Made by a program: the position numbers and the translations under genes. The notes beneath the pieces are model-generated. The model was not told the DNA's origin. It did no database searches and saw nothing but the letters and a program-made list of their open reading frames with translations. Positions 1-64,000 of a stretch of 64,000 bases of DNA are shown one piece after another (position 1 is the first letter of the stretch; each line of letters starts with the position of its first letter). The stretch comes from Diphasiastrum complanatum (taxonomy: Eukaryota; Streptophyta; Lycopodiopsida; Lycopodiales; Lycopodiaceae): NCBI GenBank assembly GCA_029204225.1, contig CM055104.1:22567952-22631951 (forward strand). Reading direction: 5' to 3'.

Positions 1-411
1 AAGATTGAGTACGCCGCAATGCACCTCTCACTTAGCTCGAAGTAGCTATCTTTGAATCAATCCAAATGTAACCATTGACCTCGTGGAGAGCCAAGGGTTC
101 GCACCAGTTTGATCCGCATACGAACTATCTCTTCGCGATCGTTTGAAGCGCGCACAAAACTTGACTTTCACAATTCCATCAGTCAAAACAAGGAGTGTAC
201 ATCTACCTTGAAATTGCTCTTTCCAATTTTTGACTTCCTGCTTGCGGCTGGTGGGTGTCGCCGCAAATGAAACAGGCTAGCCATCCATCCTTTGCAAACA
301 TGCAGTCATTTCGTTGTCGTTCACGTGCGAGTACTTGAACTGTGAATCCGCCCCACACAATCTGTAGTCCTCTTTGTTTGATAGTGTCAGCCTTCAAAAG
401 AAAGGTTCCTT
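1..411. repeat. Long direct repeat A, copy 1 (runs off the window edge)
   Basis: This segment is repeated almost base for base at 2530-2938, with scattered substitutions and a net 2-nt length difference. The homology stops just after a shared GGTTCCTT. Its left boundary is outside the window, so it could be an LTR, a fragment of a longer repeat, or a unit of a ~2.5-kb array. On the minus strand both copies can be read as the same ~70-residue peptide containing C-F/Y-I-C-G-D-T/A-H, a CX2CX3H pattern that lacks the final Cys of a zinc knuckle. No TG...CA ends can be assigned. Confidence 0.75.
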
Positions 412-638
412 CTCGAGCCATCAGCTCCTTGTATCACAAGCAATCATGCAAACCAGGGAAAGCACGAGTACTAAGACTCACCACGAATACGTGCAAGCAA
501 GACACTCAGGCATGTTTACTAACAGGTAACAAAGACAAGGTCCCTCTTTGAGATAGTCCTGCCAAAGGACCTTTGCCTGGTCGCACCCATACAGATCGAT
601 CACAGAATCAGCCCACAGAGAATACCCATTCAACTATC

Positions 639-871
639 CGTGCTTTCACCATTAAGCAGCACATTGCCTCAGTCACGTCCCACCACCTTTGGGTCGATAG
701 CCCTTATAGCTGAACGATCGACAGCTATCCTTGAATATACCACCCCCGTGGACGCACCCGTGCTTTCACCGTTACGCAGCACATTGCCTCAGTAATGCCC
801 CCACCAAATCTAGTCGATAGCCCTTATAGCTAAACCATCCACAGCATACCAACCCAATCGTGGACGCACCC
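639..871. repeat. Two-copy ~120-bp tandem repeat
   Basis: A unit beginning CGTGCTTTCACC and ending with CGTGGACGCACC occurs twice, at 639 and 759, exactly 120 bases apart. Both contain ACATTGCCTCAGT and GTCGATAGCCCTTATAGCT. The second copy is slightly shorter and diverged. Confidence 0.75.
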
Positions 872-941
872 GGGAACTGCGACTTAGCTTTCCAGCCTTC
901 AACTCTTGCCGTCCAAACCCACTTGACTAACAAGCAGCCAG

Positions 942-1290
942 CAACGATCAGACTTAACCAACTGGAAGTTCAGAAACCAACATTGAGATCCAACCTGGCG
1001 CCATGCTAGATCGGGAGTCCCGATGTGGGTGACTTCCCTCCAAGCAAGCCGCCCGACATACATCAAACTTAACCAACTCGTTACAAACGAGTAGCATCCA
1101 TTCCAAGAAACTGGTCTGACTTACATCGGACTTAACCCTCTGGCAGCTTCGTCACGAGCGCTGGAAGCCAACCTGGCACCACGCCAGACTGGACAGCCAT
1201 AAACAGGTAACTTCCACCCAAGCAAGCCATCCAACTCAGCCGACATGTTAGAGCCCGTTCCCCAAGAGCTTAACCCATTCACGTTCATGC
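942..1290. repeat. Diverged ~178-bp direct repeat
   Basis: Two loosely similar blocks share GACTTAACC near 950 and 1128, then CCAACCTGGC, then ACTTCC followed by CAAGCAAGCC, in the same order. A third GACTTAACC-like copy (AAACTTAACC) occurs near 1066. The similarity is partial, so this is an old or chance-inflated duplication. Confidence 0.4.
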
Positions 1291-2529
1291 AAGGAACACT
1301 CGGAACCACAAGACGCGACAGATATGGAGACAACCGGTTCCTGGACCAAATGGTCCCGACAGCATGCCGCTGGCGCCGCGGACCGAATGGTCCCGACGGC
1401 ATACCGATGGCGTCCCGGGATACGACCCTCAGCTATGCGCCAAATTAAAAAGTTTGAAGCGGCCTCACAACTGGCGCTCTTACCGAACACTGAGACCCAG
1501 AAGGTAATCAGAGTCAGTTTGAGAAAAATCCCACTTTATTGATAAATCTGAGAAGGTTACATTTCAAGTGTGTGACCGACCCTAGTCTCCGAGGCGCTGG
1601 CATGCCAAGGCGAGTGCCAGGACAACATTCCAGCCAGGGAGGCTGAGACTTGGTCGGAGCTCGCGCTGAGGCGCAACCCGCACTCCCCTATAGTATTGGT
1701 GTGATTCGCCACCTCCCCTCATACCAAGTACTCTACCCAGACTGGTAAAGCACGTTTTCTCTCTCTAGAATTTATTGATCCCTTTAATCATGCCTAGATC
1801 GTGTGAGGTGATTGCACATCGATCTGAGCTCTCTGGACTTCGCTAGAACCGGTCAAAGATTTTCAGCCATAGGAACTTGGCGCCGGCTGGATTCTGGTCA
1901 CAGTGGCGCTGTGAGCGGCGCCGACGCCAGTGGCGCCGGGCCCAGCCGGGGTGCTGCTGGCGTCGAAAGTAAAGCTTGTAAAGGTAAGTTTACAGCATCC
2001 ACCTCACCTTTATAAAATCTGATGTCCTCTTCAGATGTGAGATCAATGTAAAGGTGTCTCCCAATCAAAATTAACTATACATTTGAGCTACTTGGCACAG
2101 TACTCAATTTACTGGCCGCTTTTTATTAACATTGAAGCTGGTACACCACAAGTCGGAGGCTCAGCTCTTTGTACTGAAAAATACTTAACTTGAAAATATC
2201 ACCTTGTATCGCTTACGTAAAACCCAAGAACCTTATTGACTGGTGACAGAGGCCTTTCTGTGAAATGTTCGCCCCTGTCGCTTCTGACTTTTGACTTTGG
2301 AACTCCTTTGAGTTCCTGATTTGTCCTTGACGCACTTTGTGTTGAGCTTCCCGAGCTCCAGATTTGATCAGTTTTGCACAGGTATCTGGGCTTCCCGAGC
2401 CAAAGGATTTGTCGTTCGATTGCCCACTTTATGGTCCACTCCGCGCCTTGTTGCTTATGCACCTTGATTTCTCTCCTTGTCCCAGCCTGATCTTGATACT
2501 TTTCATTTTTGGCTCTTTGAGGTAGGCAA

Positions 2530-2938
2530 AGATTGAGTACGCCGCAATGCACCTCTCACTTAGCTTGAAGTAGCTGTCTTTGAATCAATCCAAATGTAAC
2601 CATTGACCTCGTGAGAGCCAAGGGGTCGCACCAGTTTGATCCGCATACGAACTATCTCTTCGCGTTCGTTCGAAGCGCGCGCAAAACTTGACTTTCACAA
2701 TTCCATCAGTCAAAACAAGGAGTGTACATCTCTCTTGAAATTGCTCTTTCCAACTTTTGACTTCCTGCTTGCGGCTGGTGGGCGTCGCCGCAAATGTAAC
2801 AGGCTAGCCATCCATCCTTTGCAAACATGCAGTCGTTTCGTTGCCGTTCACGTGCGAGTATTTGAACTGCGAATCCGCCCCACACAATCTGTAGTCCTCT
2901 TTGTTTGATGGTGTCAGCCTTCAAAAGAAAGGTTCCTT
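2530..2938. repeat. Long direct repeat A, copy 2
   Basis: Second copy of the segment at 1-411. It begins within AAGATTGAGTACGCC and ends at GGTTCCTT, after which the flanks differ. On the minus strand the same short peptide with CX2CX3H is open here (2706-2924), and most base differences from copy 1 are silent or conservative in that frame. The nature of the parent element is unknown. Confidence 0.75.
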
Positions 2939-4301
2939 TGTAGACTTATACACCGGATAATTTTTGTCGCGGGACTTTACCTCACCTGCACAGTTGGCTG
3001 AAGTTATAATTGAGGAATTTTTACTTGGCAGATGATACTTTGGCATAGTTGATTCCTTAGTAGTATTGGCTTTATGATAGGTAAGAGGATGTTCTACCAA
3101 ATTTCATTACTGTTGAGGGTTCTTTATTTGCAATTTAATATCGAAGTGGTGTAAGAATGTTCTACAATGGAAATCTTAATTATTAGGTAGGCACTTGATA
3201 GTTGTTGTTGATACCTTGTCATTCAAGGTACGTAGCAATTGTCATCCCTACAGCTGAAATGATAACGGGTGCTGCCTTATGTTCACATAACCCGCTATCG
3301 GTGTATTGGACTAGCTGGTTTTACTAATACCTCTTAATGACCAGGAGAAATGTCAATACTGATTCTCATACTTATGGCGTAATGATGTTTACTCAGAAGT
3401 TTATGGTCAATTGCTACCTGGTTGGAATGGTCTTACCTACATTGATCATGGCTGATTTTTATAGTTCAATAACACCTTTTCATTGGTGATGATGCTTATA
3501 TATTGGCTTGCCTCATGGCTGATCTTTATGCTTAAATAACATTGACTGGTTGTAATGATTGTATCTATTACTTATGTGCTCTCATACGTAGGTACCCCTT
3601 AGCTTCAGTTATTCAAATCATTCGAAATCAAATGGTTAGATGGAGAGGATTAATCATATGATGGAGGATATGTTGAGAGCATATGTCTCATTGAGAAATG
3701 TACCTTCCATTGATTGAGTTTGCTTGTAACAATAATAATTCAACAACTAGATATAGTCCATCCATGCCTATGTACGGATTCCAACTATGTTCACTTGTTA
3801 ATGTTGAATTAGGATATGTTCATGTTAAAAAAGAAATGGATTTTTTGTAGTATATGCATGAAATGCACCAACCCTAGTTGTAGGTTGATCAAGTATAGAT
3901 AAGACATGTTAAAAGCGAAGGCCTTAACACTTCCTTAAATTGACAATCATATCATTTGCCAAAAACAATTTGTTTTAGCCAATTTAATGCACGTCGTGCA
4001 TAACAATCAGCAGTAATTAGCTAACAGAAAGTAAACGTAAATAAAAAAAAAAAAACTTCACTCATACAAGTGAGTAACATAGAATATGCGTCACATGTTA
4101 TCCGATGTAAAGGTTTTGCTGGGTAGCAAACAATCAAATTTCAGTTTCAGCTTGCATAAAAAAAATGTTCATGTATACAATATTCCCTAAAGTATCAGCA
4201 TCTAAGGTATAGTTGGTCATAGCCACATAATGTAGCATGATCTATTGCTTATCTAGAAGTGTAAACAACAAAATACAGGGTGTTTGATCAGTGCTCCCTT
4301 T
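2939..4301. other. AT-rich DNA with no recognisable feature
   Basis: About 1.36 kb with no open frame above 60 codons, no LTR-like ends and no match to the element families elsewhere in the window. There is an A-run near 4040-4055. It ends at the truncated end of gypsy element E1. Confidence 0.5.
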
Positions 4302-4310
4302 ATATGCTGT

Positions 4311-5035
4311 CTAGAATGCCCACAGTGCAGCATGCAACTTGTGTTCCCAATCTGATCTACTAGCTTCAACTGTTTTCGTGAGCACGCTACACAGGATCTT
4401 ATTGGATGATTCTGCTTGCCCATTACCACGAGGATAATAAGGCGTACTGGTTCTGTGGATCACGAAGAATTCCCCCAACAGGACCTTGATGGTCTTGTTG
4501 ATAAAATGGCTTTCGCGATCACTGACTAGTTCCACCGGGCATCCGAAGCGCACAATGATATTTTCATAAAGGAACTTGGCAGTGGTCCTAGCATCAGCTA
4601 CTCTTACTGCCTTGGCTTCGACCCATTTGGTGAGGTAGTATGTGGCTACGATTATGTATCGAGCCTGGGAACTCCTTGCTGCATGGTGAATTGGACCAAT
4701 ATAATCCAATCTCCATTTTTCGAACAGTGCTTGGGCTAAGACTGGGTGCAGTAGATCATAGTTCAATCTCGTTGGTCTCCTTGCCCTTTTGCACACATCG
4801 CACTTTTCAAGTATTCCTCTGTGTCTTTATGAATCGTTGGCCACCAACATCCTGATTGCATGATCTTGTGAACTGTAATCTCAGATGCAAAATGACCTCC
4901 ACCCATGCCTTCATGTGAAAGCGAAATGATCTGGGTGGTCTCATGAGGAAGAATACACCGCCGAAGAATTCCGTCTGGACCTCTTCGGTACAACTGGCCG
5001 ACAATCAGCTGATAAGGTCTAGCCTTCAAGATCAA
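4311..5035 (-). pseudogene. pol: E1 integrase (zinc-binding domain and catalytic core), truncated
   Basis: The integrase inserts reverse-transcribed DNA into the host genome. An H2C2-type zinc region is visible around HEGMGGGHFAS...GCWWP, then, after a frame change near 4780, the core with LDYIGPIH (first Asp), VSDRESHF (second Asp) and GNGQAESSNK (Glu). The core ends at ALWAF, so the C-terminal domain present in E2 (22734-23144) is missing. The Cys pair of the zinc domain is damaged (YLKSAMCAKG where E2 has YLRKCDVCQ). Non-functional relic. Confidence 0.85.
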
Positions 5036-5041
5036 TTTCCG

Positions 5042-5660
5042 CTATTCCGCCTTTGGTAGTGATTTGTCTGGTTGGCCCCACCTTAGATATTCAACAATGT
5101 TAGCAGCCCATTCAGGTACTATATCCACGTAAAATAAGACAGCATCTGCCAGCTCATCGTTGGGTTGGGTTGCAATCTCCTTTCCCTTGATTTGTGACAC
5201 ATGATCTGCCATGTAGTGTTGTTTTCCCTTGCAAACTACTATCCGAAAATCAAATTCCAACAACAAAAGGAGCCATCTGGTGATTCTCCTGGTGTTGCAA
5301 GTTTTATTAATGAGATATAGAAAGGGTTGATGGTCCGTATAAAAAGCAAATTGTGTGGCCATCAAATAGTGTCGAAACTTCTTAACCACATAGATCATTG
5401 CCAGTGCTTCCCGCTCTATGGTTGAATAATTCATTTCGGTATCACTGAGCTCTCGGCTTGCAAATCGGATTGGAAAATCCTTTTTGTGTTCACCTGGCTG
5501 GGTTAAGACTGCTCCAACTGCATACTTCGATGCATCCGTATGCACGTGGAACTCAATGGACCAATTGGGTGGTCATAAGATTGGTGCTGAGACCAATGCA
5601 TCCTTAATCTTCTGGAAAGCCTTTAGAGCTTTCTCATTCCAATGTGGATCCGTTGTGAGC
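5042..5660 (-). pseudogene. pol: E1 RNase H domain
   Basis: RNase H degrades the RNA strand after reverse transcription. The order HTDASKYAVGAVLTQ, IEREALAMIY, then FYTDHQPF is typical of gypsy RNase H and keeps its acidic residues. The frame is open for 167 residues from 5545 down to 5042 and continues as a tether toward integrase (QHYMADHVS). The join to RT at about 5660 is shifted in frame. Same gene as the RT above and the integrase below. Confidence 0.85.
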
Positions 5661-6749
5661 TTATAAATTGGTCTGGCTAACTCCGCAAAAATCAAGAATG
5701 AAGATCCTATAATAGTTAGCATGACCCATGAAAATGTAGACCTCGCGGATCATCCCCGGTGGTGGTAGATCAATAATGATCCTGATCTTTGATAGATATG
5801 TGGCGATCCCGTGTCTTGACACTATATGGCCGAGTATCAAGCCATGTGTCACCTAGAATTGACATTTTTCTGGATTCAGGGAGATCTGGTATTCGCGACA
5901 TTTTTGTAGCACCTTCTCCAAATTGGATAAGTGTTCTGAATCTGGTCCATGCACGCACAGATCGTCCAAGAAAATTTCCAGAAATTTTTGCAAATAATCT
6001 TTGAATGTCGCCTGCATGACTCGCTTGAAAGTGCTTGGGGCATTGCAAAATCTGAATGGCATCACTTTATAGGCATAAGTTCTCCATTCTATGGCAAATG
6101 TTGTCTTGTGCTGGTCCTGGGGGGCTATTTTCACCTGGTTGTAGCCGCTGAAGCCATCCAAAAAACTGTAGGCTTCGTCGCCAGCTACTCTATCGAGGAC
6201 ACTTTCTGTAAATGGTAAAGGAAAATGGTCCTTTTTGGTGACTGCATTAAGCGCCTTTCAGATTCACACAGATTCGCATTTTGCCATTCTTCTTGGGTAC
6301 TATAACTACCGGCGATACCCATTCCGTGTGCTTGATTTTGTAAATGAAATCTGCATCTATAAGCTTCTACAACTGTTGCTTGATCGATTCTGTATAATTC
6401 GGGTTGCAGCGGTAGTAATTACCTTGGGGACTGCTCTGTCCACCAAAGGTATGGTGTGTTGGACTACTGTTGGCGGAATGCCCTTTAGATCACTATAGCT
6501 CCAGGCAAAACAGTCTTTATATTCCACAAACAAGGATCGTAGTCTCTTGAACTGCGTGGGTGTTAACTGCTCTCCCACATGCACTATCCTTTCTTCTTCT
6601 CCTGCTTCCGCAAGATTCATAGGCTGTGTTCGCGCAGGTCCCTCGAAGACTTGTTCCGTTGATGCCTGACTTTGATCAGGTTCTTGTTGGGCTTGTGGCA
6701 TCATGATTACCACGTCGTCCAATGTATAATTCTTGAAAGTATCAGGCAT
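5661..6749 (-). pseudogene. pol: E1 reverse transcriptase and pre-RT region
   Basis: Reverse transcriptase of a gypsy element, read on the minus strand in several frames. Upstream part: DDVVIMMPQAQ... and LTPTQFKRLRSLFVEYKDCFAW, the usual lead-in to RT. The palm is seen at 6161-5853 with MDGFSGYNQVKIAPQDQ, CNAPSTFKRVMQ and the catalytic box as FLDDLCVHG, followed by GLILGHIVSRHGIATY (5852-5661). FLDD rather than YVDD is shared by E1, E3 and E4, so it is a family feature and not damage. Stops and shifts make the copy inactive. Confidence 0.85.
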
Positions 6750-6854
6750 TTCGTGAACTGGAGCTCATCGAGATTCCTCTTTCAACATATTGATCTTGGT
6801 CCGACTGGTCATTTTTTTATTTTCTATCACTTGTGTAGAAGATGACGTTGTATC

Positions 6855-7448
6855 TTAGTCAAACTTGATTGACTTCAAGGAATCCAACACCTTCTTTTTG
6901 CTCTTTTTTGTCATTTTGGTGGGTTCATCCTTGTTGTCTTTCTTCGGGACTACTGTGATATTCGCCTCATGGTTGCGAATATCAATGTCTACTGTAGCTA
7001 TTGCCTCTTCGGGTAGGTCACTCCATCGGATCACCTGGTTGTAGCGTTGCTTCAACTGATTCTTCTTATTCGCAGGTGCCTTGGGTGGTTCGATCCTTGA
7101 GACTTTAGCCATAGCAGACCTTTGTGGTGGTTGAGCTGGTACCTTCTTGGTTTCGTAACGATCTGGGTCCATGTGGTGTAGGACTTGTTCATCAGTCAAC
7201 TCAATCTCCTTATTATAAGTTAGAGCATATTGCCAAGGGACTAGATCATCGTCCACTGGGTTCTCAATCGGCTCCGCTGACAGCCATGCTACGTTTATCA
7301 TATTCATCCCAAATGTGATTGGTGTGTCCATAGTGTAACATTTGGGTGAAGATGTGATTGGTGTGTCCATAGTGTAACATTTGGGTGAATATGTACTCGA
7401 TTCTGGATCTGATTCATATTGACATGCCTGGCAGTCAATAGTATGCAT
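6855..7448 (-). pseudogene. pol: E1 region between protease and RT
   Basis: A 197-residue open stretch of the gag-pol polyprotein between protease and RT, Lys- and Glu-rich toward its end, with no catalytic motif. It contains CYTMDTPIT twice because of a 39-bp tandem duplication (7321-7398) that E2 lacks. The corresponding E2 region is 26268-25640. Role unknown; it may be a spacer or tether. Confidence 0.6.
7321..7398 (-). repeat. 39-bp in-frame tandem duplication inside E1 pol
   Basis: GGTGTGTCCATAGTGTAACA begins at 7321 and again at 7360, a period of 39 bases or 13 codons, giving SPKCYTMDTPIT twice. E2 has one copy. Confidence 0.85.
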
Positions 7449-8214
7449 CCATCCATCTCATGACATCCATCTCTGAATGATAGTGACCTCCCTTGGATGG
7501 CCTTGGGCGATCAATCGTATGATCTGTCGTGGATGATCCATCATCAACTTTGGGTGCAATAGGTTTCACCACCCATGTGGTTGGATCTACCTTTACAGCC
7601 TGTTCTCTGTTCTCGAAGGTGAGTTTTCCTGTACCCCAGTTGTGTACTACTTGCGCAGTCCTCAACCATGGTCTTCCCAGTAAAATACGGTATGCAAATG
7701 GAGATTCAGGTATATCCATGACTACAAAAGTAAGCACATACTGCATGCCTGCTATCTTTACTGGAATATCAACAACTACACCCTTTGGTTTCACACAGGA
7801 TTGATCTGCTAGCTTGATGGCGAATCTAGCTGGCTTCAATCTTTGTAGACCCCGTTTTTCATACAAAGTAGTGGAGATTAGATGGACACCCGATCCTCCA
7901 TCTACCACTGCCGCCTCGTCCTCGTATCTCTTGTGTTTGATTGGCAAAGTGATGTTGTGGTCCTCACTTTCCCATGCTGCTCCGATGTGGAGGACGTTAC
8001 TTGTTTCATCATAGCCTGCACAATACATGGTCTCAGGCGCTATTGGCTCCTCATCCGCTTTGGCCCATTCAACTAAAAGGCTTTTCGCTTGTGGTGCAAT
8101 CCGCAGTAGTTCTCTGAGCGGTAAACTAACATGGCTTGACAACAAGAGTGTGAGCCTTTCAGTGCGTGGTTCCTCAGGCTCCACCATGTGAAAAGGTGGT
8201 TCATGTTGGTGCAA
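7435..8214 (-). pseudogene. pol: E1 aspartic protease region
   Basis: Retropepsin-type protease that would cut the Gag-Pol polyprotein. In this 259-residue open stretch AAVVDGGSGVHLIS lies near residues 100-114, at the position of the D-S/T-G active site, and YRILLGRPWLR near the C-terminal end is the conserved ILGRPWL box. The active site reads D-G-G in E1, an unusual variant. E2 has a shorter, more broken version at 26337-26874. The upstream 8308-8511 stretch (KRKEVAPSPPPS) is a proline/serine-rich linker. Confidence 0.75.
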
Positions 8215-8307
8215 CCGATCATTCTGATCAGTGCGCAGTGGTGAGCCCGTTTGCGGTTTCTGTTTGACGCCGACTGGAGGCTCTATGGGATTGTTTTGTT
8301 CTTGCTC

Positions 8308-9621
8308 TTATTCCTCCTCTTGTGCTTTCTGTACCCAGTGTCTTATTTTCTGGTACTGTCTTCTCTCTTCCCTCACATTTGGATATGGTACTGAAGTTGA
8401 GGGTTGGTCGTCACTGACCGATGGTGGTGGTGAGGGAGCCACTTCCTTCCTCTTTTGTGCTCGCATAACAGCTAACACAGGAGCATGGTCCTGTCGACCT
8501 TTCGATGGCATCCCCGCTGGAACTGTTGGTTGCTATATGGCAATGAGGTTAAGAGGTGCACTGGTTCCAGGTTTAAATGGACAATTCTTGAAACAGTGTC
8601 CATAATGGCAATCTCGACAGGAGGTTGTATATTGTCCCTTGTAGAGACATTCTGCAATTCTGTGTCCCTCGCCGCATCCGTAGCAGCCATAATTTCTTCC
8701 ACCTTGATGTTGAGTTTGAGCTGCATAGGCCGAAACATATTCATTTATGGCAGGATCCATAAATGGTTCATCTGGTCCGTACCATTGCTGCTGCTCAGGT
8801 TGAGGTGGCATTTGCATTTCTTGTTCCGCTGCTGTTAGGTTTACATGGGCCACTTGTTGATTGGCTGGCCCTGGTGGAGCAGGTAAGGCCATGCGTTGTG
8901 GTTGATTGGGTGCGCCGTACCTTGGTGCCGCGTTAGGTGCCCCTTGATGATAAGGATAAGAAGTCTGATAAGGACTTCTCTTCTGTTGAACAACCATGGG
9001 GTTAAACGGGCAAAATGCCGTATCGTGCGATGTTACATTGCACAGATGGCAGAATCTATGTGTCAGTCTCAGATTTTACATTAGGACTGGACACTCGTTC
9101 GCTGTATGGTTTTGCGTGCATACTGAACACCATACATTTTCTCGTCGAGGATACTGCAGCTGGTTTGATTCCAGTTGATACGGAGTTACTGCTATAGTTC
9201 TCTGTAAGGCCTTCAGTTTCTGGTCAAACTGCATCGTAAGTTGCTCCATATGCTATTTGTGTAATTTTCTCATTTGCTCCAACAGCAGTTCTGTGGATAG
9301 AGTGGATGCGTTTGATGATGATGATGCGATTGAGGCAGTAGGAGTGTGGGTGGAAGGATATTCGTCATCAGATCCCTCATCCTCTTCCCTGATGGCATCT
9401 TCCATAGCTTCTTGCAGGGTAGCGTACTGCTCCCATCGTTTTAGTTCTCTTCTAATGCTTTGTGGTAATCCGGCTAGGAACCACATGATCACCGCATGAT
9501 CGAGAGTCAGGGCTGCACTGCACTCGAATCGTAGATGTTTGACCTGTTCAATATAATCCCGGACCCTTTCTTGTTTTCCCATCTTGACTTTGCTTAGCAG
9601 GAGAAACGGATTTTCTAGGAA
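8308..9621 (-). pseudogene. gag: E1 gag, C-terminal half: capsid end and two zinc knuckles
   Basis: Continuation of the gypsy gag after the C1 insertion. Residues read from 9621 leftward give the capsid C-terminal region, with VRDYIEQVKHLRFECSAALT and LPQSIRRELKRWEQYATLQE. Two zinc motifs follow near 8640-8570: CYGCGEGHRIAEC and CRDCHYGHCFKNC. Both fit CX2CX3HX4C, one residue shorter than the usual CX2CX4HX4C. Several frames are needed. The N-terminal half is at 15946-16342. Confidence 0.8.
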
Positions 9622-9626
9622 CTTCC
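9622..9626. repeat. Target-site duplication of C1, left copy (CTTCC)
   Basis: CTTCC directly precedes the first TG of the left LTR and is repeated at 15941-15945 directly after the last CA of the right LTR. This 5-bp duplication is the signature of integrase-mediated insertion into the E1 gag gene. Confidence 0.95.
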
Positions 9627-10488
9627 TGATAAATTTTACAGTTTTTAGGACAATAATGATTGTACTTTACAATCATAGAGAGTTATTGGTTGCTTAATCA
9701 ATGAATCTATCAAGTTCTACACATTAGATCTTGATCTAGATTCACTACACTTGGATTTAAGCAAGAGCAATGGATCAACACATCATTTTTTAGTGAGAGC
9801 GGCTTCACACGTGTGGAGTACTGTCCACTGTACGGACTGCACCTGAAACAACAAGTACAATGATACTAGATAGCAATCATGCATAAAAATCACAAGACAA
9901 ATGACTAGAAATCTCACAAAAGTGTAGAGTGCAAAAGTCTCATCAATTTTCTTAGCAAAATGATGATCCTTTTATGGATCAAGTACATCCATGAGTCTGG
10001 TACAGTCCAGCAGGCCTTCACACGTGTGAAGAGTGCCACATCACTCATATCTATCCATTTGATCCATCCTTGATCCTTATCCAATAGTTGACCTTCTAGA
10101 ATATGACTAAAATCCAAAAAGCTAGTCTCCTAGAATATAGGAATATTCCCTACAAAATAGGATCTAAGGAAAATGGTCAACTCTTATCTTCTAGTACTCT
10201 ATACACACATGTGAACATCCACTTGCCATGTGGGAGCATTTACTCATGCACATGCAAGGAAAAGCTAATTTGTAGGTGACTAGTCAACTTGACTAAAAAC
10301 TAGTCATTTCATGTTCACACTAACTAGAATGATACAAAATCAATTTGGATATATACAAACATGAAAAGTACATCCTTTCACACATGGGAACATGCTCCAC
10401 ACGTGTGAAATCATATCATCAACATATTCTAATGTTTGATCAATATTTACATGAACCAATGTCAAGTGAGAAGTGACAATTTTCAACA
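9627..10488 (-). repeat. C1 3' LTR
   Basis: Runs from TGATAAATTTTACAG to TTTTCAACA on the plus strand, 862 bp, nearly identical to 15079-15940. It carries three CACACGTGTG palindromes (9806, 10021-2 and 10398) and, on the minus strand, a TATATATCC run near 10350 that may serve as a TATA element. Confidence 0.96.
9806..10407. promoter_or_regulatory. Three CACACGTGTG (G-box core) palindromes in the C1 LTR
   Basis: CACACGTGTG occurs at 9806-9815, 10019-10028 (within TTCACACGTGTGAA) and 10398-10407, and again at +5452 in the other LTR. A fuller version, TTTCACACGTGTGAAA, lies in the C1 leader at 14903-14918. The CACGTG core is the plant G-box bound by bZIP and bHLH factors. The same palindrome is in the LTR of C9. 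A promoter role is inferred, not shown. Confidence 0.5.
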
Positions 10489-10501
10489 CTCCTCCTCACT
10501 T
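10489..10501 (-). other. C1 polypurine tract
   Basis: On the minus strand AAGTGAGGAGGAG lies between the pol stop codon and the 3' LTR, all purine except one T. It would prime plus-strand DNA synthesis. Exactly 13 nt separate stop and LTR, the same spacing as in C9. Confidence 0.85.
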
Positions 10502-13500
10502 CTAACTTGGCAAATCTAGTGTACATCTATCTACAATTCCAAGAGCATATCTTGACTTAAAAAATGGATCTTTGGACAATGGTTTGGTTAAGATATCAGC
10601 TATGCATTCGGATGATGGTACATGATGTAGTTGCACTTCCTTGGATTGTACCTTCTCCCTCACAAAGTGGTGAGCTATCTCAATATGCTTTGTTCTAGCA
10701 TGGAAGATAGGATTTGAAGCAATTTGTTGAGAAGCTTGATTGTCACAAAATATGTAAGGGATCTCCTCGGCCTCTAGCACATGTAGTTCCATCAAGAGTC
10801 TTCTTAGCCATAAGAGCTCTTTGGTTGTTGAAGTCAATGCCTTGTACTCGGCTTCACAAGAAGATAGTGAGATTGTATCTTGCTTTTTGGAAAGCCAAGA
10901 TATCACTCCTCCACAAAGAAATGTTGCAAATGCACTAATGGACTTCCTATCCATCTTGTCACCTGCAAAATCTGAATCCGAGTAGGCTCTCAAGTGCAAG
11001 TTAGATCCTTCATAAAGTATACCAAAAAATCTAGTACTAGAAACATATCTAAGTACTCTCTTGGCACTTTTCCAATGATGAATTAAAGGAGCTTGCATAC
11101 TTTGACTCAACTTGCTTACACAAAAACTTAAGTCAGGTCTAGTGATGGTTAAATAGATTAGAGAGCCTATAAGCTTCCTAAAGAGAGTGATGTCCTCAAA
11201 GGATGCTTCATCACCTTCATTAGTTGCTTTCACAACATGCTCCATAGGGTTGTCAATCCCCTTACAATCTTTCATACCAAATCTTTCAAGAATGGAAGTA
11301 GCATACTTAGATTGACTTATGAAAGTACAATTGCTACTTCTAGACACTTCTATCCCAAGTATAAACTTTAGGAAGCCTAGATCTACCATCTTGAACTCAC
11401 TAGATAAGTCAACTTTTACTTTGCCTATGCCATCATCATCATTTCCTGTCATAATGATGTCATCAACATAAAGAACCAAAATGATGATCTTTCCTTCATT
11501 ACATTTGAAATATAAAGAAGGTTCATAAGCACTTAGTACAAAGCCAAGAGAATAGAGAAAATCATGCAACCTAGAGTACCAAGCTCTAGGTGCTTGCTTC
11601 AAGCCATATAGGCTCTTCCTTAAGTAGCACACCTTTTGCTCCTCACCAATCTTGATGAAGCCCTCGGGTTGCATCATGTAGATTTCCTCTTCTAAGAAGC
11701 CATTCAAGAAGGCATTTGTCACATCCATTTGGTAGAGATCCCATTTGAACAAAGTAGCAATGCAAATGATTAATCTAATAGTTACAAGCTTAGCTACAGG
11801 TGCAAATGTTTCTTCATAATCCAATCCTTTTATTTGAAGAAATCCCTTAGCAACAAGCCTAGCTTTGTATTTACTAATAGATCCATCTTGATTGTACTTA
11901 ATTCTATAAATCCACTTACATGCAAGTGGTTTCTTTCCTCTTGGAAGATTTACAAGATTCCAAGTATGATTTTCTTCTAATGCATCATACTCTACTTGCA
12001 TTGCATCTCTCCAAACTTTAGATTTACATGCTTCTTCAAAAGATGATGGTTCTTCAATCAATGTAGCTAAAAAAGAGTAAGAGGTAGAAGATGTAGAGCC
12101 TTCCTTTTGCTTTCCCTTGTCCACATAGGTAAGCCTTGAGGGCTCGGCCTTGCTCCTTGATGATCTTCTTGGCCCCTTTTGACTTGGATCCAAATCTCCA
12201 TCCTTGGTTTTGTCATGATCCTCCTCGGGTTTGTCAAGATCCTCCTCGGATTTGTCAAGATCTTCAATGCACAATGGGTTAGATCCATTTGACAAGCTCT
12301 TAGCAAATTGTGACTCATCAAAAAGTACATCCTTGCTTACCTTTACTTTCTTGGATGTAGGATCATATATCCTATATCCCTTGCTATTTTCTCCATAGCC
12401 AACAAAGATTCCTTTGAAGGAGGTATCATCTTCTTTCCTTCTAGTCTCCAAAGGAATGTGTACATAACAAGTACATCCAAAGATCTTAAAATATTTTACA
12501 TTGGGTTTCTTATCAAACAAGGCTTGATAAGGTGAGATCCCATCTATAGCACTACTAGGAAGTCTATTACACAAATAATTAGCACATGTTATGGCTTCTC
12601 CCCAAAATGAGATGGGAAGTGATGCATCAAGCCTCAAGGACTTTGCACACTCACATAGACTCCTATTTTTCCTCTCGGCCACCCCATTTTGTTGAGGGGT
12701 GTAGGAACAAGTGTATTGTAACTTAATACCATTGATCTCACAAAAGTCTTTCATTTTATTGGAGGTGTACTCTCCTCCATTATCACATCTTAGTGCTTTG
12801 ATAGAAGTACTAAGTTGTTTCTCTACTAGAGACTTGAACTTAATGAAAGCTTCATAAACAAGATTTTTCTTTGATAGTAACTCAATCCATGTGAATCTAG
12901 TACAATCATCTATAAAAGTTACATACATCAAGGCACCTCCATTACTTGCATGTGAAAAACTATGTACATCAGAATGTATGAGATCCAAGGGAGAGAGAGA
13001 TCTTGATGAAGATTTCTTGTAAGAAGATTTGTGTGACTTTGCAAGGCCACATGCCTCACACATTTTTCCACACTTCTTGAAAGCTCTTGGTAGGCCGAGA
13101 GCTAGTTCCTTGCTTGCCATTGACTCCATAGATTGAAGATTAGGATGGCCTAATCTCTTATGCCAAAGCTCCACTTGAGTTAGCTCCTCCCTAGCCAAGT
13201 TCACACTTTCACTTGCAACATTAGCATCCAACTTGAAAAGTCTACCTTGCTTAATGCCACTAGCTATGCACTTATCATTTTTCAAGATGGAACAAACTCC
13301 ATTCTTGAAATGTACATCTAGTCCATTGTCCATTAATTGTACTACACTAAGCAAGTTTCTTGAAATGGTAGGAACATACAAAACATTATCTAGATCTATC
13401 CTTTTAGATGTGCCTAAACAAAGAGGTATAGATCCTATGCCATCTATCTTGCATGCTTGATCACTAGCAGTGTATATTGACTTCTTAGAGTCATTACAAG

Positions 13501-13789
13501 ATAGAAGAGTAGAAAAATAATGCTTGTTAAAGGACATGTGGGAACTAGCCCCACTATTTATCCACCATGTGTCTTGACTTGAAGTTGGTGTAGATGCAAC
13601 CATTAAGGATGTGTTGAATCCATCCTCATATTCTTCCTCTTGAGCAATGTTCCCTTGATCTCCTTTGGCTTGTTGATTCTTCTTCAAGTAGCATTCTGAG
13701 GCAAAGTGTCCTTTCTTTCCACAAAAGAAACACTTTAGTTTTGCCTTGTTCTTCACTTTGCCTTTGGAGGTAGATCCTCCATTCTTCAT
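10502..13789 (-). CDS. pol: C1 Pol: nucleocapsid knuckle, protease, integrase, RT, RNase H
   Basis: A single 1,095-codon frame, of near full copia length. Zinc knuckle CFFCGKKGHFASEC at residues 20-33. Protease box WWINSGASSHM at 75-85, where Asn78 (codon AAT at 13556-13558) replaces the catalytic Asp. Integrase has H210/H215 with C244/C247, then D274 (LIHSDV), D336 (RCDNGGEY) and E372 (NGVAERKN), a correct D-35-E spacing. An acidic EDLDK-type repeat lies at 509-527. RT has QMDVTNAFLNG and YVDD at 774-777; RNase H has YSDSDFAGD at 936 and SSCEAEYKA at 976. The frame is continuous with gag except for one UAG (13796-13798), so translation probably starts in gag and the ATG used here is only the first after the stop. 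Only the protease looks catalytically dead. Confidence 0.93.
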   Translation of the reverse strand: MKNGGSTSKGKVKNKAKLKCFFCGKKGHFASECYLKKNQQAKGDQGNIAQEEEYEDGFNTSLMVASTPTSSQDTWWINSGASSHMSFNKHYFSTLLSCNDSKKSIYTASDQACKIDGIGSIPLCLGTSKRIDLDNVLYVPTISRNLLSVVQLMDNGLDVHFKNGVCSILKNDKCIASGIKQGRLFKLDANVASESVNLAREELTQVELWHKRLGHPNLQSMESMASKELALGLPRAFKKCGKMCEACGLAKSHKSSYKKSSSRSLSPLDLIHSDVHSFSHASNGGALMYVTFIDDCTRFTWIELLSKKNLVYEAFIKFKSLVEKQLSTSIKALRCDNGGEYTSNKMKDFCEINGIKLQYTCSYTPQQNGVAERKNRSLCECAKSLRLDASLPISFWGEAITCANYLCNRLPSSAIDGISPYQALFDKKPNVKYFKIFGCTCYVHIPLETRRKEDDTSFKGIFVGYGENSKGYRIYDPTSKKVKVSKDVLFDESQFAKSLSNGSNPLCIEDLDKSEEDLDKPEEDHDKTKDGDLDPSQKGPRRSSRSKAEPSRLTYVDKGKQKEGSTSSTSYSFLATLIEEPSSFEEACKSKVWRDAMQVEYDALEENHTWNLVNLPRGKKPLACKWIYRIKYNQDGSISKYKARLVAKGFLQIKGLDYEETFAPVAKLVTIRLIICIATLFKWDLYQMDVTNAFLNGFLEEEIYMMQPEGFIKIGEEQKVCYLRKSLYGLKQAPRAWYSRLHDFLYSLGFVLSAYEPSLYFKCNEGKIIILVLYVDDIIMTGNDDDGIGKVKVDLSSEFKMVDLGFLKFILGIEVSRSSNCTFISQSKYATSILERFGMKDCKGIDNPMEHVVKATNEGDEASFEDITLFRKLIGSLIYLTITRPDLSFCVSKLSQSMQAPLIHHWKSAKRVLRYVSSTRFFGILYEGSNLHLRAYSDSDFAGDKMDRKSISAFATFLCGGVISWLSKKQDTISLSSCEAEYKALTSTTKELLWLRRLLMELHVLEAEEIPYIFCDNQASQQIASNPIFHARTKHIEIAHHFVREKVQSKEVQLHHVPSSECIADILTKPLSKDPFFKSRYALGIVDRCTLDLPS

Positions 13790-13795
13790 CTCGGC

Positions 13796-14482
13796 CTACT
13801 TGCCTTGATTTTTCTTGAATGGATTTTGCTTTTTCTTGCCATTAGATGTAAAGTTAGCTTTCTCCTCTCCTCCATTAAGTGACATGCTATCCATTCTTGT
13901 CTTGAGGTGTAGAAGCCTACTCTCCTCGGCCACAAGAACATTGTGCAACGTTTCAATGGATGGAAGAGAGTCTTGAATGGCAAATGATTGGACTAAGTTG
14001 GTAAACTCATCACTTAGACCATTCAAAATGATTTGTACTAGTTCTTGATCTTGGATCTTCTCTCCTATTGCACTTAACTCCTTGTTAAGAGATTTGATCC
14101 TAAGAACATACTCTTGTCCACTCTCTCCACTTCCTTTCATGCTTTGGAAAACTTGATTTCTTAGCATGAGGATTCTTGAAGTATTGTTGGATTCATAAAT
14201 GCTCTTTAATGAATCCCAAGCCTCTTTGGATGAGGTACAAGAAGACACCTCTTTCAAGAGGTCATTGCATACATTTAACTTTATGCAATGTAGAGCTAAT
14301 CTTGCTCTCTTCTTGTATTTGGCTTGTTCTTGGGGAGTTTGAGGCTCTTCCTCTACTCCTTGAACTATGTCATATAGATCATGGATCACTAGGAGTGATT
14401 CCATTCTCACTTTCCAAATGGAATAATTTGTGGAAGTGAGTCTCTCACTTGATTCCATCAAATATCCACCCATGGATGACAT
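13796..14482 (-). CDS. gag: C1 Gag capsid protein
   Basis: Copia Gag of 228 residues starting MSSMGGYLMESSERLTSTNY, with the UBN2/DUF4219-type capsid signature NYSIWKVRMESLL and later LVQIILNGLSDEFTNLVQSF. It ends in a basic tail (NPFKKNQGK) just before the zinc knuckle. The knuckle lies in the next frame segment because UAG at 13796-13798 is followed in frame by Ala-Glu-Met of pol. The homologous C9 ORF has no stop here, so the UAG is either a nonsense change (for example from CAG) or a programmed readthrough site. Its start matches C7 and C9. Confidence 0.93.
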   Translation of the reverse strand: MSSMGGYLMESSERLTSTNYSIWKVRMESLLVIHDLYDIVQGVEEEPQTPQEQAKYKKRARLALHCIKLNVCNDLLKEVSSCTSSKEAWDSLKSIYESNNTSRILMLRNQVFQSMKGSGESGQEYVLRIKSLNKELSAIGEKIQDQELVQIILNGLSDEFTNLVQSFAIQDSLPSIETLHNVLVAEESRLLHLKTRMDSMSLNGGEEKANFTSNGKKKQNPFKKNQGK

Positions 14483-15066
14483 TTTAGAATGAATGCTCTT
14501 TTAAAAATCACAAAGATTTTTGAATTTTAAAAGATCTATGAAGTGGCCTAAAGCTTACTAGAATGCCTATAGGCTTGTCTCTATCAAACTAACACACAAG
14601 CTTGAATGATACTCAAAGATCTTACCAAAAATTTCTAGCTTTCACTCTCACAAAAAAAAATTGCTTTACACTTTTCTTAGAGATTTCACTTCAACTAAGG
14701 ATCTGAACAAATCAGCCTCTTAGATCTGATCTTAGACTCTAAAAAGAAATGCTTCAATGATCCAAAACACTATTTGGTCATAGGCATTAGTTAGAATGAA
14801 TCTAGATCAATACTATGCTTCAAAAAGCACCAAAAATGAACTAGTATTGTGATTTTGGGACCAAAAAACACAAAGTAACTTGAATTGAAAGTTGCTGTAC
14901 GGTTTCACACGTGTGAAAAGTACATACACAGCCTCCAAGTCGTTTTGATCCAAATGATTACAAGCTATCACTCTAGAAGAACTCGCCCTCACTAGTATTG
15001 GCCAAAAAACAAATTTTGCCAATGATCTTTACAAGATTTATGATTCAATGATCACTCTCTTACTTA
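14483..15066 (-). other. C1 5' leader (untranslated)
   Basis: About 580 bp between the primer site and the gag start, with no supported ORF. It contains the palindrome TTTCACACGTGTGAAA at 14903-14918. Packaging and dimerisation signals would be expected here, but none can be identified. Confidence 0.7.
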
Positions 15067-15078
15067 GCTCTGATACCA
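15067..15078 (-). other. C1 primer binding site (tRNA-iMet)
   Basis: On the minus strand TGGTATCAGAGC directly follows the 5' LTR, with no spacer. This is the classic complement of the 3' end of plant initiator tRNA-Met and fixes the element's orientation. Confidence 0.95.
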
Positions 15079-15940
15079 TGATAAATTTTACAGTTTTTAG
15101 GACAATAATGATTGTACTTTACAATCATAGAGAGTTATTGGTTGCTTAATCAATGAATCTATCAAGTTCTACACATTAGATCTTGATCTAGATTCACTAC
15201 ACTTGGATTTAAGCAAGAGCAATGGATCAACACATCATTTTTTAGTGAGAGCGGCTTCACACGTGTGGAGTACTGTCCACTGTACGGACTGCACCTGAAA
15301 CAACAAGTACAATGATACTAGATAGCAATCATGCATAAAAATCACAAGACAAATGACTAGAAATCTCACAAAAGTGTAGAGTGCAAAAGTCTCATCAATT
15401 TTCTTAGCAAAATGATGATCCTTTTATGGATCAAGTACATCCATGAGTCTGGTACAGTCCAGCAGGCCTTCACACGTGTGAATAGTGCCACATCACTCAT
15501 ATCTATCCATTTGATCCATCCTTGATCCTTATCCAATAGTTGACCTTCTAGAATATGACTAAAATCCAAAAAGCTAGTCTCCTAGAATATAGGAATATTC
15601 CCTACAAAATAGGATCTAAGGAAAATGGTCAACTCTTATCTTCTAGTACTCTATACACACATGTGAACATCCACTTGCCATGTGGGAGCATTTACTCATG
15701 CACATGCAAGGAAAAGCTAATTTGTAGGTGACTAGTCAACTTGACTAAAAACTAGTCATTTCATGTTCACACTAACTAGAATGATACAAAATCAATTTGG
15801 ATATATACAAACATGAAAAGTACATCCTTTCACACATGGGAACATGCTCCACACGTGTGAAATCATATCATCAACATATTCTAATGTTTGATCAATATTT
15901 ACATGAACCAATGTCAAGTGAGAAGTGACAATTTTCAACA
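15079..15940 (-). repeat. C1 5' LTR
   Basis: 862-bp copy of 9627-10488, offset 5452, with one base difference noticed. Contains the element's promoter if active. Confidence 0.96.
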
Positions 15941-15945
15941 CTTCC
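15941..15945. repeat. Target-site duplication of C1, right copy (CTTCC)
   Basis: Matches 9622-9626. Confidence 0.95.
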
Positions 15946-16342
15946 TTGGCTTAAAGCGCGTAATGAGAGCTGCTTTAACCGCTTTCCAGGTGGATTTCTC
16001 TTCCTCTGATAGGTTAAAAAACCAATCTTGAGCCACTGCAAGTAAGGACATAGGGAATAGCATAAGCTTCTCTGCAGGTGTCCGTTCATCATAGATTTCA
16101 CATTCTTGCTCGTAGATCTGGAGGAATCAGATGGGATCTGATGATCCGTCGTATTTTGGTATCTCCATTTGTGGTGCTCTCCAAATTGCATGCAAGGGTG
16201 CGACAGGTACGGGTTGGCCCATTGGATCCATTGGTGCTGGTTCCGGTTCTGCTTCTTGTTGCACAACTAGTAATCTGGGAAGGTGTGGTGCCTGATTTGC
16301 TATCCTACATGCTATTGATCGTCCTGATCTCAGATTCATCCG
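15946..16342 (-). pseudogene. gag: E1 gag, N-terminal half
   Basis: Start of the gypsy Gag polyprotein: MNLRSGRSIACRIANQAPH from 16339, then IPKYDGSSDPIRFLQIYEQE and a retrotransposon-gag core with FPMSLLAVAQDWFFNLS and TWKAVKAALITRFKPRK. The frame changes near 16127. The reading is cut at 15945, the target site of C1, and resumes at 9621. This half is absent from E2, where a deletion joins the primer site to the nucleocapsid. Confidence 0.8.
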
Positions 16343-16375
16343 ATGGTGGGTTCCAAACCTGCAAAATCCAAGTCT

Positions 16376-17660
16376 TAAAATGCAACCAATGTTAGATCTT
16401 CTCCTTTATAGATCGATCCGTAGTCTAAGGTGGAAGATACATATCTCAAGATTCTTTTTGCCAATTCCCAATGACAAATCTTTGGATCCTGCATGAATTG
16501 GCTTAATTTATGCACACTAAAACTTAAATCTGGCCTAGTTACAATTAACCAAATGAGGGAGCCAATAAGACCTCTATAAAGAGTGATGTCCTTGAAGGAT
16601 CTTTCATCCTCTTTTATAGGAACTTTTACAATATGCTCCATTGGAGTATTTATGCCCTTCAAAATTTTCAATTTGAAATTTCATAAGCATGGAAAGAGCA
16701 TATCTACTTTGACTTATGAAAGCATGATCTTTCCAAAAGTCAATTTCTAGGCCTAAGATGTAGTGAAGAATTCCCAGATCTTGCATTCTAAATTTCGTAC
16801 CAAGTGCACACTTTGTTTCCTCAACTAGCTCCAACTTATTTCCACTAAGAATTGTGTCATCTACATAAATAAGAAGAATAACTAAACTTGTACAATGATG
16901 GATCATAATCACTAAGATGAAATTCAAGTGATATGAGAAAAGAGTTGAGCCTTACATACCAAGACCTTTGTGCTTGTTTTAGCCCATAGAGACTTCTAAA
17001 CAAAAGACATACTTTTGCTTCTTCACCAACTTTCACAAGTCCAGGTAGTTGCTCCATGTAGATCTCCTCCTCAAGATAACCATTGAGGAAAGCATTAGAT
17101 ACATCAAGTTGAAACATCCTCCAATTGTGATAACATGCAAGTGAAATGAGAATTCATATAGTTACCATATTTGCAACAGGTGCAAAAGTGTCTTCATAAT
17201 CAAGACCTTTGACTTGAGAATATCTTTTGGGTACAAAGTCTTGCTTTGAATTTGTTGATGGATCCATCATTGTTGTATTTGATCCTGAACACCGATTTGC
17301 ATCCAATGACATGCATGTTGGTAGGTGGATTGACAAGCTCCCATGTGTTGTTTGACATCAAGGCTTCATACTCGAGGGTCATTGCTTCAACCCACTCCTT
17401 GGATTGAAGTGCTTCTTGGACATCTCTTGGCTCTTCATGTGATATGGATCTTCTAGGTACAGGTACTTGAAGTTGCTCCTCCTCAAGCCTCAGCCCCAAC
17501 ATGTCTTGAACAACATCAAGATTGATAATGGTAGATCCGGCATGAGATTCCTTGATCTTTGCCTCATCCAAGTTATACATCTGATCTTCATGGAAGATCA
17601 CATCTCTACTTACAACATTCTTGTTAGTAGAGGGAACATAAACTCTATATTCAATTTTTG
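16376..17660 (-). pseudogene. pol: C2: copia pol fragment (linker and RT)
   Basis: Degraded copia RT, read right to left in at least four frames. AMTLEYEALMSNNTWELVNP and DYEDTFAPVANMVTI lead to MFQLDVSNAFLNGYLEEEIY, SLYGLKQAQRSW, IYVDDTILSGN (YVDD kept) and IGSLIWLIVTRPDLSF. It ends at about 16376 in SSTLDYGSIYKGEDL, before the RNase H core. No gag, integrase or LTR is attached. It abuts the 5' end of E1 gag. Confidence 0.88.
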
Positions 17661-18183
17661 ATCAAGGCAAGATGACATTGACAACATCTTACTTTAGAGG
17701 AAAAGCCATCAATCAATGGCAATAGTGCTACATCATCCATGGAAATATTTCAAAGAGTTGTGTATAGAAATTTTCACAAATTATCATATGTATTCTTGGT
17801 ATCGGTTGTTATGAAGGCATAAAATGAGAGATTTTGTTTGGTATTGTCCAAGATGCAACTTAGTGAAGAAACACCCATTAAACGCTATCTAGTGGTCTTC
17901 AAGATCATCCATTTTGTTCATGACCAAACAACATCCTGTTAGTTGCCGTGGAGGATAAGCGGGCGAGCTATTCAGAAACTGGGTTTGTATGTTAAATGTC
18001 TTCATTTGTATCTTGAAGTCCATTTAGAGTAATTTGTGTGACACGTCCTCTTTAGTACTACTTTTTTGTTATAAACGTGATTGAAACCGCCATACATATT
18101 TTAGATTTTCATGTGTAACCAATACTTGGAAAAGGTCCTTTGAGTCCAAACAAAAAAATCGCATTGAAGTATTAGAGGGAAAG
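17661..18183. other. No recognisable feature
   Basis: About 520 bp of AT-rich sequence between copia fragment C2 and the short tandem repeat. No open frame, terminal motif or homology to other parts of the window was found. Confidence 0.5.
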
Positions 18184-18263
18184 GTAGTTGGGCATTTAAA
18201 TGCGAAGCGTTGGCAGTTGGGCATTTGAATTCGAAGCGTTGGCAGTTGGGCATTTCAAATCTG
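18184..18263. repeat. 29-bp tandem repeat, ~2.8 copies
   Basis: Units start at 18184, 18213 and 18242, each with AGTTGGGCATTT followed by GAAGCGTTG. There are a few differences between copies, and the third copy is partial. Confidence 0.85.
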
Positions 18264-18382
18264 ACCAAAGGATTCATTTAGTCAGTCATTCAATATGAAT
18301 GCACTTACATTATGATGTGGCCTCATGCAGAAGTCATTGATTGACCGTACCGCTACTATGTGCATGCATGACCCGTAACATC

Positions 18383-19049
<667 letters not shown>

Positions 19050-19433
19050 TCAATTAAGCAAAGCAATCTCAAAAGAAAGAGAGAGATGGCTAGAAACCCT
19101 CTTGTAGAAACTCGTGGACAACCAAGGAGAATAGTCAGTATTGCTTACAAAAGTGTCTCATACAAATGGCATACACACACATACCTAGTCCAAGATGACT
19201 GGCTATCCAACTACTTGACTATTGGCTATCCAACTACTTGACTATTGACTATCCAACTTTCTATAAGTTACATAGAAAGAATAAGGTACTTCCAATATGT
19301 CAAGTTGGGGTACTTAATGTCACAATTAGGCCTAGTGGACCCACGAGTCTCTACTAAGTTAAGAACATACTAACTTAGCTAACTCTACGTTTAGTAGGCC
19401 TAATGGAGATAAATAAATCATGGTTACACAACA
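19050..19433 (-). repeat. C3: probable partial 3' LTR of a copia element
   Basis: The plus-strand end GGTTACACAACA at 19433 followed by CATCCTCC reads on the minus strand as a purine-rich GGAGGATG tract and then TGTTGTGTAACC, the layout of a polypurine tract and LTR start. A TATCCAACTACTTGACTATTGG-like unit is repeated about 2.5 times at 19202-19255. The other end of the LTR is not resolved; the left coordinate is approximate. Confidence 0.45.
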
Positions 19434-19436
19434 CAT

Positions 19437-19902
19437 CCTCCTAGACCTTACCATCAATGACTTGATCAAATAGAATAGGCAATGTACCAACATCATGATG
19501 AAGAGTAAGTGTAGAACCAAAAAAATCAGCATGAGGTACTGATTTTAAAGAGGCATGTGCCTTCCCTTCGTAGTAAGACATTTCTTTGTTGTCTTTTAAA
19601 GTCTCCAATAGCAGACAAGGAACTATTATGGGTTGGTCAACACTTTGCTGCCCAAAGTGTTCCCAACATGGACCATGTTGTCCATAATCTTTCGCAGGCC
19701 GTTCCCGAAGCATAATGGACTGCTCATGATGTAAAATGTGCTGTAAATGACCAAGACAAGATGACTGAACCTATTGTCCAACGTCTTCATCATAAAAATT
19801 TGGCAAACTATCAAGAGATCCATCAATGATGGCATCATCAAAGTTGTCCCTCGAAGAGGCATGGGATGACATCGAAGATTCTTCAAGTAATGAAAAATTC
19901 TC
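19437..19902 (-). pseudogene. pol: C3: copia pol linker fragment
   Basis: Minus-strand remnant of the region between integrase and RT, with QHGPCWEHFGQQSVDQ, TLKDNKEMSYYEGKAHASLK and ILFDQVIDGK. The same region in C4 reads LQDNKVDHFYEGKTRAST. RT and RNase H are absent: the linker is followed almost at once by the putative polypurine tract, so the element is internally deleted. E2 begins at its right edge. Confidence 0.65.
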
Positions 19903-20703
19903 TCTAGGGTCAAAGATCTCGCATAGTAGTAGCCCTCTCGCCTGTCAACAAGGGTTAGAACACTGGGTAGGTGCCTAACTATGAATAGATGTTACTTTTA
20001 GACAGTTCTCTACTTTTTCTCTAACTCTATCACCACTAACACTCCACACCCCTAACTCTACTCCACTAAACTAATGTTCATCATGATTTTGTGAAGGAAA
20101 AGATTAGAATAGAAGAGAGGAAGAGAGTAATAAGGAGAAGGTGGAGAGAGAGAGTGAGGGTGGAGATTAGCTCAAATGCTCATTGTGCTTGCTAATGCAA
20201 AAACTTTAACTATGGAAACCAAAAACTTGCAAACTTGAGAGCAAAAGGAAAACACAATCAAGCACATTAGCAAGTAGTGAATAGCAAGTGAGGATGCTTC
20301 TCTCCAAAATTTGATAGAGTTTCCTCTTTCCCATTAAACATGAAAATAGAGTACATGAGGTGTCTTTTTACAAATGGGGAAGGCCCTTGCCCCAAAATAC
20401 TATTGGCTAATATGTACACTAATCCTATCCATTCATCTTGGACCCAACTTGATCCATCGGGTCTTAAAAAAGTACATTGGATTTCACATTATTCACTGAG
20501 TCTCCATTTGGACCCAACTTAAAAGAGTTAACACTAAGTTTCTAACTTGACTTTGGGCCTCAAGTTTTATTTTAATTAAAAAAGGGCCCAAATCTATTAT
20601 TCTATTTACAACTCAACTTGCGTGCTCATTGGGCCATGGGCTTATACACGCAGGATGCCATGCCCTCGCAACATATTTTATTAGTCAATATTATTTATTT
20701 ACA
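19903..20703 (-). repeat. E2 3' LTR
   Basis: About 801 bp, matching the reverse complement of the E5 LTR (45150-45952) and the first 456 bp of 27947-28402. The expected TGTAGGGTC end reads TCTAGGGTC, a one-base change at the terminus. The other end is TTATTTACA. Contains a GAGAGAGAG tract near 20140. Confidence 0.92.
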
Positions 20704-22180
20704 ATATGCTGGGAATACCCCCAACAGGACCCATGGCCTGAAGTAGTGCCGGTCCCTCGACACTTTGCCAGTTTAGTACAAAGTCTTCTTGGCCCACCTC
20801 TGGTGGATCAGGTAGCCAGTGACATCTTCCATAAAGCTTACTCGGTCTATCTTCTTCAAGTCCTTGGGCGTGTGAAGGGACTTGTGGACTCTTGTTAGCC
20901 AGCTTTGGTCGACTCACGCTTGGAATCCGCGCGTCCAGGGATTGCCAAGGAATGCGGCTCGGTAGTAAACTTGAGCTACTAGAAGCTAATCTTCCACTTT
21001 CTCTAAAGCTAACACCTTATTTGGATCAAAGAATATTGGTGGGAGTCCAACTTCGTTTCGATTCCCATTAGATACTCTAAGTCCCGGGCGCAAGTGGCTG
21101 TCACACGGACTGTTGGATCAGGGTAGGTGAAATACTTATTAGAGAATTGGGTGAGAGCCCTTCGGGCGTCTACATCTATATCCCAACCATACTCTGAAGG
21201 GATTTTTGGCCAATTATAGTTCTGGATGGTGATCTTGTCCAGAGGAGTGTTGCATTCTGCCCATTTGGTTAGTTCGTGGATGAGGAAGGCATAGGATGAA
21301 CTGCCAGAGAGCCAATTTAGAATCAATTAGTGGAACTTTATTCTATAATCCATAAATTCTTAGAGATAAGAGTCCAAAATCTTCGTTCCTATTTTGCAGT
21401 TAATAAACTTTTGATAGTAGTCTGAATCGTCTGCTATCACAAATGATTTTTTGAACGATTCCATAAAACCTTCTCATGTAGTGGGTTTCAATTGCAAATC
21501 ACGCCACCACGATGAAGCTTTTCCATGGAAAAATATAACCACACTCAATTTTCTTTTTTTCTTGAATAATGTGAAGACTAAAATAATTTTTTCATTTTGT
21601 CAGTCGTCTGAATGACTAGTTCCGTGATAGTCTCTATCATGTACCTGTTGTTAGTTTGGATCGGAATTTTTTGTGCAGTCTGGGTGACTAAAGGTTTTAT
21701 CAGGGCTTTTGCTTGATGATGAGAGATGGGCTGGCGATCACCGGACATAATGCTGACAGTGACCATCGAGTCCACGTTAATCCATACCTTGTACGTGGTA
21801 CCTTGGTACAGGAAGTGGAAACATGACTTCGGCACGTCCCAGGTGGCGTAAGCATGAAGGGTGAGGCCCATGTTAATGTCAGAGCTAAAAAGCGCCAGGT
21901 AAAAACCCATTGCTTCAAGAAGTGGGCTAGCAATCTAAAGCCAAAGTCTGCGAGAGTTCAGAAGGTGATTTGACTGCCCTACAAAGGTTTTGCAAGGGTT
22001 CAAGCAGTCTGTGAGGGTTCAATCCTCGCAGGAAGTGAATGCTCACACAACTTGCTAGACCATGTAGGCAAGCTGATTTCACTGCTTTGATTCCATTTAT
22101 GCGCCTTGCAAAGGTTGGTTTGATGATCTTGATGCTTTGCGAAGGTTCTGAATATTCTGCTTCTTGGAACCCTCACATAC
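20704..22180 (-). pseudogene. E2 ORF3 remnant (post-pol ORF of unknown function)
   Basis: Three blocks on the minus strand match E5 ORF3. Block 1 (21910-21578): MGFYLALFSSDINMGLTLHA, SMVTVSIMSGDRQPISHHQA and IQTNNRYMIETIT. Block 2 (21326-21009): TKWAECNTPLDKIT, YGWDIDVDARRALTQF and ARDLEYLMGIE. Block 3 (20917-20704): the C-terminal tail next to the LTR. The Ser/Thr/Pro-rich and coiled-coil middle of E5 (about 42420-44570) is missing, replaced by 21327-21560. Position between integrase and 3' LTR is where env-like or other extra ORFs sit in some plant gypsy lineages. Function unknown. Confidence 0.75.
21327..21560 (-). pseudogene. Gag-like fragment embedded in E2 ORF3
   Basis: On the minus strand one frame, broken by four stops, reads FHGKASSWWRDLQLKPTT, then EGFMESFKKSFVIADDSDYY and GTKILDSYL. 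The pattern (G-x-A-x-x-W-W, then F-x-x-x-F) resembles the retrotransposon gag core. It differs from the E1 gag of this family (FPMSLLAVAQDWF) and is absent from E5 at this place, so it may be a captured fragment of another element. Confidence 0.5.
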
Positions 22181-22733
22181 ATTAAAAAATGATATTTATC
22201 CCATCACTACTCTCACAGAGATTTTCATAGATACATCTGGGTTAGATCTAGTGACTGTCCAAGTTTCAAGAGCTATGTCCTAGGGGATCTCCAAAAATCA
22301 TGAAAAAAGTGCTCTTTTAGAGTTTTTTTTTATGAGATCTTGAGATTCTCTGATTTTTTACTTTTGCAAACCAGTAATCTGCTACATCCATGTTAGATCT
22401 GACTGTTAGTAGCTCTCTGGAAATTCTGATAGATATTTAGTAGCAAATCCATCAGTTTTGGTGAATTTTGTTCTTATTTTGCCATGGTTACTAAGATCGA
22501 TGTCTCTAATCTGCAAATTGAGGGCCTTATTGGTGTAATCTGATGATGTGCTTTTCTCTTGATCCTATCTGGATCGGGATATCTCTTGGATCTTGTTGGA
22601 TCTTCTCTGATCTTGCTAGATCTGGCTGAATCTTGATGGATCTAGCTTGTTCTGGCTTGATCTTCCTGGATCTAGTTGTGGTGGCCGAACAGATAAACTT
22701 TTCGTAACATGCCACCACTAACCTGGATCCGTC
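22181..22733 (-). repeat. E2 segment between integrase and ORF3 with a GATC-rich tract
   Basis: No ORF is supported. From about 22555 to 22690 the plus strand is a string of imperfect TGGATCT/TTGATCT-type units, about 8-10 bp each. A matching reverse-strand tract follows integrase in E4 (49440-49545), so it belongs to the family. E5 lacks it, with ORF3 following integrase almost directly. Confidence 0.65.
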
Positions 22734-23643
22734 TCACTGTGGGGGCCAGTACTTGTGCAACCGGCTATTGTTGATGGTTGTGTCGAAAGGTTTCCCATCT
22801 AGCTTCTCCAGATTCATGGCTCCATGATTAAGAATCTCTTTGATCCGATAAGGACCTTCGTCTATGAATTTTAATTTCCCCTTGATCGCCTTGGTTTTAT
22901 ACATCAGGACTAGATCTGCAGAACGAAGATCCTTCTTTTGTAGCCTATGATCGTGCCATGCTTTGTGTCTTTTCTTTTCAGCTGCCAGTGCATGCACAAC
23001 TAGTAAGTGTGTTTCATAGAGCTTATGAAGAGCTTTGTGGCGTAATTGTAGAGATCTAGGTTCATCAAGGCATTGCATTGTGGCAAACCTTAATGAAGGG
23101 ACTAAAAACTCTATTGGCATTACAACATCCTGACCATATACCAATTAGAATGGCTTATATGCTGTCCTGAATGCCCATAGAGCAGTGCAACTTGTGTTCC
23201 CAATCCGATCTACTAGCTTCAACTGTTTTCGTGAGCACGCTACACAGGATCTTATTGGATGATTCTGCTTGCCCATTACCGCGAAGATAATAAGGCATAC
23301 TGGTTCTATGGATCACAAAGAATTCCTCCAACAGGATCTTGATGGTCTCATTGATGAAATGACTCCTGCGATTGCTAACTATCTCCACCGGGAACCCAAA
23401 GCGCACAATGATATTTCCATTGAAAAACTTGGTAGTGGTCCTAGCATCAGCTACTCTTACTGCCTTGGCTTCGACCCACTTGGTGAGGTAGTCTGTGGCC
23501 ACGATTATGTATCGAGCCTGGGTACTTGTTGCTGCAGGGTGAATTGGATCAATGTAATCCAATTCCCACTTTTTAAATGGTGCTTGGGATAAGAATGGGT
23601 GTAGAAGGTCATAATTCAATCTCGTCGGTCTGCCCTTTGGCAC
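22734..23643 (-). pseudogene. pol: E2 integrase core and C-terminal domain
   Basis: The core (23643-23155) has LDYIDPIHPA (first Asp), VSNRRSHF (second Asp changed to Asn) and GNGQAESSNK (Glu). A frame change near 23150 leads to the C-terminal domain (23144-22734): MVYGQDVVMPIEFLVPSLRF, KKRHKAWHDHRLQKKDL, YKTKAIKGKLKFIDEGPYRI and the terminal LHKYWPPQ. E5 (41602-41952) and E4 (about 48920-49340) carry the same C-terminal domain. Inactive by the Asn change and the frameshift. Confidence 0.88.
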
Positions 23644-24500
23644 ACATCACATTTCCTCAAGTATTCCTTTGTATCCTTATGAATCATTGGCCACCAGCAT
23701 CCCGATTGTAGGATCTTACAAACTGTAATGTCGGATGTAAAATGGCCTCCACCCATGCCTTCATGTGAGAGTGAAATGATTTGGGTGACATCATGAGGAA
23801 GAATACACCACCGAAGAATCCCATCTGGTTCTCCTCGGTACAATTGGCCGGCAATCAGCTGATAAGGTCTAGCTTTCCAGATCAATTTCCACTGATCTGC
23901 CTTTGGTAGTGATTTGTCTGGTTGGCCCCTCATTAGATATTCAACTATGTCCGCCGCCCACTCCGGTACTGTGTCTACGTAAAATAAGGCAGCATCGGAC
24001 AGCTCATCGTCAGGTTGGAGTGCAACCTCCTTCCCTTTGATACGCGACACATGATCTACCATGTAGTGTTGTTTTCCCTTGTGAACTACTATCCAAAAAT
24101 AAAACTCTAGCCATCGAGTGATTCTCCCTGTGTTGCAGATTTCGTTAATGAGATACAGCTTGGTTGATGGTCCATATAAAAAGCAAAGTGTGTGGCCATC
24201 AGGCAGTGCCAAAACTTCTTAACCGCATATATCATTGACAGTGCTTTCATCTCTGTGGCTGAGTAATTCATTTATGTATCACTGAGCTGTCGGCTTGCAA
24301 ATCAGATCAGAAAATCCTTTTTGTGTTCTCCTAGCTGGGTTAAGACTGCTCCAATTGCATACTTTGATGCGTCCGTATGCACATGAAACTCAATGGACCA
24401 AGTGGGCAGACCTAGGATTGGTGCTGAAACTAATGCATTCTTAAGTTTTTGGAAATCCTTTAGGGCTTCCTCGTTCCAATGTGGATCCGTTGTGAGCTTG
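23616..24500 (-). pseudogene. pol: E2 RNase H end, tether and integrase zinc domain
   Basis: From 24212 the frame carries the RNase H end (LYLINEICNTGRITRWLEF), the tether KGKQHYMVDHVSRIKGK, and the integrase zinc domain: HEGMGGGHFTSDITVCKILQ, GCWWPMIHKDTKEYL and KCDVCQ. The upstream RNase H motif (24500-24220) is broken by stops. Compared with E1, a short deletion lies near TRWL. Confidence 0.82.
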
Positions 24501-24528
24501 TAAATTGGCCATGCTAACTCCGCAAAAT

Positions 24529-25640
24529 CTAGAATAAGATCTTGTAATAGTTAGCATGACCCATAAAGATGTAGACCTCATGGATCGTTCCTGGTAGTGG
24601 TAGATCAACAATGATCCTAATTTTTGATAGGTCTGTGGCGATCCCATGTCTAGATACTATATGGCCGAGAATCAAGCCATGTGTAACCCAAAATTGACAT
24701 TTTTCTGGATTCAAGGAGATCTAGAATTTGCGGCATTTTTGTAGCACCTTCTCCAGATTGGATAAGTGTTCAGAGTTTGGTCCATGCACTCACAAATCGT
24801 CCAAAAAAAATTCCAAATTTTTTTGCAAATACTCTTTGAATGTCGCCTGCATGACTCGCTAGAAAGTGCTTGGGGCATTGCAAAGTCCGAATGGCATCAC
24901 CTTATAGGCATAGGTTCTCCATTCCGTGGCGAATGTTGTCTTATGCTGGTCTTGGGGTGCTATCTTCACTTGGTTGTAACCATTGAAGCCGTCTAAAAAC
25001 CTATAGGCTTCGGCCCCAGCTACTCTGTCAAGGACACTTTCTGTGAAGGGCAAAGAAAAATGATCATTTTTGGTGACTGAGTTTAGCGCCTTCAGATTCA
25101 CATAGATCCGCATTTTGCCATTATTCTTGGGTACTATAACTATCGGCGATACCCATTCAGTGTGCTCGATTTTGTAAATGAAATTTGCATCTAACAGCTT
25201 CTACAATTCCTGCTTGATCAGTTCCGTGTAGTTCGGGTTGCAGCAATAGTAACGACTCACCTTGGGGACTGCTCCATCTACCAAGGGTATGGTGTGTTGG
25301 ACTACTGTTGGTGGATTGCCCTTCAGGTCAATGTAATTTTAGGCAAAACAATCCTTGTACTCCACCAACAATGATCGTAGTCTTTTGAATTGTGTGGGCG
25401 TTAACTGCTCTCCCACGTATACGATCTTTTCTTCTTCACCTGGCTCGGCAAGGTTCATGGGTTGCGTTCGCACAAGTCCTTTGAAGACTTGTTCCGCTGG
25501 TGTTTGACTTTGATTAGGTTCTCGCTGGGGTTGCGGCATCATAATTACCACGTCGTCCAAGGTATAATTCTTGAAGGTCTCAGGCATCTTGTGAATTGGT
25601 GCTCGTCGAGATTTCTCCTTTCAACATATTGATCTTAGCC
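24529..25640 (-). pseudogene. pol: E2 reverse transcriptase
   Basis: Palm at 25113-24859: MRIYVNLKALNSVTKNDHFS, FTESVLDRVAGAEAYRFLDG and YAYKVMPFGLCNAPSTF. It is followed after a stop by the catalytic region, where the DNA around 24810 is consistent with the FLDDL seen in relatives, and then GLILGHIVSRHGIATDLSKI (24714-24529). The pre-RT segment is at 25587-25339 (LDDVVIMMPQPQREPNQSQ). Multiple stops, e.g. at the Trp/Arg positions. Confidence 0.82.
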
Positions 25641-26874
25641 CGACCGGTCATCTTTTGATTTTTCGTCATCCTCTTCTCAGATGACGTTGTATCAAAGTCC
25701 ATCCTGATTGACTTCAAGGAATCTAACACCTTCTTTTGTCTCTTTTTGTCATATCGGTGGATTCGTCCTTGTTGTTTTTCTTCAAAACTGGTGTGACATT
25801 CGCCTTGTTGTTGCGAATATCAATATCCACTATAGCTATAGTTTCTTTGGGTAGATCACTTCATCGGATTAGCTAGTTGTAGCCTTGCTTCAACTGGTTC
25901 TTCTTGTTTGCAGGTGCCTTTGGTGGATCTATCCTTGAAACTTTTGCCATAGTAGATTTTTGCGGCGGTTGAGCTGGTACTTTCTTAATTCCGTAACAAT
26001 CTAGGTCTATTTATTGTAGGACCTGCTCATCAGTTAGCTCATTCTCCTTGTTGTAAGTCAGAGCATGTTGCCAAGGGACTAAATCATCATCCATTGGGTT
26101 CTCAATAGATTTCGCTGACAGCCATGCTATGTTTATCATATTCATTCCAAATGTAATTGGTGTGTCCATGGTGTAACACTTGGGTAAAGATGTGTTGGGT
26201 TCAGTATTTGATTTGTATTGACATGCTTGGCAGTCAATCTTTGCTAATGCAAAGATCGTCCATCTCACGACGTTTTTTCTCTAAATCGTAGTGACCACCC
26301 TTGGCTTGGCTTGGGCGATCTATTGTGTGATCTATCGTGGATGATCCATCATTAGCCTTGGGTGCAAGTGGTTTCACCGCCCATGTGGTTGGATCGACCT
26401 TTACAGCCTACTCTCTGTTCTCAAAGGCGAGTTTCCCCGTACCCGAGTTGTGTACTACTTGTGCAGTCCTCAACCATGGTCTTCCCAGCAAAACACGGTA
26501 TGCAGATGGAGATTCATGTATATCCATTACTACAAAGGTGTTCACAAACTGTTATGTCTACTATTTTTACAAGGATATCGGCAACCACACCCTTTGGTTT
26601 TACACAAGATTGATCCGCTAGCTTGATGATGAATCTTGCTGGCTTCCTCGTCCTCGAATCTCTTGTGTTTGATTGACAGAGTGATGTTATGTTTCCCACT
26701 CTCCCATGCTACTCTAATGTGAAGGACATTACTAGTCTCTTCATAGCCTGTACAATATATGGGCTTTGGTGCTACTGATTCCGTGTCCACTTTGGCCCAT
26801 TCAACCAGAAGGCTTTTAGCTTGTGGTGCAATACGCAGTAATTCTCCGAGGGGTAAACTAACACGGCTCGCCAA
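25641..26874 (-). pseudogene. pol: E2 protease region and protease-RT spacer
   Basis: Counterpart of E1 6855-8214, more damaged. Readable pieces are 26874-26542 (LPLGELLRIAPQAKSLLVEW, NVLHIRVAWES, NITLSIKHKRFEDEE) and 26268-26011 (TMDTPITFGMNMINIAWLSA, NPMDDDLVPWQHALTYN). The active-site stretch is deleted: EDEE jumps directly to the segment after it (ARFIIKLADQSCVKPKG), so the D-G-G box seen in E1 is gone. Confidence 0.75.
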
Positions 26875-27926
26875 TAGGCTTGTGAGCCTTTCAGTGCGCG
26901 GTTCCTCTCCACCATGTGGAAAGGTGGTTCATGGCAATGCAATTGATTCTTTTGATCAGTGCGCAATGGTGAGCTCGTTCGTGGTTCTCGTTTGTCACCA
27001 GTAGGAGGTTCCATAGGGTTGTCCTTTTCTTGCTCTTTTTCCTCCGCTTGTGCTCTATGTACCCAGTGCCATATCTTCTGGTACTGTCTCCTTTCTTCCC
27101 TCACATTCGGATATGGCGCTGAAGTTGAGGGTTGGGCATCTATGACCGATGGTGGTGGTGAGGGAGCCACTTCCTTCCTCTTCTGTGCTCGCGTAACGGC
27201 TAACACAGGGGCATGGTAATGTTGCCTTTCCAGTGGCATCCCCACTTGAACTGTTGCTCATTGTATTGCAATGAAGTTCAATGGTGTGCTAGTCCCAAGT
27301 CTCAATGGACAATTCTTGAAGCAGTGTCCATAACCACATTCTCGGTAGAAGGATGCATATTGTCCCTTGTAAGGACATTCATCAATTCTGTGTCCTTCGT
27401 CACATCCTTAGCAATCGTAATTTCTTCCGCCTTAACGCTGAGTTTGAGCTGCATAGGCTGCAATAGATTCATTTATGGCAGAATCCATATATGGTTCATC
27501 CGGCCCATACCATTGTAGTTGCTCAGGTTGAGATGGTATTGGCATCTCTGGTTCTGCTGCTGTCAAGTTCACGTGGGCCACTTGTTGATTGGCTAGCCCC
27601 GATGGTGTAGGTAAGGCCATATGTTGTTGATTATGGCGTGCACCGTACCTCGGTGCGGCATTTGGTGCCCCTTGATGATATGGATAAGAAGTCTGATAAG
27701 GACTCCTTTTCTGTTGGACAATCCGGGGGCTAAATGGGCAAAATGTCGTATCATGTGATGTTGCGTTGCACAAATGGCAAAATCTATGGGTCAGTCTCAA
27801 ATTTTGCTTTAGGATCGGGCACTCGTTCGTTGTATGGTTTTGTGTGCATATTGAACACCATACATTTTTGCGTCGGAGATTTGGCGTTGCTGCTACAGCT
27901 CCTTGTAAGGCTTTCAGTTGAAAGCT
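26875..27926 (-). pseudogene. gag: E2 nucleocapsid and linker; N-terminal gag deleted
   Basis: From 27800: MRLTHRFCHLCNATSHDTTF, RSPYQTSYPYHQGAPNAAPR, and the zinc-knuckle region near 27420-27300, damaged by stops. A Pro/Ser linker follows (27245-26772, KRKEVAPSPPPS). Only about 20 bp separate the last gag homology (near 27925) from the primer site, while E1 has over 1 kb of capsid-coding sequence there. The capsid has been deleted precisely up to the primer-site region. Confidence 0.75.
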
Positions 27927-27945
27927 ATCCCTGGCAACGACACCA
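27927..27945 (-). other. E2 primer binding site (tRNA-Asp type)
   Basis: On the minus strand, one base inside the LTR, TGGTGTCGTTGCCAGGGAT. The usual tRNA-Asp-complementary site of plant gypsy elements is TGGCGCCGTTGCCGGGGAT. The three differences are all C-to-T or G-to-A, as expected from decay of methylated cytosines. Confidence 0.8.
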
Positions 27946-27946
27946 T

Positions 27947-28402
27947 TGTAGGGTCAAAGATCTCGCATAGTAGTAGCCCTCCCGCCTGTCAACAAGGGTT
28001 AGAGCATTGGATAGGTGCCTAACTATGAATAGATGCTACTTTTAGATAGTTCTTTGTTTTTTCTCTAACTCTATCACCACTAACACTCCACACCCCCAAC
28101 TCTACTCCACTAAACTAACATTCATCATGATTTTGTGAAGGAAAAGAATAGAATAGAAGAGAGGCAGAGAGTAATAGGGAGAAGGTGGGGAGAGAGAGTG
28201 AGGGTGGAGGTTAGCTCAAATGCTCCTTGTGCTTGCTAATGCAAAAACTGTAACTATGGAAACCAAAAACTTGCAAACTTGAGAGCAAAAGGACAACACA
28301 ATCAAGCACATTAGCAAGTAGTGAATAGCAAGTGAGGATGCTTCTCTCCAAAATTTGGTAGAGTTTCCTCCTTCCCATTAAGCATGAAAATAGAGTTCAT
28401 GA
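27947..28402 (-). repeat. E2 5' LTR, truncated
   Basis: Starts TGTAGGGTCAAAGATCTCG and follows 19903-20360 closely for 456 bp, then changes abruptly to copia fragment C4 after CATGA. The outer ~345 bp of the LTR are lost. Confidence 0.9.
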
Positions 28403-28953
28403 AAATATGTTGTAAATACCCCAACATTCTCTCCAAACAAATGCTCGTTCTTAACACTTTGAACAAAAGTAGTAATTGATAAATGTTGACTCCCTCCTCG
28501 ATTAGTACAAAATGGTTTCAAAGAGTGCTCGAATTTTTTAGCCTTTGCCAAAACATCAAATTGAAAAGGTCTCGCATGAAACTTTTCACTAATGCATCTA
28601 TCACATGCAACAACTTGCGGCGACTTGAAAAAAGAAGATTGCTTCAACATCTGCTAAATGTATCATTGTTAAGAGATGAAGATTCCAGCCCCCTATGGAA
28701 GATCAACAAGAACCCCAGTGTGGTTTTTCATCAGTGAGTTATACTCCTCTTGCATCGCATCCTCCCAACATTTTACTCCTTTGGCCTGCTCATAAAAAAT
28801 AGGTTCTACTGCACCATCCTCAATAGAAGTAAGAGCGAATTCAGAAAAATCAGCAAATTGTATTGATTTAGTAGAGGCACGAGTCTTCCCTTCATAGAAA
28901 TGGTCTACTTTGTTGTCCTGCAAGTCTGCAACAACCATTTAGGAACTGGTTTG
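28403..28953 (-). pseudogene. pol: C4: rearranged copia pol fragment, left part
   Basis: Reading leftward, 28938-28693 is the linker and RT start (LQDNKVDHFYEGKTRAST, EDAMQEEYNSLMKNHT). The next segment, 28650-28378, is integrase-like (VVACDRCISEKFHARPF, then FCTNRGG in place of RxDxGGE). In a normal element integrase precedes this linker, so the order is reversed. C5 is inserted at 28953; the fragment continues at 35545-35636. Confidence 0.6.
28949..28953. repeat. Target-site duplication of C5, left copy (GTTTG)
   Basis: GTTTG just before TGATGGGG is repeated at 35545-35549, just after the right LTR. Confidence 0.92.
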
Positions 28954-30307
28954 TGATGGGGCAAGGGAGATAGAAGAACGCAAACGGAGAAGAGATCAGA
29001 AATAATGCGGAACAGCTCTTCCATTCTAATCGACTGCTAGGTGCAAAAATAGTCTAATAGACAGTCTATGCTAAATGTAATCACAGCTTTAAGTGTTCTA
29101 ATTGCCCAACAGGAACTGAAAAATTATCTCATACTCTAAAACAAGAGTGCAGTCCACCGAAGAGATTAGAGATGGTTTGTATGTGGTACTACTGAAATCA
29201 GATTCAACGTGAAGTATAGTTCTAAAATAAATGGAAGAGCAGTATGATAACGTGAGTTCCTCAGGCGTCAAAGACAGCCATCGTCTGATCAAAAACTGAG
29301 GAGTCGTAGACGTCCGTGTTCTGATCAGAGTGACTAAACAAGCGCGATTGAACAACATTAAAAGTGCATTCAATCACAACAAGCATTTATCTACGTTGTA
29401 CACAGATAAAAACAAGCTGCTGCTATATTACACTGAAGCACAATACAAAATAGCAATTACAACAAAAAATGACGGCGTAATTGGGAAGCTCAAATAATGT
29501 GTCTCATAGACGGAGCACCCTGTGCTTGGACGATCAATTTATATATTTCATCCGTGTATTAAGTACATTGAATGCTTGTCACCTAAGTAGGAAAGCCGTT
29601 GTACTTGGAAGCATATGGCTTCTGTAAAAACTGTACACAGTATATATACGGTCAATAATTTAGCATAGTTGACATGGACAAGGACATCGCTAGAACGTTC
29701 CTCGTTTATTTGAGACAACCTTCAGGATTTTTCTCTCTCTTCGCATTTTTTGCAAGAAGCCGAAGGTGCCCCAAAAAGATGGTGGTCTTTAAAACAGCTT
29801 AACGCATGAAAAATAGATGACCTTCGGGATTTTCTCTCTCTTCGCATTTTTCGCAAAGTGCCAAAGGTGTGTTACAAACAGAAACTTTTGAACTATGCGC
29901 ATTTCGAGAAATGCGAAAAAGTCGAAGCTGTTGAAAACATAGTGTATTTCTATAGACTGTTGAAAAAGTAATGTATTTCTGCAGACTTGTTCTAAATGCA
30001 ACTTTTGTAAAAGTCCTTGAAGATGGCCAAGTCTTCAATGACTTCAAGTTATTAAACTTGACATCTGAACTTTGAAATTATGACAGGATTGAAACCCTTT
30101 GTTGGAGATCAGCCGGAAGCCCATTGTAGACGTTCTTCAAATAAATTGGCTCTCTAAGTTTGTGATTCCTCCAAGTATTAGATGAGCTGTAGAACCAAAG
30201 TTGGTTTCACCTGACCCTAGATCAATCATCAATAAACATGCATGAAGAATCATGACATAGAAATTAGTCATTCACCAAGGAGACAACTGTGGGTTTAATT
30301 TTCAACA
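28954..30307 (-). repeat. C5 3' LTR
   Basis: TGATGGGGCAAGGG to TTTTCAACA. Contains an internal direct duplication of a ~50-bp block around TTCTCTCTCTTCGCATTTTT (about 29718 and 29820) and the palindrome GCATTTCGAGAAATGC near 29901. Confidence 0.93.
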
Positions 30308-30320
30308 GTCCCCCTTAAGG
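30308..30320 (-). other. C5 polypurine tract
   Basis: Minus strand TTAAGGGGGAC directly before the 3' LTR. Confidence 0.7.
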
Positions 30321-32290
30321 TCACGATTGGTGCCTGGGTATCTTCGTCAGGTTCAGCATGTTGAAGAACTTTTGGTGCTTGATGCTGGGAAGCGCTTTTG
30401 TGAAGATGTCTATGACCATTTCTGTTGTGGAGTAGTATTGAAGGATCACTTGCCCTGGGAAAACTTTCTCCCAAATGAAATGATATTGGATTTCTATGTG
30501 CTTGGTTTTGCCATGAAATCTGGGATTCAGTGACAGTGAAATATAGCTCAAGTTGTCACACAGAATGGTGGTAGCATTAAACTGAGTGTGATGTAAGTCG
30601 TGAAGTAATAACCTGATCCATACAGCTTCTTTTGAAGCTTGACATGTTGCGATGTACTTTGCCTCTATCGAAGAAAGCGCAACTGATTTCTGCTTCCTTG
30701 AGTTCTACGAAATCGGTCCCCCTGCCATATAAAAACAAAACCCGAAGGTAGATTTTCTGGTAGAGACTGTTCCTCCCCAATCCGAGTCGGAGTTGCCTCG
30801 CAGGACGAGTGGGTCGATAGAATTTCCATCGTAACATAAGATGTGATCTAAACTTCCCTGAGTATATCTCATCATTTCTTTAATGCTTTCCAATGAGAGA
30901 TCGTAGGATTAGACATGAATTGACTTAATGTGCTGACAGTGTATGCTAAATCTGGTCTAGTACATAGCATTGCCTACATTAGAGATTCGATTAGTGAATG
31001 ATAAGGGTACTTCGCTAAGTCGAGTACTTCATTATCAGTCTCAGCACAAGAAGGTTTAGTCAATACTATACTTGGATCCATTGGGGTATCAATTGGTTTG
31101 CAATCAGACATATGAAACTTTTTTAAAATGCCTTTTAGATATGTCTGCTGGCTAAGATAGATCTTCTTCTGAAGTCTATCTCTAGTAATGTGAATTCTTA
31201 GCAAAGAATGAACAGCTCCTAAATCAGTCATGTCAAATTCCTTTGACAGATCACTCTTAGTAGTGTGCAGAAGAGAAGTGTCGTTAGACAAAATAAATGC
31301 ATCATCTATGTAAAGAGATATGTGAACTGAATTGGTGCCTATATGCTTTGAATAAACATTACAGTCAGCTGAATTGTTTGCAAATCCTAATTGAATGAGA
31401 TAAGAGTTGATTCTATCGAACCATGCTCTTGCGGCCTGTTTCAGACTTTAGATTGCTTTGTGCAGCTTGCACACTTTGTGCTCTTGGCCTTTGACTTCGA
31501 ATCCTTCCGTTTGGAAGGTGTATAGCTCCTCTTCGACATTGCCACTGAGAAATGCTATCTTGACATCCATTTGGTGCATTTTGAGGTCTTCCACGGCTGC
31601 TAACGCAATCAAAGTCCTGATTGACTGCATCTTGACGACATGACTAAAAATTTCTTGATAATCCACTCCTTGTACTTAAGTGAATCCTTTAGCCACCAAC
31701 CGTGCTTTCCGTTTTGCAATGGAACCATCAGAGTTGATCTTCTTCTTGAAGATCCACTTGTTGTCGATAACTCTCTTGTGAGTGGGGAAGCTGACCAACG
31801 TCCATGTCTGATTTGTCAAAAGTGAGTTGTACTCGTTTTTCATAGCTTCTTTTCACTTCATAGCGTCCTTGGAGTTACTTCCTTCGGCTAGGCTCTCTAG
31901 TTCTTCTGATGAAGTCCAGAATGATTGAGGTGCATACCTCTCAAGAAATGTCTAAGTCCATGAGGATCTGCGGACGTTGGGTTGACCAGGATGTGATGAT
32001 GCTTCTTCTTGAATTTCTTCAGATCTGTTCGAACTAGCTTGGTCTGGTCTGATAACAAGTACTATCGGCTGCTCGGCTTCTGTAGCTGTAGTTGCAGATT
32101 CTGTAGAAGGAACATCAACGTTGGAAAAATCCATGCTACCGAAAATAGGATGAAATGACATAGCATTGTTTATCGATGGTTGTTTGAAATCATAGTATGT
32201 ATGCTCTTGAAATATTACATCCCTAGAGACAAATACTACATTGGTGGATGGGTCATAAACTTTATAAGCTTGTGAACAAAACATATACAA
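30321..32290 (-). pseudogene. pol: C5 reverse transcriptase and RNase H
   Basis: Fragments in several frames. 32290-31952 is the linker, with KVYDPSTNVVFVSRDVIF. 31666-31448 has MDYQEIFSHVVKMQSIRTLI and HQMDVKIAFLSGNVEEELY. 31291-30974 has FDMTDLGAVHSLLRIHI, LSQQTYLKGILKKF and CKPIDTPMDPS. RNase H pieces lie at 30893-30577. The end is at 30551-30321: KTKHIEIQYHFIWEKV and FTKALPSIKHQ. The YVDD box is not readable in an open frame. Inactive. Confidence 0.85.
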
Positions 32291-33087
32291 CCAAAGATTT
32301 TTAAATGGTTGACACTAGGCTTGTGCCCATGCCAAACTTCATGAGAAGTCTTGTTGTTGATGGCTTTGGTGCTAGATCTGTTCTGCATGTAACAGACTAT
32401 GGCAGTAGCTTCTGCCCAGAACTTTGCAGGTAGTTGTGCTTGATGTAGCATGGATCTGGCTGAGTTGAGAAGAGTTTGATTCTTCCTTTCTGCAATCTTG
32501 TTTTGTTGAGGTGAATAGGAAGTGGTGGACTGTCTTCTAATACCATGTTCATCCATGTAGTCGGACATCTCGTTAGAGATGTATTCGCCGCCACCATCAG
32601 TTCGGAGTGCTTTCACTTTCCTAGACGTATGTGTCTCAGCCATGGCCTTGAATCTCTTGAAGCATTGAAAGGCTTTAGATTCGTGCTTAATGAACATGGC
32701 TATAGGCCATCTATAGTAATCATCTATGAAAGAGATAAAATAGATTGTATCTCCTAATGACAGAATTGGCATTGGACCACAAAGATTACTATGTACAAGA
32801 TCTAATACATGCTTTGTTTTGATGGAATGTGATTTTGGAAATTTGCTTCTAGAGTGCTTCCCATAGATGCATGATTCACAAAAGAAAGATTTCCTATCTA
32901 ATGAAGACTGGAAATTCAAACCATCAACTAAATTATCACAATGCATATAAGAAAGTGATCTTGTATTCACGTGTCCAAACCGACTATGCCACATAACAGC
33001 ACTGTAGTTTACATTTTCATTAGAGATACTAGCTAATGCAGCTGAATTAGAGAGTGTGTGTTCAGATGAGAAAGTTGTACAGATCAT
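32236..33087 (-). pseudogene. pol: C5 integrase
   Basis: 283-residue open stretch. GAG-pre-integrase WHSRFGHVNTRSLSYM with CESCIYGKHSRSKF, then the core LVHSNLCGPM (first Asp changed to Asn), RTDGGGEYISNEM (second Asp) and NKIAERKNQTLLN (Glu). Inactive because of Asn. It overlaps the gag-protease frame above by 26 bases, which points to a frameshift in a once continuous polyprotein. Confidence 0.88.
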
Positions 33088-34138
33088 TGTTGAATATGAT
33101 CTTCACTGCTCCTTTGCCTTCCGTGCGTATGGTGCTAGAATCTCCGAGGTAGATAAATTGGTCTCTGTTGTAAGCTATGTACTCCGTAAACCATTCCTTG
33201 CGAGAGGTCACGTGTTGGGTAGCGCCGTTGTCCATGTACCAACTATCACAGTCTTTGCTGCTGTAAGCCATTAACAAGTGTGTATCTAACTCCTTGAATT
33301 TCGCCATATTGGAGGAGTTTGGCTGCTGTTGTTGTTGATGTTTCTTTGCCTCGTTGTAGATCCTGATGCGACACTCCTTGATGTCGTGATTAGCTCTTTT
33401 GCAATATCTACAGAAAAGCTTATTGCGCGATCCACCATGCTTACCTTGAGTGTGAGGCTTATGATGTTGCTGCTGCACTTGATTCTTGCCCTTGGAATAG
33501 TTTCTGGTGTATAGAGCCATGGATTTGTCTTTGATGGATAGGCTGCTAGTCTTTCTCTGTATTTCTTCTTGAAGAAGATGACCGATCACCTTTTGAAGAG
33601 TGAGGTCGGGTTGTTTGGAGATCACAACCACAAAGTGCTCATAAGACTTTGGAAGAGAAGAAAGCAATGTCATAATGGCATCATCATCTTGAAGAGAATA
33701 TCCTACAGCTGATAACTGATCTAACAGGGACTTGAAGCTGTTGATGTGAGAAGTGATGGCAGTAGAATCAGACATGCTAAGAGTAAAGAACTTCCTTCTA
33801 AGATGTAATCTCGTGGTTACATCGTGAGTCTCATTAAGACTTGATAACAAGTCCAGTGCTTCCTTAGAGGTTTTGCACGTGGTAATGTGAGATATTTGGG
33901 AGTCGGCCAAATTGAGTGTGATACATGCTAGGGCCTTCTGACCTTTGATCCTCTAGGCCTTTGCTTGATCACCATCTTCTAGTTTTAGGTCTGCACCTTC
34001 TACTACATCCCAAAGATATCTATCTATCAACATCATTCTAAGTTTTAACTTCCAAATGTAGAAGTTAAAACCATTGAACTTGTCAATAACTCTAGCTTCA
34101 CTGAGTGACAAAGATCAAGAGCTACCTATATGAGACAT
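33062..34138 (-). pseudogene. gag: C5 gag, zinc knuckle and protease
   Basis: Gag can be followed from an ATG at 34138 (MSHIGSS, then KFNGFNFYIWKLKLRMM) through two stops into the 282-residue open stretch 33910-33062. That stretch carries LLSSLNETHDVTTRLHLRRK, the knuckle CRYCKRANHDIKEC and the protease box WYMDNGATQHVT. The protease has D-N-G instead of D-S-G, so Asp is kept but the following Ser is Asn. The early stops inactivate it. Confidence 0.85.
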
Positions 34139-34189
34139 GATAACAGTAACAAATAGAACAAACTTAATCTCTCAGTTTATTTAAACTAC

Positions 34190-34201
34190 GCTTTGATATC
34201 A
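34190..34201 (-). other. C5 primer binding site (decayed tRNA-iMet)
   Basis: Minus strand TGATATCAAAGC, three bases inside the 5' LTR. It differs from TGGTATCAGAGC by two G-to-A changes. Confidence 0.75.
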
Positions 34202-34204
34202 ATC

Positions 34205-35544
34205 TGATGGGGCAAGGGAGATAGAAGAACGTGAAGGGAAAAGAGAGTAGCAATATTGCGGAACAGCTCTCCCATTCTAATCGGTTGCTAGGTGCAAAAA
34301 TAGTCTAATAGACAGTTTATGCTAAATGTAATCACAGCTTTAAGAGTTCTAATTGCCCAACATGATCTTAAAAATTAATTCATACTCTGAAACAAGAGTA
34401 CAGTCCACCAAAGAGATTAGAGATGGTTTGTATGTGGTACTACTGAAATCAGATTCAACGTGAAGTATAGTTCTGAAATAAATGGAAGAGCAGTATGATA
34501 ACGCGAGTTCCTTAGGCGTCAAAGACAGCCATCATCTGATCAGAAACTGAGGAGTCGTAGACGTCCGTGTTTTGATCAGAGTGAGTAAACAAGCATGATG
34601 AAACAGCAATGAAAGTGCATTCAATCACAACAAGCATTCATCTATGTTGTACACAGATAAAAGCAAGTTGTTGCTATATTACACTGAAGCACAATACAAA
34701 ATAGCAATTATAGCAAAAAATGACGTTGTAATTGAGAGGCTCAAATAATGTGTCTCATGGATGGAGCAACACTAATCTGTGCTTGGACGATCTATTTATA
34801 GATTTCATCCATGTATTAATTACATTGAATGCTTGTCACCTAATTAGGAAAGCTGTTGTACTTGGAAGTGTATGGCTTCTGTGACAACTGTACACAGTAT
34901 ATATATGGTTAATAATTTAGCATCGTTGACATGGACGAGGATGTTGCTGGAATGTTTCTCCTTGAGACGATCTTCAGGATTTTTCTCCCTCTTCGCATTT
35001 TTTGCAAGAAGCCGAAGGTTTCCCAAAAAGATGGTGGTCTTTAAAACAACTTAATGCATGAAAAATAGATGACCTTTGGGATTTTCTCTCTCTTCGCATT
35101 TTTTGCAAAGAGCCAAAGGTGTGTTAAAAACAGAAACTTTTGAACTATGCAAGTGTCGCATTCCGGGAAAAGTAATGTATTTCTGCAGACTGTTGAAAAA
35201 GTAATTTATTTATGTATACTTGTTCTAAATGCAAGTTTTGTGGAAGTCCTTGAAGATGGCCAAGTCTTCAATGACTTCAAGTTATTAAACTTGACATCTG
35301 AACTTTAAAATTATGACAGGATTGGTTACCCTTTGCTGAAGATAAGCCAGAAGCCCGTTGTAGACATTCTTCAAATGAATTGGCTCTCTAGGTTTGTGAT
35401 CCCTGCAGGTATCAGATGAGCAGACGTAGAACCACAATTGATTTCACCTGACCCTAGATCAATGATCAATAAACATGCAGGAAGAATCATGAAATAGAAA
35501 TCAGTCATTCACCAAGGAGACAACTGTGGGCTTAATTCCCAACA
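34205..35544 (-). repeat. C5 5' LTR
   Basis: 1,340 bp, from TGATGGGGCAAGGG to TTCCCAACA, diverged from 28954-30307 by substitutions and short indels. Confidence 0.93.
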
Positions 35545-35636
35545 GTTTGGGATGTCCAACAACCTTGCCTTCATCAACACTTTGTTGTCCAAAGTGTTCC
35601 GAACTTGGACCTTGCTGTCCAATGTTTTCTACCCCA
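35545..35636 (-). pseudogene. pol: C4: copia linker fragment, right part
   Basis: GTTTG duplication followed by sequence whose minus strand reads EHFGQQSVDEGK, matching C3 (EHFGQQSVDQP). It joins in register with 28953, which confirms that C5 inserted into C4. It meets gypsy scrap E3 at about 35636. Confidence 0.65.
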
Positions 35637-36043
35637 AGTACCTTTCAACGAGTTATGCAGACGACATTCAAAGAATATTTGCAAAAATTACTGGAGATTT
35701 TCTTGGATGATTTGTGCATGCACGGACCTAACTTTGAGCACTTATCCAATTTAGAAAAGGTGCCGAAGAAATGCAGTGAATATCAGATATCTTTGAACCC
35801 AGAGAAGTGTCCGTTTTGGGTGACACATGGCCTCATTCTTGGCCATATAGTATCCAGACACGGGATCGCCGTAGATTTATCAAAGATAAGGATCATTGTT
35901 GATTTGCCACCACTAGGAACGATCCGCGGAGTCTATGTTTTTATGGGTCACACTAACTACTACTATTTTTCTATTCTAGATTTTGTGGAGTTAGCACGCC
36001 CAATCTACAAGCTCACAATGGAACCACATTGGACAGAGGAATC
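35637..36043 (+). pseudogene. pol: E3: gypsy reverse transcriptase fragment
   Basis: Open on the plus strand: STFQRVMQTTFKEYLQKLLE, IFLDDLCMHGPN, LNPEKCPFWVTHGLILGHIV, IRIIVDLPPLGTIRGVYVFM and KLTMEPHWTEE. It is the catalytic half of RT and closely matches E4 46660-47075. No other domain is attached; both ends are abrupt junctions with unrelated sequence. Confidence 0.88.
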
Positions 36044-39000
36044 CCCATCCATTCCTCATGCTCCAAGCACAAGAGTCTACCAAGGACTCAATGAATGAAT
36101 GTACACAAACCTCACCATAGGCTATACCTGAGTAGCTCGCCCACCTCCCAGAGATACTGATGATGATTTGCTTGTCCTGCATCCCATGTAGGTTCAACTT
36201 TCCATGCTTGACATTGCCAACTCTGATTTGACCAGTACATAGGCCTCCCACCAAGGAGCCTATCTCACCAACACTGTATCCATCATAGCGTCCAAGCCAA
36301 AGCAAATGCAAACTAGATCCACTATCGTGATGAATAACTCACCCACAATCCATAGCATATCAGGTAGGATAGCTCCAGAACCCTATACCTTGTACCATTT
36401 GATCACCAAGTATCCATTATCCACTGATAGCTCCCCAAGAATCTGTCCACCTGTAGTGCAACTAGACTCCAACTGGATCTAACCAAAAGCTGCATCCTGC
36501 TTACCAAAAGATGATGGATAGACACAACATGTGACGCCAACCTGGAGATAACTATGCATATAACCATGCAGCTCACCTGATCACTCGTCAAAGTATCAGC
36601 TGTCACTCCCTGAGCAACCATCTCCATCCACGTCCGCTCACAACCATGGGCATGCTGAATCCACATCACCCCGTAATGCACTCCATGCCCTCAGGATATG
36701 TACCATCTCCAAGTACACTCCATGCCACATACCTCCAAGTAGGCATGACCCATCCCTAGGTCATCACACATGATGTGCCAGTTGAAGAACATCGTCCATA
36801 CATCAAATGACATATCATATCTGAGCAGCTGTAGCATCTCCCTGAGTGCCACCCCAATGGACTCGTCATTCACATACTATGCTCACCTGATGTCTCTGAT
36901 CCTGGTCACCATCCTGCTAGACAAGCCGAACTCCAAAGCATCACCTGCTCCACCTGGCTCCTAGCATCTGCTCGCTCTCCCTGGCTATGTGCCACCCGAC
37001 ACCATGCCACCACAAGCATATCCATGAGTCGCCGCTCACGGGATCCCGAGACTGCTCCCTGATCATACTGAGTTATATGATTCTGAATGACTTCCTCTAG
37101 GCTTATCCCTGATCTCACCACCTGAGAATCTGCACCATGGAAATTCCAACAGCTGTGCCAAGCCTAGACTCCTACAAATACAGCCAACTGCATGAAAGCT
37201 ATAGGTAGCTTATCCACACCCGTGATGGTAGATGTCTCCCCATTGATGCCAATGTCTAATGACTAGCCCCCTACTGTAATGCCAACCTGTACTCCCAAAT
37301 GAGCACACCATGAAGTCCTCACCATCAGTGTCCCCTCTAGTAGATTGCTAGCAAAACACCCATCATAGTGTTTGCTCTCTAATCACACCTCGTGCGATCT
37401 CCATCAGCTCTCCGACCTAGAGCTGGCTCTCAAAGCTTCACGCTTTGCCCATCTACGTTTGCAGCTTCCTGATTCCATCATGAATCCCACCTGTAAGTCC
37501 TGTCCATGCCAATGACTCAGGTCCAACATGAAATAGCTGCCCCCTGATGATCATCCCATGTCATCCTACAGTGCTATCCCTACCAGATATTCCAATGCCA
37601 TCCCTGATCACAAAGATCTGAGCATCTACCCTGTAGTGCCCACTTGTATTCTCCCAAGCTAGCTCCAAGCTACTCTTGTGAATGGTTCCAAACCAATCCC
37701 TGAGAATACACTGAGATGTGAACTTCAAAGCCACCATCAAGTCCCTAACATGATTGTGCATGCCAATATCCCTCCAAGTGATCCTGTGAGATTTCCATTG
37801 CCCAAACCAAACGATACGCACCCTGTTATCATTGGAATCTGCATCCCTGATGCAATACTAATATGGCAAATTGACTTGACTTATCCAAACTGGCAGTTGA
37901 GATGTATCTCTTCGATGACAAACCTGATACATTGCTCCACAGCTACAATGGCTTGATCAAAGTTGACTTACCGACTGCAAAACCACAAAATCATCACACT
38001 CACCACTCACCAAGAGAATCCAAAGTGTGATTATTGACCCATTCTTCATCCTCTGCGTGTCCCACACACAGCTCGTCCAATGCAAGTCTGCTATCTTGCC
38101 CAATGGCTTTCAACTAGCACCACCTCGCACTTCCATCACCTGTGACCGCCAAAATGTGTGTACCTCCAAGCTAGCCCATATTTCCCTCCGAACAAGAAAT
38201 TTCCAAGCTACAGATGTGTGTGTCAATGTAGCTATTACTTGACTCGACAATGCCACTGCCGATCATACATGTGAGAGTGTTCCCCCAAAATGCCACTTGA
38301 TGCTGGTTGGTTCGAACCCCAAAAGTTGAACCTAATCACAAGAATTATTCACTTGTAACTGGCATACCATGCCTGCCTCTCACCTGTGATTACTTGTCCT
38401 CTCAAGATTGTCGCCAATGATGAGTAGTCACGCCGCCAAACTGCACTTCCGTCGCCAATACTAGCTTTCTCCAGACAATTCCGCTACCATTCCCCCCCAT
38501 ACTGCATTTACCGCCTCCAACCACCTTGTTACCTTGTCAAGAGTAAGTAATAATGATTCTGAAGCGATAATGCCTCATTGTACTACCTTGTAGCAGGTTT
38601 CACCAGCCAAAAATTGCCCCAAATTTGGCCCTACGGTATCCAAATGGCGAATGTAGCCCATCACTAGGTCACCCGCACTTTGCTCAATAGAATGGTAATG
38701 AAAACATCTCAAAACTCCTTTCTCCCTACTCTCTGATGTTGCTTTGTTTGCTGGCTCTGAACAGCCAGTTTCAGGGGTCATTTTGGCCCAAGGATGGCCA
38801 AAAAAGGTGCCCTCTAGCTATAGTTAGCCCCAAAACTATTTTCCTTGCAAAAATGAACTGGATTTTCATTTTGAAAATTTTTAATGAAGAAAGAGCATTT
38901 TTTGCCCTTTGGGTCCCTTTCAGCATTTCAAATTGAAAATTTTTAATGAAGAAGAGCTATTTTCTCCCCTTCAGGGCACTTCGGGCCCTTTCAAGCACAT

Positions 39001-39973
39001 CTCTACCGTTAATTTTCATCCAACGGTCCACAACCATTTTCCAACTCGCGATCTCATACGTTGATCAACGTGGACCACAATCTGACGGTTGTGTGCAATT
39101 CTACGTGATGATCTCATTCCCTCCACATGCTAGACACTTGAAAATGCTAAAAGACCACTCAATTTGACGCGCGCGAGCTCTGAGCTCCTCCTTCGCCTCT
39201 CTCTCCTCTTCACAAGCTTGCAAACTCCATACACGGCCATCTACAGCCTCCACGGCTAGTAGCTCCCTCCACGGCCAGTAGCGGCCATCTACAGCCTGGG
39301 TCGCACTGCCAAGGTGCCCACCTTCAGCTATTTAACAGCTCAAAAAAGTATTTCCAATAGAGAGAAATCAAGACTTTTTGCCCTACAAACCCTAGCAGGC
39401 TTATTCTTCAATAGCTGAAAAGAAAGTACAATTGCTCTCTGAGTGCTTCATGGCTGTCCCTGAGACTTCACCAGTAGCTTGGCCCCTATAGTAAGATGTT
39501 GGGTAGCAATTTACAATGTCCACTTTTGTCAAGCAGAAAGAAAGATCCGCAGCTTTACGTTTTCTGTCAACTAGCCGTTTTTTGCCAATTCCTAGAATTG
39601 CTTCTTCCTCCTCCCACTGTAAATGGATGTCAGATTCCTCTCATGACTAAGAAACCACTGCCCTGCTTTTCCTTATGATCTGCTCCACTCAGCAATCACT
39701 GAACTACTAAGAGAGTTTTGGCCATCTTTCCTAAAAGCCATTATGAAGTCGTTTCGAGCAATTTTCTGTGAATTCTCCCCGAAATCCACCTACGATGATC
39801 GTTTTGGTCTTCCCCGAAGCTCCGATCGAAGGAACTTTGCAGTCTCCAGTCATCCGAACTGCCTATACCTCGTATGGAGTCCTCTCTCCTGAGACGCTTT
39901 GAGTGCTATTTCTCTTGGTGAAAGACACTATCCCATAGCTCCACCGGATCGTGCATACCTGCATCACCCTGAC
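36044..39973 (-). other. C6 interior: ~3.9 kb without supported genes
   Basis: Many stops in all frames. Short Trp/His-rich minus-strand frames (e.g. 36403-36681, 36906-37121) match nothing I know. A 62-bp direct repeat carrying TTGAAAATTTTTAATGAAGA lies at 38871 and 38933. The part near the LTR (about 39170-39900) is more GC-rich and has CACGGC-type microrepeats. Confidence 0.5.
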
Positions 39974-39985
39974 GCTCTAATACCA
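39974..39985 (-). other. C6 primer binding site (tRNA-iMet type)
   Basis: Minus strand TGGTATTAGAGC, one C-to-T change from TGGTATCAGAGC, 11 nt inside the LTR. Confidence 0.8.
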
Positions 39986-39996
39986 AGTTGAAATTC

Positions 39997-40344
39997 TGTT
40001 AGGATCTAGTACAGTATGCAGATCACATCACACAATCACCATAGCCACTCCTCACAAGCTCTCATAGATGGCACAACAAAAGTAAATAGATTACAAAGAA
40101 ACATTGTACATATAGAGTATTCACAAACTGCATGAAAAGGCAGGTGTCCTAAAATTGGCCTACCACCTGTCAAACTAAGGTCGGGCCCAATATGGCCAAA
40201 TTCGACCAACAAACTTGGGACATGCCCCCAAGTATAGCAAGTATTGTAAATAATTTTGTACAGGCTAATTCTTCCTATGTGTGGCTACTCGGCTAACCCA
40301 AGTAGTCGGCTACGGGATCAGTGCCCGATCAATATATCCTAACA
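39997..40344 (-). repeat. C6 5' LTR, 348 bp
   Basis: Begins TGTTAGGATCTAG and ends ATATATCCTAACA; the outer 9 bases are perfectly inverted. Orientation comes from the primer site on its left. No second copy was seen in the window. Confidence 0.8.
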
Positions 40345-40645
40345 GGTCGCGTCCTGATCACAACCATATACAGTAAACCAAATAAACTGTACTGTAATTA
40401 CATCATCACATTTAGAGCTTATACTAATGAATCAGATCACAAGCTGATTTCTAACTCTTTTGCTATACTTCATCTTTTTTGATGATTCAAATCTTGTTTT
40501 AGAGAGATTGTCAAGCTAGTGAGATCTATCTCATAGTTTTTTGCTTAATCTTACTCAGGATTTGGTTTTGTACCCTTGATTGGTTCCTATAGTGAGAAGA
40601 TAAAGCAATTCTTTCATCCATCTTTTTTTATTTCCATCATTCTTT
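40345..40645. other. AT-rich leader-like sequence before C7 gag
   Basis: About 300 bp between the C6 LTR and the C7 gag start, with no ORF or LTR end recognised. It may be the untranslated leader of C7, whose LTR is missing. Confidence 0.4.
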
Positions 40646-41575
40646 ATGACTTCAATGGGTGTCTTTCTATTAGAAGCAAGTGAAAGATTGTCAACCTCCA
40701 ATTACTCAATTTGGAAGGTTAGAATAGAATATGTCTTAATACTACAAGATGTGATGGATATTGTACTTGGCATTGAAGAAGAACCACAAATTCCTCAAGA
40801 AATTCCAAAGTACAAAAAGAGAGCCAGGATGGCTCTATATTATATTAAGATGAATGTCTCAAATGACATTTTAAGAGAAATTGGTGCTTGTACTAATGCC
40901 AAAGATGCTTAGGATACTCTCAAGTCTATCTATGAGGCAAAGAATACTTCTAGATTTCTAACACTAAGAAACCAAAATTTTCAAAGTGTACAAAGAAGTG
41001 ATGAATGTGCTTCAACTTATGTAATGAGAGCTAAAGACCTCCATAGAGAATTGTCATGCATAGGAGACTCCATCAACCGAAATGAACTTGTTCAAGTCAT
41101 ACTTAATGGGTTAAAGGAGGAATATGACAACCTTGTTCAGAGTTATGCCATTAAGGAGGAGCTACCAAGTTTGGAAGCACTCCAAAGTGTGCTCATTTCT
41201 GAAGAATCAAGACAAGAGTATAAACCCTTGAAAATGGAGAGATTGTCTCTCAACATTGATGGTAAAGCTCTCTTTACCAAAGACAAGCACAAGACAAGAA
41301 GTAAGAATCAACATTAATCCTCTTCAAGCAAGAACAATCTTATTTCCAAGGAGAAAGGAGAAGAGGATGAGTCCTCTCAAGCTTCCACATCCAAGAAGAA
41401 GAAGAAAAACATCAAGTGTTTCTTTTGTGGCAAGAAGGGGCATTATGCCACCAATTGCTCCAAGAAGAAGAGTCAATTCAAGCAAGCCAACATTTCTAAT
41501 GAAGAGAAGGAAGATGCTCATGCAAGTGATGGAGAGGGGTCTCTTATGGTCTTGAGTTTTTCTTCATCACCTTGT
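40646..41575 (+). pseudogene. gag: C7: copia gag with zinc knuckle
   Basis: Gag of the C1/C9 type: MTSMGVFLLEASERLSTSNY, SIWKVRIEYVL, and LVQVILNGLKEEYDNLVQSY. Stops at 40910 (TAG where relatives have Trp) and 41315 (TAA) break it. The knuckle CFFCGKKGHYATNC lies in a continuing frame near 41420. It is cut off before the protease at about 41575, where gypsy integrase (E5) begins. No LTR or primer site is attached. Confidence 0.88.
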
Positions 41576-41601
41576 AGAGTTTTTAGTTCCTTCATTAAGG
41601 A

Positions 41602-41952
41602 TTGCCACCGCGCAACGTCTTAATGAGTCCAAATCTCTACAGCTACACCACAAAGCTCTACATAAACTCTGTGAAACACGCACTAACTGTGCATGCACTG
41701 GCAGCTGAAAAGGAAAGACGCAAAGCCTGGCATGATCGTAGATTACAAAAGAAGAATCTTCGTTTAGGATATCTAGTCCTGATGTATAAAACCAAGGTGA
41801 TCAAGGGAAAGTTAAAATTCACTGGCAAAGGTCCTTATAGGATCAAGGAAATTCTTAATCATGGAGCTATGAACTTAGAAAATCTAGATGGGACGCCATT
41901 CGACACACTCATCAACGGTAGCTGGTTGCACAAGTACTGGCCACCACAGTGA
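41602..41952 (+). pseudogene. pol: E5 integrase C-terminal domain
   Basis: Open for 116 residues: AAEKERRKAWHDRRLQKKNL, MYKTKVIKGKLKFTGKGPYR, LNHGAMNLENLDGTPFDT and terminal LHKYWPPQ, matching E2 22734-23144. It is the end of a pol gene whose remainder is missing. Its stop overlaps the first codons of the ORF3 frame. Confidence 0.85.
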
Positions 41953-44900
41953 GACAGATCCAAAATGGGGGTCGCACATTACACAAACAAGTGATCCAGC
42001 GTGACATCCCCGAGGCCACACAGATTTGGCCTCTACCCTTTGACACTCTGATCCAACCATGGCTGCAGACAACCGGTCCACTTCTAGAGGCAATGGGTTT
42101 TTACCCGGTGCTCTTTCATTCTGAGATTAACATGGGCCTCGCCCTCCACGCTTACACCACTTGGGACGAGGACAAGGCTCGTTCCCACTTCCTATACCAA
42201 GTTACCACATACAAGGTTAGGATTAATGCCGACTCGATGGTCACCATTGGCATTATGTCCGGTGATCGTCAACCCATCTCCCATCGCCACGCCAAAGCTC
42301 TGATCAAACCATTCGTCACCCAAACCACACCAGAAATTTCCATCTAGACTAACAATGGCTACCTGATAGAAGCTATCACGGGACCCGTCATTCAAGCGGC
42401 TGCGCATTTGTTGAATAATTTTCTAGTTATTTCAACTTTTTGCAAGGACAGAATCCAGTCTACGCTGCTGAGTCAAATAGTGGAATCCTTTCTAGAATTT
42501 CCTAACCCCTCCGTTGTGCCATACGATTGGCATAGCTTCCTTATTTGAGAACTAACCAACTCCATCAAACCCAACAACTGTGAGCGAATCGCAGCAGGCC
42601 CCCTATTGTGTAACTTTGCCTGCGCACTTCTCGAGGCGAAAGTGCATGGTTTCCAATGCTCATCTCTTTTGTCTACCCTCATGCCACATACTAACCTTTA
42701 TCCACCATCTCAAGCATCCACCTCCTCCCAACCTGCAGTTATTAACACAACGACCAGCAAACGAATGCGTGGCACTGCCTCTACATCCACATCTCCACCT
42801 GCTACCCGAAGACGCACCTCCACTACCGCACTAACCACCCCATCAACAACCGCCACTTCTTCTTCCGTGCAACCCTCCACTCCGATTTCTGTTGTCGCTA
42901 CCTCTCTTCCTATTCCATCCACATCTGTTTCTGTCTCCATCCCCGTTTTTTCTGTTGATACCACTCCTACTTCTCTTCTAGTGTCCACTACTTCATCCAT
43001 CACCATCACATCTTCCATCACTCCTGCCGCCACCGTTGCTTCCATTCCAATCAGTCCTTCTGATTCACAACTATCTCCAGACACTCTGGCATGGATGCAA
43101 GTTATCAATTTTTCACCCCCACGCCAGACACTTTCTGCTCCATCCTCACCTTCTTCCATACTCCACACCACCCTCCAATTTCTCTCTGTTCCTCCCATCC
43201 TCTCATTTGGACAAATAGTCCTCACACCTGTTTCCACAGTTATTTTAAAAACCCCATCCGTTTCGCCAACAAAGGTTGTCGAGGGCAACCAACCCTTGCT
43301 TGATGACGCATTTGTCCAAACAATATTTGTACCATTACCAGATCGGACCAATCCTACCGCCCCAGATGGCATCAGGTCCAATGAGAACCTGATAGAAGAT
43401 AATGACGATGGGATTCCACCAGTCGTCAGGGCCGATACAACACAAGCCCCTACCAGTGCCAGTGTACTGGCTGCTCCCACGGACCTAACGACGACATATC
43501 AAACTCTGGAAAAATACATCCTAGATGCGGTAGCGGTCAAAGCTATTCTGGAAAGCAGGGTACTACAATTGGCGACAAATAATACACAACTGCGAGCAGA
43601 CCTCGCCAAGCTGCAGTAAGAGCTGATTTTGGCTCAACAACACGAACAAGCATGGCACCAGGAGATTGCCAAGCTGTAGCAGAAGGAGGAGGGCCTCAAC
43701 AAATATATCCAAAACCTCTGCAATGCACTGACTGAGGCCTCCACTAAGGTGCGAGAGCTTCAAGCTAAAGCGTCCTTACGGCTTGCCCCCATCCAGGTGC
43801 AACTTATCCTTTTGGAAGCAGAAAATACATGCCTGGGGACGGAGGTCAAAGCCCTACAAGACGAAAAGCTTGTCTGGTTAGCTCAACCTGCACCGGACTC
43901 AAGGCCACTTTCTCAATCAGAGATGAATCTTCTACGGCGTCAGGTGCAAGTTTATAGCCAAACCTTAAATAGCTACCAGACAGAGTTCAACAAGTATCGG
44001 ACAAGCGCAACACATGAGCTTGCCCAGGCCAAGCAAGCCCTCAAGGCATGCCAAAAAATCATGGACGCGAAGGCCCAGCCTACCCCCGTGGTAATTCCAC
44101 CGTCACCTAATCTTGACGCTACGCAGGCTAGTACTAGCCAAGATCAAAGCCAGTAGACAACATGGGGATCTCAACCAGATCAAGGGTCTGAAGACCAAGA
44201 CCAAGGGCAGACGGATGCGGCTGCTGAGATGTGAGACCAAGACCAATGCGCAACCACCAGCCAAAGCCAAACAACATCATTTAGAGGTTCGCGTATGATA
44301 TATGCCAGCAGGGCCTTCCGAAGACTGAAGTCCGTGGAGGAGAAAAACAATGAATTTTTATCAAAGTATCCCACGAGTCATCTAGAGGAGGCTAGCAGAT
44401 ATCGTTTTCTACTCAGACAATCAAGGGCAAAGAACTGCAAGCGTTATCCGCCCTCCAACCACAACCAGAGTGGCGTTAGCAGTTATTCGAATGAGACCCT
44501 ACGGCCATCAGGGCCTACGTGACAAGTCCACAACAATTACGGGTGAACGCGCACTTCCTGCCATGTACACGAAGATCCAAATGGGCAGAATGCGGCACCC
44601 CTCTGGACAAAATCACACTTCACAATTTTAATTGGCCGATCATACCATCGCAATATGGGTGGACGACGGATGTAGACGCCAGAAGGGCTCTCACCACGTT
44701 CAAAAACCAGTATATCAATTGCCCTGATCCCACAATCCGCGCGACAACCACTTATGCCCGGGACTTAGAACACCTGATAGGGATCGAAACTAAATGGGAT
44801 GATTTTTTTTTCTGCAATATTCTTTGATCCTAATAAGGCGCCAGCTTCCGACAAAGTCGAAGATCAGCTGCCAGTCACTTGTGTATATTACCGAGCTGCA

Positions 44901-45146
44901 TTCCCTGGAGAACCCTGGACGCGCCGATTCCAAGTCTGGATCGATCAAGAATGGCTAACAAGAGTCCACAAGTCCTTCCACATGCCCAAGGACTCAAAGA
45001 AATTGGACCGTCTCAACTTCATGGAAGACGTTATGGGTTACCTGATCCACCAGAGGCGGGCAAAGAGAATACTATATTTAACCGGCAGAGTGCCGAGGAA
45101 CCGGCACTACTTCAGGCCGTGGATCCTGTTGGGGGTATTCCCAACA
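41949..45146 (+). pseudogene. E5 ORF3: large post-pol ORF of unknown function, broken by a few stops
   Basis: One reading frame can be followed from 41949 to about 44520 across stops near 42345, 42549, 43617, 43677, 44154 and 44235. It then shifts (44519-44827) and shifts back (44799-45146). The first five stops are explicable as C-to-T changes of Gln or Arg codons; E2 keeps CAA where E5 has TAG at 42345. The ancestral protein was about 1,060 residues. It has an N-terminal domain (MGFYPVLFHSEINMGLALHA, MVTIGIMSGDRQPISHRHAK), a Ser/Thr/Pro-rich stretch (about 42700-43480), a predicted coiled coil (43500-44060, ALQDEKLVW, LLRRQVQVYSQTLNSYQTEF), and a conserved C-terminal domain (TKWAECGTPLDKIT, WTTDVDARRALTTF, ARDLEHLIGIETKWD, RRFQVWIDQEWL). 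No family is recognised. Its place before the 3' LTR suggests an env-like or accessory ORF, but no signal peptide or clear membrane segment is seen. Confidence 0.75.
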
Positions 45147-45149
45147 AAG

Positions 45150-45952
45150 TGTAAATAAATAAAATCATCCAATAAATTGTGTTGCGAGGGCATGGCATCC
45201 TGTGTGTATAAGCCCATGGCCAATGAGCATGCAAATAAAGCTGTAAATAAAATAAACATGACTTGGGCCTTGGAATTAAAATAAAACCAGAGGCCCAATG
45301 TCATTTTTAAACTTAGAGATCACTTTTTAGAGTTGGGTCCAAATTGGGACTCACATGAATCTTGTGATTTCTAATGTACTTTTTGTGGACCCTTGGATCA
45401 AGTTGGATCCAAGATGAATGGATAGGATCATTGTGAATATTAGCTAATAGGATTGAGGGGCAAGGGCCTTCTCCATTTTATAAAAAGGCACCATTTGTAC
45501 ACTATTTGGATGCTTAATGAGAAGGAAAAAACTCTACCATTTTTGGAAGAGAAGCATCCTCAATTGCTATTCACTACTTGGTAATGCTCTTGATTGTGTT
45601 TTCCATTGCTTTCTATTTTCATGTTTATTGTTTGCCATAGTGAATGCTTTTCCATTAGCAAGCATAAGGAGCATTTGAGCTAACCTCCACCCTCACTCTC
45701 TATCTCTCTCTCTCTTTCTCTCTTCTCTTCTCAACCTCTTCTTTTCTATCCCTTCGTTTCACCCAAATCATAATGAATGTTAGTGTAGAGGAGTAGAGTT
45801 AAAGGAGAGTAGTGTTAGTGGTGAGTAGAGTTAAGGGAGAAAGTAGGAAACTAACTGAAAGTAGCATATATGCATAGTTAGATACCTATCCAGTGATCTA
45901 ACCCTCGTTGACAGGCGGGAGGGCTATACTACGCGAGATCTTCGACCCTACA
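45150..45952 (+). repeat. E5 LTR, 803 bp
   Basis: Begins TGTAAATAAATAAAATC and ends CTTCGACCCTACA; it is the reverse complement of E2 LTR sequence with moderate divergence. A CT-rich microsatellite lies near 45698-45722. Just before it the inverted sequence GTTGGGGGTATTCCCAAC (45130-45145) is found, also present next to the E2 3' LTR. It could be read as the 3' LTR of E5 or as a shared LTR with the following E4. Confidence 0.92.
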
Positions 45953-45987
45953 AAGAGTAAAGAACTTCCTTCTAAGATGTAATCTCG
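45953..45987. other. 35-bp filler matching C5-type gag
   Basis: AAGAGTAAAGAACTTCCTTC onward is the same as 33781-33815 in C5 gag, in the same orientation. It sits between the E5 LTR and the first E4 pol base, where a primer site should be. It looks like junction filler from repair. Confidence 0.7.
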
Positions 45988-47040
45988 ATGTGGTAATCAT
46001 GATGCCGCAAGCACAAAGAGAACCTTATCGAAATCAGAAACCAGCGAAACAAGTCTTCGAAGGACCTACGCGGATGCAGCCTATGAATTTAGTTGAGCTA
46101 GGTGAAGAAGAGTAGATCGTACATGTGGGAGAATAGTTGACACCCACTCAATTCAAAAGACTACGTGCATTATTGGTGGTATACAAAGATGGCTTCACTT
46201 GGAATTACAATGATCTAAAGGGTATACCAGCAACTGTAGTCTAGCATACCATACCCTTGGTGGACGGAGCAGTCCCCAAGGTGAGCTGTTACTATTGCTG
46301 CAATCCTAATTGTATAGAATTAATCACGCAGGAGTTGTAGAAATTGCTTGATGCTAATTTCTTTTATGAAATCGAGCACACTGAATGGGTATCGCCAATA
46401 GTCATAGTACCCAAGAAGAACGGCAAAATGCGAATTTGTGTGAACCTAAAAGTGTTAAATAAAGTTACCAAGAAGGGATCATTTTCCCTTACCATTTACA
46501 GGAAGTGTTTTGGACAGAGTAGTAGGAGCAGAATCCTATAGTTTCCTGGACGGTTTTAGCGGCTACAATCAATTGAAAATAGTGTCGAACGATTAGCACA
46601 AGATAACATTTGCCACGGAATGGGGAACCTATGCCTACAAGGTGATGTCGTTTGGACTTTGTAATGCCCCAAGTACCTTTCAACAAGTTATGCAGACAGC
46701 ATTCAAAGAATATTTGCAAAAAAATTTGGAGATTTTCTTGGATGATTTGTGCGTGCACGGACCTAACTCTGAGCACTTATCCAATTTAGAAAAAGGTGCT
46801 GAAGAAATGCCCTCAATATCAGATATCTTTGAACCCAGATAAATGTCAGTTTTGGATGACACATGGCCTCATTCTTGGCCATATAGTATCCAGACACGGG
46901 ATCGCCATAGATCTATCAAAGATAAGGATCATTGTTGATCTGCCACCACCAGGAACGATCCGCGGAGTCTATGTTTTTATGGGTCACGCTAACTACTACT
47001 GTATTTTCATTCTAGATTTTGTGGAGTTAGCATGACCAAT
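45988..47040 (+). pseudogene. pol: E4 reverse transcriptase
   Basis: Pre-RT residues (VVIMMPQAQREP), then MLDANFFYEIEHTEWVSPIV and MRICVNLKVLNKVTKKGSFS at 46344-46480. A frameshift follows, then MSFGLCNAPSTFQQVMQTAF and IFLDDLCVHGPN (catalytic FLDD). After another frameshift comes WMTHGLILGHIVSRHGIAID and YVFMGHANYYCIF. At least three frameshifts plus stops at 46114, 46135 and 46244 inactivate it. Confidence 0.87.
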
Positions 47041-47677
47041 ATACAAGCTCACAATGGAACCACATTGGACGGAGGAAGCCCTACAGGCTTTCCAGAAACC
47101 TAAAGATGCATTGGTCTCAATGCCAATATTATGCCCACCCAATTGGTCCATAGAGTTTCATGTGCATAGGGATGCATCGAAGTATGCAGTAGGAGTAGTC
47201 TTAACCCAGCCAAGTGAACACAAAAATGATTTTCCAATCCGATTTGCTAGCCGACCTTTTAGTGATTCAGAAATAAACTATTCGACCATGGAGCGGGAGG
47301 CACTGGCTATGATCTATGCGATTAAGAAATTTTGACATTACTTGATGGCCACACAAATTGCTTTTTATACGGACCATCAGCCCTTGCTTTATCCTGTTAA
47401 TAAAAGTTGCAACACAGGGAGAATCACTTGTTGGTTACTTCTGTTGTTGGAGTTTGTTTTTTGGATAGTGGTTCGCAAGGGGAAGCAGCACTATATGGCA
47501 GATCATGTGTCACGAATCAAGGGGAAGGAAACTGCAGCCCTTCCCGATGATGAGCTACCAGACGCTGTCTTGTTTTACATTGACATTGTACCTGAATGGG
47601 CCATTGACATTGTTGAGTATCTTATGCGGGGCCAATCAGATAGATCGCTACCCAAGGCGGAACAGCGAAAAAATTGA
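47041..47677 (+). pseudogene. pol: E4 RNase H and tether
   Basis: MEPHWTEEALQAFQKPKDAL leads to VHRDASKYAVGVVLTQPSEH, MEREALAMIYAIKKF, a TGA where relatives have Arg, then FYTDHQPLLYPVNKSCNTGR and KQHYMADHVSRIKGKE. The catalytic acids of RNase H are present. Only one in-frame stop separates its two open halves, so this is the best preserved domain of E4. Confidence 0.87.
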
Positions 47678-49340
47678 TTCTAAAAGCTAGACCATATCAA
47701 CTGATTGGCCAATTATATCAAAGAGGACCAGATGGGATCCTTTGAAGATGTATTCTTCCACCCAAGGCCACCCAGATTATTTCAATTTTGCATAAAGGCA
47801 TGGGTGGTGGACATTTTGCATCTGACATTACAGTTCGGAAGATTCTGCAATCAGGATGCTGGTGGCCAACAATACATAAGGATATAGATAAATACTTGAA
47901 GAAGTGTGATGTGTGCCAGAGAGCTATAGGAGGCCAACAAGGTTGAATTATGATCTTTTACACCCAGTTCTAGCTCAAGCACCATTTGAGAAGTGGGGAT
48001 TTGACTATATTGGTCCAATTCATCCTGCCGCAAGAAGTTCACAAGCCTGAAATAAAATTGTGGCTACAGATTATCTCACCAAGTGGGTCGAACCCAAGGC
48101 AGTGCGAATAGCTGACGCTCGAGCAACTACCAAATTCCTGTATGAAAATATCATTGTGCGCTTCAGATGCATGGTGGAGATAGTTAGCGACGCGGAAGAC
48201 ACTTCGTCAATGAGACCATCAAGGTTCTATTGGAAGAATTCTTTGTGATCCATCGATTCAGCACATCTTATTATCCTCATGGTGATGGACAGGTGAAATC
48301 ATCCAATAAGATCTTGTGTAGCGTAATCACAAAAATAGTTGAAGCTAGGAGATCTGATTGGGAGCACAAGCTACATGCTGCTATGTGGGCATTCAGAATA
48401 GCTTACAAGGGAAGCACTGAACACATGTGTAAAGACCACTAGGGAAAACCCCTAAGATGAGGATAGGAAAACACAAGAGAGACTGTGGAGCAAAACCACC
48501 CAACCAATCCTAGATCCCTTTTGGAGAATCTTCTTGGATCTAGCCCCCAAGCCATGCCATGTGGTAGCAAGAGGAGAAGAGCTCATCAGGTAACCTAGAC
48601 CAAGTCATCAACAGAATAATCACTACCTCAATATATAGAGAGTAGGATCCTATGCATGAACACATGCAATTCCCATGCAGGTAAACTATAAATAGGTTAA
48701 AGCTCTACATGCATACCTCCTGTCTATATCAGTCACACGTACATGCACTACTCCATATGTCTCAATTAGAGTGTCTGGGTCCTCTCAAGATCATTAGTCA
48801 CCAACAGGCCTCGATGTGGAATAAAATCTAGGCGTGACCAATAATCTCGAATACTGGAGGGCCAGTCCACCATATTAGAACTATTCCAGGTCCTTAATCG
48901 AATATGGCCATAACAACATGCCATTTCAACTGGTTTATGGTTAAGATGCAATAATGCTAGTGGAGTTTTTAGTATCTTCATTGAGAATTTCCACAATGCA
49001 ATGTCTTGATGAATCGAGATCTCTACAATTGCGCCATGAAGCATTACATAAACTTTGCGAGACGCTCTTGCTAGCTGCGCATGCATTGGCGACTGACAAG
49101 GAGCGACACAAAGCATGGCATGATTGTCGATTGCATAAGAAGGATCTTTAATCAGGAGATCTAGTCCTCATGTATTAAACTAAAGCGATCAAGGGAAAGT
49201 TGAAGTTCATAGGCGAAGGCCCATTCCGACTAAAGGAGATCCTCAGTTATGCAACCGTGAAACTTGAATAGTTAGATGGGATGCCATTCGACACTCCCAT
49301 CAATGGTAGACAACTTCACAAGTATTGGCCACCTCAGTGA
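47678..49340 (+). pseudogene. pol: E4 integrase, interrupted by an insertion
   Basis: Frame-shifted zinc domain (around 47800-47930), core with FDYIGPIHPA and ATDYLTKWVEPKAVRIADAR, VSDAE (shifted) and GDGQVKSSNK, where the catalytic Glu has become Lys. After AFRIAYK the homology stops at 48410 and resumes at 48921 (PFQLVYG-like). The C-terminal domain follows, ending HKYWPPQ-like at about 49340. Dead by the Lys change, shifts and insertion. Confidence 0.82.
48411..48920. mobile_element. Unidentified ~510-bp insertion in E4 integrase
   Basis: Homology to E2 stops at GCTTACAAG and resumes at CCATTTCAACTGG. The segment has no ORF, contains TATATAGAG near 48636 and could be a solo LTR or small non-autonomous element, but I could not match terminal repeats or a clean target-site duplication. 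Boundaries are set by loss of gypsy homology. Confidence 0.55.
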
Positions 49341-49555
49341 ACAGATCCAGGATGTGGATGACACAATACACATACAATGATTAGATCAAGCCTCATCAGA
49401 AGTGATCCCACCCAGATACAATAAAACCAAACCAGATTTGTATGAGATCTAGTCAGATCAAGAAGAATCCATTAAGATTCAGCAAGATCAGGCAAGATCA
49501 GAATAGATCAAGGAAGATCCAACAAGATCCAAGTGAGATCTAGATCCAGATAATT
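49341..49555 (+). repeat. E4 post-integrase segment with GATC-rich tract
   Basis: 49440-49545 consists of AGATCAAG/AGATCCA-type units, the reverse complement of the tract at 22555-22690 in E2. It ends at the copia C8 junction. Confidence 0.65.
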
Positions 49556-51170
49556 AAAAACAGACTCAAACAATTATCGAATTCACATTTGTCGAAGAAG
49601 AAGATGTTTTGCAGGTATTGCAAATGCAATAACCATGAGATCCAAGATTGCCAAATTCTCAAAGCAAAGAATGCAGCCAAGCAACCTGATGAACAAGCAA
49701 ATACAGTTATAGCCTCTCTTGAAGTTGAGATAGATGAAGACACTTTTATGGTCAAAGACAAAAACACGAATTCAGATGATTCGTGGTTTCTGGATTATGG
49801 AGCTACTCAATATATGACCAATCATCATGAGATTTTCCATTTCCATACATCTTACATCACAAAGAAGTATGTTCATCTTGGTGATGATAGCACTCACACT
49901 ATTGAAGGTGAAGGTACTGTAAAATTAAGATTGCAGCATGATCAATTTAAACTACTGTCAAAAGTCTTGTATGTTTCTAAACTCTCTACAAATCTGTTAT
50001 CAGTAAGTAGAATTACATATTTAGGTCATAAGGTGGAGTTTGAGTCTGTCAATGCAGAATTATCAATAGGAGCAATAAGATCCTTGCACTCGACAAGAGG
50101 CATGGATACTTATATAGATTGACACATTGTTATTTTGATTTTAGTCAAGCCCCGAAAACCTCTGTTCTTGTCAATAAAGCATTACAATGGCATCATTGCT
50201 TAGGACATTTGAATTATGCATCTGTATCAAACATGTCCAAACAATCCCTAGCACTTGATCTCGACAATCGCTTAGGACGTTTGAATTATGCATCTGTATC
50301 GAACATGTCCAGACAATCCCTAGCACTTGATTTCGACTATCCTTCTGGCAAAGTCGAGATCTTGGCTATCCTTCTGGCAAAGTCGATCTCCCTGTCTACC
50401 ATTGCTGCATCCTTGGAAAGAAAACTAGGATTCCTTTTAGGTCAATCATAAACATGCAGCAAAAGGTCTGTTAGATGTTGTTCATTCAGATATATGTGGA
50501 CCTATGCAAACTCCATCATTGTTAGATGCAAAGTATTTCATTACCTTTATTGACGAATTTTTTAGAAGAACAACTGTTTATTTCATTAAGCAGAAATCAC
50601 AGGCTTTCATCAAGTTTAGACAATTCAAAGAGCATGCAGAAAATCAAATTGGAAAATGAATCAAAGCATTGACGTCCGACAACGGGGGAGAATATATCTC
50701 CACTGAATTCAAGGAGTATTCCCTTAACAATGACATTGAGCAACAATACATTACCTCCTATTTGCCTCAGTCAAATGGTCTTGCTAAGAGAAAGAATAGA
50801 ATCTTAGTCGAATCGGCAAAGTGCGTATTATCACATGCAATAAATCCGAAGTCCTTCTAGGCTGAAGCTGTTTCAACAACAACCTATATTTAGAATAGAT
50901 GTCCTACTAAAGGTCTCTTAGACAAAACACCATTCGAAGTTTGGACAGATACCAAACCTTCTTTATAAGACTTAATTTTTTTTTGGATGTACAACTTATG
51001 CGCAGATTCCTCATGATCTCAAAAAGAAGCTCAACTTCCAGAGTATCAAATGTATTTTCATCAGCTACAGTACTTTAGATCAAGCTTACAAGTTGTTTGA
51101 TCCTATCGAGTCGAAGATATTCACTAGTCGGGATGTCATCTTCATCGAAGATCAGTTTAAACAACAACAC
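49556..51170 (+). pseudogene. pol: C8: copia fragment, zinc knuckle to integrase
   Basis: Open 49589-50122 with knuckle CRYCKCNNHEIQDC and protease box WFLDYGATQYMT (Asp kept, D-Y-G for D-S-G). GAG-pre-integrase WHHCLGHLNYASVSNM is duplicated in frame. The integrase core has VVHSDICGPM, TSDNGGEYISTEF and NGLAKRKN, where the catalytic Glu is Lys. Several stops (e.g. after ENQIGK) and a T-run shift near 50980 follow, then VIFIEDQF at the end. RT is absent. The right end meets the CACTA-like sequence. Same clade as C5 and C10. Confidence 0.87.
50199..50342 (+). repeat. 72-bp in-frame tandem duplication in C8
   Basis: CTTAGGACATTTGAATTATG begins at 50199 and a near copy at 50271, exactly 24 codons apart (LGHLNYASVSNM / LGRLNYASVSNM). 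A second, 29-bp duplication (CTATCCTTCTGGCAAAGTCG at 50337 and 50366) follows and breaks the frame. Confidence 0.88.
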
Positions 51171-51351
51171 CCACCGTGATTTGCAACGTGTTTTGCGACA
51201 TGAATCGCGGGTTTAATTTTTTTTTAATTCATCACGGACGTCGGAAAAACACGTTGCTATAAGGTTGTCAGAATCCGAGAACTTTAAAATATGTCGCAGT
51301 TCGATAGGCATGACGTGCCGGACACCATAGAACCAAATTCTGGTGACGGCT
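51171..51351. mobile_element. CACTA-like element: left terminal segment (before C9)
   Basis: About 180 bp after the end of C8 homology, with GCGACATGAATCGCGG and GGACGTCGG motifs. It is continuous with 56906 onward once C9 is removed, since the ACGGC duplication joins them. It may contain the transposon's left end, but no CACTA terminus is readable. Confidence 0.45.
51347..51351. repeat. Target-site duplication of C9, left copy (ACGGC)
   Basis: ACGGC precedes the first TG of C9 and is repeated at 56906-56910 directly after the last CA. Confidence 0.95.
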
Positions 51352-51997
51352 GTGAAAATTGTCAACATTTCCTTGTCTAGTTTTAGGCCAAAATTGCTAA
51401 AAATGGCACATAGTTTAGGATCTGACTTTTCACACGTGTGAAACAGGTCTAGATATTTTTAGTAAGTGTATTTTTTCAGTATGAAGAAGTGTCAAACTTC
51501 AAGACCTTCGAAATGAGTCCATTTTCATGTATTTTGGACATATATGCCAATTTTACCTATATAGGGCATATTTTAGGTAAGGAGGGTCTAGAGAGAGGAG
51601 AGAGAGTCATCTCTCTCAGCTATATATAGCAGGTAGGCCGTGGAGAAACAGGTTGGAGCAGATCCATTGTATTCATTTGCTTAATGAGAGATTTTTCTAT
51701 TGGGTTCTCCTTCCATTGTTGGCATTGTGTAGTGATTGAGTTCAAGCTTTGTGTGTATGATCTTAGGTGCTTTCCAAAAGTGGTAGGCTGATGTATTATG
51801 GACTGTATAATGCTATTTTGGGCCGCACTTGATGTTTATGGAAGTTTCCATTTGTGATAAATGCTTTTTGATCAAGTTCTTTGCATTCTAGGTAGCATAG
51901 AATGTGTTGCCAATTCCTAGCTTATGTAGTTTGGAGTGCAAGCATTCAAGCCAATGATCTTGAAGTTTAGATCCACTTAGGATCTGTATTTTTCACA
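51352..51997 (+). repeat. C9 5' LTR
   Basis: TGTGAAAATTGTCAAC... to ...CTGTATTTTTCACA. Carries TTTTCACACGTGTGAAA (51427-51443), a GAGAGAG-TCAT-CTCTCTC stem (51600-51617) and a TATA box just after it. Confidence 0.97.
51620..51629 (+). promoter_or_regulatory. C9 LTR TATA box
   Basis: CTATATATAG lies in the middle of the LTR, 10 bases downstream of a 7-bp inverted repeat. It is well placed to direct transcription starting about 30 bases further on. The same sequence is in the 3' LTR (56528-56537). Confidence 0.65.
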
Positions 51998-52012
51998 TGG
52001 TATCAGAGCTGG
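51998..52012 (+). other. C9 primer binding site (tRNA-iMet)
   Basis: TGGTATCAGAGCTGG follows the LTR directly. The first 12 bases are identical to the C1 site. Confidence 0.96.
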
Positions 52013-53170
52013 TTGGCTTCTATTTACAGTAAGTATTCCATTTTTGGTGATATTTGGATGTTTGATCAAGTTCTAGCATGATTTTGCATTGCTTTGTTGA
52101 TCAAATCTTACTAACCTTTGTTTTGTGAGTTGAACTTGTGGATCAAAAGCATATTTCAGGTCTATTGAAGATCAGAGGCTGAAAATAAACTATTTTGGAT
52201 CAGATCATAACACCTAATCATTTGTGATTGTGAGGCTTGTGCATATTCAATACTAACAATGTTCTTTTCAATCCTATTGTTGACAATCTCCATTCTTGGA
52301 TGAACACTCTCCTTAAGTGGATGAAACTTCTCCTTAAGTGGATGACAAATGCTCTTTTGAGTGAGTTGTAATTCTCCTAAAGTCTGAGCAAAGCTCCCAT
52401 TTGGATGAAAGATCCCCTTTTTTGGGTGAACATATTGTAAGCTCCATTGTGAAGAGCATATTGTAAAGATTGTCATCAATTTTGGCATAATTTTTGGTGT
52501 ACTTTGTTGAGCATGTAAGTAACTCTCCTTATGTAATTTGATTGGAGCATTTGCTGGAAGGTGTTAACCATTATGCAAGTGTGTTTTCAGGTTCTTAACA
52601 GGTTGAGGAACATTCTCATGTGAAGTGATCTTAGATCTACATCTAAACACCAAGATTTGACAAGATAGTGAAGCTAGTCTTGTGATTCACTAAGTGTGCT
52701 CATTCATTCACCTCTAAATCTTGTATTTATCACTTGCTGGAGTTTATAAACTTTTAGAAGTGTGGTTTACATGTGGTTTTACAGGTTGAATCAATATCTT
52801 AGTGTGTTGATCATATGTTGATCAAGTTTGTTCATTACTAGGTAATCTTGGCATCCTAGTTTTGGGTATTTTCTAAGAATGCAAGTAACTCTTCACACCA
52901 TAACTTGATTTGGTCACTTGCTGGAAAGTTTGAGAGCTTAAACAAGAGTGTGTTCAGGTTGGTTTGAGTTTGTAATCCATTCTTAGTGTGTGCAAAGTGT
53001 TGCATGTGTTTCAATCTTCCTTTCTATGCTTGAAAGCCAAATAGTTTCAAGATAGAGGTCATTTAGGGTTCTAAATCTTTTAAGATCTTCTCCTTCTTCA
53101 TTTATTGAGAGAAAGGAGAGTGCTAGGTGCATTAGAACAGAGCCTAAGGACACAAGAAGATTTTAGCATC
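52013..53170 (+). other. C9 leader with internal repeats
   Basis: About 1.16 kb untranslated. Three loosely similar blocks, roughly at 52500-52610, 52690-52800 and 52860-52990, each contain ACTTGCTGGA or TTTGCTGGA, then GTGT/GTGG and (T)TTCAGGTT or TTTACAGGTT. A CTCCTTAAGTGGATGA unit is repeated at 52311-52345. The ...CAG/GT... tracts resemble splice acceptors or packaging repeats. No ORF. Confidence 0.6.
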
Positions 53171-56100
53171 ATGACATCCAATGGTGGAATCATGTTGGAA
53201 GCTAAAGAGAGGTTAAACTCTACAAACTATTCAACTTGGAAAGTGAGGATGGAGTCTTTACTAGAGTTGAATGAGCTAATGGATATAGTTGTGGGAATTG
53301 AAGAAAGACCTCTAATTCTTCAAGAGCAACTAAATTTTGATAGAAGGGCTAAAAGAGCCTTACATATCATAAAGATGAATGTTACCAATGAACTTCTTAA
53401 AGAAGTTGGTAAATGTACTTCTTCAAGTGAAGCATGGAATGCTTTGAAGAAGATCTATGAGTCCAAATCCACATCTAGGGTTCTCACCCTAAGAAGGCAA
53501 ATCTTCCAAAGTTGTCAAAGAGAGGGAGAGAGTGCACATTCATTTGTCTTGAAGGTTAAATCCTTGAATGATGATCTAGCATGCATAGATGAAAGCATAA
53601 AGGATGGGGAACTAGTTCAAGTCATGTTGAATGGTTTGCTTGATGAACATTCTAACCTTGTACAATGCTTTGCTATACAAAAGTCCTTGCCAAGTGTCAA
53701 TGACTTGCAAGAGATCTTGGTGGCTGAAGAGCATAGGTTGCAAGCCAAAGGTGGTGGTGCATCAACACAAGGTGGAGATGAAGAAGCTCTTTTCACAAAG
53801 GGCAAGTTCAAAGGCAAGTGGTCCAAGCAAGGTAGTTTGGAGCATGGAAAGCATTCTTCTTCTTTGCAAAGTAGGAAGCAAGATAAGTCCAAGTTCAAAT
53901 GTTTTTATTGTGGAGTGAAAGGACATTTTGCAAATGAATGCCATAAGAAACAAAATGCTAGATCTAGGTTGAGATCTAATGTACTTCTTGGAGATGATAA
54001 TTGTTGTGCTAACTTGGCAAGCTTTGGTGAATCTATGGTCAATTTTTTGGATCCATTGGATCTTGAAGATGCACTAGTGTTACCTACTAGTCATATGGAG
54101 TCATGTGGAGCTAAATTAGCATCATGTTTGTACTCTTCTACTCATGGACTTCCAAGGCTTGGTGGTTCTTCAATGGTGCTAGATGGCAAGTGCAAAAATG
54201 GAAAAGGTAAGGAAGGAGCTAACTTCATCAATGGAGTTGATGAAGATTCTTCTTTGGAAGTGATTGTTGCTAATGACTTGTTTGTTCATATGGAAAAAGA
54301 TGGAGATGCTAAGTGTCATTCTTTGCAAGAAGATGGTTGTTCTTCTAATTCTTTTCATATTGATGTATGTAATCATGTGGGAAAAGATGATGGTGCTTTG
54401 AGCATGCTTGAAGGAAATGGTTCTTTTACATCTTTTTGTGATAAAGTCATTTGTGCAACAAGTGGTGTCACATTTCTTCATAAAAAGAGTAGATCAAAGG
54501 TTTCTATCATGAGACTTGGTGAGGGAGATCACAAGTCAAAAGGAAGAGAAGTATGTGAAGTGTTCAAAGTAGGATGTACTTTGAATGATGTTTTTATGAA
54601 CGATAGTGAGGAAGAATCATTATCATATGACTCATTACCTAAATCATTGAGTAGAAGTTCATGTTTGAAAAGAGAGAGTACTTCAATCACTCTTATGTTG
54701 AAGGTACTAAGGATTCTTTTCTTGGCTTCTAATATTCAAGAGTCTTCTACTTCTTATGGTGCAACTATCAAGAGGGAGGTTTCTAACTTTTGTGGTGCTA
54801 GCATTAAGAGGGAGTCTTGTGAAGGAAAGGGCAATGGAAGAGTGGTTCTTGGGAAGATCCAAAGCATGGATCTAACATCTCTTCATCAACTCAAAGCATT
54901 CTATGATTGTGGTGGATTGTTCATTCATGGTCAAGATGGCAAAAGGTTGGTTGAAGAAGACTACATGGAGCAACTCAAGTGGCAACTTCTTCAAGGCAAG
55001 GGAGATATCATTGGTGAGCTTATTGAGGTTTTTTATGAACTCAAGAGGGCTGTTTTGATTAGGTTTGATACTCATCTTCACCTACTCTACTTCATGTTAA
55101 ATGGAAATGTTGGAATCTATCTTTTGGTTTATGATGGTGGCATTGTTTTCACTAACTATAGTGAAGGGTCAAATTTGAGCATTGATGAGATCTTGTGGGA
55201 TCTTAATCATGTGTTTGAGAGGGAATATCTTCAGAGTTTCAGATCTGAAGATGTTCACATATGCAAGATCTTTGATGTCTTATTGGAAGATCAAGAGGTT
55301 GATCTTGGATTGCTTCATCAACACCAAGAGACAAGTGGCAATTCGAAGCTAGTGAAAAGCATCAAAGAAGAGACAAATGGTCAAGGCATTTTGGATCTGT
55401 TTTTACAGGTTCTTGAAGGTTCAAGTAAGGTCTTTGGAGCTGCAAGGAAGTGTCTTCTTACTCTACCTCACTTGCCTAATCTCATGTATGAACATTGTTA
55501 TGTCAATGTGTTGAAATTGTCAAATTTCAATAAAACTAGTTCCATAGTTTTGCATCCTTTGGATCTTGGAGATGGAATAGTTATCATTGCTGGTTTGTAT
55601 GATCAAGTACATGAATTCATTCAGATCTTGAAAGGTATTGAAGTGGTCAATATGTTTTCTTTTGAACAAAGTTCAAGATCTAGTATTCTAGTGTTGGCAA
55701 ATTGGCAACTTGTTGACATTGTAGGATCAAGCGTTGTGTGCAAATCTTGTGGAGGTACTTCAAGTATTTCAAGTTCAGGTTTTGGTCATTCAAATGGAGT
55801 AGGGAACACATCTTTTTGGCATTCATTCACTCAAAGGCTTTCATGGATTGAAGATCTACAAAGGCAAGGTGGTGATGGAAGTTCATTCATGGAGATACAT
55901 GTTGCATTCACTATATGTATAGTGAAATGTGGAGGAGGCATGCAAACACTTGTTGATCACTTTCATTTACAACTTGTTTGCTGCTATTTTACAGAGAAAC
56001 CAGAGATGGATACATGGATGAATTCATTAATTGAGATTCTATGTTCTTTTACATGTACCATTTTTATGATTCTATGTAAAATTGATGTAAGAAACAGTGA

Positions 56101-56245
56101 AGCATCCTATATGGACACTATTATCTATATCAATTATGTTGTGTCCTATTTTGTACATATTAGGATCCTTGAGAAGAGATCTATTCTGATGATGGAGATC
56201 ATTCTTAAGTTGGAACAAAGTAGTGTTGTAAAACTAGCAAGTTAA
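53171..56245 (+). CDS. gag: C9 Gag-X protein: copia Gag and zinc knuckle fused to a ~780-residue region without protease or integrase
   Basis: Open for 1,046 codons from an upstream ATG at 53105. The start at 53171 (MTSNGGIMLEAKERL) is preferred because C1 and C7 Gag begin the same way; that gives about 1,024 residues. Numbered from 53105: capsid 30-230 (NYSTWKVRMESLLELNELMD, LVQVMLNGLLDEHSNLVQCF) and knuckle CFYCGVKGHFANEC at 266-279. Then about 300 residues with no known motif, including repeated GA-T/S-IKRE. Then a stretch that by eye follows copia RT in order: SMDLTS near 588, EEDYMEQ near 617, FYELKRA near 643, and LYFMLNGNVGIYLLVYDGGI where YVDD is expected. Near the end FTEKPEM resembles the FTKPL of RNase H. 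No D-S/T-G protease, HHCC or DDE. The stop is 13 nt before the LTR. If made, it is a structural Gag with an unknown, non-catalytic C-terminal part. Confidence 0.93.
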   Translation: MTSNGGIMLEAKERLNSTNYSTWKVRMESLLELNELMDIVVGIEERPLILQEQLNFDRRAKRALHIIKMNVTNELLKEVGKCTSSSEAWNALKKIYESKSTSRVLTLRRQIFQSCQREGESAHSFVLKVKSLNDDLACIDESIKDGELVQVMLNGLLDEHSNLVQCFAIQKSLPSVNDLQEILVAEEHRLQAKGGGASTQGGDEEALFTKGKFKGKWSKQGSLEHGKHSSSLQSRKQDKSKFKCFYCGVKGHFANECHKKQNARSRLRSNVLLGDDNCCANLASFGESMVNFLDPLDLEDALVLPTSHMESCGAKLASCLYSSTHGLPRLGGSSMVLDGKCKNGKGKEGANFINGVDEDSSLEVIVANDLFVHMEKDGDAKCHSLQEDGCSSNSFHIDVCNHVGKDDGALSMLEGNGSFTSFCDKVICATSGVTFLHKKSRSKVSIMRLGEGDHKSKGREVCEVFKVGCTLNDVFMNDSEEESLSYDSLPKSLSRSSCLKRESTSITLMLKVLRILFLASNIQESSTSYGATIKREVSNFCGASIKRESCEGKGNGRVVLGKIQSMDLTSLHQLKAFYDCGGLFIHGQDGKRLVEEDYMEQLKWQLLQGKGDIIGELIEVFYELKRAVLIRFDTHLHLLYFMLNGNVGIYLLVYDGGIVFTNYSEGSNLSIDEILWDLNHVFEREYLQSFRSEDVHICKIFDVLLEDQEVDLGLLHQHQETSGNSKLVKSIKEETNGQGILDLFLQVLEGSSKVFGAARKCLLTLPHLPNLMYEHCYVNVLKLSNFNKTSSIVLHPLDLGDGIVIIAGLYDQVHEFIQILKGIEVVNMFSFEQSSRSSILVLANWQLVDIVGSSVVCKSCGGTSSISSSGFGHSNGVGNTSFWHSFTQRLSWIEDLQRQGGDGSSFMEIHVAFTICIVKCGGGMQTLVDHFHLQLVCCYFTEKPEMDTWMNSLIEILCSFTCTIFMILCKIDVRNSEASYMDTIIYINYVVSYFVHIRILEKRSILMMEIILKLEQSSVVKLAS

Positions 56246-56258
56246 GTTGAAGAGGGAG
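56246..56258 (+). other. C9 polypurine tract
   Basis: GTTGAAGAGGGAG between the ORF stop and the 3' LTR. It aligns with the C1 tract (AAGTGAGGAGGAG) at the same distance from the stop. Confidence 0.85.
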
Positions 56259-56905
56259 TGTGAAAATTGTCAACATTTCCTTGTCTAGTTTTAGGCCAAA
56301 ATTGCTAAAAATGGCACATAGTTTAGGATCTGACTTTTCACACGTGTGAAACAGGTCTAGATATTTTTAGTAAGTGTATTTTTTCAGTATGAAGAAGTGT
56401 CAAACTTCAAGACCTTCGAAATGAGTCCATTTTCATGTATTTTGGACATATATGCCAATTTTACCTATATAGGGCATATTTTAGGTAAGGAGGGTCTAGA
56501 GAGAGGAGAGAGAGTCATCTCTCTCAGCTATATATAGCAGGTAGGCCGTGGAGAAACAGGTTGGAGCAGATCCATTGTATTCATTTGCTTAATGAGAGAT
56601 TTTTCTATTGGGTTCTCCTTCCATTGTTGGCATTGTGTAGTGATTGAGTTCAAGCTTTGTGTGTATGATCTTAGGTGCTTTCCAAAAGTGGTAGGCTGAT
56701 GTATTATGGACTGTATAATGCTATTTTGGGCCGCACTTGATGTTTATGGAAGTTTCCATTTGTGATAAATGCTTTTTGATCAAGTTCTTTGCATTCTAGG
56801 TAGCATAGAATGTGTTGCCAATTCCTAGCTTATGTAGTTTGGAGTGCAAGCATTCAAGCCAATGATCTTGGAGTTTAGATCCACTTAGGATCTGTATTTT
56901 TCACA
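56259..56905 (+). repeat. C9 3' LTR
   Basis: 647 bp, matching 51352-51997 with one 1-nt indel and one substitution noticed. Confidence 0.97.
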
Positions 56906-56910
56906 ACGGC
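56906..56910. repeat. Target-site duplication of C9, right copy (ACGGC)
   Basis: Matches 51347-51351. Confidence 0.95.
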
Positions 56911-56919
56911 CACAGGTGC

Positions 56920-57285
56920 TGACCTAGACGTTGCATTGCGACGTCTGACGTGGACGTCGAAATGCGACGTCCTATGTGGACGTCAGATTGCGATGTCCAA
57001 AGACATTGCAAACTGTCTGACGTGGCTGTCGGATTGCGACGTGCTAAAATTCAGTCGGATTCCAACGTCTGTAGACACAGAATGATCCCAAAATTTCACC
57101 GACGGATGTCCAATGCCCATTCGACGTCAATTTGACGTATCCTTGGATGTCGAAATCCGACATCTCATAAAGTTGTCGAAATCCAACGTCTGTTAACAAA
57201 ATGATCAAAAAATATATCCGACGTGTGTCCGAAGTCTATCCGACGCGTTAGGACGTCAGATTCCGACGTCCCAAATTAGGTGAAA
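56920..57285. repeat. Field of GACGTC / TCCGACGTC motifs
   Basis: Many copies of (C)GACGTC, GCGACGTC, CCAACGTCTG and CCGACGTG-type words in both orientations within 370 bp. En/Spm subterminal repeats bound by TNPA are short motifs of the type CCGAC..., so this is a candidate transposase-binding array. More copies lie at 51200-51350, and isolated ones within the TNPA-like gene. Confidence 0.6.
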
Positions 57286-57998
57286 AAAATAATAAAAAAT
57301 GCCTAAAAATAGCGCACGCATTTTTCTTGGGTTGTTCTTGGAGTTGAGTTCTTGGAGAAGCGATGTTCTTGAATTGTTTTTAAAACAATATTTTTGAGTT
57401 GCATTCAACATCTAGATCAAACAACAAACTAAGCATGAGGTAGTTTTCATTTTTAAACTGCTTTTCATTTTATATTTTATTGCATTACTTCATGTTTATT
57501 ATGAATGACAATACTTCATGCATTACTTCATGGCAATATTTTATTGCATTACTTCATGTTCAATGTGCTTTGTGCACATCATAAATTTCATTTATATTTT
57601 TAGATATAATATTGACTGTTGTTTTGAAATTCGACATTTCTTAGTTGATTATTACGTCAATCCACATCCCTAAATTTGGCATTGCAATTTTTGAAAAACA
57701 AAACATTGCACATATAAAAGCAATGGCAATATAGCACGATCATTTGCAATAATAATATTTTTCATAATATAAATTAATGTATTACAAAATTGGTGCTTTA
57801 ATGTCACACGAGTCTTTCTAGATCTAACATCAACTAAAACTCATAAACCTAATTTACTCGTCGTCGTCATGACGTCCAGTTTGTATGAACACAAGCAAAC
57901 AAACTACATTAATATTTAATACTTGATTGTATTAAACTAAATAAAATTGACGTCGAAATACAAACCACATTAGTATAAATACAAAAACTAGTACTTAC
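57286..57998. other. AT-rich transposon interior
   Basis: No gene supported. TTGCATTACTTCATG is repeated at about 57480, 57516 and 57543. The part near 57840-57880 may hold the last exon of the TNPA-like gene (GACGACGACGAG then a stop on the minus strand), but its splice acceptor is uncertain. Confidence 0.4.
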
Positions 57999-58845
57999 AT
58001 TTGGAGAATGACCCTCGCTCTTTAGTTTGTCGACTAATGCATCGTACGATTCCCTGAAGGCAAATTCGTACTCCTCCTTAGTTGGCAGACGTCCATAGTT
58101 CGCCAACTATCCATGCATTCAATTGAAGTTGAAATTAATTTAGGGCTACGTTGAAGCAGCTAGTCATAATGCATATTAAAAAAAGAAAGCATATAAAATC
58201 AAAGATAAACTGTAAGAGTAGTGTAAGTTCACTTACCATGCTTGCTTGCAATCCCGCCTTTCTGCTCGAGCCCAACGTAGGATTGCCTATCCCATGCATC
58301 CTAGCGGCCGCAGCATCTTTCTGAATCTTGTATTTATCTGGTGTTTGTTCATCCGCTTTTACACGGTTCCAATCATTTCTTGAACACCAGGAAGGCTTGG
58401 ATTGCCCGTCCCTATAAGCTCGTTGTGCCATATCATGACGATGCCTAATCCATAAGCTCATATGCTTATGAATTTCCTTCTCGTCAAATTCCTCTTCTTG
58501 TTGGAATTCGTCACAAAGGATACAAAACTTGTCGTTTATCGGCGGCAGGTTGTTTGGACCATTTACTAAATAATCTATCACCAAAATGATGTTGGCATAA
58601 ATAATAGAGTCGGTCCAAAACCACCCTTCCTTTTCTATTGGCAATTATATTGCCTTGAGGATCCGCGTCATAATAAGGATTTGTGGATGACTCTTCGGTG
58701 GGGGCGGGAGCCGCAGCCTCTTGTGAGGGACCACCCTCATTTTGGCTAAGCATATTTTGCAGTTGTGTTCTTTGCTCGGGAGTTAATGATTCATATAAAT
58801 TTTTACAAAGTCTCCCGAGCTTTCACCACTGCCTGACCCCGACAT
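57999..58845 (-). pseudogene. TNPA-like (Transposase_24 / Ptta-En-Spm type) gene, two exons visible
   Basis: Exon 1 (58845-58237) starts MSGSGSGESSG, continues after a 1-nt shift near 58812 as LYESLTPEQRTQLQNMLSQN and GRVVLDRLYYLCQHHFGDRL, then after a second shift near 58513 as EFDEKEIHKHMSLWIRHRHD, KPSWCSRNDWNRVKADEQTP and LGSSRKAGLQASM. A clean intron follows (GTAAGT at 58236, TAG at 58107). Exon 2 (58106-57999) encodes LANYGRLPTKEEYEFAFRES and ends at another GTAAGT. The order W-N-x-V, basic stretch, G-S-x-x, G-R-x-P-T-x-x-E fits the plant En/Spm transposase C-terminal domain. In that family the protein binds subterminal repeats. Two frameshifts make this copy a pseudogene. Confidence 0.6.
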
Positions 58846-59133
58846 GATTACTACATTCATAAACATACAATACATTACAATAAACCCCAATATATTGAAA
58901 TGAAGTAGAAAAGAAAATCGATTACAGAACTTTAATGCATATTGGAGTGGGACTTTCATACATGTGTTAACAAAAGGAGAGAGATATGCATGTAGAACTC
59001 GAACCTGCACTAAGATTGGCATAAGAATCATGTAAGCGACAATGTATAAGAATAGGTATATCTAAAAATTAAAACATTAGAATCATACAATAATTTTATG
59101 TTATTTGTGTTTTGTACTTGTGCATATATACAG
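58846..59133. promoter_or_regulatory. Intergenic region between head-to-head transposase genes
   Basis: About 290 bp of AT-rich DNA separating the start of the minus-strand TNPA-like gene from the first recognised plus-strand exon. A shared promoter is possible, but no element can be assigned with confidence. Confidence 0.3.
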
Positions 59134-60003
59134 TTTATCACAACGAGATGAATTACATTCAGATCAGTCTAGCGATGAAGACAGTACTCAAGTTAACAGG
59201 GTAAGTAATAAACATGCATGTGTTCTTGTTCATAGAAACTTTGTTATTATAGGTTAAAATATTGTGCTAAAGTGACATGTACTTGATTTTTGTTTCTCGT
59301 AGAAAAATTATTTTCAAAATAAAATATGGTGCACATGCCTCAAGTGTGATGGACAAAAGATGCGTGAAAGACGAATTGTTGAAAATCATTTGTGGAAGCT
59401 TGGACGAAAAGAAGAAGGTCAACCATTGAATTTGGAAGACGTTGAGGTTTGCTAATTTTATATGATTGTTTTTTATTATAATCTTTGTTAATCTATATAT
59501 GTCACTTATGAAATTTGTTTCATGTGTGTAGCCAATACATTGAATGCCATTTCAAGGAGTTGATCCATCCGCGTTTAGTTACAATCAATGTCAAGTTTTG
59601 ATAGACATGAGAAAACAAAGAATGAAACAAATGGAAGAGGCAAACACAATTGGAAAAGAGAATAATCAACTTGATTCTAATGATTATGATGATGAGGTGC
59701 AACACGATGAAGCAATGCACAACATGTTTGAATCTTACTTTGAAACAAATGAGAATGATGATATGCATGCATCTTCTAATGAAAACAGAGATCACGAACA
59801 ATTTGAGATGGATGAAGACGAGATTCTATTGCGCAAGGGGGCAGACACTCTTCTATATCCTGGAGCATCCATTTCGAGACTAGCTACGTCAATTCTTATT
59901 CTAAACCTTCAAGCAACATACAAATGGAGTGATCGTAGCGTGACATCTTTATTTGGGTACTTAACACATAACACAACTATTATACAATTGCAGATACTGT
60001 TTT
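59134..60003 (+). pseudogene. TNPD-like (tnp2/Transposase_21 type) gene, N-terminal exons
   Basis: Three exons join in phase 0: 59134-59200 (LSQRDELHSDQSSDEDSTQV, donor GTAAGT), 59303-59446 (after TCTCGTAG; KIWCTCLKCDGQKMRERRIV, ENHLWKLGR) and 59532-60003 (after GTGTGTAG; MPFQGVDPSAFSYNQCQVL). The last contains an acidic region and ADTLLYPGASISRLATSILI plus NLQATYKWSDRSVTSLF. The Cys pair followed by H-x-W-x-x-G and the LYPG...S.L motif resemble the N-terminal part of CACTA TNPD. In that family this is the catalytic transposase. A TGA at 59541 interrupts exon 3. The catalytic core is not recognised here. Confidence 0.55.
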
Positions 60004-60960
60004 GAATAAGGTTCAAACTTACTTGAATGCAAATGTGATACATGGTGCATGTGATGATTCTGGAATTAGCAGAAATGCATATTCCACGTTTTTTAGAATA
60101 GTTAAAGAAGCCTTTTCTCAAGTGATGGTGAAGAAAACTTATCTTCTTCGTCCATATCCGGTAAGATTAGCAAGAAATTATTATAATGACGGAATGTTCA
60201 AAGTAGTTGGCCAACAGCTTCATCAACGATTGCAATTATATTTTTCTTGATATTGAAAATGTTCTAAAATACATTATTCGATTCTATAAATTAGAAGAAC
60301 ATCAAGTAAATGGAAAGATAATTACTGTGATGAAATTAGATGAATCCGAAATTATCAAAGGTCAATGAGTGTGTGTCACTTTGATGAACAAAATTTCAGA
60401 TATTGATGATCAAACATTTAGTGTTCAATTGGAAAATCACATACGGTGGTTGGCGGCATTCCAGGTATAGTTTTTAATTTTCTTTTTAGGTATCGTTATT
60501 AACATTGAATACATTGCCATTTTTTATTAACATGTCATGCATTGCTTGCTTCTCTACAGGTCCTGAAGAGGACCATAAAATACTTTCATGGATATTTTCA
60601 CGAACAAATTATGGCGAGATTATAAAGAGACATTTGGAGGGTGAGAAATTTATAGTAAAAAGTCATGGAAGTTTTCAAATTCAATGGCACCTTGCAGGGG
60701 ATTTGAAAGCATTGAAATGTATGTATAATGTTTCTCATAAGCAACATCAAAGCATCCATGTCTTTATTGCATGAAGGGCTGCAACAATATGAATTTGGGA
60801 CGACGTAGAAGATCCAAATATGAAGAGTGTTTTGCCAATTCCATTAAAAAATGTTCAGATATGCACATTACATGCTGAGATTCATATTATTGAAAAACTA
60901 ATTTATCTGCATATTCTCCTTTGTGATGCCACAAAAATGTTAAATACTGAATATCAATAT
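60004..60960 (+). pseudogene. Further transposase-like exons, degraded
   Basis: Pieces in shifting frames: NKVQTYLNANVIHGACDDSG and STFFRIVKEAFSQVMVKKTY (60002-60250); FSVQLENHIRWLAAF ending at an AG/GTATAG donor near 60467; and after TTCTCTACAG, EDHKILSWIFSRTNYGEIIK, QIQWHLAGDLKALKCMYNV (60560-60774) and, with stops, CTLHAEIHIIEKLIYLH (to about 60930). The A-G-D-L-K and L-H-A-E-x-x-I-I-E-K patterns look like the middle of a plant DNA-transposon transposase. I cannot name the family with certainty. Confidence 0.4.
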
Positions 60961-60990
60961 AAATATGGCATGATATACTCAAAATTGAAG

Positions 60991-61959
60991 ATATGAGCTG
61001 GTTAAGTATAAATCATGAAGAGGCCTAAGTCATTTTTTGGGAATATATCTCCTAAGTACTTGCCTTGTAATTAAGGGCAAGTCCTTTTAAAGGAAAAGAC
61101 ATTGTCTTGGACAACCTTTACTAGGTCGTCCATACGAAACGACTAGATACGAAAAGACATGATAAACTAGCGTAACTATAACTCATAGTTAAGTATAGCT
61201 CCTATGGTGTAGGTGAACGTATTTTTAGTCTAATCGTTAAGTAGACCCTTTCGTGGGAGCGATGCACCTGTTGTTTTAGAGGTGTTTTTGTTTGCCCCGT
61301 AGAACATATATTGATCTCACACTTCAGTCTCAATCATCGAGAGAGAAGAGTTTATGCTTATGTAAGAGATTGAAGAAGTGAATAGAGTTCTGTGAGTTAT
61401 TCTTTCTGTTCTCCGCACTGCTGAGTGTGAGTGATCTTGAGTCTGCTAACAATCTCTAACGCATTTCATGAATTTCTCTCTGATCAGACAGATGCTCTAG
61501 TACATTACAGTCGTTTGTTGTGTTTCCGTAAAGCATGCCCTAAAGAACTGTCTTTAAACCATCTTATTCGTCTGTCGCGAATACTTTATTTTCGGCACTC
61601 GAATAACGACTATCTTTGGTACAGTCTAGCACGATCATTGAATAAAGCTGTATGTATAATATGAGATGACAGTCCCTGTCTGAAGAATTAAGTATCTGAT
61701 CTATCTTCCTGAATGGCAATAGGCGTAGTCATGCTTGAGGAAAGAGTGAGATAGCCGCTGCGCATGAACAATTTTTGCTCAAGTTCAGTTTTTTTTTTGA
61801 GTTTCGAGTTTGCTTCTTTTCTGTAGCTTGATAAGCTTCCACAGAAACAAGACTCTACTAGCCGATAGAGTAATTGTCTTCTTGTTCTGTAATTTAACAC
61901 CATATTTTCATACTTAAGTCATTGATAGTTATTCCTATCACCTAGACTAATCTTCCACA
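60991..61959 (+). other. Probable LTR/leader region of C10
   Basis: No ORF is supported. It lies directly upstream of C10 gag. Assignment as LTR is by position only. Confidence 0.4.
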
Positions 61960-63090
61960 TGGATTCCCAATGGAAAGCCAATCCTATCATGGACAAGCTT
62001 GATGGAGCCAATTACCATCTATGAAAATTTAGGATGAGAACCGTGCTAATGGCTAAGGATTTGTATGACGTTGTTACAGGTGTAGAAGGAAAACCCGAAG
62101 CTGACGACATAGCAATCTCTAGATGGAAGCTGAAGGATTGCAAAGCATTTGCACTGATCATCCTCAATATTTCGGATACTCAGATTGGCCATGTATCCGA
62201 AACTCAAACATTGAAAGAAGTTTAGGACATCTTGAGCACATTATATGAAGTGCACGATATAGCTTCCAAGCTACATCTCAGGAAGAAATTTTACTCCCTC
62301 AAGATGACGAATGGTGATTCCCTACACAATCACATCAATCAATTCAAGAACCTGCTGAAACAAATGGCCGCCATCAGATCTGTCATAGACTATCAAGACG
62401 CAATGATGCAATTGCTTACAAGCTTGCCAAGCTCATATGACAACTGGGTGATGATCATCACGACTCATCCAGAACTAACTCTTTTGAGAGTCATTACTAT
62501 GTTGTTGTAGGAAGACACGCGGAGGAACGAAGCCTCTAGTTCCTCAACTGATTCTCACGCTTTGTACACCAACAAGAGCATGACTAAGCAGAAGAAGAAG
62601 AAAGGCCCAAAGCAATCAAAGCAAGACTAGAAACCAGCACAGCACAAAGAATAGTTGAATCCACAGACAAAGAAGAAGTTGTTCTATAGATATTGCAAAA
62701 AAAACAATCACGAGATTCACGATTGCTGGATACTACGAGCAAAGAACAACAGCAAGGGACAGTCGAATCAAGTGACCAATGCAGCTACAGAAGCTCCACA
62801 ACTCATTCAAGAAGCGGATCATGATGCCTTCATGACCATCCATCAAGGAGCATCCAACGACAGTTTTTGGTTCCTGGATTCCAGTGCCACTCAGCATATG
62901 ACCAACCTCATTGGTTGTTTCAAGTCCTATACACCCTACAGTACCAACAAATACGTTCATCTTGGCGACAATAGCACACAGGCTATTAAAGGTGAAGGTA
63001 CTGTGAGATTGAGCTTTGCAAATGATCAATCTAAGCTACTTTCTAAAATCCTATATGTATCCAGTTTATCTATAAATTTGCTTTTCTAAG
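61960..63090 (+). pseudogene. gag: C10 gag, zinc knuckle and protease
   Basis: MDSQWKANPIMDKLDGANYH starts Gag, then TVLMAKDLYDVVTGVEGKPE, a TAG before DILSTLYEVHDIASKLHLRK, and LLTSLPSSYDNWVMIITTHP. After more stops the knuckle reads YRYCKKNNHEIHDC, where the first Cys is Tyr. The protease box is WFLDSSATQHMT, with D-S-S for D-S-G. Stops after ETQTLKEV, MLL, KQD and KE, plus the two motif changes, make it inactive. Close to C8 in sequence. Confidence 0.87.
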
Positions 63091-64000
63091 CAGAATCACA
63101 GATCTAGGACATAAAGTAGAGTTCAAATGTGATCAGTGCAAAGTAGTTGATAGGACAGGCAAGATCCAATCACTCGAAAAGAGGCATGGATACTTGTATA
63201 GATTAAGTAATTGCTTTTCTGCCTCTAGTCAGGCACTCAGTACTTCTATTCAAGCAAATAAAAGTTTAATTTGGAATTATAGACTTGGTTACTTGAATCA
63301 TGCTGCTATACAACAAATGTCTAAACATTCTATGTTCTTGATCTAGACTATCCTAGTAATAAAGTTGAGCTACCTATCTATCAAGACTGTTTAATTGGTA
63401 AACAAACTAGAAAACCATTTAGATCAAGCCATCAGCATACTGCTAGAGGATTGTTAGATGTTGTGCATTCAAACATTCGTGGCCTGATAAAGAATCCTTC
63501 TATGAAGGATGCAAAGTATTTTATAACTTTTATTGATGAATTCTCTAGAAGGACTATGGTGTACTTTATCAAGAAGAAATCAGAAGCTTTTAATTGATTC
63601 AGAATCTTCAAGGAGCGTGCAGAAAAAGAGACTGGAAGGACGATCAAGGCCCTGAGGTCTGACAATGGTGGAGATTACATCTCTACTAAATCTAAGGGGT
63701 ATTGCCAGAGCCAAGGCATTGAGCAACAATTCATCACTCCTTACAGTCCTCAGTCAAATGGCTTAGCCGAGAGGAAGAACCGTACTCTAGTTGAATCAGC
63801 TAAATGTATGTTGGCGCATGCATCGCTGCCCAAGAGCTTCTAGACTGAAGCTGTCGCCATTGCAGCTTACGTCTAGAACAAATGTTCGACCAAGGCCCTC
63901 TCAAGCAAAACACTTCATGATGTCTGGACAGGCTCTAAGTCTTTTGTGAAGAACCTAAGAGTATTCGGATGCATTGTCTACACGCAGATTTCGAAAGACA
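63091..64000 (+). pseudogene. pol: C10 integrase, running off the window
   Basis: GAG-pre-integrase SLIWNYRLGYLNHAAIQQMS, then the core: VVHSNIRG (first Asp changed to Asn), KALRSDNGGDYISTKS (second Asp) and NGLAERKNRTLVESAK (Glu kept), then VFGCIVYTQISK at the edge. Stops occur where relatives have Arg, Trp or Gln. Inactive. Confidence 0.86.

What the first reader, a model, noticed from the sequence alone, without database searches (positions are those of the whole stretch)
51352..56905. A young LTR retrotransposon whose only ORF is a ~1,024-residue Gag fused to an unknown C-terminal half
Seen: near-identical LTRs, ACGGC duplication, iMet primer site, polypurine tract, and one uninterrupted ORF that begins as a normal copia Gag with a CX2CX4HX4C knuckle and runs to 13 nt before the 3' LTR. 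No D-S/T-G protease, HHCC or D-D-35-E integrase is visible. Known: TR-GAG elements carry gag without pol, but their extra sequence is usually non-coding. Inference: about 780 codons without a stop in AT-rich DNA means the C-terminal part has been kept as protein, so this may be an undescribed non-autonomous element type with a Gag-linked accessory protein.
Basis: partly seen in the sequence, partly recalled or inferred. Interest (0 to 1): 0.92.

Follow-up and report, generated by a model that had tools for sequence, protein, structure and literature searches.

The report
Non-autonomous copia with Gag-fused tail
A very young, high-copy jumping gene of a plant-like genome makes only its shell protein, fused to a long tail that sits where the enzymes used to be; one piece of the tail looks like a dead reverse transcriptase, and another is an old module whose letters drift freely while stop codons stay rare.

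Summary
In detail: 647-bp LTRs with one mismatch, ACGGC duplication, iMet-type primer site, polypurine tract, one 1,024-codon ORF beginning as a copia Gag. It is one of a recent burst: 40 of 40 scored matches (of 4,372 candidates) are about 100% identical over the tail, and 20 of 20 fetched copies keep the ORF open (best-scoring copies only). The tail does not match pol by Pfam, but residues 568-683 resemble the copia RT palm (hhalign E 4e-4, 0 of 550 shuffles as high; the YVDD position reads YDGG). Residues about 692-1023 ('U') are an old module: 4 of 6 decayed relatives read Gag-PR-INT-U with RT and RH not detected in between. Between young and old copies Gag is strongly constrained (237/157/485 differences by codon position), U is not (274/257/287), although U has few stops (7; 41 expected). 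So an accessory protein with conserved sequence is not supported. Copies carry two exchanged Gag cassettes. Closest known: wheat RLG_Quinta (Gag plus a domain of unknown function, two swapped Gag variants, no RT or INT). This is a copia counterpart whose tail can be partly traced.

The parts
51346..51350 (.). target-site duplication ACGGC, left copy
51351..51997 (+). 5' LTR, 647 bp, TG...CA
51998..52009 (+). primer-binding site TGGTATCAGAGC (initiator-Met tRNA type; assignment recalled)
   Evidence: the same motif follows the 5' LTR of the autonomous copia of the window
52010..53170 (+). leader with 17 upstream ATGs and diverged internal repeats
53171..54001 (+). Gag part of the ORF, aa 1-277 (CA, CCHC knuckle about aa 243-257)
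   Evidence: Pfam; 58% aa identity over 212 aa to the Gag of the autonomous copia at 13796-14482
53000..53950 (+). exchanged block: type A in the window and 9 of 20 fetched copies, type B in 10 of 20, A/B recombinant in 1 of 20 (L016); about 20% nt difference inside, near-identity outside
   Evidence: block shown base by base for one B copy (L015), L016 and one A copy (L026); the other copies were assigned by ORF length, ORF start and overall identity
54002..54871 (+). tail part 1, aa 278-567: no homologue found, no match in the seven old-relative loci as tested; its start (54023-54137) matches at 87% a stretch near the 3' end of the old relative around L013
54872..55219 (+). tail part 2, aa 568-683: RT-palm-like stretch; the YVDD place reads YDGG at 55130-55141 (aa 654-657)
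55244..56242 (+). tail part 3, module U, aa 692-1024: shared with old decayed relatives, where it follows integrase
56249..56258 (+). polypurine tract GAAGAGGGAG
   Evidence: also in the old relative around L013; PPT-like motif found in L037 and L040 of six loci
56259..56905 (+). 3' LTR
56906..56910 (.). target-site duplication ACGGC, right copy

Best explanation
This is a non-autonomous Ty1/copia element of the Gag-plus-unknown-domain kind. It supplies Gag, a packageable RNA and the ends (PBS, PPT, LTR termini) that a helper's enzymes act on, and takes protease, RT, RNase H and integrase from an autonomous copia in trans (inferred; no helper was found). Its ORF descends from a Gag-Pol frame. 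In this lineage pol was lost piecemeal: some branches became Gag-PR-INT-U, this one Gag-x-dead-RT-U. The frame was kept open to near the old end of pol while the amino-acid sequence of at least the U part drifted. Co-packaged RNAs recombine during reverse transcription, which explains why two long-separated Gag cassettes sit in otherwise near-identical elements. Shown: structure, youth, multiplicity, intact ORFs in the copies read, Gag constraint, cassette exchange, relatives with Gag-PR-INT-U. Supported but weaker: RT descent of aa 568-683. Inferred: mobilisation in trans, and the tail being tolerated or used as a Gag extension.
For: Structure and Gag. Burst: (40 of 40 scored hits about 100% over 2,283 bp; 4,372 first-look candidates, the rest not scored). 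Intact ORF: 20 of 20 fetched copies, 1,024/1,028/1,030 aa; LTR differences 0-4 in the 17 copies where they could be counted site by site, TSD in 17 of 20. Gag purifying selection: dN 0.12, dS 0.91 between cassettes A and B. Exchange block. RT-like stretch: hhalign score 42.8, E 4e-4, against a 71-sequence profile; 40.9, E 7e-4 with an independent 52-sequence profile at the same place; best of 150 global shuffles 33.2 and of 400 local shuffles 32.8; reversed tail 25.5, reversed profile 26.4; best of 47 reversed window translations 29.3. Seventeen of 122 polyproteins hit by blastp at E<=1, as many in 0 of 1,000 shuffles. Relatives.
Against: No Pfam RT hit; a 71-sequence HMM with hmmsearch --max scores the tail no better than shuffles; hhalign probability only 27-54%; the best single BLAST score (33.1 bits) is reached by 8 of 1,000 shuffles. 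The fold predictions failed (mean pLDDT 33 and 38), and the PDB search of the second listed no RT among the 50 rows shown of 518. No INT or RH signal in the rest of the tail. The old relatives have no counterpart of aa 278-691 (0 codons aligned), so the ancestry of that stretch rests on the RT similarity alone. No helper with the same LTRs was found: the one pattern search meant for it did not complete.
Confidence: 0.66

Rival explanations
1. The tail is a functional Gag-linked accessory protein, evolving fast.
For: Open frame through the whole tail with coding-type codon bias in its frame, 9 of 9 windows; U stays almost stop-free in old relatives: 7 stops in 869 codons, random placement of the same substitutions gives 41 on average and at least 25 in 1,000 runs; a candidate membrane-spanning stretch at aa 953-971 by hydropathy.
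Against: No codon-position bias in U (274/257/287, P 0.44) where Gag gives 237/157/485; pooled NG86 dN 0.375, dS 0.574; for aa 702-774 against one relative, third-position count P 0.42 and amino-acid-changing codons P 0.09 under neutral placement. No homologue in the protein and family libraries searched. The stop count is favoured by tblastn's choice of open frames, and the relatives share ancestry.
Confidence: 0.2
2. The tail is a captured host gene or host exons, as in maize Bs1.
For: Precedent named in PMC7264820 (two of three parts read).
Against: No database homologue (the 7,988 candidates sharing most words were scored, none at E<=1); U is an old module beside integrase in relatives and not a recent capture; the RT-like stretch.
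Confidence: 0.05
3. The tail is an env-like or other extra 3' ORF of an ancestral copia, fused to Gag when pol was deleted.
For: U follows INT in old relatives and reaches a PPT where one was found; [quoted passage not shown]
Against: No protein constraint on U; no splice site or membrane topology shown; the autonomous copia of the window has pol ending 13 nt before its LTR with no extra ORF.
Confidence: 0.2

Closest known systems
RLG_Quinta (wheat, Ty3/gypsy; PMC11302176, passages read)
   Same: Non-autonomous; one ORF of Gag plus a domain of unknown function (DUF1); no RT or INT; two Gag variants in elements that otherwise align well, attributed by the authors to template switching.
   Different: Gypsy, centromeric, helper RLG_Cereba proposed, no hint on the function of DUF1. 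Here: copia, no helper found, the tail partly traced to a pol-bearing lineage, Gag cassettes closer (80% against about 65% DNA identity).
TR-GAG elements, e.g. Arabidopsis AT5TE33540 (ATCOPIA63; PMC8704663, passages read)
   Same: LTRs plus a single Gag ORF, no pol, presumed mobilisation in trans; that ORF is reported as a 562-aa Gag.
   Different: Here the ORF is 1,024 aa and nearly three quarters of it is not Gag.
RLG_Sabrina / RLG_WHAM (wheat; PMC9744471, passages read)
   Same: High-copy families without RT and INT; some keep Gag; Sabrina variants in which other coding segments replace part of the element.
   Different: Gypsy; Gag-protease; the unique segments replace Gag-Pro and are not fused behind Gag.
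Autonomous copia of the same window, 9627-15940, minus strand
   Same: Gag 58% identical over 212 aa; same PBS; stop codon 13 nt before the 3' LTR in both.
   Different: Different LTRs (862 bp), has PR-INT-RT-RH; not shown to be the helper.

Membership tests
Ty1/copia superfamily (Pseudoviridae-type LTR element) | copia-type Gag with CCHC knuckle | tested here: met
   PF14223 E 5e-22; knuckle below Pfam cut-off but the motif is present
Ty1/copia superfamily (Pseudoviridae-type LTR element) | pol order PR-INT-RT-RH (order recalled) | tested here: not met
   No pol model in the element itself; old relatives have PR then INT with RT/RH not detected. Copia by descent of Gag, not by pol order.
TR-GAG | two LTRs, PBS, PPT, a Gag ORF and no pol enzymes | tested here: met
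TR-GAG | ORF is Gag only | tested here: not met
   747 further codons in frame
TR-GAG | transposition in trans | not testable with these tools
   Recent insertions shown; helper not found
Gag + DUF non-autonomous elements (RLG_Quinta-like architecture) | Gag fused to a domain of unknown function, RT and INT absent | tested here: met
   the RT-like stretch has lost YVDD
Gag + DUF non-autonomous elements (RLG_Quinta-like architecture) | divergent Gag variants in otherwise similar elements | tested here: met
Gag + DUF non-autonomous elements (RLG_Quinta-like architecture) | autonomous partner with the same PBS, PPT and LTR ends | not tested
Bs1-like gene-transducing element | tail homologous to a host gene | tested here: not met
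   (databases searched; the host's own genes were not searched apart)
copia reverse transcriptase (RVT_2) | Pfam-level similarity and YVDD motif | tested here: not met
   No Pfam hit; YDGG
copia reverse transcriptase (RVT_2) | profile-level similarity above shuffled controls | tested here: met
   hhalign, 0 of 550 shuffles; not met by hmmsearch --max

The most novel reading that the evidence does not exclude
Openness itself is selected: in this lineage a Gag-fused tail of several hundred codons has been kept free of stops and long enough to reach the PPT while its amino-acid sequence drifted almost freely, because translating ribosomes, or a long Gag extension of any sequence, benefit the RNA (for instance by avoiding nonsense-mediated decay or small-RNA production, or by filling the particle).
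Probability: 0.2. Interest if true: 0.75.

Novelty: new variant of a known kind. Interest (0 to 1): 0.5.

Why it matters
Gag-plus-unknown-domain elements are known in a wheat gypsy family, but where the extra domain comes from is open there. Here, in a copia lineage, old relatives show the module beside protease and integrase and one part resembles a dead RT, so the unknown domain can be studied as a late stage of pol loss. The contrast between a strongly constrained Gag and an open but unconstrained tail in one ORF makes it testable whether non-autonomous elements keep reading frames for the protein or for the openness. The exchanged Gag cassettes give a young case of recombination, most likely between co-packaged RNAs.

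Tried and rejected
Rejected: ordinary complete copia pol in the tail or in another frame. Chance ORF. Captured host gene. RNase H or integrase in the rest of the tail, also with a U profile of the young copy and six relatives. Structure prediction of aa 521-864 and aa 556-712 without relatives gave pLDDT 33 and 38, and the PDB search of the second gave 518 matches, none with E below 0.001: uninformative. Scans of viral contigs (one with the tail, one with Gag) and genome contigs (tail) gave no relative. NCBIfam gave only two sub-threshold, unrelated matches to the ORF and none to the tail; Rfam found nothing in the window at gathering scores. A pattern meant to find diverged tail copies returned zero; my own reckoning afterwards is that its power for decayed copies was low, so the zero means little. 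One search compared loci without turning minus-strand ones and is void apart from L001; one search replaced it (8 of 8 loci with ORFs of 1,024 or 1,030 aa; L001 is the window itself and L002-L008 are places fetched again). In one search the reverse-strand codon scores were spoiled by a one-strand background; one search replaced them. In one search the type-B row of the Gag alignment came out empty (start codon searched with the wrong letters); one search gives it.

Limits: the 20 fetched copies are the best-scoring ones, so their intact ORFs and identical tails (0 variable sites among the 20 over 2,244 nt) overstate the family's integrity. L009 and L014 share their TSD and may be one insertion in two contigs. 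In one search two copies lack an exact TSD (L010, L021), one could not be delimited (L019), L010 gave 330 mismatches because its LTRs are shifted against each other, and L013's LTRs differ in length. The U test rests on six loci (L029, L035, L037-L040) out of seven examined; L036 gave no U match; L032 gives the same U match as L029, shown but left out. The Gag control rests on L029 and L036-L040 (L035 gave none), so five loci are shared; in L039 most of the Gag match (189 of 223 codons) lies about 2.4 kb downstream of U and may belong to another copy. Without those 189 codons Gag still reads 190/128/396 (my subtraction). The codon test dropped codons that are stops in the old copy, stretches in gaps, matches under 34% identity and overlapping matches. 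Gag and U may differ in age because Gag cassettes are exchanged, so their overall divergences (about 30% and 32%) should not be compared as rates.
Full report
What is there. The window holds a complete LTR element at 51351-56905: two 647-bp LTRs (TG...CA) with one difference, 5-bp duplication ACGGC, primer site TGGTATCAGAGC directly after the 5' LTR, polypurine tract GAAGAGGGAG directly before the 3' LTR, and one ORF from 53171 to 56245. Pfam finds a copia Gag (aa 27-193, E 5e-22) and DUF4219, a sub-threshold zinc knuckle, and nothing of note in the tail. NCBIfam, the PDB by sequence and the protein database searched with aa 270-1024 (the 7,988 candidates sharing most words scored, none at E<=1) found no homologue of the tail; the whole ORF finds two plant copia proteins by its Gag, 25% identical. 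Scans of viral contigs (tail; Gag) and prokaryote contigs (tail) found none. The open frame is not chance: composition-matched sequences hold 38-49 stops on average and never fewer than 20 in 2,000, and the ORF frame has the best codon score in 9 of 9 windows. The signal is weakest in the last 95 codons.

A recent burst. The assembly has 1.745 Gb in 5,176 contigs; the window is a piece of contig 13. The tail as DNA query gave 4,372 first-look candidates, of which 40 were scored; all 40 match the whole query at about 100%. All 20 have LTR pairs and an open ORF of 1,024 (9), 1,028 (1) or 1,030 (10) codons. Seventeen of 20 have an exact 5-bp duplication; LTR pairs differ at 0-4 of 647 sites in the 17 that could be compared directly, five of them at none; in the other three the pairs are 97.4, 99.4 and 99.7% identical by BLAST. 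Because these are the best-scoring copies, they show that intact young copies are many, not that most copies are intact.

Exchanged Gag cassettes. Copies of type A (as in the window) and type B are almost identical in LTRs, most of the leader and the whole tail, but differ at about 20% of sites in one block of about 950 nt (53000-53950) covering the end of the leader and Gag up to the knuckle; L016 carries A up to about 53780 and B after it (base by base for L015, L016 and L026; the other copies were assigned by ORF length, start and overall identity). Between the cassettes Gag has dN 0.12 and dS 0.91: old, constrained lineages of Gag put into one young element. Template switching between co-packaged RNAs is the usual explanation for such mosaics (for Quinta: PMC11302176, passages).

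What the tail is, part by part. (a) aa 568-683. BLASTP of the tail against 122 copia polyproteins gives weak hits that fall on one place, RT (12 hits at E<=1; 17 with a larger reporting limit). The best BLAST score alone is reached by 8 of 1,000 shuffles, but no shuffle hits as many sequences; the reversed tail hits 2. The 122 are related to each other, so the number of hits is not a count of independent matches. Profile comparison places aa 568-683 on the RT palm with score 42.8 (E 4e-4, probability 35%), repeated with an independent 52-sequence profile (40.9, E 7e-4, probability 27%); the highest of 550 shuffles is 33.2. The aligned order is D....FIHG - LVEEDYMEQ - Y.LKRA - LLVYDGGIVFTN against copia D....FLNG - L.EE.YMEQ - Y.LKQA - L.YVDD, so the catalytic YVDD (motif recalled) would be YDGG at 55130-55141. 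Against it stand a full HMM run with filters off, which does not separate the tail from shuffles, no Pfam hit, and uninformative fold models. I hold descent from RT likely, not proven.

(b) aa ~692-1023, module U. Copy L013 sits inside an old decayed relative. That relative has Gag (64% aa identity), an integrase remnant with the SH3_retrovirus domain (E 2.5e-16), then U sequence, and ends in the same PPT and a TGTGAAA start of a different LTR. A search with the integrase remnant gave 4,131 candidates, 40 scored (42 matches, 79-100% identity). Six of these loci were fetched with longer flanks. L037, L038, L039 and L040 read Gag, PR, INT, U; L035 reads INT, U; L036 reads Gag, PR, INT with no U match. 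The RT and RH queries from the window's autonomous copia matched none of the six between INT and U (RT/RH matches in L037 and RH matches in L040 lie upstream of the Gag and belong to something else). So U is an old part of this lineage and follows INT directly.

(c) aa 278-567 has no counterpart in the old relatives. Its first part (54023-54137) matches at 87% a stretch near the 3' end of the old relative around L013, and a shorter stretch of it (34 nt, 85%; aa 292-303) repeats within the ORF near aa 793-804: the tail has been rearranged.

Is the tail kept as protein? Differences between the young ORF and the old relatives by codon position: Gag 237/157/485 over 973 codons in six loci (P 4e-44), U 274/257/287 over 862 codons in six loci (P 0.44); five loci are shared. 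For aa 702-774 a neutral placement of the same changes is not rejected (third positions P 0.42, amino-acid changes P 0.09), while Gag aa 140-196 in the same relative rejects it (P 0.0005 and 0 of 2,000). Pooled NG86 for U: dN 0.375, dS 0.574. Yet U in the relatives has 7 stops in 869 codons where random placement of the observed substitutions gives 41 (minimum 25 of 1,000); the Gag matches hold 12 stops beside 973 compared codons. The stop count is biased downwards by tblastn's choice of frame and by shared ancestry, and DNA alignments of U contain indels that break the frame in these old copies. My reading: the frame was kept open longer than its amino-acid sequence was constrained. That is compatible with relaxed or fast-changing protein, or with selection on openness; it is not the signature of a conserved accessory protein.

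How it probably works. Inferred from structure: transcription from the LTR; translation of Gag with its tail, after a 1.2-kb leader with 17 upstream ATGs that may need splicing or reinitiation; particle formation; reverse transcription and integration by enzymes of an autonomous copia acting on the PBS, PPT and LTR ends. The window's own autonomous copia (9627-15940, minus strand; LTRs 862 bp, TSD GGAAG; Gag 58% identical) shares the PBS and the distance from stop codon to LTR (13 nt, ending LPS* against LAS*) but not the LTRs, so it is a relative, not the proven helper.

Comparison with what is known. The architecture Gag + domain of unknown function, no RT, no INT, two Gag variants exchanged between otherwise alignable elements is described for the gypsy family RLG_Quinta (PMC11302176; passages read). 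Gag-only copia elements are described as TR-GAG, one with a 562-aa Gag and observed transposition (PMC8704663; passages; also PMC9784723, passages). Extra ORFs in plant elements are reviewed in PMC7264820 (parts 1 and 2 of 3 read). The founding TR-GAG paper is not held. Nine searches (several lists capped) showed me no title or abstract of a copia element of this build; that is a listing of open-access papers, not proof of absence. I therefore call it a new variant of a known kind.

Noticed in passing
window 9627-15940 (minus strand): Young autonomous copia: LTRs 862 bp, TSD GGAAG, pol 10502-13789 and gag 13796-14482 in one frame separated by a stop; 37-48% identical to the 120 database polyproteins listed (of 5,297 matches), so the host lineage seems poorly sampled.
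   Followed up: partly
window 51431, 56339; 9806, 10019, 10398, 14906, 15258, 15471, 15850: The palindrome CACACGTGTG occurs nine times in the 64-kb window, all nine inside the two young copia elements (eight in LTRs, one in a leader): a possible shared promoter motif (G-box-like; label recalled).
   Followed up: no
window 52478-52960: The leader contains diverged copies of a ~119-nt unit (71% identity) with GTAAGT- or GCAAGT- and CAGGTT-like ends, which resemble small introns by eye.
   Followed up: no
window 40646-41470: Another copia gag remnant (48% aa identity), which seems to break off at about 41600 where a gypsy-like sequence begins (by eye, not tested).
   Followed up: no
window 56917-57273: Six diverged copies of a GACGTC-rich 32-nt repeat beside the insertion site.
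   Followed up: no
L029 3730-3761 (minus strand): A reversed LTR end with PBS, 91% alike over 32 nt to the LTR/PBS junction of this family, from another, unread element.
   Followed up: no
L035-L040: Old copia relatives with integrase (five of six also with Gag and PR) and no RT or RH detected between INT and U: apparently an older amplified non-autonomous family in its own right (40 of 4,131 candidates scored, 79-100% identity).
   Followed up: partly
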